A stretch of DNA of 35,434 nt from Bacteroidales bacterium (GTDB taxonomy: Bacteria > Bacteroidota > Bacteroidia > Bacteroidales > UBA932), in the NCBI GenBank assembly GCA_017454335.1, contig JAFTDE010000053.1, positions 1-35,434 on the forward strand. The letters run 5' to 3'. The translations under genes and the position numbers were made by a program. Below the pieces are notes generated by a model. That model was not told the DNA's origin and ran no database searches. It was given only the letters and a program-made list of their open reading frames with translations. How positions within the stretch are numbered: the first letter of the stretch is position 1; every line of letters starts with the position of its first letter. Of the stretch, positions 1-35,434 are shown in pieces.

Positions 1-108
1 AAGGATCTGCTCGTTGGTGAGACCCTGCCAGGCCTGAGAGAGCTGCTTGAAGACAGCTTTTACGGAATACTGGAACGCGGTCCTGTAGGAGTCACAAGAA
101 ATCCCCAT
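1..108 (-). CDS. Partial unknown open frame at the window edge
   Basis: A 36-codon frame runs off the left edge, starting at an ATG whose complement is 106-108. Its residues look protein-like (aromatic and Gln-rich, for example AVFKQLSQAWQGLTNEQ), whereas the opposite strand reads less convincingly. The ATG lies inside one arm of a terminator-like hairpin, which is odd for a true start. The same frame is open upstream back to the TGA of the XRE regulator at 169-171, so it could also be a decayed extension of something longer. I do not recognise the family. It may be a phage or mobile-element protein, or not a gene at all. Confidence 0.3.
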   Translation of the reverse strand, partial: MGISCDSYRTAFQYSVKAVFKQLSQAWQGLTNEQIL

Positions 109-133
109 TAGAACGCTGTCTAATGGGGTTTTT
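103..133. terminator. Near-symmetrical intrinsic terminator
   Basis: A perfect 10-bp stem (CCCCATTAGA, 103-112; TCTAATGGGG, 119-128) closes a 6-nt loop. On the plus strand it is followed by TTTTT (129-133). On the minus strand it is followed by ATTTCTT. The outer flanks are also partly complementary (ACAAGAAA / TTTCTTGT). It lies about 40 nt past the stop of the minus-strand XRE gene and probably ends that operon, with possible function in both directions. Confidence 0.7.
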
Positions 134-142
134 CTTGTAAAT

Positions 143-163
143 TGCACAACGTTTGCACAACGA
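143..163 (+). repeat. Direct repeat TTGCACAACG x2
   Basis: The 10-mer TTGCACAACG occurs twice, 11 bp apart start to start, about one helical turn. It sits between the terminator and the stop of the XRE gene. It could be a protein-binding site such as a recombinase arm site or regulator site, or chance. Confidence 0.5.
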
Positions 164-168
164 ACGGT

Positions 169-369
169 TCAATCGTTCTCGTCTAATTGAAAGATTGAAT
201 CAGTGGACTTGTCAAAATATCGTGCTATTTTGAGGGCAAGGACAGTTGACGGAACATACTTGCCGGACTCGATGGAATTGATGGTGTTGCGGCTCACGCC
301 GATAGCGTCGGCCAGCTGCTGTTGCGTGATGTCCTTGATGGCTCGCTCTACTCGGACTGTGTTTTTCAT
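169..369 (-). CDS. XRE-family helix-turn-helix regulator (66 aa)
   Basis: A minimal Cro/CI-type DNA-binding protein that is essentially only the HTH_3 fold. The pattern QQQLADAIGVSRNTINSIESGKY, about residues 17-39, is the classic helix 2-turn-helix 3 with recognition residues SRNTIN, followed by two closing helices. No dimerisation or sensor domain is present. It is the downstream gene of a pair: the membrane protein ends at 375 and this gene starts at 369, so they are almost certainly cotranscribed. Small XRE proteins paired with small integral membrane proteins are common in bacteria; the regulator usually controls its own operon, and that role here is inferred. The local GC content is lower than in the rest of the window, compatible with acquisition by transfer. 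Confidence 0.9.
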   Translation of the reverse strand: MKNTVRVERAIKDITQQQLADAIGVSRNTINSIESGKYVPSTVLALKIARYFDKSTDSIFQLDEND

Positions 370-374
370 AGGAC

Positions 375-812
375 CTACTGCTTTTTAGATTTCCAGAGCA
401 TCCACTTGAACAGCCCGTAATACAGGACGAAGAGGAGAAGCGGGAGGAAGATCAGGAAGGCTTCGCTCAGGTAAAGTTCGAGATCTTCCGGGAAGCTCGG
501 AAAAAGGGTTCCGAGTCTCAGTTCCAGGAACAGACTCATGATCAGGAAAAGGACGAAAAAGGCATAAGCCGCAATCCCGATGGCCTTCAGGCGAAGGCCG
601 GAGATCATCTCGTCTTCCACCTTTTCCTTCGACAGGCAAATGAGGAAGATGGAAATGATAAAGCAGATGTGAGATGCCTTTGCGAAATACCAGGCGACAT
701 TGATGTCGTGTACGAACAGCGCCTTAGCGAGTTCCACGATAACGAAGAGAATCAAGAAGCACCAGCCAATCTTCTGGCAAGAATGCGGCATGAGGATACT
801 TTTGTTTTTCAT
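375..812 (-). CDS. Four-helix integral membrane protein of unknown function (145 aa)
   Basis: Four hydrophobic segments are visible at about residues 14-33, 39-60, 73-92 and 109-136, separated by short charged loops. There are no soluble domains, and the tail is basic (WMLWKSKKQ). The start is the ATG at 810-812, which follows a good Bacteroides-type promoter. It is the first gene of a two-gene operon with the XRE regulator; the gap is 5 bp. In such pairs the membrane protein is often of DUF type and the HTH partner is its regulator, but I cannot assign this one to a named family. A role in envelope stress sensing or in a mobile-element accessory function is speculative. Confidence 0.75.
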   Translation of the reverse strand: MKNKSILMPHSCQKIGWCFLILFVIVELAKALFVHDINVAWYFAKASHICFIISIFLICLSKEKVEDEMISGLRLKAIGIAAYAFFVLFLIMSLFLELRLGTLFPSFPEDLELYLSEAFLIFLPLLLFVLYYGLFKWMLWKSKKQ

Positions 813-840
813 GTTAAACGTATGTTATGTTTTCTTGTTG

Positions 841-871
841 CAAAGATAAGTATATTTTTCATAATGACAAA
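841..871 (-). promoter_or_regulatory. Bacteroides-type promoter of the membrane protein/XRE operon
   Basis: On the minus strand a -33 TTTG (871-868) and a -7 TATCTTTG (848-841) are separated by 19 bp. This matches the primary sigma consensus of Bacteroidota (TTTG, 19-21 bp, TAnnTTTG). The -7 box lies about 28 bp upstream of the ATG. Confidence 0.75.
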
Positions 872-997
872 TAAACTTTGCAATAAAATGCTTTAAACAG
901 GAAAAGTTCCTGCCTGATCAACTTTTCGCCTGTCTTTTTTTACCCCGCTTCCACGCCGCGGCCAGCGGCCGCCCCCGCAGAAACACGCCTCAACCGG

Positions 998-1201
998 CCA
1001 TTCTGCAGAAAAAACGATGATTATTCCGCAAAATCGTATCCCGGCACCCCATTCTGCAGAAAAATCGATGAAAATTCTGCAAAACCATGTCCTAATACTC
1101 CACTTTGCGAAAAAATCCACGATAATTCCGCAAAACCGTATCTCGGCACCCCATTTTGCCGAAAAATCGACGAAAATTCCGCAAAAGCAGGCCCCTGCGG
1201 C
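998..1201 (+). repeat. 51-bp tandem repeat, four copies
   Basis: Copies begin with CCA at 998, 1049, 1100 and 1151, giving an exact 51-bp period. Each contains a TTCTGCAGAA- or TTTGC-GAAAA-like palindrome, then a (T/C)GATGA/AA block and (C/T)CGCAAAA. Copies diverge by roughly 10-25 percent, so the array is not recent. There are no unique spacers, so it is not a CRISPR array. Complementary GCAGAA/TTCTGC segments within a unit could form small hairpins. Confidence 0.85.
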
Positions 1202-1215
1202 CAGGGGGCGGTTCC

Positions 1216-1267
1216 GCAGCGGGAATGCTTGAAACGCGAGAGCGTTTTGTACTCGCATTCTCCGCGC
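1216..1267. repeat. Nested hairpin next to the tandem array
   Basis: An outer inverted repeat GAATGC (1223-1228) / GCATTC (1255-1260) extends outward through GCGG / CCGC with one bulged base. Inside it lies a perfect AAACGC-GAGA-GCGTTT hairpin (1232-1247) with a GNRA-type loop. No T-run follows, so it is not a canonical terminator. Confidence 0.6.
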
Positions 1268-1366
1268 GGAACCCGCCCAGCGGCCGCCCCCCGCAGAAGC
1301 ATGCCCCGCACCCAGGCAAATCCGCATAAACACACGGATTCTGTAAAGAATACGAGCCAAAAATAT

Positions 1367-1374
1367 TATCTTTG
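1367..1374 (+). promoter_or_regulatory. -7 promoter box for the mini-M13/ABC operon
   Basis: TATCTTTG matches TAnnTTTG and ends 25 bp before the ATG at 1400. No clear TTTG is present at the -33 position. Confidence 0.6.
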
Positions 1375-1399
1375 GGAGATCATCACTCTTCACGCCAAA

Positions 1400-1813
1400 A
1401 TGAAGTTCCAACTTACCCTGGCCTGCACCCTGGCTGCACTGACCCTGATTTCATGCGCAAAGGACAGCGCATCAGCGACCGACCCGTTACCGCTCCCCGC
1501 GGATTTGGAAACCAGCAAAGACCTTTCCGTCAAACCCGGAGACAGTTTCTACGATTACTGCAACGGAACCTGGCTCAAGAACACGCCCATCCCGGCCACG
1601 GGTGCGACCGGCGGCATGTATGACCAGGACGCCGCCATGAAGCAGTACAGCAACGACAGACTCGCCTCCTTCCCCAAAAAGGATGAACACTCGCACGCCC
1701 GTCTGCGCGTCAACGGCGTGGTGATGAACACGGACCTCTGGTACGAACTCTACAACGTGGACCGCAACAACGTCCTGTATCTCCCGCCGGAACGGCGGAC
1801 GCATATCTGGTGA
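1400..1813 (+). CDS. Miniature M13-peptidase-like lipoprotein lacking the catalytic domain (137 aa)
   Basis: A lipoprotein signal peptide ends in the lipobox LISC (Cys19). Residues 46-68 (PGDSFYDYCNGTWLKNTPIP) match the extreme N-terminal motif of M13 (neprilysin/PepO) metallopeptidases. Residues 95-137 (DEHSHARLRVNGVVMN, then YLPPERRTHIW) match their extreme C-terminus. Full M13 enzymes are about 650-700 aa. Everything between, including the HExxH zinc motif and the downstream ENxxD-type motif, is absent, so it cannot be a peptidase. The frame is intact. I chose ATG 1400 because it gives the signal peptide and follows a -7 box. Its stop lies 5 bp before the ABC transporter gene, so the genes are probably cotranscribed. 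It is either a frozen internal-deletion relic or a repurposed cell-surface scaffold or binding protein. Confidence 0.75.
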   Translation: MKFQLTLACTLAALTLISCAKDSASATDPLPLPADLETSKDLSVKPGDSFYDYCNGTWLKNTPIPATGATGGMYDQDAAMKQYSNDRLASFPKKDEHSHARLRVNGVVMNTDLWYELYNVDRNNVLYLPPERRTHIW

Positions 1814-1818
1814 CAGCC

Positions 1819-3267
1819 ATGAACAAAAAGAAATATATCCTTCCCCTGTTTTCCGCCCTGCTGGTGCTGACGGCCATGCCGGGCTGCTCGGGCGGCGGGG
1901 ACGACACCCTGGTACTCCGGTCCGAAGCCGATCTGTCAGGGCTCACGGTCTCCTGCACGAACGGCAATTACTATGAACAGAAATATTCCGCGCGCGAGGA
2001 CGTCAAGGTCTTCGCCACCAATTCCGAGCCCGACGCCGTGCAGGCCGTGCGGCAGGGCCTGGCCGACGTCTTCGTTTCCGACGAGGTGATGCTGACCGCC
2101 GAAGCCATGAAGCAGCTCGGCATCAAGAAGGCGCTGCGCGGCGAAGAATCCTTCGACGTGGCCTTCGCCCTCCGGAAGGGGAACGACGACCTGCGCCGGC
2201 AGCTGGACGCCTTCCTCGCTTCGGCGCCCCTCGAGGGCATCATCGCGCACTGGGTGGAAGGCGGCCCCGCCCTTCCGGAAGATCCGGCGGCCATCGCTGC
2301 GGACGCAAAACCCCTCCGCAGCATCACCTGCGTCAACATGGATCCAATCTGCTTCATCGGTGACGAAGGACAGTGGTTCGGCATGGATATCGACATCCTG
2401 CGCCGCTTCGCCGCCTCCATCGGCCGCCCCCTGGAGATCTCGTTCCAGGATCTGGGATCAGCCGTCATCGCCCTGCAGACTGGGCAGGCGGACATCGTCT
2501 CCGGCTGCCTCTTCATAACGGAGGAACGCCAGAAGTCGGTGGACTTCTCCCGCCCCTACTACCAGTGCCACCCCGCCTTCTTCGTCAAGGACAAGAGCGC
2601 GGACGCCCGGATCGGGATGAAGGAGCGGCTGCGGATGAACCTCATCACGGAGAGCCGCTGGAAACTGATCGTGGACGGCATGCTGGAAACGCTCCGGATC
2701 ACCTTCTTCGCCATCCTGCTGGGCACGGTCCTGGGCGTCGGGGTCTGCGCCGCGAAACGCAGCCGTCGCCGCTGGGTGCGCAGCCTGGCGGGCCTGTACG
2801 GCGATTTCATCAACGGCATCCCCACGCTGGTCCTGCTGCTGATCATGTTCTACGTGGTGTTCGCCGGGGCCGGGCTGAACGGCACCTTCATCGCCATCGT
2901 CACCTTCGCCCTCTGCTTCGCCTCCTCCACCGGCAGCATCTTCGACGCCGCCATCTCGTCCGTGCCCCGCGGCCAGACGGAGGCCGGCCTCAGCCTGGGC
3001 TTCACCCCGCTGAGCACCTTCACCGGCATCGTCCTCCCGCAGGCGCTCCGCAAAGGCCTGCCGCTGTACATCGGGGAATGCATCTCGCTGCTGAAGGGCA
3101 GCTCCATCGTCGGATACATCGCCATCCAGGACCTCACCCGGGCCAGCGACCTGATCCGCAGCCGCACCTTCGACGCCCTGATTCCCCTGCTGCTCGTCAC
3201 CATCCTCTATTTCGTGCTGGCCTGGATCATCCGGCTCCTGTTGAACCTGCTCCTCAAAATCAAGTAA
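1819..3267 (+). CDS. Amino-acid ABC importer: permuted substrate-binding domain fused to permease (482 aa)
   Basis: An N-terminal lipoprotein-like signal ends at Cys26 (AMPGC). Residues about 35-150 look like the second lobe and closing segment of an SBP_bac_3 domain: LSGLTVSCTNGNYYE, a DAVQAVRQGLADVFVSDE segment and a FALRKGNDDLRRQLDAFL segment ending in HWVEG. Residues about 168-260 look like the first lobe: a WFGMDIDILRRFAAS motif, then ALQTGQADIVSG and ITEERQKSVDFSRPYY. The order is therefore lobe 2 then lobe 1. Residues about 275-482 are a His/Glu/Gln/Arg-type permease with several helices and the coupling-loop sequence EAGLSLGFTP. ATG 1819 is preferred over a GTG at 1810, which overlaps the upstream stop. 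The ATPase gene follows after 1 bp. The substrate is probably a polar amino acid; which one cannot be told. Confidence 0.88.
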   Translation: MNKKKYILPLFSALLVLTAMPGCSGGGDDTLVLRSEADLSGLTVSCTNGNYYEQKYSAREDVKVFATNSEPDAVQAVRQGLADVFVSDEVMLTAEAMKQLGIKKALRGEESFDVAFALRKGNDDLRRQLDAFLASAPLEGIIAHWVEGGPALPEDPAAIAADAKPLRSITCVNMDPICFIGDEGQWFGMDIDILRRFAASIGRPLEISFQDLGSAVIALQTGQADIVSGCLFITEERQKSVDFSRPYYQCHPAFFVKDKSADARIGMKERLRMNLITESRWKLIVDGMLETLRITFFAILLGTVLGVGVCAAKRSRRRWVRSLAGLYGDFINGIPTLVLLLIMFYVVFAGAGLNGTFIAIVTFALCFASSTGSIFDAAISSVPRGQTEAGLSLGFTPLSTFTGIVLPQALRKGLPLYIGECISLLKGSSIVGYIAIQDLTRASDLIRSRTFDALIPLLLVTILYFVLAWIIRLLLNLLLKIK

Positions 3268-3268
3268 C

Positions 3269-4342
3269 ATGATCAGCATCAAACACCTCAGCAAAACGTT
3301 CCAGAATCCGGACGGCAGCACCCTGACCGTCCTGAAAGACGTGAACTGCGATATCGACAAGGGCGAAGTCATCAGCATCATCGGTCCTTCCGGCACGGGA
3401 AAGAGCACGCTCCTGCGGGCCATCAACATGCTGGAACCGCCCACCGGAGGCGAGATCTGGGTGGATGGCGAAAACATCATGGCCAAGGGCTATCCGCTGG
3501 ACCGGCTGCGCCGCAAGATGGGCATGGTCTTCCAGGGATTCAACCTCTTCGAGCACATGACCGTGCTGGAGAACGTCGTCTACGCACCCACGAAACTCCT
3601 GCACGTCCCGCTGGCGCAAGCCCGCGAAGAAGCCATGGAACTGCTGAAGAAAGTGGGCATGGCCCAGAAGGCCGACGTCTATCCCGCCTCCCTGTCGGGC
3701 GGGCAGAAGCAGCGGGTGGCCATCGCCCGTTCGCTGGCCATGCATCCGGAAGTGATCCTCTTCGACGAACCCACCTCCGCCCTGGACCCCACCATGGTGG
3801 GCGAGGTCCTGAGCGTCATGCGCCAGCTGGCGAAAGAAGGCCTGACCATGCTGATCGTCACGCACGAGATGCGTTTCGCGCGCGATGTCAGCACCCGGAT
3901 CTTCTTCATGAACGAGGGCATCATCTACGAGGACGGCAGCCCCGACCAGATCTTCAGGCATCCCGTGCACAGCGCCACCAAGGCCTTCGTGAACCGGATC
4001 CAGAAACTGGTGTACGAGATCGATTCCGACGATTTCGACTACCTGCAGATCCACACGGGCATCAACCGTTTCTGCATCAAGTACAACCTCGGAGACAAGG
4101 CCGATCCCGCCTACGCCATCGTCAAGGAGATGCTCTTCACCCACATGCGCGACCAGCGTCCGCTGACCCTGCGCATGACCTACGCCGAACTCTCCGGCGA
4201 AACCGCCCTGGACTTCATGGTGGAGGGCCGCAAGGACTCTCCCCTGGCCCCGGACGCCGCGCTGGACAGCATCCGCGCCCTGTCCCGGGACATCGTGGAA
4301 GAGCCCACCGCCCGGGGATTCCGGGTCAAGGTCCTGTTGTAG
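3269..4342 (+). CDS. ABC transporter ATPase of the polar amino acid type with an extra C-terminal domain (357 aa)
   Basis: This is the energising subunit for the upstream binding/permease fusion. Walker A GPSGTGKS is at 39-46, the Q-loop Gln at 89, signature LSGGQ at 142-146, Walker B VILFDEP at 162-168 and the switch His at 199. This core is GlnQ/HisP-like and normally ends near residue 245. Here about 107 further residues follow (250-357), which I cannot assign. They contain a hydrophobic beta-strand pattern (PLTLRMTYAEL, ALDFMVEG, GFRVKVLL) and might be a regulatory domain. A distant resemblance to the GHKL fold crossed my mind but is not supported by motifs. It is the last gene of the operon; a new promoter follows. 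Confidence 0.9.
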   Translation: MISIKHLSKTFQNPDGSTLTVLKDVNCDIDKGEVISIIGPSGTGKSTLLRAINMLEPPTGGEIWVDGENIMAKGYPLDRLRRKMGMVFQGFNLFEHMTVLENVVYAPTKLLHVPLAQAREEAMELLKKVGMAQKADVYPASLSGGQKQRVAIARSLAMHPEVILFDEPTSALDPTMVGEVLSVMRQLAKEGLTMLIVTHEMRFARDVSTRIFFMNEGIIYEDGSPDQIFRHPVHSATKAFVNRIQKLVYEIDSDDFDYLQIHTGINRFCIKYNLGDKADPAYAIVKEMLFTHMRDQRPLTLRMTYAELSGETALDFMVEGRKDSPLAPDAALDSIRALSRDIVEEPTARGFRVKVLL

Positions 4343-4357
4343 ATCGGCAAAAAATCG

Positions 4358-4365
4358 TATCTTTG
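4358..4365 (+). promoter_or_regulatory. -7 promoter box for the beta-helix gene
   Basis: TATCTTTG matches TAnnTTTG and lies about 30-36 bp upstream of the candidate starts. No convincing -33 TTTG is present. Confidence 0.6.
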
Positions 4366-4400
4366 TAAGGGAAGAACGTGTTAACTAAACTATAATGCCA

Positions 4401-5900
4401 ATGAAAAAACTTACTCTGATTCTCGCTGCAGCGCTGATCGCCCTGCAGCCCGCCGCCGCCCAGCTGGGCAACCTGAGGAACCTGGTCCGCGGCGCCGTCC
4501 AGAACGAAGCCAACAAAGCGTCCCAGGCAGCTGCAAGCCAGGCCGGACAGGCCGCCGCTTCCACCCCTGCCGCCGCCGGCAAGACCTTCTACGTCAGCGC
4601 CACGACCGGATCGGCCCGCGCCGACGGCCTGACCCCCGGCACCGCCATGAAGGACCTGCAGAAGGCCATCGACACCGCGGAAGACAATGACCAGATCTTC
4701 GTCGCCGAAGGCAACTACCTCGGCAACATGGACCGTGGCTACCTCCAGAACGGCAAATTCGGCGACGCCACCCACGACATGGGCAAATTCATCAGCATCT
4801 ACGGCGGCTATTCCACCGACTTCAGCGAGCGTGACATCATCAAGCACGTGACCAAGATCCAGCCGACCGACCAGAAATTCACCGCCCCGCTGTTCAACGT
4901 CAACGCCCGCCGTCCCTACGGATACACCGGCCCCGTGGGCAATGTCGTCATCGACGGCCTGGTCTTCGACCTGGGCGAGAACAACCGCTACTGCGTCGCG
5001 AACGTGGAGGACGAGCGGACCGGCACCCCCAACACCGGCGTGCTGACCGGCCGTTTCCTCGAGCCCGACGCCAACCCCTCCGTCCCGACCGTGGGCACCC
5101 TCAGCGGGGATGAATACGGCCTGCACATGGACGTGGAAGGCAATGTCCGCGTATCCAACTGCATCTTCGTCAACTGCCGCGACTACGGCATCTGCGCCCT
5201 CATGGGCAAGGGCCATTTCGAGGTGTGCAACAACATCTTCATCGCCTGCCGCTACGCCGCCTGCCAGATCAAGGGCAACGTGCGCGACGCCGACATCGAC
5301 AAGGTCTCCCTGGACTTCCACCACAACACGGTGCTGTTCACCTGGACCCGCACCAAGGCCTTCGAGGACATGGGCCAGGGCTTCCGCTTCATGAACGGCA
5401 TCCGCACCATCGACGTGCACAACAACATCTTCGGCTGCAACAGCAACTGCGCAGTCGAGCGCGTGTACTATGAATCCAACAAGGAGATGGAGAGCCTCAA
5501 GCAGAGCAACCTGTACGACAACTACTACTTCGCCAACCGCCGCGACCTCGAGATCGCAGCCTCCGGCGCCGCGTCGATCTCCGTCCCTGCCGCCCGCATC
5601 GAGGAAGCCGAGCAGATCGGCCCCAAGTACGAAGGCAACAAGGAACTGCCCGCCGGCAACGACGACTTCCTCAACGCCATCGACAAGGCCTACCTGGAGG
5701 GCTTCATGAACCTGCAGATCATCTCTTCGCAGAGCTATGACGCCAACTCCACGGCCAACCAGATCAACCGCCTCTTCGGCATGAACCAGCAGGGCAGCGA
5801 AATCGTCCGCCCGAACATGTACGGCAACAAGTACCCCTGGGAAAAAGCCAAGGACCTCTTCGGCAAGGTGGCCGGCTACGGCGCCCAGATGCCCGAATAA
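4401..5900 (+). CDS. Secreted right-handed beta-helix protein (499 aa)
   Basis: The ATG at 4401 gives a clean SPI signal peptide (MKKLTLILAAALIALQPAAAQ). An in-frame ATG two codons earlier at 4395 is possible. An Ala/Gln-rich linker at about residues 25-55 precedes KTFYVSATTGS...DGLTPGTAMKDLQKAI, the entry motif typical of DUF1565/pectate-lyase-like parallel beta-helices. Further on, repeated rungs such as VRVSNCIFVNCRDYG, FEVCNNIFIACRYA and IDVHNNIFGCNSN stack Asn and hydrophobic residues as in such folds. No catalytic set is recognisable, so it may be a polysaccharide lyase or hydrolase, or a structural/binding protein. It has its own promoter and converges, 6 bp apart, with the GH2 gene. 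Codon use matches the neighbourhood. Confidence 0.8.
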   Translation: MKKLTLILAAALIALQPAAAQLGNLRNLVRGAVQNEANKASQAAASQAGQAAASTPAAAGKTFYVSATTGSARADGLTPGTAMKDLQKAIDTAEDNDQIFVAEGNYLGNMDRGYLQNGKFGDATHDMGKFISIYGGYSTDFSERDIIKHVTKIQPTDQKFTAPLFNVNARRPYGYTGPVGNVVIDGLVFDLGENNRYCVANVEDERTGTPNTGVLTGRFLEPDANPSVPTVGTLSGDEYGLHMDVEGNVRVSNCIFVNCRDYGICALMGKGHFEVCNNIFIACRYAACQIKGNVRDADIDKVSLDFHHNTVLFTWTRTKAFEDMGQGFRFMNGIRTIDVHNNIFGCNSNCAVERVYYESNKEMESLKQSNLYDNYYFANRRDLEIAASGAASISVPAARIEEAEQIGPKYEGNKELPAGNDDFLNAIDKAYLEGFMNLQIISSQSYDANSTANQINRLFGMNQQGSEIVRPNMYGNKYPWEKAKDLFGKVAGYGAQMPE

Positions 5901-5906
5901 ACGCGA

Positions 5907-8321
5907 TCAGCGTACCGTGATCACTGCTTCGGCGCCCTGCAGATACGGGGCGCTGAAGTGTATTCTGACCTGCCCGGCCGCATTCCCGGTCCGGACATAG
6001 GCCAGCAGACGGCCGCGGTAGGCGCGCTGCACGTTGTCGTTCCAGTTGCCCATATCGGTGTTGTCCGCCGATTCCAGGCCCAGCAGCATGCCCGGGCCCT
6101 CCACGGTGCAGGTGATCAGGTTGTCGCCCAGCGGCACGACCAGGCCGTTCTCGTCCACCACCTCGACCTCCACGTGCACCAGGCCGCCGGCCTTCACCTC
6201 ACTCCGGTCGGATGTCACCCGCAGCGCGGCGGGGCGGGAAACGGTACGGATCTCATACTCGGACTCCTTCCGGCCGGAAGCGTCGTATCCCTCCGCCTTC
6301 AGGGTCCCGGCCTGGTAGGGAACGTCCCATCCGATGATGCCGGTCTCGTCGTTGTGCGGTGTCATCGCGCCCACTTCCCTGCCGTTCAGCAGCAGTCGGG
6401 CCTGGGCGGCGTTGGTATAGCACACCACGCGGATGGTCTGCCCGGGATCGTAGTTCCAGCTGGCCCAGGCATCGCTGCTGTCCCCGACGGGACGGCCCGG
6501 ACGGCCCTGCGGCTTGGGATAGGTTCCGATATAGCAGACCGGCGTCTCGCTCCACATCGCGGCGCGCATGTGCCCGCGGGGCTTGAGGTGGCCGGCCAGG
6601 TCCAGCAGGCCGCTGTAGAATCCGCGGGACGGCCAGGCGTTGGACTCGCCCAGGTAGTCGATGCCGGTCCAAAGGAACTGCCCGAAGATGAACTCGTTGT
6701 CCCGGACGGCCTTCCAGGCGTCGTAGCCCATGCCGTTCTCCGATCCGTAGATGACCCGGTCCGGATAGGCGGCGTGGTCCTTGGCATAGCGGCTCTCGGT
6801 ATAGTTGTAGCCCACGACATCCACGGCCTCGGGGTATTCCGTCTGGTTGGACATCGCCACGCCGGCCAGCGCGCCCGTCACCGGACGGGACGGGTCGGCG
6901 GCGCGGACCCGGGCGGCCAGGCGCTTGGCGATCACGCCGATGCGCATGGCATCGGGGGCGTCGGGCTTGTATCCGCCGGACGAAGGCTGGGTGAACTCCA
7001 GGTTGCCGCCGTCCAGGATCGGATGCGAATACGGATCGTTCGGATAGTCCACCTCGTTGCCGATGCTCCAGAGGAAGATAGACGGATGGTTGCGGTCGCG
7101 CCGGACCATGTCGGTGACGTCCCGCTCGCCCCACTCATTGAAGAAATCCGCCGTCCCCTCCATCGCGGGCGTCCCGACGTTCCATCCGGACACCCACTTC
7201 TTCTTGTTGTATTCCCACTCGTCGAAAGCCTCGTCCATGACCAGCAGGCCCAGCCGGTCGCACAGGTCATAGAACAGCGGCGTCTGCGGGTTGTGGGCCG
7301 TCCGGATGGCGTTGGCCCCGATGGATTTCAGGGTCAGCAGGCGCCTTTCCAACACTTCCTCCGGGACCACGGCGCCCAACACGCCCGCATCATGGTGCAG
7401 GCAGACGCCCTTGATCTTGCGGCTGACGCCGTTCAAAGCGAATCCCTTGTCCGGATCGAAAGCCAGGCTGCGGATCCCCACGGTCACCTCGCTCCGGTCC
7501 AGTTCCGCCTTGCCGGCCATCAGGACCGCCTCCAGGGTATAGAGATACGGATCATCCAGGTCCCAGCGGTGCGGAGCCGGCACCTTCAGGTCCACGTTCT
7601 GCTTCGCGGCCGCCCGGGCGGAAGTACGCGCAACGACCTTGCCGCCGGCATCCTTCAGCGAGAGGGACAGGCGGGCGCCGGAGGGCAGCGGGCCCTCCAC
7701 TTCCGTATCCACCGTCAGCACGGCCTGCCGCTCCGTCAGGGACTTCAGGGCATAGCCGACGCCCCACAGGGCGAAATGCGTATCGCCGGCAGCGACCAGC
7801 CAGACGTTCCGGTAGATGCCCGATCCCGTATAGAAGCGGGAATCAGCCTTGCGGCTGTGGTCCACCCGGACCGCCAGGACATTGTCCCCCTCCCGGTCCA
7901 GGTACGGGGTCAGCTCGTACAGGAAGGAAGCGTATCCGCTGGGCCTTTCCCCCAGCAGATGCCCGTTCAGGTACACCGAAGAGCGGTTGTACACCCCTTC
8001 GAAATAGACGAACAGCTTGCCGTCCGGCAGGTCCCGGCCCTGGAAATGCTTGCGGTACCAGCCGATGCCGGCGGGCAGGTATCCGGTGCAGGAGGCGTTG
8101 TCCGGAGACAGCGTCCCCCGCACGGACCAGTCGTGCGGCAACTGGACCCGGGCCCAGCGGGCATCGTCGAAGGCCGGGGCGCCGGCCCCCGCCGGATCAC
8201 CCAGCATAAAGGTCCAGCCCTCATTGAACAGCGAACTGGCGCCGAAGGAAGTCTGCGCCCGGGCGCAGCCCAGGGCCAATACACATCCGAAAACAAGGCA
8301 AAGAAGAATCCGTTTTTTCAT
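5907..8321 (-). CDS. Glycoside hydrolase family 2 enzyme, beta-galactosidase-like (804 aa)
   Basis: A secreted retaining exo-glycosidase. A signal peptide (residues 1-22; ALGCARA could be SPI or a lipobox) precedes the GH2 sugar-binding domain (about 30-180, with GWYRKHF and GSGIYRNVWL), the immunoglobulin-like domain (about 185-285) and the TIM barrel (about 295-600). The acid/base is Glu423 in the WSIGNEV motif and the nucleophile is probably Glu528 in VIYGSENG. C-terminal beta-sandwich domains of DUF4982/GH2-C type follow (about 620-804). The length is normal for Bacteroidales GH2 proteins. It is the last gene of a minus-strand operon behind two esterase genes. The specificity (galactose, glucuronate, mannose or arabinose) is not readable from these motifs. 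Confidence 0.9.
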   Translation of the reverse strand: MKKRILLCLVFGCVLALGCARAQTSFGASSLFNEGWTFMLGDPAGAGAPAFDDARWARVQLPHDWSVRGTLSPDNASCTGYLPAGIGWYRKHFQGRDLPDGKLFVYFEGVYNRSSVYLNGHLLGERPSGYASFLYELTPYLDREGDNVLAVRVDHSRKADSRFYTGSGIYRNVWLVAAGDTHFALWGVGYALKSLTERQAVLTVDTEVEGPLPSGARLSLSLKDAGGKVVARTSARAAAKQNVDLKVPAPHRWDLDDPYLYTLEAVLMAGKAELDRSEVTVGIRSLAFDPDKGFALNGVSRKIKGVCLHHDAGVLGAVVPEEVLERRLLTLKSIGANAIRTAHNPQTPLFYDLCDRLGLLVMDEAFDEWEYNKKKWVSGWNVGTPAMEGTADFFNEWGERDVTDMVRRDRNHPSIFLWSIGNEVDYPNDPYSHPILDGGNLEFTQPSSGGYKPDAPDAMRIGVIAKRLAARVRAADPSRPVTGALAGVAMSNQTEYPEAVDVVGYNYTESRYAKDHAAYPDRVIYGSENGMGYDAWKAVRDNEFIFGQFLWTGIDYLGESNAWPSRGFYSGLLDLAGHLKPRGHMRAAMWSETPVCYIGTYPKPQGRPGRPVGDSSDAWASWNYDPGQTIRVVCYTNAAQARLLLNGREVGAMTPHNDETGIIGWDVPYQAGTLKAEGYDASGRKESEYEIRTVSRPAALRVTSDRSEVKAGGLVHVEVEVVDENGLVVPLGDNLITCTVEGPGMLLGLESADNTDMGNWNDNVQRAYRGRLLAYVRTGNAAGQVRIHFSAPYLQGAEAVITVR

Positions 8322-8339
8322 AAAGACAGTCGTTTACAA

Positions 8340-9518
8340 TCAATGGGTCACAAACAGCAGCTGCGCGATCCGGGTCAGGTAATCGCGGCAGTTCATCCAG
8401 GTATGTCCCCCGTCCGGGGTATAGAACGTATGCCGGACCCCGTTCTCCGTCAGGTAGGCGTCCAGGCTGCGGGACGCGTCGATCAGGAAATCGGAGGTGC
8501 CCGTCCCGATCCAGACCAGTTTATACTGCTTGTTCAGGCTGTTCACGGGCGCATAAACGCCGTTGGAGAAATTGGCCTTGTACTCGTCGCCGAAGATCGC
8601 CGGCGCCATCGCACAGACCCACTGGAACTCCTTCGGATTGCCCAGACCGCAGGCCAGCGCCTGCCGTCCGCCCAGCGAGAACCCGGCCACGGCCCGGTCG
8701 CGGGCCGTTGTCCGGACCTTGTAATTGGCCTCGATGAAGGGCTTGACGTCCTGCAGGATCTCCTTGGTCACCAGGTCCGTATCCATCGAATTGTAGGCCT
8801 CGGCCAGGCCCTGGCGGATCATCTCCGGATAGGGATTGGCATAGGGCATCACCACGATCATCCGCTTCGCCTTCCCCTGCGCGATCAGGTTGTCCAGGAT
8901 GTTGTTGACATGGCCCACCTTGAACCAGGTCTCATAGGTATCGGTCATGCCGTGGATGAGGTACAGCACGGGCAGCCGCTCCGACCCCGCCGGATCGTAA
9001 CCCGCCGGCGTATAGACGCACATCACGCGGTCGATGCCGCAGGTCTTCGAATGGTAATACCGGTAACTGACCTTGCCGTGCGGCACGTCCTGGATGTCCT
9101 GCAGGGCAGGCTCGGGACCGCGCACGTCCACCAGGGAGTTCTTGAAGCCCTCGTTGGGGAAGATCAGCACGTTGTTGGGATCGGCGATCCGGGTTCCGTC
9201 CACCACGAAGCAGTAGGGATAGATGTCAGGCTTGCCGGGCGTGACCGTGACGCTCCAGACGCCGTTCGCGTCCCGGGTCATCGGCATGCGCTGGGGCAGC
9301 ATCTGGGTGTCCAGCAGGACCTGCGAGGCATCCGCCGCCTGGCAGCGGAACGTGACGGATCCGTCCGCATGGTATTCCGGCGAGACGACCCCGGCCGGGA
9401 ACATCCGCGCCATGACCTGCGGCGTGAGTCGCTGGCCTTCACCGGCACCCGGCTGGGCCTGGGATATCTGCGGGGCGGCCATCAGCAGCGCCGCCAAAAG
9501 GAATCTGTATGCTTTCAT
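8340..9518 (-). CDS. Secreted CE1-type esterase with N-terminal E-set domain (392 aa)
   Basis: A signal peptide (about 1-22) precedes a CBM48-like immunoglobulin fold (about 45-130: GSVTFRCQA, NGVWSVTV, PYCFVVDG) and an esterase-D/feruloyl-esterase alpha/beta hydrolase domain (about 150-392). The catalytic triad is Ser281 in GFSLGG, Asp343 in GTSDFL and His372 in GGHTWM. Such enzymes remove feruloyl or acetyl groups from xylan side chains; which ester it cleaves here is inferred. Its whole architecture is paralogous to the C-terminal third of the upstream gene, 6 bp away, so one arose by duplication from the other. It is the middle gene of the three-gene operon. Confidence 0.88.
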   Translation of the reverse strand: MKAYRFLLAALLMAAPQISQAQPGAGEGQRLTPQVMARMFPAGVVSPEYHADGSVTFRCQAADASQVLLDTQMLPQRMPMTRDANGVWSVTVTPGKPDIYPYCFVVDGTRIADPNNVLIFPNEGFKNSLVDVRGPEPALQDIQDVPHGKVSYRYYHSKTCGIDRVMCVYTPAGYDPAGSERLPVLYLIHGMTDTYETWFKVGHVNNILDNLIAQGKAKRMIVVMPYANPYPEMIRQGLAEAYNSMDTDLVTKEILQDVKPFIEANYKVRTTARDRAVAGFSLGGRQALACGLGNPKEFQWVCAMAPAIFGDEYKANFSNGVYAPVNSLNKQYKLVWIGTGTSDFLIDASRSLDAYLTENGVRHTFYTPDGGHTWMNCRDYLTRIAQLLFVTH

Positions 9519-9524
9519 ATCTCG

Positions 9525-12500
9525 TTAGTCTTGGAAAAGAAGGGGCAGGGATTGTTCGAGGAAATACTTGGCGTTCATCCAGGTGTGGCCGAACTTGTCA
9601 TGCGTGAACAGCTTGACGTTCCGGATTCCCTTGCTGTCGAGGAAATCCATGTAGTCCTTGGCGTTGCCGTACAGGAAATCGTCCGTTCCGACGCCCAGCC
9701 ACAGCAGGCGTATCCTGTCGTTGATCTGCGGATCGTCATAGACGCCCGGGAGCGTCGTGCTGGTGAACGAACTGTACGAGCACAGCCACGAGAACTTGTC
9801 CAGGTTCGTCAGGCCCGTCGCCAGTCCCTGGTTGCCGCCGCGGGAGAATCCGCCGATGGCCCGGTGGGCGCTGTCGTTGAGCGTGCGGTAGTTTTTCTCC
9901 ACGAAGGGCATCAGGTCGTTCAGGAAGTCCGTGGTGAACAGGTCTCCGCGGGGCGCCTCGCCGGCGGCGAAATACTTGGAAGGATTGCCGTAAGGCAGCA
10001 CGATGATCATTTCCTTCGCCTTGCCCTGCGCGATCAGGTTGTCCAGGATCAGATTCATCCGGCCGACCTTGAAGTACACCTCCTCGGTGTCCGTCGTGCC
10101 GCTGATCAGGTAGAAGACGGGATATTTCTTTTTGTTTTTGTCGTACTGCGGCGGGGTGTAAACGATGGCGTTGCCCCAGGTACCGAGGCTCTCCGACCAG
10201 TAATTGACATAGTCCACGCTGCCGTGGGGCACGTCCTGCAGGGCATGGATGCGGGGTTCACCGCTGCCGCGGACGTCCACGATGCTGTTCTTGAAGGTCT
10301 CGTTGGGAAACCAGTCGGGGTTCTGCGGGTCCATGACCTGCACCCCGTCCACGACGAAGCTGTACGGATACATGTCCGACGCCACGGGACCCAGGGTGAC
10401 GGTCCACACGCCGTTCTCCCCCTTCGTCATGTCCTGCGTACCGGCGAACTGCGTGTTCACCCGGACCTGCCGGGCGTCCGGCGCCGAATAATTAAAGGTG
10501 ACGGTGTTGTCCGGATGGACGATCGGCGAAGCGGTCGAAGCGCCCGATGCACCCCGCGGGGCGCCCATGCCGGCCGGGAAGCCGCGGCGGGGCCGCCGGA
10601 TCTCGAGGACCACCTTGCCGGCCTCGGGACCGCGCACCACCTTCATCCACATCTCGGCGGTAACCTGCGTCCCGGTACCCATCTCGGTCAGTTTCGCCTC
10701 GATACCGGGCTCGCCTTCCCCGATCAGGTCGGCCTGGGTCAGTTCACCCGTCCAGAGGACAGGCCCGAAGGTGTGGCTGATCGTCCAGGCACCCGGATCG
10801 ATGCCCTCGAAGACATAGCTGTCCACACCCTCCCTGATCATCACGCGCTTGGTCTCGGCATTGCCGCCGTAACCGCCCCGGCCGCGCTTGTTCATCTCCA
10901 CCTCGCCGCCCGTGCCGTTGACCTCCTCGGTCCTGGGCCGGTAATAATCCAGCCCGGAGTCGAAGGATTCGACCTCGAAGAAATATTCCGGTTCGGTATT
11001 GAGGCTGTGCAGCCGGAAGAAGTTGGCGTCATAGACGATGCAGCTGTTGTACAGTTTGTCCGGAGCGATGCCGTAACGGATGATGTATCCGTCCGCACCC
11101 GGGACCGGATCCCACAGCAGGCTGGCCTCGCGGCGGTCTTCGGGGTTGCGCACCACCTTGACGCCGCTGACCTTCACCGAACCCGCGGTGGCGGGATTGC
11201 CGAAGACACGCAAGTCCTTCATGCAGAACTTCGCGCCGTCGTGGCAGGGCGCCGCGTTGACGACCTTCACGTAACGGGCCTGGACCGGGGTCTTGAATTC
11301 GGTATAGTCGTGGTGGAAATCCAGCTTGTTGTCGCGCTTGTCCACCACCGTCTGCCAGCTCCGGCCGTCCTGGGACACTTCGACGGTGAAGCACTGGTAA
11401 TGCTCCGGCAGGGCCGGGGCGGCACCGGGGGCCGCCCGCTGCTGGGCCTGCGCCCCGATGTGGTCGAAGTTGCACTGGACGGCATGGATATCGGCCACGC
11501 GGCCCAGATCCACCTCGTAGAACTCACCCGGATCGCCGGTCCCGGCCACCCAGCTGGTCATGAAGTCCTCGTCCACGCCGTACTCCGGCAGATAATTTTC
11601 GAAACTGGACGAAACGATGACTTTCTTCTTGTGCGAAAGCAGCTTCCAGCCCGTCCAGTTGTGGTCCACGGCATCCGTCCGGGTGCCCGGCCAGTACTGC
11701 GGCCAGTCGCCGTGCGAGACATCGGAATGCATCACGCCGTCCGCATCCACGGCCGTCGGGTAGATGGCCAGCTCGGAACCGCGTCCGCCCCCGCCGTAGT
11801 TGGCCGGGATCATGCAGATCGTCCACAGCTGGCCGTTCTTGTCGTGGAAGGTACTGCCGTGGCCGGCGCCCACGGCAAAGCCCGTGGTCTTGAAGGTCAG
11901 CGGATTGTGCTGGGAATAGGTGAAGGGGCCCATCGGGCTGTCCCCCACGTACACGCCGTGCGAATACGAAAGGAACTCCAGGCCGATGGCGGCGTACTGC
12001 AGGTAGTATTTCCCGTTGTGCTTGGTCATCCAGGGGCCCTCGATCCAGGGATACTCCTCTTCGTAATAGTCGCGCCGGCCGCCGAAAATCGAATAGATCA
12101 CGTCGTCGTGGCGCCGCGTCTCGAAACCGTGGTGCTTGTAGTCGCTGAAGAACAGCACCTGCGGCTCTCCGATCTCGTGGAAGGTCTTCGGGTCCAGCTC
12201 GACCACCTTGAAAGGCATCAGCTGGGACCAGCCATAGTACATGTACAGGCGCCCCCCGTCATAGAACAGGTTGGCGTCCCCGTAGCGGTCACTGTCCAGG
12301 GTGCCGGCCCGCTCCCAGGTTCCGGCCTTGGGGTCGACGGCCCGGTACACGTTGCGGTTGTTCATCGAGCATCCGTACAGGGTCCCGTCCATCTCCACGA
12401 CGGAGACCACGCCGCCCGGGTATCCCGGGGCGTCCACGTAGGTCCAGTCCTTGAAATCCGGGGAGTACCAGTATCCCTTGCGGTGGGACACGAACAGGTA

Positions 12501-12674
12501 ATAGTCGTCCTGGAAGACCAGCACGACCGGCTCGCCGCCCCGGTAGGCACGTTCCCCGGGAACGACCAGGTCAAGCGGGTTGCAGAAGGTGTTTTTCTCC
12601 TGTCCGCCGCATACCAGGGACAGGAGCAATGCGGCCGCCGTCAGAACGGACCGCCCAAAGCCTTTTTCTATCAT
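9525..12674 (-). CDS. GH43-like/discoidin/CE1 esterase multidomain protein (1049 aa)
   Basis: A signal peptide (about 1-24) precedes a five-bladed GH43-like domain (about 28-350). Blade motifs are visible: YYLFVSHRKGYWYSPDFKDW, with general acid Glu212 in IEGPWM and modulating Asp133 in RYGDANLFYD. The usual catalytic-base Asp (ADP or DDP motif) reads GGEP with Glu48. An F5/8C discoidin domain follows at about 365-530, then a fibronectin-III-like segment (about 535-620), a further beta-sandwich (about 620-710), an E-set domain (about 730-815) and a CE1 esterase with Ser944 in GGFSRGG, Asp998/999 and His1030 in FGHTWM. It would combine glycosidase and ester-removing activity on one xylan-type chain. 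It is the first gene of the minus operon and divergent from the patatin gene. Confidence 0.87.
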   Translation of the reverse strand: MIEKGFGRSVLTAAALLLSLVCGGQEKNTFCNPLDLVVPGERAYRGGEPVVLVFQDDYYLFVSHRKGYWYSPDFKDWTYVDAPGYPGGVVSVVEMDGTLYGCSMNNRNVYRAVDPKAGTWERAGTLDSDRYGDANLFYDGGRLYMYYGWSQLMPFKVVELDPKTFHEIGEPQVLFFSDYKHHGFETRRHDDVIYSIFGGRRDYYEEEYPWIEGPWMTKHNGKYYLQYAAIGLEFLSYSHGVYVGDSPMGPFTYSQHNPLTFKTTGFAVGAGHGSTFHDKNGQLWTICMIPANYGGGGRGSELAIYPTAVDADGVMHSDVSHGDWPQYWPGTRTDAVDHNWTGWKLLSHKKKVIVSSSFENYLPEYGVDEDFMTSWVAGTGDPGEFYEVDLGRVADIHAVQCNFDHIGAQAQQRAAPGAAPALPEHYQCFTVEVSQDGRSWQTVVDKRDNKLDFHHDYTEFKTPVQARYVKVVNAAPCHDGAKFCMKDLRVFGNPATAGSVKVSGVKVVRNPEDRREASLLWDPVPGADGYIIRYGIAPDKLYNSCIVYDANFFRLHSLNTEPEYFFEVESFDSGLDYYRPRTEEVNGTGGEVEMNKRGRGGYGGNAETKRVMIREGVDSYVFEGIDPGAWTISHTFGPVLWTGELTQADLIGEGEPGIEAKLTEMGTGTQVTAEMWMKVVRGPEAGKVVLEIRRPRRGFPAGMGAPRGASGASTASPIVHPDNTVTFNYSAPDARQVRVNTQFAGTQDMTKGENGVWTVTLGPVASDMYPYSFVVDGVQVMDPQNPDWFPNETFKNSIVDVRGSGEPRIHALQDVPHGSVDYVNYWSESLGTWGNAIVYTPPQYDKNKKKYPVFYLISGTTDTEEVYFKVGRMNLILDNLIAQGKAKEMIIVLPYGNPSKYFAAGEAPRGDLFTTDFLNDLMPFVEKNYRTLNDSAHRAIGGFSRGGNQGLATGLTNLDKFSWLCSYSSFTSTTLPGVYDDPQINDRIRLLWLGVGTDDFLYGNAKDYMDFLDSKGIRNVKLFTHDKFGHTWMNAKYFLEQSLPLLFQD

Positions 12675-12698
12675 GTTTCAGGTCATTAGTTTCCATTT

Positions 12699-12706
12699 CA
12701 AAAATA
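12699..12706 (-). promoter_or_regulatory. Possible -7 box for the GH43/CE1-CE1-GH2 operon
   Basis: TATTTTTG on the minus strand fits TAnnTTTG and lies 24 bp upstream of the ATG at 12674. No -33 TTTG is present, so support is weak. Confidence 0.4.
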
Positions 12707-12728
12707 AGAAAAAACGCCCGATTTTGCC

Positions 12729-12736
12729 TATCTTTG
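12729..12736 (+). promoter_or_regulatory. -7 promoter box for the patatin gene
   Basis: TATCTTTG on the plus strand lies 20 bp upstream of the ATG at 12757, in the divergent intergenic region. No clear -33 element is visible. Confidence 0.6.
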
Positions 12737-12756
12737 ACCCATAATTCATTCATTTC

Positions 12757-15237
12757 ATGAAAAAACTGTTCATCAGCTTCCTTTTCGCCCTTTCACTCGG
12801 ACTGAGCGCCGCAGCCCAGATACTCCCCAGTGCCAACCCCAAGGCCGATTCCGTCGCATTCGCCAGGGTGCGCGCGCGGATGGATTCCATCCGCCAGTAC
12901 CGGCCCACGGTGGGCCTGGTACTGGCCGGCGGCGGAGCCCGCGGCCTCGCGCACCTGGGCGTCATCAAGATCATAGAAGAAATGGGTATTCCCGTGGACG
13001 TGGTGACGGGCACCAGCATGGGCGGCCTGGTGGGCGGGCTGTACGCCCTGGGTTACAGGCACGACCAACTGGACTCGCTGGTACGCGCCATCGAATGGCC
13101 CGTCATGATGTCGGACAACATCCCGAACGACTACATCGGATACAAACTCCGGAAATACCGCGACAAATTCGTCATCCGCATCCCGCACCACTATGACGAC
13201 GCGGACCTGGCCGACCGCCTCAAGAAAGAGCGGATCGCGGACAAGATGGCCGAGGAATCCGGCGGCAACTCGGCCGACATGCTCTCCGAATCCATCTCCC
13301 GGATGGGCATCGGCATGCCGGACGGATACCTGTACGGACTGAACGTGCGGAACATGCTCAGCAGCATCAGCGTCGGATACCAGGACAGCATCAGCTTCGC
13401 CGACCTGCCCATCCCCTACGCCTGCGTCGCCACCGACCTCTACGCCATGACGCCCAAATACTGGACTTCCGGCAGCATCAACGACGCCCTGCGCTCCACC
13501 ATGGCCATCCCGTTCTATTTCCGGGCCGTGCGCCAGAACGGCGAAGTGCTGCTGGACGGCGGCATGCGCAACAACTTCCCCGTGGACCTCGCCAAGGCGA
13601 TGGGCGCGGACATCATCATCGGTTCCGACATGGCCGTCCACCGCGAACTGAACGAGCTGAATTCCCCGGTGGACTTCCTGATGCAGACCATCACCCTGCT
13701 GGCCTCCTCCACGATGGGTCCGGCCAAGGAAATGCTGGACCTGGGCGTGCACCACGAACTGGAGGGATACAACATGCTGTCCTTCGACGACGAGAGCGTG
13801 GACGACATCATCGGCCAGGGCTACCGGAACGCCCTCACGCACCAGGATGCCTTTGCATCCATCGCAGCCCTCACGGCCGGCAAACCCGCCCCGCCCGTCA
13901 GCACCCACCCGGCTGCCGTCAACCTGGCCCAGGAAACGGTCCGGGTCAGCCGGATCGATTTCCGGGGCATCTCCGAAGACGAACAGCGGGCCATCCTGCA
14001 CGACAGGGATTTCCCCAAAACCGACCTGTACGACCGCTCCACGGTCGAGCAGCTGCTGCGTAAGATCTACGGCACCAACGTGTTCGAATCCGTCACCTAC
14101 CACATGGAGAAGGACGGGGACGCGTACGTCCTGGTGTTCGACTGCCAGAAGGGCCAGACGAACGACGCCGCGATCGGCATCCGCGCCGACACGGACGAGA
14201 CTGTGGCCGTCGCCCTGCATTACGGACTGGGAACCCGCCGCCTGGCGGGTCCGCGCCTGACGGCGGACCTGAAACTGGGCACCAACCCCGCCCTGTCCGT
14301 GGAGGGAGCGATCAAATCCAGGATCGGACTCCCGACGGTCGGCGTCACCCTGCGGAGCCGGCTGATCAACAGTTCCTCCGGATATGTTTCCGAAAACGAC
14401 CAGCGCCTGCTGTGCGCCGCCGCCGACTTGTTCATCGAGGATTCCAGGATGCGCTTCGGATCCATGCGGGCCGGCCTCACCTACGAGACGGTCCCTTACG
14501 AAAGGTATCTGTCCATCAATACGCTCCGCTGGACCCGTGAGGACTGGTACAAGGATTACTGGTTCTCCGGCTTCGCCACCCTCAAGTATGATACGTTCGA
14601 CGACGGTTACTTCCCGACAAAGGGTGTGCGGCTGTCCCTGGACGGACGCTACGTTTTCACGGGCCACTCCCATCAACTCGACGACGATCCGGATCTGTGG
14701 CATGACGACGGGGCCGTCACGACGCCGGGCGGAAAAGTTCCGGCCTACTTCTCCACGGCGGCCAGCGCAGAAACGGCGTTCTCCATCGGAAGTCATTTCG
14801 CCATCCTTCCCTCCCTGCGTGTCGGATGGTATGGGACGGTGAAAGATATGGGATATGGCGGGATTGACTCACCCGTTCCTTCCAGTTTCATGCACCTTCC
14901 GCACATCGTCACCTTCGGCGGCTTCATGGCCAACCGTTATACGGAACGCCAGCTGCCTTTCTTCGGAGCTCCCTCTGCCTATACGATGGTGGCGCCTGTC
15001 AGCTTTGTCGCCCAAGTGGACCTGCGATACTGTTTCCTGCGCAAGAATTACATCACGCTCCGGAGCGCCGTGGAGAACGATGCGTACGTTGTCAAGAGCC
15101 TGTTCTCCAACACGCCCCTGATGGCCCTGGGCGTAGAGTTTGCCCGCCAGACCATGGTCGGTCCGCTGCGGATCGCCGCCCAGCTGGGCCCGATCCTGGG
15201 ATTCTGCATGTACGCCTCCGTCGGCTTTGACTTCTGA
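12757..15237 (+). CDS. Patatin-like phospholipase with C-terminal outer-membrane barrel (826 aa)
   Basis: A signal peptide (1-21) precedes a patatin domain (about 50-360) with the oxyanion glycine motif GGGARG (58-63), nucleophile Ser87 in GTSMGG and catalytic Asp267 in DGGMRNNFP. A POTRA-like segment follows (about 393-460, VRVSRIDFRGISEDEQ) and then a BamA/Omp85-type beta-barrel (about 475-826) ending in an aromatic C-terminus (SVGFDF), a typical BAM signal. This is the PlpD/type Vd-like architecture, widespread in Bacteroidota, in which a lipase is tethered or translocated by its own barrel. It probably hydrolyses phospholipid or lysophospholipid at the outer membrane. It is a single-gene unit upstream of the MscS operon. 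Confidence 0.9.
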   Translation: MKKLFISFLFALSLGLSAAAQILPSANPKADSVAFARVRARMDSIRQYRPTVGLVLAGGGARGLAHLGVIKIIEEMGIPVDVVTGTSMGGLVGGLYALGYRHDQLDSLVRAIEWPVMMSDNIPNDYIGYKLRKYRDKFVIRIPHHYDDADLADRLKKERIADKMAEESGGNSADMLSESISRMGIGMPDGYLYGLNVRNMLSSISVGYQDSISFADLPIPYACVATDLYAMTPKYWTSGSINDALRSTMAIPFYFRAVRQNGEVLLDGGMRNNFPVDLAKAMGADIIIGSDMAVHRELNELNSPVDFLMQTITLLASSTMGPAKEMLDLGVHHELEGYNMLSFDDESVDDIIGQGYRNALTHQDAFASIAALTAGKPAPPVSTHPAAVNLAQETVRVSRIDFRGISEDEQRAILHDRDFPKTDLYDRSTVEQLLRKIYGTNVFESVTYHMEKDGDAYVLVFDCQKGQTNDAAIGIRADTDETVAVALHYGLGTRRLAGPRLTADLKLGTNPALSVEGAIKSRIGLPTVGVTLRSRLINSSSGYVSENDQRLLCAAADLFIEDSRMRFGSMRAGLTYETVPYERYLSINTLRWTREDWYKDYWFSGFATLKYDTFDDGYFPTKGVRLSLDGRYVFTGHSHQLDDDPDLWHDDGAVTTPGGKVPAYFSTAASAETAFSIGSHFAILPSLRVGWYGTVKDMGYGGIDSPVPSSFMHLPHIVTFGGFMANRYTERQLPFFGAPSAYTMVAPVSFVAQVDLRYCFLRKNYITLRSAVENDAYVVKSLFSNTPLMALGVEFARQTMVGPLRIAAQLGPILGFCMYASVGFDF

Positions 15238-15258
15238 TCCGAAAAAACACTATATTTG
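15226..15258 (+). promoter_or_regulatory. Promoter of the MscS/CAZyme operon
   Basis: TTTG (15226-15229) and TATATTTG (15251-15258) are separated by 21 bp, a full Bacteroides-type promoter. The -33 box lies inside the end of the patatin gene. The predicted transcription start falls at or next to the ATG at 15263, so the mRNA may be leaderless or nearly so. Confidence 0.65.
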
Positions 15259-15262
15259 ACAA

Positions 15263-17845
15263 ATGACCATGCGTTCCAGATACCTTGCCCTCCTGTGCGC
15301 CCTCCTGCTGCCGGTCCTCCCGGTCCGCACGGCGGCGCAGGCAGCACAGGACACCACCCGGACGGTTTCCAGCTCGGCCGAAGAGGTCCGCGTCACCCTC
15401 ACCAGCCTGCTGGATGAACTGCGCCAGTCGTACTCGGACGCCTTGATGTCCGATTCCCTGTTGATCAACAACCCGGAACGGCGGGAAGAGATGGCCCTGA
15501 TGGTGCGCTCGGCCGACGAGCTGACCATCCGGCTGTATTCCCAGCGGCCCGACTACACCTTCGACATGGCCTTCGCCCTGGAAAACGTGACGCGGGTGTA
15601 CAATGCCTTCCAGGAACAGATGGCCCTTCCCAGCAACTACCTGACGGACGCCCGCGCGGGACTCACCCGCTACACCCTGCTGGAACAGACCCTGCGGGAC
15701 ATGTACCTGAGCCATCCGGTGGATTCCCTGATATCCGAAGCCGATTCCCTGCTGCTGGCGGAATACACCCCGCCGGAGCCCCTCGGCCAGCAGGACCCGG
15801 AGAATGCGGTGCTGCTGGACAGCTGCCTGTACTATACCGGCGCCCTGACAACCCTGTACGGCAACGACACCTTCATGGCCCTGCAGGACAGCATCTATTT
15901 CGCGGAAACCAAGCAGCGGCTCAAAGAGGCCTACGAATACGCCCAGGCCAGCTATGCCGACAGCCAGAAGAACCGCTACATCGGCGGGAACCTGAACATC
16001 TCCCAGATCATCAAGAACTGGGACACCATCATCCCGGAGATCCGGAATGACCTGTACGTGCGCTACCACGCGGAAGATCCCCTGAATCCCGGCGCCTGGA
16101 ACGGCCAGTACGTGCTCTCCTACGCGAAAAGCATCCTGCTGATCCTGCTGCTGTGCCTGTTGGTAGCCGGAGCGGCCAGCTTCCTGGTGTACAAGTTCGT
16201 GCGTCCGGGCAAGATCCACTCCTTCCGGCCGCTGCTCGCCGCCATCCTCTGCACCCTGCTGTTCATCTTCGGCGTCGCCATCGTCAACGGCAACCAGGAC
16301 AACACCTACTGGCAGATGGCCTACAAGCTGCTGAAGCAGTTCGCCTGGCTGACCCTCGCGATCCTCGTTTCCCTGCTGATCCGCATCCGGGAAGCCCAGG
16401 CCAAACCGTCCCTGATCGTCTATCTGCCGACGCTGGTGCTGGCCTTCACCGCCATCCTGATGCGCGTGATCTTCCTGCCCGCCGGCGTGGTTCCGCTGGT
16501 GTTCCCGCCCGTGCTGCTGGTGTTCATCATCTGGCAGGCCGCAGCCAACCTCCATTACCGCAAACAGGTGGCCCGGACCGACCTGCGCTATCTGTGGGTG
16601 TCCGAGGGCGTCATGCTGGCCGTCTGCATCCTGTCCCTGTGCGGTTTTTCCATGATCGGCGTGCTGCTGCTGACCTTCTGGACCTTCCAGCTGGCCCTGC
16701 TGCACACCATCACCACCCTGTACTACCTGGTGATGCGCTACGCCGAGGTCCGCGTGGCCCGGAGAAAAGCCACCTACCACACGGAGAACCCCCTCCTGCC
16801 CCTGGAAGACAAGAACGCCTTCATCGAGGTCACCTGGCTGTACGACCTGCTGCGGATGGTGGTCGTTCCCCTCATCACCCTGCTGTCCTTCCCGCTGAGC
16901 ATCCAGCTGACCTCCCGCGCCTACCAGCTGTCCCTGACCGGGGAAACCTTCATGAAACAGCCCCTGATCCACTTCAGAGGCCTCGAGTCCATCACGCCCT
17001 TCAACATCCTGCTGGTGGTCGGACTCTTCTTCATCTTCCGCTACCTGATCCACCTGTGCAAGGGCCTGTCCCGGGTCATCAAGCTGCGCAACGTCATCGA
17101 GAAAAAGGGCGACAAGGCCGTCCCCATCAAGGAATCCGAGGTGAACATGAGCCTGACCAACACCCTCTTCTCGCTGATCGGCTGGCTGCTGTACCTGACC
17201 ATCATCTTCGCCATCCTGAGCATCCCGACCGCCGCCCTCACCGCCATCTCCACCGGTCTGGCCGCCGGTATCGGTTTCGCCCTCAAGGACCTGATCAACA
17301 ACTTCTTCTACGGCATCCAGCTGATGGCCGGACGCATCCGCGTGGGCGACAAGATCTCCTGCGACGGCGTGCGCGGCATCGTCAAGCGGGTGAGTTACCA
17401 GACCACCCAGGTCGAGGACGAAGACGGATCGCTGATCGCCTTCACCAACACCGACCTCTTCTCCAAGAACTTCCGGAACCTGAACGCCGGCAAGAACTAC
17501 GAACTGCTGAAGCTCCGCATCGGCATCAAGTACGGGACCAGCATCGCCAAGGCCCGGGACGTCATCCTCGAAGCCCTCGAGCCGCTCCGGACCAAGGATG
17601 CCAGCGGCCGGGACATCATGGACCCGAGTTTCCCGATCGAAGTGCGCTTCGACAGCCTCGGCGACAGCTCCGTCAACCTGATCGTGGCCCTGTATTCCAC
17701 GGTCGAGACGCACTACACCTTCCCTTCGCGCGCCATGGAAGCCATCTACGACGCCTTCTATGCCAACGGCATCGAGATTCCGTTCCCGCAGCGCGACGTC
17801 TATGTCAAATCCGTTCCCGAGAACAAGCAAAGCCCGACACCATGA
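15263..17845 (+). CDS. Large MscS-family mechanosensitive channel (860 aa)
   Basis: A signal peptide precedes a long periplasmic, mostly helical N-terminal region (about 25-285). Several transmembrane helices follow between about residues 290 and 690, then the MscS signature: a Gly/Ala-rich pore helix and cytoplasmic beta domain (TGLAAGIGFALKDLINN, GIQLMAGRIRVGDKI, VEDEDGSLIAFTNTDLFSKNFRN), then the alpha/beta C-terminal domain to about 850. E. coli MscS is 286 aa; this resembles the large MscK/YbdG-like members with periplasmic extensions. It should act as a tension-gated osmotic safety valve in the inner membrane. An ATG at 15269 is an alternative start. The stop overlaps the next ATG by 4 bp, so it heads an operon of glycan-degrading genes. 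Confidence 0.88.
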   Translation: MTMRSRYLALLCALLLPVLPVRTAAQAAQDTTRTVSSSAEEVRVTLTSLLDELRQSYSDALMSDSLLINNPERREEMALMVRSADELTIRLYSQRPDYTFDMAFALENVTRVYNAFQEQMALPSNYLTDARAGLTRYTLLEQTLRDMYLSHPVDSLISEADSLLLAEYTPPEPLGQQDPENAVLLDSCLYYTGALTTLYGNDTFMALQDSIYFAETKQRLKEAYEYAQASYADSQKNRYIGGNLNISQIIKNWDTIIPEIRNDLYVRYHAEDPLNPGAWNGQYVLSYAKSILLILLLCLLVAGAASFLVYKFVRPGKIHSFRPLLAAILCTLLFIFGVAIVNGNQDNTYWQMAYKLLKQFAWLTLAILVSLLIRIREAQAKPSLIVYLPTLVLAFTAILMRVIFLPAGVVPLVFPPVLLVFIIWQAAANLHYRKQVARTDLRYLWVSEGVMLAVCILSLCGFSMIGVLLLTFWTFQLALLHTITTLYYLVMRYAEVRVARRKATYHTENPLLPLEDKNAFIEVTWLYDLLRMVVVPLITLLSFPLSIQLTSRAYQLSLTGETFMKQPLIHFRGLESITPFNILLVVGLFFIFRYLIHLCKGLSRVIKLRNVIEKKGDKAVPIKESEVNMSLTNTLFSLIGWLLYLTIIFAILSIPTAALTAISTGLAAGIGFALKDLINNFFYGIQLMAGRIRVGDKISCDGVRGIVKRVSYQTTQVEDEDGSLIAFTNTDLFSKNFRNLNAGKNYELLKLRIGIKYGTSIAKARDVILEALEPLRTKDASGRDIMDPSFPIEVRFDSLGDSSVNLIVALYSTVETHYTFPSRAMEAIYDAFYANGIEIPFPQRDVYVKSVPENKQSPTP

Positions 17846-19281
17846 CGACCAAGTCCCTTCCCCTTATCCTGAGCCTCTGCCTCGCCCTGGCCGCCTGCGG
17901 CCGGCCGGATCCGCAGACCATCGTCCGTCTCGGCAGCGCCGAACCCGGCGCAGCCGTCATCCCCGACGACTATGTCGGCCTGAGCTACGAATCCAAGATG
18001 CTCGTCCCCGACGGGAACGGCCAGTATTATTTCAATGTGGAGAACAAGCCCCTCGTCACCCTCTTCCGGACCCTGGGCATCCGCAGCATCCGCATCGGCG
18101 GCAGCTCGACCGACAACCCGAACGACCCGCTGCCGTCCCTGGCGGACATCGACAACTTCTTCCGCTTCGCCCGCGAAGTGGGCGTGAAGGTCATCTACTC
18201 GGTGCGCCTGCGCGACGGGGATCCCGACTACGCCCGCAGCGTCGCCGCGCTGATCCAGAACAAATACAGCGACCGGCTGGACCTCTTCGCCATCGGCAAC
18301 GAGCCCGGATACTACAAGAACGCCTACGAAGAAGAGCTGAAGCCCCGCTGGGCGTCCATCCGCGAAGCCGTCAACAGCGCCTTCCCCGGCGCCCGCTTCT
18401 GCGCCCCGGACGACAACCCCAACCCGCCGCTGTGCAGCTTCATGCTGGACAACTTCGGCAGCCACATCGGCCTGCTGACCATGCACTACTACCCCGGCGA
18501 CTGCGCCTACACCAATCCCTTCAAGGTCCAGGACGTCAGCGAACTGATCCCCTTCGACCCCGCGGTCAAGCGCGAACTGCTGCTCTCTGACGATCTGCAT
18601 CCCAAGTACGAAGGGGTCCTGAAGCGCATGGCTCCCGTTTTCGAGCGCGCCCCCTACCGCCTTAGCGAGACCAACAGCATCTGGTACGGCGGGCTCAAGG
18701 ACGCCTCGGACAGCTACGCCTCCGCCCTCTGGGCCCTGGACTACATGTACTGGTGGGCCAGCCGGGGATCGGCCGGCATCAACTTCCACACCGGCGACTA
18801 TGTCGGCGGGGGTGACGGCACCGTCGTGTCGCGCTACGCCACCTTCGTCACCGAAGGCGACGGATTCGACGTCCGCCCGATCAGCTATGCCCTCAAGGCC
18901 TTCGGCGAAGGCGCCAAAGGGACGCTCGTGCCGGTACAGATCGACGGCGAGACCGACCGGATCGACGCCTATGCCGCCGTCCGCGCCGGGACCGTCAGCA
19001 TCACCCTGATCAACCGCCGCTACGGCGACGAAGCCCAGCCCCGCACCGTCTCCATCGACCTGGGCGCCTGCACCCCGGCCGGCAAGGCCAGCGTCCTGCG
19101 CCTGGAAGCGGAGGGCAACGACACGGCCGCCCGCACGGGCGTCACGCTGGGCCGCGTCCCGATCCGTCCCGACGGGACCTGGGACCATCCCGTGCGCGAG
19201 ACCCTGCGTCCCGCCAAGGGCAGCCTGACCATCACCCTGAAACCGGCCTCCGCCGCCGTCATCACCCTTCCCGTAAAATAA
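17842..19281 (+). CDS. GH79-like lipoprotein glycosidase (479 aa)
   Basis: A lipoprotein signal ends at LAAC (Cys19). A TIM barrel (about 40-380) carries IRSIRIGGSSTDN, the acid/base Glu154 in AIGNEPGYY and the probable nucleophile Glu276 in YRLSETNS. This is the GH79 (clan A; beta-glucuronidase/heparanase-like) pattern. A C-terminal beta-sandwich (about 385-479) follows. The likely action is removal of glucuronic acid or its methyl ether from a polysaccharide at the outer surface; the sugar specificity is inferred from family. Translation is coupled to the MscS gene by an ATGA overlap, and the GH2/GH141-like gene follows 6 bp later. The start is fixed by the signal peptide and the overlap; the open frame extends further upstream without coding meaning. 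Confidence 0.85.
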   Translation: MTTKSLPLILSLCLALAACGRPDPQTIVRLGSAEPGAAVIPDDYVGLSYESKMLVPDGNGQYYFNVENKPLVTLFRTLGIRSIRIGGSSTDNPNDPLPSLADIDNFFRFAREVGVKVIYSVRLRDGDPDYARSVAALIQNKYSDRLDLFAIGNEPGYYKNAYEEELKPRWASIREAVNSAFPGARFCAPDDNPNPPLCSFMLDNFGSHIGLLTMHYYPGDCAYTNPFKVQDVSELIPFDPAVKRELLLSDDLHPKYEGVLKRMAPVFERAPYRLSETNSIWYGGLKDASDSYASALWALDYMYWWASRGSAGINFHTGDYVGGGDGTVVSRYATFVTEGDGFDVRPISYALKAFGEGAKGTLVPVQIDGETDRIDAYAAVRAGTVSITLINRRYGDEAQPRTVSIDLGACTPAGKASVLRLEAEGNDTAARTGVTLGRVPIRPDGTWDHPVRETLRPAKGSLTITLKPASAAVITLPVK

Positions 19282-19287
19282 AGCGCC

Positions 19288-22200
19288 ATGAAACGACAGC
19301 TCCTGATACTCACCCTGCTGGCGGCCGGCCTCCTGTCCGCCGGAGCCCAGCCCCGCCAGGACCGGACCCTGTCTGACGGCTGGACCATCAAGCCCATCAC
19401 CCGGACCGCCAAGGGTTTCGTCGGCGACCCCGTCACGCTGCCGCACACCTGGAATACCTGGTACATGCCCGACACCCTCTGGTACAACCGCGAGATGATG
19501 GTGTACCAGCGCACGCTCGAGCGCACCCCGGACATGGACGGCAAGCGCGTCTATCTGTATTTCGAGGGCGCCAACAGCGTCATGGACCTGTTCGTCAACC
19601 AGCGCCAGGCCGGCGAGCACAAGGGCGGATACACCGCCTGCTGCTTCGAGATCACGGACTACCTGCACGCCGGGACCAACCAGATCGAGGTCTGGGTCAG
19701 CAACGCCTACCGCAGCGACGTGCTGCCGATCAGCGGCGACTTCAACGTCTGCGGCGGCCTGCACCGACCCGTGCACCTGATCGTCACCGGCCGCGACTGC
19801 ATCTCTCCCCTCTTCTACGCCTCCCCGGGCCTGCTGGTCCGCCAGGACAAGGTCTCCGCCCAGCGCGCCGAACTGCGCGCCGAGACCATCCTCTCGCTGG
19901 GCGGCGGGAACAGCCTGGACGACTACAGCCTCCGCACCACCGTGCGGGACGCCTCCGGAGCCGTCGTGGCCAGCGCCTCCTCACTGCTGTCCCGCATCGC
20001 CCCCCGCAAGGACGACAAGGGCCTGTGGCACGCCGTGCTGCCCCTGCAAGTCGATCATCCGCACCTTTGGGACGGCAAGGCCGACCCCTACCTGTACACC
20101 GTCACCACCGCGCTGTACCGCGGCGAGACCCTGCTGGACCAGGTCAGCGAACAGACCGGCCTGCGCTACTTCCACGTCGATCCCGACCGGGGTTTCTTCC
20201 TGAACGGGCACTATCTCGACCTGGTCGGCTGCTGCCGGCACGAGGACATGGAAGGACGCGGCAGCGCCCTGACGATGGAGGACTACGAGCGCGACTTCGC
20301 CCTGATCCGCGAACTGGGCGCCACCGCCATGCGCCTGGCGCACTACCCCCACGGCGAACCCGTCTACGAACTGGCGGACCGCGACGGCATCATCCTGATG
20401 ACCGAAATCCCCCTCTGCGGCCCCGGCGGATACGGATACACCGGATACCTGGACAAGGTGCAGGAAAACGCCCGCGAGGTGCTGCAGGAACTGGTCTATC
20501 AGAAATTCAACCACCCCAGCATCGTGTTCTGGGGCATCTTCAACGAGATCCTCGTGAACGACGGCCGCTTCGAACAGTACGACGACCCCATCCCCTTCAT
20601 CAAGGAACTCAACGCCCTCTACCACGCCTGCGATCCGTCCCGCCTGACCACCTTCGCGACCTGCGTCGAGCAGAGCCACTACCTGGACTGCGCCGACCTG
20701 ATCGCATGGAACAAGTATTTCGGATGGTATGGCGACGGCGCCCGTGACGCCGGGGCCTTCTTCGACCAGGCCCGCGCCGAGGCGAACGGCAAGCCCGTCG
20801 GCGTATCCGAATACGGTGCGGGCGGCAGCGCCCTGCACCACCAGTGGCCCCTGGACAAGGCGGCCCGCCCCAGCGGGCGCTACCATCCCGAAGAGGCCCA
20901 GGCAGACTGCCACGAAGGCAACTGGGAGGCCTTCAGCGAGCGTCCCTGGCTGTGGTCCAAGTTCGTCTGGGTCTTCGCCGACTTCCCCTCCGCCATCCGG
21001 CACGAGGGCGACCGCGACGGCATCAACGACAAGGGCCTGCTGACCCGCGACCGCCAGACCAAGAAAGACGCCTTCTACTTCTACAAGGCCAACTGGAACC
21101 CCGAACCGATGGTGTACATCTCCGCCCGCCGCTTCACGCAGCGGACAGAACCCGTCACAGACGTGCGCGTGTACAGCAACCTGCCCTCCGCGACGCTGTA
21201 CCTGAACGGCAAGTCCCTCGGGACGGCCAAAAAGGACAAACTCAACCGCATCATCTGGGAGGGCGTGCGCCTGCGTCCCGGCGAGAACGAAATCATCGTC
21301 CAGGGCCGCAGCGGCCGCCAGACCCTCGCCGATACCTGCCGCTGGGTCCTCTTCCAGCAGGGTCCCGAAGCCACGGCGCTCGAGGGACCCGTGACCGTCA
21401 TCCCGGCGACCCCCGCGACCCTGACCCAGGCCCTTGCCCAGGCCGCCAAGGCCGTCCGGCAGCCCCGCAACGTCGTGGTGGAACTCGCTGACGGCAGCTA
21501 CGAACTGTCCGAGCCCATCGTGCTGGACGAACGCTACAGCCCGCGCGAAGGCTTCCGCCTCGTCTTCCGGCCCGCCGAAGGCGCCGCGCCCGTGATCAGC
21601 GGCGGCCGGAAGGTCAGCGGATGGACCCGCGTCGAGGGCAATCTGTGGAAAGCCCCGTTCGCCTGCGACCACAAGGTTCGCACGATGATCGTGGACGGAC
21701 AGCGCGCCCTGATGGCCCAGGCCTCCGTCCAGAGCGACGGACTGGGCGTATCGGAGCGCTTCCCCATCAGCGGGAACGAATCCTGGGCCTTCGGCGCCGG
21801 ACAGGGCGTCGCGGGCATACGCCTGGCCGCCAACCCGCAGATCTGCGAATTCCGCAACCCCGGGGACGTCGAGCTGGTCCAGAGCAAGACCTGGACGGAG
21901 AAGATCCTCTGCCTCGAATCGGTCCAGCGCCAGGCCGACGGCAGCTACGTCGCCCGCCTGCAGCAGCCGCTCGGCGCCATCATCAACTCGATGGCCTGGG
22001 CCGGCAAGATCGACTACCGCGGCAAATTCCACCTGCGCAACGCCTTCGAACTGCTGGACGAACCCGGCGAATTCTACTTCGACCGCAGCGCCCAGACCCT
22101 CTACTACATGAGCGACGGGCGTGACGTCAACGAAATGGAAATCGTCGTCCCGCGCAGCGAGGGCCTGCTCCGCCTGTACGGCAGCTCGAACGCCAGCCGC

Positions 22201-23247
22201 ATCCGCGGCATCGCCTTCGAGGGCATCACCTTCGCCTACGACGCCTGGAACCTGATGGAGCTCGAGGGATCGCGCGGATTCGGCGGCATCCAGAGCCTCG
22301 GCCTCGCGACCCGCTACATCCCCGACGGCAACTGGCATCCGACCAAATACAACAGCTGCGGCGTGCCGCCGGGCTGCATCGACATCCGCAACGCCTGCGA
22401 CGTCAGCATCGAGCGCTGCCGCTTCGAGCACCTGGGCTGCGCCACGGCCATCGCGATGACCAACGACGTGCAGTGCGCCCGCATCGTCGGCAACGTCTTC
22501 CAGGACATCCTGGGCAACTCGCTGACCGTCGGCCATCCCCAGCACTACGAGATCGGGGACGGCGAAGGCGTCTTCCCGCCGGGGGTCGAGGGGCTGTGCC
22601 AGGACATCCTGGTCAGCAACAACTACGTCCGCAACGTCTGCCTGGACTTCCGTCAGGTGGAAGTGATGGTGGGATTCTTCGTCCGGCGCGTCCAGTTCCT
22701 GCACAACGACATCCAGTACTGCCCGTACGGGGCCATCGCGCTCGGATGGTGGTGGGGCAACGCCGAGATTCCCGAATCCACCGTGGCCGGGGACAACGTA
22801 ATCAGCTTCAACCGCATCGGCAATACGCACCAGCTGCTGAGCGACGGCGGGGCCATCTACGTGCTGGGCCGCCAGCCGCGCTCGGTGATGGAAGGCAACT
22901 ACGTCTTCTCCTCGCCGCGCAGCCTCTACCCCGACGACGGCTCGTCCGGCTGGGACATCCACCACAACTTCGTCAACACCACCTACAAGGCCTGGCTGCA
23001 CATCGCCAGCGACCGCGACTACGACATCCGTGTCTATGACAACTACGTCAAGGACAACTACCTGATCAACGACGGCGTGGGCGTCCAGGTCCTGCGGACC
23101 GAGAACTTCCGCAACCGTCCGTTCAGCCAGACCGCACTGGACATCGCGGAGCGCGCCGGCATCGAGGCGGCCTACCGGGACATCGTCCCCGGGCAGGAAC
23201 CGCCGGTGATGCGCATCGCGCCCGACTTTCACATAGAAAAATGGTAA
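19288..23247 (+). CDS. GH2 + GH141-like beta-helix fusion enzyme (1319 aa)
   Basis: A signal peptide (1-20) precedes a GH2 module: sugar-binding domain (about 25-170), Ig-like domain (about 175-295), TIM barrel (about 300-600) with acid/base Glu420 in WGIFNEI and nucleophile Glu508 in VSEYGAGG, then a DUF4982-like domain (about 605-690). From about residue 701 a second module begins: VELADGSYELSEPIVL, GAAPVISGGRKVSGW, then WKAPF and RTMIVDGQRALMAQ, followed by right-handed parallel beta-helix rungs to residue 1319. That opening is characteristic of GH141-type proteins (alpha-L-fucosidase or xylanase). The protein therefore probably removes two different sugars from the same side chain. It is the third gene of the MscS operon; the next gene overlaps or abuts its stop. 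Both catalytic glutamates of the GH2 half are present. Confidence 0.85.
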   Translation: MKRQLLILTLLAAGLLSAGAQPRQDRTLSDGWTIKPITRTAKGFVGDPVTLPHTWNTWYMPDTLWYNREMMVYQRTLERTPDMDGKRVYLYFEGANSVMDLFVNQRQAGEHKGGYTACCFEITDYLHAGTNQIEVWVSNAYRSDVLPISGDFNVCGGLHRPVHLIVTGRDCISPLFYASPGLLVRQDKVSAQRAELRAETILSLGGGNSLDDYSLRTTVRDASGAVVASASSLLSRIAPRKDDKGLWHAVLPLQVDHPHLWDGKADPYLYTVTTALYRGETLLDQVSEQTGLRYFHVDPDRGFFLNGHYLDLVGCCRHEDMEGRGSALTMEDYERDFALIRELGATAMRLAHYPHGEPVYELADRDGIILMTEIPLCGPGGYGYTGYLDKVQENAREVLQELVYQKFNHPSIVFWGIFNEILVNDGRFEQYDDPIPFIKELNALYHACDPSRLTTFATCVEQSHYLDCADLIAWNKYFGWYGDGARDAGAFFDQARAEANGKPVGVSEYGAGGSALHHQWPLDKAARPSGRYHPEEAQADCHEGNWEAFSERPWLWSKFVWVFADFPSAIRHEGDRDGINDKGLLTRDRQTKKDAFYFYKANWNPEPMVYISARRFTQRTEPVTDVRVYSNLPSATLYLNGKSLGTAKKDKLNRIIWEGVRLRPGENEIIVQGRSGRQTLADTCRWVLFQQGPEATALEGPVTVIPATPATLTQALAQAAKAVRQPRNVVVELADGSYELSEPIVLDERYSPREGFRLVFRPAEGAAPVISGGRKVSGWTRVEGNLWKAPFACDHKVRTMIVDGQRALMAQASVQSDGLGVSERFPISGNESWAFGAGQGVAGIRLAANPQICEFRNPGDVELVQSKTWTEKILCLESVQRQADGSYVARLQQPLGAIINSMAWAGKIDYRGKFHLRNAFELLDEPGEFYFDRSAQTLYYMSDGRDVNEMEIVVPRSEGLLRLYGSSNASRIRGIAFEGITFAYDAWNLMELEGSRGFGGIQSLGLATRYIPDGNWHPTKYNSCGVPPGCIDIRNACDVSIERCRFEHLGCATAIAMTNDVQCARIVGNVFQDILGNSLTVGHPQHYEIGDGEGVFPPGVEGLCQDILVSNNYVRNVCLDFRQVEVMVGFFVRRVQFLHNDIQYCPYGAIALGWWWGNAEIPESTVAGDNVISFNRIGNTHQLLSDGGAIYVLGRQPRSVMEGNYVFSSPRSLYPDDGSSGWDIHHNFVNTTYKAWLHIASDRDYDIRVYDNYVKDNYLINDGVGVQVLRTENFRNRPFSQTALDIAERAGIEAAYRDIVPGQEPPVMRIAPDFHIEKW

Positions 23248-23252
23248 ACATC

Positions 23253-23855
23253 ATGAAAAAAGCATTAGCATTATTACTTGCATGCACCCTGCTGCCGCTG
23301 TGCAGCTGCCACTTCGTCGAGCCGAAGAAGAACGACGAGGTGGACGTGGTCGCCCACCTGGTCGTCCCGACCCAACTGTCCGAATGCCTGGAGTTCTACG
23401 CCGTCTATGAGGACTTCGAGGGCAATGCCGACTCGACCAAGATCCAGTTCCAGTCGATGACCGAATCCGAAGGCATCAGCTACGTCATCTATGAATCCGC
23501 CCTGTTCAAGACCAGCGAGGTCGGGGCCAGCTGCAAGATCGGCTTCGTCGCCCGCTACCGGACGGACATCGAATGGACGGCCCCCACCTACGAGGCGCGC
23601 GTCATCATCGGCGCCGCCGCGGTGGACTTCTACAACGGCACCGTGCTGGACTACCTGTCGCAGGCCTACGCCAATTTCGACCAGCAGACCCTGTCGACCT
23701 GCGATCCGGAATTCATCCTGGAGGAAATGGAAAACAAGTGGCGCGGCGCCGGCAAGGCCTTCGGCTTCGGCACCAAGTGGGATGAGACCTACGGACTGCT
23801 GGCCACTTCGGACGGCGAGGTGAACGTTCCCGAATCCTTCTGGCCGAACCTATGA
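23253..23855 (+). CDS. Lipoprotein of unknown function (200 aa)
   Basis: The start at 23253 gives a compact lipoprotein signal ending at LCSC (Cys19 from this start). An in-frame ATG at 23241 overlaps the previous stop and would add four residues. The signal peptide uses AT-rich codons (GCATTAGCATTA...), unlike the GC-rich remainder. The mature part looks like one or two beta-sandwich domains with acidic patches (DEVDVVAHLVVP, ECLEFYAVYEDFEG), and no family is recognised. It lies between the GH2/GH141-like fusion and an esterase and overlaps the esterase start by 4 bp (ATGA), so it belongs to the operon. It might be a surface glycan-binding protein, by position only. Confidence 0.7.
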   Translation: MKKALALLLACTLLPLCSCHFVEPKKNDEVDVVAHLVVPTQLSECLEFYAVYEDFEGNADSTKIQFQSMTESEGISYVIYESALFKTSEVGASCKIGFVARYRTDIEWTAPTYEARVIIGAAAVDFYNGTVLDYLSQAYANFDQQTLSTCDPEFILEEMENKWRGAGKAFGFGTKWDETYGLLATSDGEVNVPESFWPNL

Positions 23856-24814
23856 AACGCATCCTGATCGTCATGGCAGCACTGATCGCGGGAGCGGCGG
23901 CGCTCTCCCCTTCCGCCGGGGCGCAGACGGCGGTGCGGATGGACGGAGGTCTTCCGCGGGTGGATCTCTGGAAGCCCGGGCACATGCCCAATTCGAAGGG
24001 CCTGAACCTGCCCGATTCCGTGGCCCGGAACCGGACCTGGCGCATCGGCATGCCGCGGATCTACGTCTACCAGCCCGGTCCCGAGGACCGCAGCCGGACC
24101 GCCGTGCTGGTGATTCCCGGCGGCGGATACGCCAAGCAGGCCTACGAGACGGCGGGTGACGCCATTGCCAAATGGCTGAACGGCATCGGCGTGACGGCCT
24201 TCGTGCTGATCCACCGCCTGCCCAATTCCCCGGACTTGATCGACGGCAGCCTGGCGCCGACCCAGGACGCCCAGCGGGCCCTGCGCTACATCCGCCACCA
24301 TGCGGAGGAATTCGGGATCGATCCGCAGCGCATCGGGGTGATGGGCTGCAGCTCCGGCGGGCACGTGTCGGCCTGCGTTTCCACGATCGGCGAGGACTGG
24401 AGCGCCGTGGGGGACGAGCTGGACGCCGAGCGTTTCCGGCCCGATTTCGCCATCCTGATCAGCCCGGTCATCTCGCTGCAGGACCCGATCGCGAACGTCG
24501 GCAGCCGGGATATGCTGCTGGGCGAGCGCAAGAACGATCCGGCCCTGCGCACGCGCTTCTCGATGGACGAGCAGGTGACGGCGGCCAATCCCCCGACCCT
24601 GTTCATCCACGCGGCGAACGACACCTCCGTCCCGCAGCAGAACAGCATCCGGATGTACAACGCCCTGGTCGATGCCGGGGTGCGCGGATCCTCGCTGCAC
24701 ATCTTCCCGCACGGCGGGCACGCCATCGCGCTGCGCCGCCAGCCCGGCTCGACAGCCGTCTGGCCTGAGATCGCCGAGATGTGGATGAAGGAAATCGGGG
24801 TGCTGGAATTCTAG
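23852..24814 (+). CDS. Secreted alpha/beta-hydrolase esterase, acetyl-xylan-esterase-like (320 aa)
   Basis: A signal peptide (about 1-24) precedes a BD-FAE/HSL-like alpha/beta hydrolase. The oxyanion motif is PGGGYAKQ (89-96), the nucleophile Ser167 in GCSSGG, the acid Asp257 in HAANDTSVP and the base His290 in HGGHAIAL. Proteins of this type remove acetyl or feruloyl groups from plant polysaccharides. It is the last gene of the MscS/GH79/GH2-GH141 operon and overlaps the lipoprotein gene by 4 bp. The gene converges with the aldo/keto reductase gene, whose stop is 1 bp away, leaving no room for a separate terminator. Confidence 0.87.
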   Translation: MKRILIVMAALIAGAAALSPSAGAQTAVRMDGGLPRVDLWKPGHMPNSKGLNLPDSVARNRTWRIGMPRIYVYQPGPEDRSRTAVLVIPGGGYAKQAYETAGDAIAKWLNGIGVTAFVLIHRLPNSPDLIDGSLAPTQDAQRALRYIRHHAEEFGIDPQRIGVMGCSSGGHVSACVSTIGEDWSAVGDELDAERFRPDFAILISPVISLQDPIANVGSRDMLLGERKNDPALRTRFSMDEQVTAANPPTLFIHAANDTSVPQQNSIRMYNALVDAGVRGSSLHIFPHGGHAIALRRQPGSTAVWPEIAEMWMKEIGVLEF

Positions 24815-24815
24815 A

Positions 24816-26003
24816 TTATTTCCCCCGGCGCAGGAAGAAGCGGCGGCCGACCAGGACGATGGGTTTCAGCGGCCAGGGAATCAGCGCGCGCTCGGCCTCC
24901 TGCAGTTTGTCCCGGATGGGAAGTCCCTGCGGGCAGTGCTGCTCGCACTTGCCGCAGCGGATGCACTGCGAGGCAAACGAGGGTTCCGCCGCCAGGGCGA
25001 CCGACTGGAAATACTGCTGGCGCCCGGAGAAACGGGACTCGGTGTACATGGTGTTGTAGCTGGCGAAGATGCCCGGAATGTCCACCCCCTTGGGGCAGGG
25101 CATGCAGTAGCGGCAGCCCGTACAACCGACCTTCTCCTTCTCCCGGATGATGCCCAGGATGCGCTGCAGGAAGGCATGGTCCTCCGCCGTGAAGGCGCCT
25201 TCGACGGCCTCCGAGGCGGTGCGCACGTTCTGCTCGACCATCGCAAGGGAGTTCATGCCGGACAGCACGACCGTCACCTCCGGCTGGTTCCACAGCCAGC
25301 GCAGCCCCCAGTCCGCCGGTTTCCAGCCCCGCGGATGGCCCGCCATCAGCTTCTTCGCCGCTTCCGGCAGCTTGTCCACCAGCTTGCCGCCGCGCAGGGG
25401 CTCCATAATGACCACGGGGATGCCCCGTGCCGCCGCGGCCTTCAGGCCGGCCACGCCCGCCTGCGCCGTCTCGTCCACGTAATTGTACTGGATCTGGCAG
25501 AGATCCCAGTCGAAGTCCGAAAGGATCTTCAGGAAATTCTCCGTGTTCCCGTGGTACGAAAAACCGATGTTCCGGATGGCGCCGGACGCCTTCTTTTCGG
25601 CAATCCATTCCATGACGCCCACGCTCTTCAGCCGCTCCCACTGGGCGATGTCCGTCAGGTGGTGCATCAGGTAGTAGTCGACCCGGTCTGTCCGCAGGCG
25701 GGCCAGTTGCTCTTCGAAAAAACTGTCCAGCGACGCGCGGTTGCGGACCAGGAACTGCGGCAGCTTCGTCGCGATGCGGACCCGGTCCCGGATGCCGTTG
25801 CGCGCAAGGATCTCGCCCAGCGCGGCTTCGCTGCCGGGGTAGATGTACGCCGTGTCGAAATAGTTCACGCCGGCGCGGTAGGCCGCCAGCAGTTCCTGCT
25901 CGGTTTTGTCGATATCGATTCCTGCGCCTTTGTGGCTGAAGCGCATGCAGCCGTATCCGAGGATGGAGAGATCGTCTCCGTGTCTGTCTTTCCTGTATTG
26001 CAT
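24816..26003 (-). CDS. Aldo/keto reductase with C-terminal 2x[4Fe-4S] ferredoxin domain (395 aa)
   Basis: The aldo/keto reductase barrel (about 1-285) has the tetrad Asp50, Tyr55, Lys80 and His114 (NYFDTAYIYP, IATKLP, LMHHL). A ferredoxin-like tail carries CTGCRYCMPC (Cys294, 297, 300, 303) and CIRCGKCEQHC (Cys347, 350, 353, 357). Such fusions are common in anaerobes and are thought to pass electrons between ferredoxin and a carbonyl substrate, which is not known. I chose the ATG at 26003, which gives MQYRKDRHGDDLSILGYG, the normal family start; the frame is open further upstream but runs into the tRNA terminator. It is a single gene, convergent with the esterase. Confidence 0.9.
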   Translation of the reverse strand: MQYRKDRHGDDLSILGYGCMRFSHKGAGIDIDKTEQELLAAYRAGVNYFDTAYIYPGSEAALGEILARNGIRDRVRIATKLPQFLVRNRASLDSFFEEQLARLRTDRVDYYLMHHLTDIAQWERLKSVGVMEWIAEKKASGAIRNIGFSYHGNTENFLKILSDFDWDLCQIQYNYVDETAQAGVAGLKAAAARGIPVVIMEPLRGGKLVDKLPEAAKKLMAGHPRGWKPADWGLRWLWNQPEVTVVLSGMNSLAMVEQNVRTASEAVEGAFTAEDHAFLQRILGIIREKEKVGCTGCRYCMPCPKGVDIPGIFASYNTMYTESRFSGRQQYFQSVALAAEPSFASQCIRCGKCEQHCPQGLPIRDKLQEAERALIPWPLKPIVLVGRRFFLRRGK

Positions 26004-26016
26004 TCCGCTCTCGTAT

Positions 26017-26050
26017 AAAAAAACGGCCACAGGCATCTGTCTGTGGCCGT
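26017..26050 (-). terminator. Terminator of the tRNA-Lys pair
   Basis: A perfect 10-bp stem (ACGGCCACAG 26023-26032 / CTGTGGCCGT 26041-26050) with an 8-nt loop is followed on the minus strand by seven T. It lies 2 nt past the 3' end of tRNA-Lys(CUU) and just upstream of the aldo/keto reductase ATG. Confidence 0.88.
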
Positions 26051-26052
26051 CG

Positions 26053-26125
<73 letters not shown>

Positions 26126-26154
26126 AAAATTTCAAAGTACCGTACCCGGTTTTG

Positions 26155-26227
26155 TGACCCGTTCGGGGCTCGAACCCGAGACCCCAACATTAAAAGTGTT
26201 GTGCTCTACCAACTGAGCTAACGAGTC
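26155..26227 (-). tRNA. tRNA-Lys (anticodon UUU)
   Basis: A 73-nt cloverleaf on the minus strand. The acceptor GACTCGT pairs with ACGGGTC with one T-G wobble, discriminator A. The D arm has AGCTCAGTTGGTAGAGC. The anticodon stem CAACA/TGTTG closes the loop CTTTTAA with anticodon TTT. The T arm has GGTTCGAGCCC. It is the promoter-proximal gene of the pair; the spacer to tRNA-Lys(CUU) is 29 nt. Confidence 0.95.
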
Positions 26228-26248
26228 TTCCAGCCCCTTTAGGGAGTG

Positions 26249-26280
26249 CAAAGGTATGTCTTCTCCCGGAAAAAACCAAA
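26249..26280 (-). promoter_or_regulatory. Promoter of the tRNA-Lys pair
   Basis: On the minus strand a -33 TTTG (26280-26277) and a -7 TACCTTTG (26256-26249), spaced by 20 bp, match the Bacteroides consensus. The 5' end of tRNA-Lys(UUU) is 22 bp downstream of the -7 box. Confidence 0.78.
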
Positions 26281-26297
26281 CTTTTTCCGGTTTTTTT
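26266..26297. terminator. Inverted repeat, possible terminator
   Basis: CCGGAAAAA (26266-26274) and TTTTTCCGG (26282-26290) form a 9-bp stem with a 7-nt loop. It is followed by seven T on the plus strand, while on the minus strand the T-run lies inside the stem. It sits 19 nt beyond the stop of the last gene of the minus catabolic operon and overlaps the tRNA promoter, so its working direction is unclear. Confidence 0.45.
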
Positions 26298-26308
26298 GCG
26301 AAAAATCC

Positions 26309-29300
26309 TCAGCGGCTCAGGTACAGGACGGCACCCTGGGGACCGGCCGCGGCTCCGGGAACGGGACCGCGCCCCATGGCGGGGGCCGGCGCCGGGATCT
26401 CGGGGATCTCCAACTCGACGACGCTACCGCCGCGCACACGCAGGGTCTTGCCGACAAAAGCACCGGTCTGCGGATTGATCCAGCGGGCCTTGTAGCTGGT
26501 CTTGTCAGCGCTCAGGTCCAGTTTCGCGGCCTTGCCCTGGGCGTACACCACGTACCCGAGGGCGGGCTTGCCCATCCCCCACTGCGCTCCGTCCACGGTC
26601 ACGGCCTCCATCGGGGCCATCTCCAGCACCTTCGTGTAGAAGGCCTTGTCGGCGATCTGCGGCAGGCTGACCATCGAGGCGCCGGCCGCCAGCGAGACCC
26701 AGTTGCTGTTCTGCGCCCGCCCGGCGTTGTTCACCACGGCGATGCCGGGGTACTTCAGGCTGTACTCGGTGATCTGGCGCCAGATGGACTGGGCGTCGGA
26801 AGGCGCCTGCGTCATCACGCGCTGGTACTGGCGCGGAGCCAGGTTCACCCCGCCCCGCGGCGCATACAGGCTGCCGTCGGCCCCGTAGGACCACTGGCGG
26901 ATGTCGATGATGTCCACCAGGTCACGGTAGTGCGGATCCGCGAGGACCTCGTCCGTGACGTCCTTGGTCGCGTTCAGCATCACATAGACATCCTGCGCGT
27001 TCTCCCGCTCCCACTCGGCGATGCAGTCCAGCCAGAAGCGCACGAAATGCGCCGGGCCGGTGTACTCGATGCCCAGATGGTGGATCACGTTGCGGCAGTC
27101 CTTCACCGCATCCAACTGCTTGCGGATGTACTGGCGGTGGTAACGCGCCAGCGCTGCGTTGTTCTCCACATTGTAGAACTCCGTGGCCATGAAGACGCGC
27201 TTGTCTCCCTGCATGAAGGTCGGTTCGGCGAATCCCAGGTCACTGTTGATGTTGTTGGCGACCCGCCAGGGATAATCCGCCCAGTGCGCGCCCTCCTCGA
27301 TGATGTTGTGCTGGAGGTAATGCTCGTCCAGCAGGAACAGCCCGTTCCGGTCCGCCAGGGCCGCGAACTGCGCGATGCGGTCCCAGTACCAGGTATTCCA
27401 GCGGTTCAGGTCGTACTTGCTCAGCCGGTCGAAGGCAATGCCCTCTCCGCTGCGGGCGAAAGGCTGCTCCAGGAAGGGCGCCCAGACGTCCGCGTTCGCG
27501 CGCATCATCCGCCCGTGGTCGTCGCGGCGACGCTCGTACCACAGGGCCGGGAAATGCTGCAGGCCGATCTGGCCGCGGTTCTTCAGGTGCACGACCACCG
27601 TGTCCAGCACGTCCGTGTACCCCGCCCCGGTGCGGCCCGGGACGAAGCGGTTGATGTTGTCGGAAGCGCTGCGCACGGCGCGGCGGCGCAGCATGCCCTG
27701 CCACATCGTGGTGCGGGCGGTGCCCCCGGCCGCGAACTTCCCGTCGATGGTCAGGCGGCCGTTCGAGAATCCGATCGGATGCAGTTCCGGCGCGCTCTGC
27801 TTGACGGCCACGGGCTGCGGACTGACCCCGCGATCGACCGTCGCCACCAGCGGATACGCCTTCACCATCTCGTCGATCCAGCGGTCCACCGACATCGCGG
27901 GCTCCACGGAACGCTCGCCGAACTCGACGCCCTCCTCGGCGGTCACCCGCTTGTCGGGCACCTCACCGAAGATGCGGTCGTAGTGGATGATCTTCTCCAA
28001 CTCCGGACTCTTGCGACCCGTACGCTGCTCCCACTGATAATAATACAGGCAGTCCGGATGGCCGATGCCGTGGTTGCCGTGCGAACCGTTGCCGGCGCTC
28101 TGGCCCTTCGTGCCGAAAGCCCAGTTGTGCGACAGGGGCGGATCCTCGAGGATCAGCATCGGCGTGCGGCACATCCAGCACAGGGCGTTCGCCGAGGACC
28201 AGCTGCCGCCCATGCTCTCCAGGAACATGTTCGTGAACTGCAGCGGCGCCCCGTCCACCGTCACGCGGTCGAAGAGGGTTCCGCAGGACCATCCGCCCGT
28301 CGCCCCGCTGTAGTCGTAGGGGCTGGTCGCCGCGCACAGCACGAAGGCGTTCGGACCGGCCGCATTCTGCCCGACCGTGAAATCATGGTATCCTTCCTCG
28401 GAATGGCAGCGCAGGAACAGGGTCTGCTGGCCCAGGGTCTGGAATGCCAGGCGCCGGAATCCGCCGATCTCGCCGACGGGTTCCTGGTTGCGGCACTCCT
28501 CGACGGTGATGCGGCGGGAATTGTCCCAGACCGCCGCCAGGGAACTGACGAAATGCCGGGCCGTAATGCGGCGCACCCAGCAATCCTGGGCGTTGTCGAA
28601 GGTGATGGCCATCCAGCGGTGGTTCTCGTCCTTGGGATAGTTCCGGTCGTAGTCGGACACCAGCACCATGTTCTCGATGCCGATGTGGTCGATCCGGCCG
28701 TTCCAGGTATAGGGCGTCACGTATCCCCCGCCGTACTTCGCGTCGAAGGACATCGGCATCGGCACGTCCACGGTCACCGAGGCCGCATCCGCCGCGACGA
28801 CCGTCCGGTCGAAGATCACGTCGAAATCGTCCTGCGCCCACAGCCAGTGCTGGTAGTCGGCGCTCATGCCGATGTTGTCCGCCTGCAGCAGGTGCACCCA
28901 CTCCTGGGTGGAAGGCCGCGTCACCGTGACCTGGTCCCCTGCCTTCAGGCCGTGTCCGGCGGGCAGCGGGATCACCGTGCTGTTCACCGGCAGATACTCG
29001 CCCGTCATGTCGATCCGCTTGCCGAAGCTGCGGTCGTCCACGCCGCGCACCTGGAAGAGGGTTTCGCGGTCGTGCCCGGCCGCGAAGACCGTCGTCCCCG
29101 CCTGGCCGGTACCGGCGCCGCGGACCACCACGCCCGAGACCCCCAGGGTGATGAAGCCCTCGACCCGGAAGAAACCGGGGCTGAGCAGCACGACGCCGCG
29201 GAATCCGTCCGCACGCAGGGGCTGGGCCGCGATGTAATCGACGGCCGCCTGGATCCAGCGGGTGTCATCCCCGCCGCTGGGCGAGACCTTCGCGACCGGC

Positions 29301-29530
29301 ACCGTCGGGTCGGCCAGCAGGTCCGGAATGGCCTCCTCCGAGGCCATGTATCCGCAGTAGGAATAATCGGGGATGCGGTCCCCGTTGGGGTAGGCGAAGT
29401 ATTCGACCTGCTGGTCCTGCGTCACGCGCAGCGGCGCGAAGACCGGGGCCATGCCGGGGCGGTTCTGGGCCCCGAGGGTCAGCGAAAAGGCCGCCGCGAG
29501 GGCAGCGAGCGAAAGGGTACGGATGGACAT
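26309..29530 (-). CDS. Secreted beta-helix plus TIM-barrel-like protein, DUF6298-like (1073 aa)
   Basis: A signal peptide (about 1-21) precedes an N-terminal pectate-lyase-like right-handed beta-helix (about 70-520): DTRWIQAAVDYIAAQ, then GVVLLSPGFFRVEGFITL and VVVRGAGTGQAGTTVF, the usual entry to pectate lyase 3 type helices. The C-terminal half (about 560-1073) resembles a clan-A-like (beta/alpha) barrel with a terminal beta-sandwich: NRWNTWYWDRIAQFAALAD, LFLLDEHYLQHN, HHLGIEYTG and QWSYGADGS. I associate this with DUF6298-type Bacteroidales proteins from memory; its activity is not established. It is the last gene of the fucose-type operon, 1 bp after the FucP-like gene, so it probably releases the sugar that the symporter takes up. 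Confidence 0.7.
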   Translation of the reverse strand: MSIRTLSLAALAAAFSLTLGAQNRPGMAPVFAPLRVTQDQQVEYFAYPNGDRIPDYSYCGYMASEEAIPDLLADPTVPVAKVSPSGGDDTRWIQAAVDYIAAQPLRADGFRGVVLLSPGFFRVEGFITLGVSGVVVRGAGTGQAGTTVFAAGHDRETLFQVRGVDDRSFGKRIDMTGEYLPVNSTVIPLPAGHGLKAGDQVTVTRPSTQEWVHLLQADNIGMSADYQHWLWAQDDFDVIFDRTVVAADAASVTVDVPMPMSFDAKYGGGYVTPYTWNGRIDHIGIENMVLVSDYDRNYPKDENHRWMAITFDNAQDCWVRRITARHFVSSLAAVWDNSRRITVEECRNQEPVGEIGGFRRLAFQTLGQQTLFLRCHSEEGYHDFTVGQNAAGPNAFVLCAATSPYDYSGATGGWSCGTLFDRVTVDGAPLQFTNMFLESMGGSWSSANALCWMCRTPMLILEDPPLSHNWAFGTKGQSAGNGSHGNHGIGHPDCLYYYQWEQRTGRKSPELEKIIHYDRIFGEVPDKRVTAEEGVEFGERSVEPAMSVDRWIDEMVKAYPLVATVDRGVSPQPVAVKQSAPELHPIGFSNGRLTIDGKFAAGGTARTTMWQGMLRRRAVRSASDNINRFVPGRTGAGYTDVLDTVVVHLKNRGQIGLQHFPALWYERRRDDHGRMMRANADVWAPFLEQPFARSGEGIAFDRLSKYDLNRWNTWYWDRIAQFAALADRNGLFLLDEHYLQHNIIEEGAHWADYPWRVANNINSDLGFAEPTFMQGDKRVFMATEFYNVENNAALARYHRQYIRKQLDAVKDCRNVIHHLGIEYTGPAHFVRFWLDCIAEWERENAQDVYVMLNATKDVTDEVLADPHYRDLVDIIDIRQWSYGADGSLYAPRGGVNLAPRQYQRVMTQAPSDAQSIWRQITEYSLKYPGIAVVNNAGRAQNSNWVSLAAGASMVSLPQIADKAFYTKVLEMAPMEAVTVDGAQWGMGKPALGYVVYAQGKAAKLDLSADKTSYKARWINPQTGAFVGKTLRVRGGSVVELEIPEIPAPAPAMGRGPVPGAAAGPQGAVLYLSR

Positions 29531-29531
29531 A

Positions 29532-30752
29532 TCAATGATTTGGTTTATAGGTTCTTACGGTATAAAGGGCGAACAGCAGCACCACGACAAAGCAGCCCAT
29601 CGGGACCAGGTAGGCCACGTTGATGCCGGCCGCATCGGAGACCAGGGCTTGCATCGGGGTCAGCAGGGCCCCGCCCAGGATGGCCATGATCAGGCCCGAA
29701 GCGCCGATCTTCGCGTCCCCGGGCCGTCCGCCGGCCTCCGGGTTCTCGATGTCGCCCAGCGCGATGCCGTAGATGGTCGGGAACATCAGCGACATGAAGA
29801 CGCTGATCAGCATCAGGCACACCACGCACAGCCAGCCGCTGCCCGCGGTCAGGGTGACCAGCAGGGCCAGCACGACGTCCGCCGCGGCCGCCCACATCAG
29901 CAGGCGGGCCGGGCTGAAGTACTTCATCAGCCAGGTGAACACGAAGCGCGAGACGCTGAATCCGATGATGCTCGCCAGGTAGATCGTCGCACCCTGGGCC
30001 TCGACGATGCCCAGCTCCTTCATCGCCAGGCGGATCGTGAAGCTCCACACGCCGATCTGCGCGCCGACATAGAAGAACTGCGCGATGACCCCGAAGACGT
30101 ACTTGCGGTTGCGCAGCAGGCGCCGGAACGAAGCCCCCAGCGAGTCCTGTCCCCCGTCGTCACGCCCCTCGGGCATCTTCACGAGGAGCATCACGACCAT
30201 CACGGCCAGCAGCACGAAGCCCAGGGTCATGTAGGTCCCGGAAACCGAGTACAGGGAAATGTCGCGCAGGATGAAGAACTTGCTCAGGAGGATGCCGGTG
30301 ATGGATCCCAGGGGGTTGAAGGCCTGGGCGATGTTCAGGCGGCGGGTCGCCGTCTCGGGCGATCCCATCGCGAGGATGTAGGGGTTGGCCGTCGTCTCCA
30401 GGATCGAGCAGCCGCCCGCCAGGATGTAGATCGCGACCAGGTAAAAGGCGTACGAAGCGGCCTTGGCGGCGGGCAGGAAGAGAATCGCGCCCGCAGCGTA
30501 GAGGGCCAGGCCCAGGATGACGCCGCTCTTGTAGCTGTACTTGCGGATGAAGAGCGCCGCCGGCAGGGCGAAGCAGAAATAGGACCCGTAGAACGCAAAC
30601 TGGATCAGGGAGGTCTGCGTGTCGGTCATCGTCATGATCCGCTTGAACGCGGACAGCAGGGTGTCCGTCATGTTGTTGGCGATGCCCCAGAGCAGGAACA
30701 GCACCGTCACCAGACAGAACGGAACAAGGTTTTTCTTTTCTACAGCTTTCAT
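29532..30752 (-). CDS. fucP: FucP-like MFS sugar:H+ symporter (406 aa)
   Basis: A 12-helix major facilitator protein of the FHS/FucP family. Signature sequences are FLLWGIANNMTDTLLSAFK (about 19-37) and ILETTANPYILAMG (117-130). The acidic residues Asp30 and Glu119 sit where E. coli FucP has Asp46 and Glu135, the residues tied to proton coupling and L-fucose binding. The length is close to the usual 420-440 aa. The substrate is probably L-fucose or a related sugar such as L-galactose, supported by the neighbouring sugar dehydrogenase and lactonase genes; related FHS members carry glucose or galactose. It starts 3 bp after the aldo/keto reductase stop and is followed after 1 bp by the large secreted protein. 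Confidence 0.85.
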   Translation of the reverse strand: MKAVEKKNLVPFCLVTVLFLLWGIANNMTDTLLSAFKRIMTMTDTQTSLIQFAFYGSYFCFALPAALFIRKYSYKSGVILGLALYAAGAILFLPAAKAASYAFYLVAIYILAGGCSILETTANPYILAMGSPETATRRLNIAQAFNPLGSITGILLSKFFILRDISLYSVSGTYMTLGFVLLAVMVVMLLVKMPEGRDDGGQDSLGASFRRLLRNRKYVFGVIAQFFYVGAQIGVWSFTIRLAMKELGIVEAQGATIYLASIIGFSVSRFVFTWLMKYFSPARLLMWAAAADVVLALLVTLTAGSGWLCVVCLMLISVFMSLMFPTIYGIALGDIENPEAGGRPGDAKIGASGLIMAILGGALLTPMQALVSDAAGINVAYLVPMGCFVVVLLFALYTVRTYKPNH

Positions 30753-30755
30753 GTC

Positions 30756-31688
30756 TCAGGTATTGGCCCAGGTCAGCGCGAACGCGTCCCCGATGATGTC
30801 GCGCACCTGGTCCAGCAGGGCCGGATCCGGGGCGTCTTCTATGTACGAAAGGTTCTTGAGGATGTTCTCGCTCGAGGTCGAGGAGAAAAGGGTCGCGGCG
30901 ATGCGCGGATTGCCGACCGCGTACTGCATGGCGAGGCGTTCGATCGGGTAGTCGAGGGTGTCGCAGTACGCGGCGGCGGCCGCGCATGCGCGCTTCAGCG
31001 CGTCGGGCGCCGGATGCCAATCCGGCGTCCCGCGCCGCGACAGCAGCCCCATCGACAGCGGGCTGGCGTTGATGACGCCCACCCCCTTCGCCTCGAGAAA
31101 GTCGAGGTAATCCAGCAGCTTGTCGTCGCACAGGCAGTAGTGGCAAAAACTCAGCACGGTCTCCACCGTGCCCGCCGGCGCGTGCTCCACCACCCACTTC
31201 AGGTTCTCCAGCTGCAGGTCCGTGATGCCCACGTGCGAAACGACCCCCTGCTCGCGCAGCTCCACCAGCGCCGGCAGGGTCTCCCCCACCACCTGGTGCA
31301 GGTCCGCGAACTCGATGTCGTGCACGTTGATCAAATCGATGTGGTCCACCCCCAGGCGCTCCATGCTCTCGAAGACGCTGTCGTGCGCCCGCTTGGCGCT
31401 GTAGTCCCAGGTATTGACCCCGTCCTTGCCGTAGCGGCCCACCTTGGTGGAGAGGTAATAGCGGTCCCGCGGGATCTCCCGCAGGGCTTTTCCCAGCACC
31501 GTCTCCGCCTTCAGGTGCCCGTAATAGGGCGACACGTCGATGAAATTGATCCCGTGCTCGACCGCCGTATGCACGGCCCGGATGCCGTCCGCCTCCTTCA
31601 GGGAGTGGAACACGCCCCCGAGACTCGATGCCCCGAGGGACAGCGCGGAGACGCGCAGGCCGGTCCTGCCTAATTCCCTGTATTCCAT
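30756..31688 (-). CDS. Aldo/keto reductase, L-fucose/L-galactose 1-dehydrogenase-like (310 aa)
   Basis: An aldo/keto reductase barrel with tetrad Asp51, Tyr56, Lys82 and His123 (NFIDVSPYYG, LSTKVGRYG, INVHDIE). The KVGRYGKD stretch and YYGHLKAETVLGKAL resemble D-threo-aldose 1-dehydrogenases and plant L-galactose dehydrogenase, which oxidise C1 of L-fucose or L-galactose to the lactone with NAD(P)+. That is the first step of the oxidative fucose route; the assignment rests on this resemblance and on the neighbours. Its start overlaps the end of the Zn dehydrogenase gene by 19 bp, and the FucP-like gene follows after 3 bp. Confidence 0.85.
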   Translation of the reverse strand: MEYRELGRTGLRVSALSLGASSLGGVFHSLKEADGIRAVHTAVEHGINFIDVSPYYGHLKAETVLGKALREIPRDRYYLSTKVGRYGKDGVNTWDYSAKRAHDSVFESMERLGVDHIDLINVHDIEFADLHQVVGETLPALVELREQGVVSHVGITDLQLENLKWVVEHAPAGTVETVLSFCHYCLCDDKLLDYLDFLEAKGVGVINASPLSMGLLSRRGTPDWHPAPDALKRACAAAAAYCDTLDYPIERLAMQYAVGNPRIAATLFSSTSSENILKNLSYIEDAPDPALLDQVRDIIGDAFALTWANT

Positions 31689-32668
31689 TTCACCAGGATT
31701 CTGAAGACCTTGCCGGGCGCGGCTGACCAGGCTTCGAGGGCGCTCTGGGCCTGATCGGGCGCGATGACCGATGAGATGAAGGGCTCTACCTTCGCTCCGC
31801 CGGCGATGAAGTCCCGCACGGCGGCGAAGTCCTCGGGCGTCGCGTTGCGCGATCCCATGATGTCGAGCTCCTTCTTGACAAAGAGTCCGGTCGGCAGCGG
31901 CACGTCCGCGGGAGCGTATCCGATGCAGACCACGCGGCCCGTGAAGGCCACGCGCTCGATCGCCAGGCGATAGGTCGCCGGGGCGCCCACGGCTTCGATC
32001 ACCACGTCGGGATCGGGAAGGCCGCTCCAGGGCTCGGAACTGTTATAGGTATACTTCGCCCCCAGCGTACGCGCCAGGGCGAGTTTTTCGTCGTCCATGT
32101 CCGCGGCGATGACGGTCGCCCCGCGGCTGACCGCCGCCACGACGGCCCCCAGGCCCACCATGCCGCAACCGATGACCATCACCGTATCGCCGGCCTCCAC
32201 CCACCCGCGGTCCACCGCGTGCGTGCCGATGCACATCGGCTCGATCAGCGCGATCTCGCGAAGACCCACCCCCGGGCAGGGAATGACCTTGTCCTGCGGA
32301 ACGCAGAGGTACTCCGCCATCGCCCCGTCGCGCTGGACCCCCAGGGTCTGGTTGTGCTCGCAGGCGTTGGGGCGGCCCCGGCGGCAGGAGGCGCATTCCC
32401 CGCAGCTGGTGTAGGGCATCACGGTGACGGCTTCCCCAGGCGCGAAGGCGCTGACGCCGAGGCCCGCGGCAACCACGCTCGCCGCGATCTCATGACCCGG
32501 GATGCGCGGGAACTGCACCATCGAGTTCTTCCCGCGGAAGGTCGACAGGTCCGTTCCGCAGAATCCGACATACTCCATCCGCAGCAACACCTCGCCCGGA
32601 CCGGGCTGGGGCTGGGGAACTTCCAGGATGCGGGTCTGGCCCGCCGCAGTAATCTGTAAGGCTTTCAT
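31670..32668 (-). CDS. Zinc-dependent alcohol/polyol dehydrogenase (332 aa)
   Basis: A medium-chain dehydrogenase. Catalytic zinc ligands are Cys37, His59 and Glu60 (GFCGTD, GHE) with Glu143. Structural zinc cysteines are 89, 92, 95 and 103. The Rossmann motif is GCGMVGLG (167-174). The family includes L-galactonate-5-dehydrogenase-like, sorbitol and threonine dehydrogenases. In this operon it probably oxidises a sugar acid or keto-deoxy acid intermediate (for example L-fuconate or 2-keto-3-deoxy-L-fuconate), an inference from context only. It overlaps the amidohydrolase stop by 4 bp (ATGA). Confidence 0.85.
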   Translation of the reverse strand: MKALQITAAGQTRILEVPQPQPGPGEVLLRMEYVGFCGTDLSTFRGKNSMVQFPRIPGHEIAASVVAAGLGVSAFAPGEAVTVMPYTSCGECASCRRGRPNACEHNQTLGVQRDGAMAEYLCVPQDKVIPCPGVGLREIALIEPMCIGTHAVDRGWVEAGDTVMVIGCGMVGLGAVVAAVSRGATVIAADMDDEKLALARTLGAKYTYNSSEPWSGLPDPDVVIEAVGAPATYRLAIERVAFTGRVVCIGYAPADVPLPTGLFVKKELDIMGSRNATPEDFAAVRDFIAGGAKVEPFISSVIAPDQAQSALEAWSAAPGKVFRILVKWNTGN

Positions 32669-33555
32669 TCAGACATGTTTTTGATATAAGGCAGCTCGGG
32701 CAGGTCCCGGAAGCCGTAGAAGGCCATCGCATTCCCGCCCAGGAAGGCCGCCAGCTCCCTTTCCGAGAGCAGCGGCGACTTGCCGAAGAAATCGTAGGAC
32801 ATCCGGTAGGTGATCGCGCAGATGGTCCGGGGATAATCGCTCCCCCACATCAGTTTGTCGATGCCCACCAGGTCCGCCGCCTCCCGCACCGCACGCACGG
32901 CGGAGGGGAAGGGATAGAATTCACTGTTGTACAGCCAGGTGATGCCGCCGGATTCGATCCGCACGTTCGGCGCCTGCGCCAGCAGGATCTGCTCCCGCCA
33001 GTGCCGCCCCGTCGCCATCCCGAAGTGCCCGATGGCCACTTTCAGCCCCGGACACTCCGCGATCAGCTCGCGCATCTGCGCGATCTGCTCCGCATCGTCC
33101 GCCAGGCACATCGAGAGGATCACCCCCTGCTGTTCAAACGTATGGCAGAGACTCACCAGCGCGGGATCGGTCAGGCTCCGGTGCATCCGGTGCCCCGGGA
33201 CCGCCACCGCCCGAAACGGCGCCGCCTCGAATCCCGCCAAATCATCATGGTCGATATCCAGCAGCTTGCAGCACAGGAATCGCTCCGGCCAGCGGGCCTG
33301 GACACCCGCCAAGTAATCGTCCTGCCGCCCGTCGATCACTTCCTGCACCACCACGGCCGCGCCCACGCGCGCATAGTCCATATTGGAGAGAAACACCTCG
33401 GCACCATTCACCCCGTCCGTCATGAAGGGCGGCAGCATCTGCCGCTCTTCGCCGAAGAACATCGCGCGGCCGCGGCCCAGCGGGTAGATACGCTGCCCGT
33501 CCACGACCGCCTCCTGGCGCTGCCAGAGGTGGGTATGCGCGTCAACGATCGTCAT
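32665..33555 (-). CDS. Amidohydrolase-2 family lactonase-like protein (296 aa)
   Basis: A metal-dependent TIM barrel of the COG3618/amidohydrolase-2 group. The N-terminal VDAHTHLW gives metal ligands His7 and His9. His177 lies in AIGHFGM and the catalytic Asp240 in LMWGSDYPRT. Members include L-fucono-1,5-lactonase and L-rhamnono-lactonase, which open the lactone made by the C1 dehydrogenase. That role fits the aldo/keto reductase and FucP-like genes downstream. It overlaps the DUF1846 gene by 4 bp at its start and the dehydrogenase gene by 4 bp at its end, so translation is coupled on both sides. Confidence 0.87.
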   Translation of the reverse strand: MTIVDAHTHLWQRQEAVVDGQRIYPLGRGRAMFFGEERQMLPPFMTDGVNGAEVFLSNMDYARVGAAVVVQEVIDGRQDDYLAGVQARWPERFLCCKLLDIDHDDLAGFEAAPFRAVAVPGHRMHRSLTDPALVSLCHTFEQQGVILSMCLADDAEQIAQMRELIAECPGLKVAIGHFGMATGRHWREQILLAQAPNVRIESGGITWLYNSEFYPFPSAVRAVREAADLVGIDKLMWGSDYPRTICAITYRMSYDFFGKSPLLSERELAAFLGGNAMAFYGFRDLPELPYIKNMSE

Positions 33556-35015
33556 CCCTTGCGCACCGGATCGCAGGTCAGCTCGACCCCGAGTTTCTTG
33601 AAGATCTTGCGGTCCACCTCGCTCAGCATCACCGTCGAGTGGACCTGACAGCCGCGCAGGGCGGGCAGCTGCTCCAGCGCCCGGCGGCAGTTCTCGTCCT
33701 CCACGCTCAGGATGGACAGCGCGACCAGCACCTCGTCCGTATGCAGGCGCGGATTGTGCCCGTGCAGGTAGGAGACTTTGGTCTGCTGGATGGGCTCGAT
33801 CATGCGCTGCGGGATCAGCTTCACCTCGTGCGCGATGCCGGCCAGGTGCTTGGTGGCGTTCAGGATCAGGGCGGCGCTGGGGCCCAGCAGGGCGCTGGTC
33901 TCCGCCGAGATCAGGGTGCCGTCCGCGAGCTCGATGGCCGCGGCGTTCACGCCCGAATGCTCCTTGCGCTCGCGCGCGGCGACCGTCGAACGGCGGTACT
34001 CGGTCGTGATCTTGGCCTGCTGCATCAGCAGGGAGATCTTGCTGACCTCCGCGTCGCAGCAGTTGCCCAGGGCCAGTTCGCCCAGGGCGTTGTAGTATCG
34101 CCGGATGATCTCCTGGCGGGCCGCCTCGCAGCAGGCTTCCTCGTCACAGAGGCAGTATCCGATCATGTTCACCCCCATGTCGGTCGGGGACTTGTAGGGA
34201 TTCTCACCGTAGATGCCCTCGAACAGGGCATTCAGCACCGGGAAGATCTCGATGTCGCGGTTGTAGTTGACCGCCGTCTTGCCGTAGGCCTCCAGGTGGA
34301 AGGGGTCGATCATGTTCACGTCGTTCAGGTCGGCCGTCGCGGCCTCGTAGGCCAGGTTGACCGGGTGCTTGAGCGGCAGGTTCCACACCGGGAAGGTCTC
34401 GAACTTGGCATATCCGGCCTTGATGCCGCGCTGGTTCTCCTGGTACAGCTGGCTCAGGCAGACCGCCATCTTGCCGCTGCCGGGTCCCGGGGCCGTCACC
34501 ACCACCAGCGGGCGCGTCGTCTCGACATAGTCGTTCTTGCCGAATCCCTCGTCCGAGTCGATCAGGGCCACGTTGTTCGGGTATCCGTCGATCGTATGGT
34601 GATAATAGGTACGGATGCCCAGGCGCTCCAGGCGCGCCCGGTAGGCATCGGCGCTGGCCTGGCCGTTGTAGTGGGTGATCACCCCCGAACTCACCAGGAA
34701 TCCGCGCCCGATGAACACGTCACGCAGGCGCAGCACGTCCATGTCATAGGTGATGCCCAGATCCGTGCGGATCTTGTTCTTCTCGATGTCCAGCGCGCTG
34801 ATGACGATGACGATCTCCAGGCTGTCCTCCAGCTGCATCAGCATCTTCAGCTTCGCATCGGGCTCGAACCCGGGAAGCACCCTGCTGGCATGATGGTCGT
34901 CGAAAAGTTTTCCTCCGAACTCGAGGTAGAGTTTGTCGCCGAACTGCGCGATCCTTTCGCGGATCCGCTCCGACTGAATCTTGAGATATTTCTCGCTGTC
35001 GAACCCGATTTTCAT
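33552..35015 (-). CDS. DUF1846 family protein (487 aa)
   Basis: A full-length cytoplasmic member of DUF1846 (PF08903), a conserved family of about 490-500 aa with solved structures but no settled biochemical role. Recognisable segments are the N-terminal GFDSEKYLKIQSERI, a glycine-rich loop in VTAPGPGSGKMAVCLSQ (about residue 173) that recalls a phosphate-binding loop, and the Cys-containing CLCDEEACCEA (about 282-292). No signal peptide is present. It is the first gene of the minus operon and overlaps the lactonase-like gene by 4 bp, which ties it to sugar catabolism here, though the family also occurs alone in many genomes. I see no convincing consensus promoter in front of it. Confidence 0.9.
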   Translation of the reverse strand: MKIGFDSEKYLKIQSERIRERIAQFGDKLYLEFGGKLFDDHHASRVLPGFEPDAKLKMLMQLEDSLEIVIVISALDIEKNKIRTDLGITYDMDVLRLRDVFIGRGFLVSSGVITHYNGQASADAYRARLERLGIRTYYHHTIDGYPNNVALIDSDEGFGKNDYVETTRPLVVVTAPGPGSGKMAVCLSQLYQENQRGIKAGYAKFETFPVWNLPLKHPVNLAYEAATADLNDVNMIDPFHLEAYGKTAVNYNRDIEIFPVLNALFEGIYGENPYKSPTDMGVNMIGYCLCDEEACCEAARQEIIRRYYNALGELALGNCCDAEVSKISLLMQQAKITTEYRRSTVAARERKEHSGVNAAAIELADGTLISAETSALLGPSAALILNATKHLAGIAHEVKLIPQRMIEPIQQTKVSYLHGHNPRLHTDEVLVALSILSVEDENCRRALEQLPALRGCQVHSTVMLSEVDRKIFKKLGVELTCDPVRKG

Positions 35016-35136
35016 AACGGGAATCTAAGTTACAAATATTCCTCGAAACCGGCAAGCAAAGCGTAAAAATTGCAAAAATCGGACAAAAACAAACCTTTTA
35101 CACCCCAATTTGAACAATGTTTCGTTTTTGTCTGCC

Positions 35137-35144
35137 TACCTTTG
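35137..35144 (+). promoter_or_regulatory. -7 promoter box in front of the structured leader
   Basis: TACCTTTG matches TAnnTTTG. A TTTG at 35109-35112 is 24 bp upstream, longer than the usual 19-21, so only the -7 element is convincing. Transcription would begin near 35150 and run through the hairpin region. Confidence 0.5.
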
Positions 35145-35164
35145 CATTGAGGATTATTCCGCTA

Positions 35165-35296
35165 TTTAACCTAAAACAAAAACTGCCCCAATAGTTGGTT
35201 TATGAATGGTTAAGTCCGGGCCAATCAATTTCGAAAAGGGGCAAGGCCCGGAAGGTTGCTAAATAGCATGCAGGCGTGGCTGTGAAGTCACGCCTG
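35165..35296 (+). ncRNA. Candidate structured RNA leader with loop-loop (kissing) pairing
   Basis: Hairpin C: TTTAACC (35165-35171) pairs with GGTTAAG (35208-35214), including one U-G. It encloses a small AACT/AGTT hairpin (35181-35184 / 35193-35196) whose loop contains GCCCC (35185-35189). Hairpin B starts at the next base: TCCGGGCC (35215-35222) pairs perfectly with GGCCCGGA (35245-35252), and its loop contains GGGGC (35238-35242), complementary to the loop of C. A weak TGCT/AGCA hairpin (35257-35268) and a perfect 8-bp hairpin E (CAGGCGTG 35271-35278 / CACGCCTG 35289-35296) follow. No poly-U follows E, so it is not an ordinary terminator. The element sits about 40 nt before a transposase-like gene. 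I do not recognise a known riboswitch class. Confidence 0.5.
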
Positions 35297-35337
35297 TCTT
35301 ATCCTGAAAAAAGTTGACTCACAAAGAAGAGTTAACA

Positions 35338-35434
35338 ATGTACCAGTTACACACAGAGAAACAGTTAAAGTACTTCGATGAAGTGATACGCCTTCATTAC
35401 GAACTCGGTTATGGCGAAGACCGAATCGAACAAA
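35338..35434 (+). CDS. Helix-turn-helix protein, probable transposase N-terminus (truncated by window end)
   Basis: Only the first 32 codons are visible (ATG at 35338-35340; the protein starts MYQLHTEKQLKYFDEVIRL). The sequence EVIRLHYELGYGEDRIEQ has the look of the first helices of an HTH domain that opens insertion-sequence transposases or related DNA-binding proteins in Bacteroidales. This is a resemblance from memory. The local GC content is clearly lower than in the metabolic genes, as expected of a mobile element. It lies downstream of a structured leader and a -7 promoter box. Confidence 0.5.
   Translation, partial: MYQLHTEKQLKYFDEVIRLHYELGYGEDRIEQ

What the first reader, a model, noticed from the sequence alone, without database searches (positions are those of the whole stretch)
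35137..35337. Possible new structured RNA with a kissing-loop upstream of a mobile-element-like gene
Two directly adjacent hairpins (C, 35165-35214; B, 35215-35252) carry complementary loop sequences, GCCCC (35185-35189) and GGGGC (35238-35242). A third perfect 8-bp GC-rich hairpin (35271-35296) follows. All lie in AT-rich sequence after a TAnnTTTG box and before an HTH/transposase-like start. Several perfect GC-rich helices plus an interleaved pairing in 130 nt is hard to explain by chance. It could be a riboswitch, a leader controlling transposase expression, or a guide or structural RNA of the element.
Basis: partly seen in the sequence, partly recalled or inferred. Interest (0 to 1): 0.75.

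Follow-up and report, generated by a model that had tools for sequence, protein, structure and literature searches.

The report
Orphan structured RNA cut by IS3
Next to a bacterial gene there is what looks like a small, tightly folded RNA with its own promoter; no relatives of it were found, and the transposase beside it belongs to a mobile element that landed at its end, so it is probably not that element's control region.

Summary
The helices are real and at the stated coordinates: B 35215-35222/35245-35252, C 35166-35171/35208-35213, the loop pairing TGCCCC 35184-35189/GGGGCA 35238-35243, a last hairpin 35271-35296. A GC-rich pseudoknot inside a closing helix occurred in 0 of 4000 shuffles and 0 of 954 real tiles of similar GC (criteria set afterwards). 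The nested fold alone is unremarkable (z -2.76). The reading as a transposase leader fails: the transposase start belongs to an IS3-family element whose left terminal repeat begins at 35295, right behind the last hairpin, and of 28 flanks of such ends only this one carries the pseudoknot. So the structured region lies outside the element. There is no Rfam match. A covariance model found no convincing homologue in 345 genus, 398 family and 393 order genomes (overlapping samples, own genome included), so covariation is untestable. Best reading: an orphan, promoter-driven, pseudoknotted small RNA (or the leader of a gene lost behind the insertion) whose terminator-like hairpin lost its tail to IS3. 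Expression, function and conservation are not shown.

The parts
35082..35132 (.). Imperfect 17-nt inverted repeat (35082-35098/35116-35132) whose right arm lies just before the -7 box; possible operator
   Evidence: function inferred
35137..35144 (+). TACCTTTG, match to the Bacteroidetes -7 box TAnnTTTG; RNA start expected near 35148-35152
   Evidence: consensus as quoted in PMC7366714; start site inferred
35161..35168 (+). P1 5' strand GCTATTTA, pairs with 35260-35267
   Evidence: pair probability 0.61-0.89 for 7 of its pairs
35166..35171 (+). Helix C 5' strand TTAACC (pairs with 35208-35213), exclusive with the inner part of P1 (35168-35172/35253-35257)
   Evidence: pair probability 0.10-0.13 for C
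35184..35189 (+). Pseudoknot/kissing strand TGCCCC, pairs with GGGGCA 35238-35243
   Evidence: pair probability 0.07-0.10 in a pseudoknot-free ensemble
35215..35222 (+). Helix B 5' strand TCCGGGCC, pairs with 35245-35252
   Evidence: pair probability 0.69-0.90
35238..35243 (+). Pseudoknot/kissing strand GGGGCA in the loop of helix B
35245..35252 (+). Helix B 3' strand GGCCCGGA
35260..35267 (+). P1 3' strand TAAATAGC
35273..35294 (+). Terminator-like hairpin (GGCGTGGC 35273-35280/GTCACGCC 35287-35294), ending at the insertion point; no T-tract remains
35295..35434 (+). Left 140 bp of an IS3-family insertion sequence: terminal repeat TGTCTTATCCTGAAAAAAGTTGACTC at 35295-35320, OrfA from ATG 35338, cut by the contig end
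33552..35015 (-). Divergent neighbour gene, DUF1846 protein (PF08903, PF20921), 487 aa

Best explanation
A small non-coding RNA gene older than the insertion. RNA polymerase starts at TACCTTTG (35137-35144) and makes a roughly 145-nt RNA (about 35150-35294). An 8-bp helix P1 closes a domain in which hairpin B's loop (GGGGCA) pairs with an upstream strand (TGCCCC), giving a compact GC-rich pseudoknot. A GC-rich hairpin follows 3-5 nt after P1 and ended transcription. An IS3-family element then inserted exactly at the base of that hairpin and separated it from its T-tract. Shown: the pairings, their excess over chance, the promoter-box match, the boundary of the insertion sequence. Inferred: transcription, the pseudoknot in solution, termination, the former T-tract, and the class (stand-alone small RNA acting by base pairing or protein binding, rather than a leader).
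For: Helices and their excess over shuffles and real tiles. TAnnTTTG box ending 16 nt before P1. No open reading frame of 80 aa or more overlaps 35137-35294 on either strand (shorter frames were not listed). Terminator-like hairpin of -13.2 kcal/mol right after P1. Only six alternative pairings of 6-7 bp, G-U allowed, were found between the hairpin region and upstream sequence, so no clear antiterminator. Insertion-sequence boundary at 35295.
Against: No convincing homologue, hence no covariation. Nested-fold z only -2.76. In a pseudoknot-free ensemble the loop pairing has probability 0.07-0.10, because there it competes with helix B. The terminator scan finds none, no T-tract being left. The -33 element is weak. 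No expression data.
Confidence: 0.45

Rival explanations
1. Cis-acting leader (riboswitch, attenuator or protein-binding leader): P1-closed aptamer followed by an expression-platform terminator for a gene now separated by the insertion and beyond the contig end.
For: Order promoter box, closed pseudoknot domain, terminator-like hairpin. Helix C and the inner part of P1 exclude each other, a possible switch.
Against: No clear antiterminator pairing; no Rfam match; not found again in the genomes sampled; downstream gene unknown.
Confidence: 0.25
2. Antitoxin-like or element-associated RNA (type III toxin-antitoxin pseudoknot, retron or bridge-type RNA) of a lost or nested mobile element.
For: Pseudoknot plus terminator-like hairpin before a lost gene; the single occurrence among genomes sampled fits a mobile, lineage-specific locus.
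Against: No tandem repeats of the pseudoknot, no partner gene visible, no second copy in the own genome, nothing beyond chance in viral, plasmid or phage collections.
Confidence: 0.1
3. Coincidental pairing in a degenerating intergenic region; no RNA function.
For: Nested z not extreme, criteria chosen after the fact, no conservation found.
Against: 0 of 4000 shuffles and 0 of 954 real tiles reproduce the enclosed pseudoknot; a promoter box and a terminator-like hairpin frame it.
Confidence: 0.17
4. Leader or RNA of the downstream transposase.
For: It lies directly 5' of the transposase start and on the same strand.
Against: The insertion sequence begins at 35295; 27 of 27 other flanks lack the structure; the full copy L255 has 43 bp before the OrfA ATG.
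Confidence: 0.03

Closest known systems
Canonical intergenic small RNAs of Bacteroides (for example GibS, PMC7366714; passages seen)
   Same: Intergenic, promoter box and terminator-like hairpin as described for such RNAs there
   Different: No sequence comparison with GibS was made; pseudoknot inside a closing helix; single known occurrence; terminator tail missing
SAM-II long-loops riboswitch (RF01726) and other H-type pseudoknot riboswitches
   Same: Interleaved a-b-a'-b' pairing (topology of SAM-II recalled); RF01726 is listed for Bacteroidetes and marine samples (PMC2864571, passages seen)
   Different: No Rfam match to it even at E up to 5; extra closing helix P1; no downstream gene seen
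Type III toxin-antitoxin RNA antitoxins (recalled)
   Same: Pseudoknot RNA followed by a terminator
   Different: No tandem repeats, no toxin gene seen
IS3-family insertion sequences
   Same: The downstream element: terminal repeats, OrfA plus OrfB with integrase core on the related copy L255
   Different: Does not include the structured RNA

Membership tests
Any Rfam 15 family | Score at or above a family's gathering score | tested here: not met
   Window: only two tRNAs, 26053-26125 and 26155-26227. 35000-35434 at E up to 5: mir-787 (19 bits, gathering 57) and SNORA17 (17.2, gathering 29) only.
Transposase leader of the downstream insertion sequence | Lies between the ends of the element and recurs with its copies | tested here: not met
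   Left end at 35295; the structure is absent upstream of 27 of 27 other ends examined.
IS3 family (the downstream element, not the RNA) | Inverted terminal repeats, two consecutive ORFs, OrfB with integrase core | tested here: met
   On the related copy L255, 84% identical to the window over 108 bp: 26-bp repeats, 19 of 26 alike by eye, OrfA 124 aa from its ATG, OrfB 270 aa with PF00665/PF13683. The window holds only the first 140 bp; its 32-aa OrfA start has no Pfam match. Target duplication not established.
Riboswitch or regulatory leader | Conserved aptamer upstream of functionally related genes | tested here: not met
   No convincing homologue in the genomes sampled; ligand binding not testable.
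Type III toxin-antitoxin RNA | Tandem repeats of a short pseudoknot (recalled) | tested here: not met
   No tandem repeats in 35016-35300.
Type III toxin-antitoxin RNA | Toxin gene directly downstream (recalled) | not testable with these tools
   The original downstream sequence is beyond the contig end.
Structured RNA supported by covariation | Compensatory changes among homologues | not testable with these tools
   No homologues found. Of 9 order-level model matches (best E 0.0037 per genome) 7 have helix B deleted, and 2 (L242, L246) align through it with non-standard pairs. Two family-level matches keep a B-like hairpin (L096 and L097, E 0.16 and 0.39) but not the loop pairing.

The most novel reading that the evidence does not exclude
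A new class of compact pseudoknotted RNA (P1-closed, 6-bp loop pairing next to an 8-bp GC-rich stem) that is lineage-specific and mobile, for instance the RNA half of an unknown RNA-protein system whose gene was separated by the insertion.
Probability: 0.12. Interest if true: 0.65.

Novelty: new member of a known kind. Interest (0 to 1): 0.3.

Why it matters
It would also be an example of an insertion sequence landing exactly behind a terminator-like stem. And it shows how a contig break inside a repeat can make an unrelated transposase look like the gene that a leader RNA controls.

Tried and rejected
Transposase leader: rejected by the insertion-sequence boundary.

Homologues (sample sizes include the window's own genome; samples overlap). 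BLASTN of 35016-35292 in 61 genus genomes, E up to 10: beside the window, the matches listed (the list was cut) are 15-39 bases, best E 0.00114 over 21 bases; I looked at that one (L033) and judged it chance. BLASTN of 35140-35434 in 199 family genomes: 28 others match, 26 in the insertion-sequence part and two elsewhere (L028, which looked like coding sequence by eye, and L029, in a terminator-like hairpin by eye). BLASTN of 35076-35294 in 295 order genomes: 15 others with 19-33-base fragments at scattered positions, best E 7.2e-4; these were not opened. Covariance model R1, built from the window sequence alone: 16 others at E up to 1 in 398 family genomes, best 0.075; 9 others at E up to 0.1 in 393 order genomes, best 0.0037; none but the window at 0.2 or below in 345 genus genomes. 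These three runs used stricter filters, which lose weak matches. I gave 10 of the 16 family loci to and saw 8 alignments; 9 of 9 order loci were aligned. I judged all chance. L096 and L097 keep a B-like hairpin without the loop pairing; L100 and L102 are the same intergenic place in two genomes, read and set aside.

A strict core pattern gave 0 viral contigs. Plasmids: 1 record, phages: 45 records, all weak (the rows shown have E 5-6) and covering 13-19% of the query.

Synteny: 110 of 151 genus genomes hold the DUF1846 gene. Of these I printed up to 420 nt upstream of it for 29 relatives (two have under 100 nt). Several kinds of neighbour occur, some shared among relatives; by eye none resembles this RNA.

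Other side of the insertion: the assembly (78.8% complete) holds one match to the element's right end, on C52, ending near 16403 by my placement. Its flank CACCGCC does not repeat the last 3-4 bases before 35295, the size of duplication I recall for IS3. The frame it interrupts has no visible continuation on the window side (by eye). So it is probably another copy.

Literature: (listings and abstract starts) and passages of PMC2864571 and PMC7366714. Nothing matching this RNA was seen; this is not a full search.

Full report
OBSERVATION. P1's inner extension (35168-35172/35253-35257) and helix C exclude each other.

CHANCE. Of 2000 dinucleotide shuffles of 35150-35297, 48 had at least three helices of 7 bp or more, 4 had a GC-rich interleaved pair and 0 had both. 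On 35150-35294 only, a GC-rich pseudoknot occurred in 7 of 4000 shuffles, and one enclosed by a helix of 7 bp or more in 0 of 4000. In 954 real tiles of GC 0.38-0.50 from fetched loci the numbers are 1 and 0, and in 242 tiles of the GC-rich window 21 and 1. The thresholds were set after seeing the structure, so these numbers flatter it. Against it: the nested minimum-energy fold of 35150-35294 has z -2.76 on the plus strand and -2.13 on the minus strand (20 shuffles each), and the 12 lowest of 488 tile-strands of the window all reach -3.46 or lower (a larger version, timed out). The z of -4.93 for 35150-35337 includes a hairpin that belongs to the insertion sequence. In the pseudoknot-free ensemble P1 and B dominate (probabilities up to 0.9) and the loop pairing has 0.07-0.10, because nested structures cannot hold it together with B; as a pseudoknot the two do not exclude each other.

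WHAT LIES DOWNSTREAM. BLASTN of 35140-35434 in 199 family genomes gave matches in 28 others; apart from G188 (query 168) and the two unrelated places in G108 and G070, the listed matches start at query 153-157, that is at 35292-35296. Listed next to each other, most of these places show a left end like TGTCTT-NN-CCTGAAAAAAGTTGACTC, often followed by a helix-turn-helix-like reading frame, with unrelated sequence to the left. One genome (G134) holds a full copy (L255): inverted 26-bp ends, 19 of 26 positions alike by eye, 1529 bp end to end, 43 bp from the left end to the ATG of OrfA (124 aa), and OrfB of 270 aa with the integrase core (PF00665, PF13683), that is an IS3-family element. Its left 108 bp match the window from 35295 at 84%. 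The window's contig ends 140 bp into the element, as does contig C39 of G134, which fits an assembly break at a repeat (inference). Among 28 distinct flanks upstream of such ends (loci L001-L031 and L254-L262, up to 4 mismatches in the repeat, duplicates and flanks under 60 nt left out), the enclosed pseudoknot occurs in 1, the window itself. A hairpin ending at the element occurs in 3 (window 9 bp; two others 6 bp, G-U allowed), so there is no clear hairpin targeting. The structured region therefore lies outside the element and, by inference, is older than the insertion.

THE OTHER SIDE. The genome assembly (2.16 Mb, 63 contigs, 78.8% complete) holds one match to the right end of the element, on C52, ending near 16403. 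The sequence behind it, CACCGCCACAAAATTC, does not repeat the last 3-4 bases before 35295 (GCC or CGCC), and it interrupts a reading frame. So it is probably another copy, and I cannot say what followed the RNA.

RELATIVES. No Rfam family matches. BLASTN and a covariance model from the single sequence found no convincing homologue in samples of the genus, family and order (the model runs used stricter filters, which lose weak matches). Of 9 order-level model matches, 7 have helix B deleted and align mainly the AT-rich stretch; the other 2 align through B with non-standard pairs. In the family, L096 and L097 keep a B-like hairpin but lack the loop pairing. The region upstream of the neighbouring DUF1846 gene showed no such RNA by eye in 29 relatives.

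INTERPRETATION. TACCTTTG at 35137-35144 fits the -7 box TAnnTTTG quoted for Bacteroidetes (PMC7366714, passages). A TTTG at 35109-35112 is 24 nt away, further than the spacing I recall, so the -33 element is weak. An inverted repeat, 35082-35098/35116-35132, lies just before the box and could be an operator. From a start near 35150 the RNA would enter P1 about 11 nt later, form the B stem and the loop pairing, close P1 and run 3-5 nt later into the terminator-like hairpin (-13.2 kcal/mol). The terminator scan is negative, as expected if the element displaced the tail. Only weak alternative pairings with the hairpin region were found, which slightly favours a stand-alone small RNA over a switch, but the missing downstream gene leaves this open.

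VERDICT. It is interesting as an orphan structured RNA, not as a new mechanism that the evidence establishes.

Noticed in passing
window 35082-35132: Imperfect 17-nt inverted repeat (82% complementary) between the DUF1846 gene and the RNA promoter box, possibly an operator or a terminator-like hairpin.
   Followed up: partly
window 1016-1160, minus strand: Strongest fold excess of the tiles scanned in the window (z -6.07); the minus-strand reading frame there (893-1411) looks internally repetitive by eye.
   Followed up: no
window 26053-26125 and 26155-26227, minus strand: Two adjacent tRNA genes, the only Rfam matches in the window.
   Followed up: no
L263 near 8404 (G000:C52:16403): A right end of a related IS3-family element interrupts a reading frame starting MRKLEYWLISTEHLNDRLLFKDTEDFRVGMNFVAV.
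   Followed up: partly
L022 near 1503-1563: A sequence of about 61 bp bounded by both inverted terminal repeats of the IS3-like element, MITE-like.
   Followed up: no
L021 1545-2828: A transposase-like N-terminus is fused in frame to an aminotransferase class I/II domain (PF00155); it may be a chimera formed by deletion or a pseudogene.
   Followed up: no
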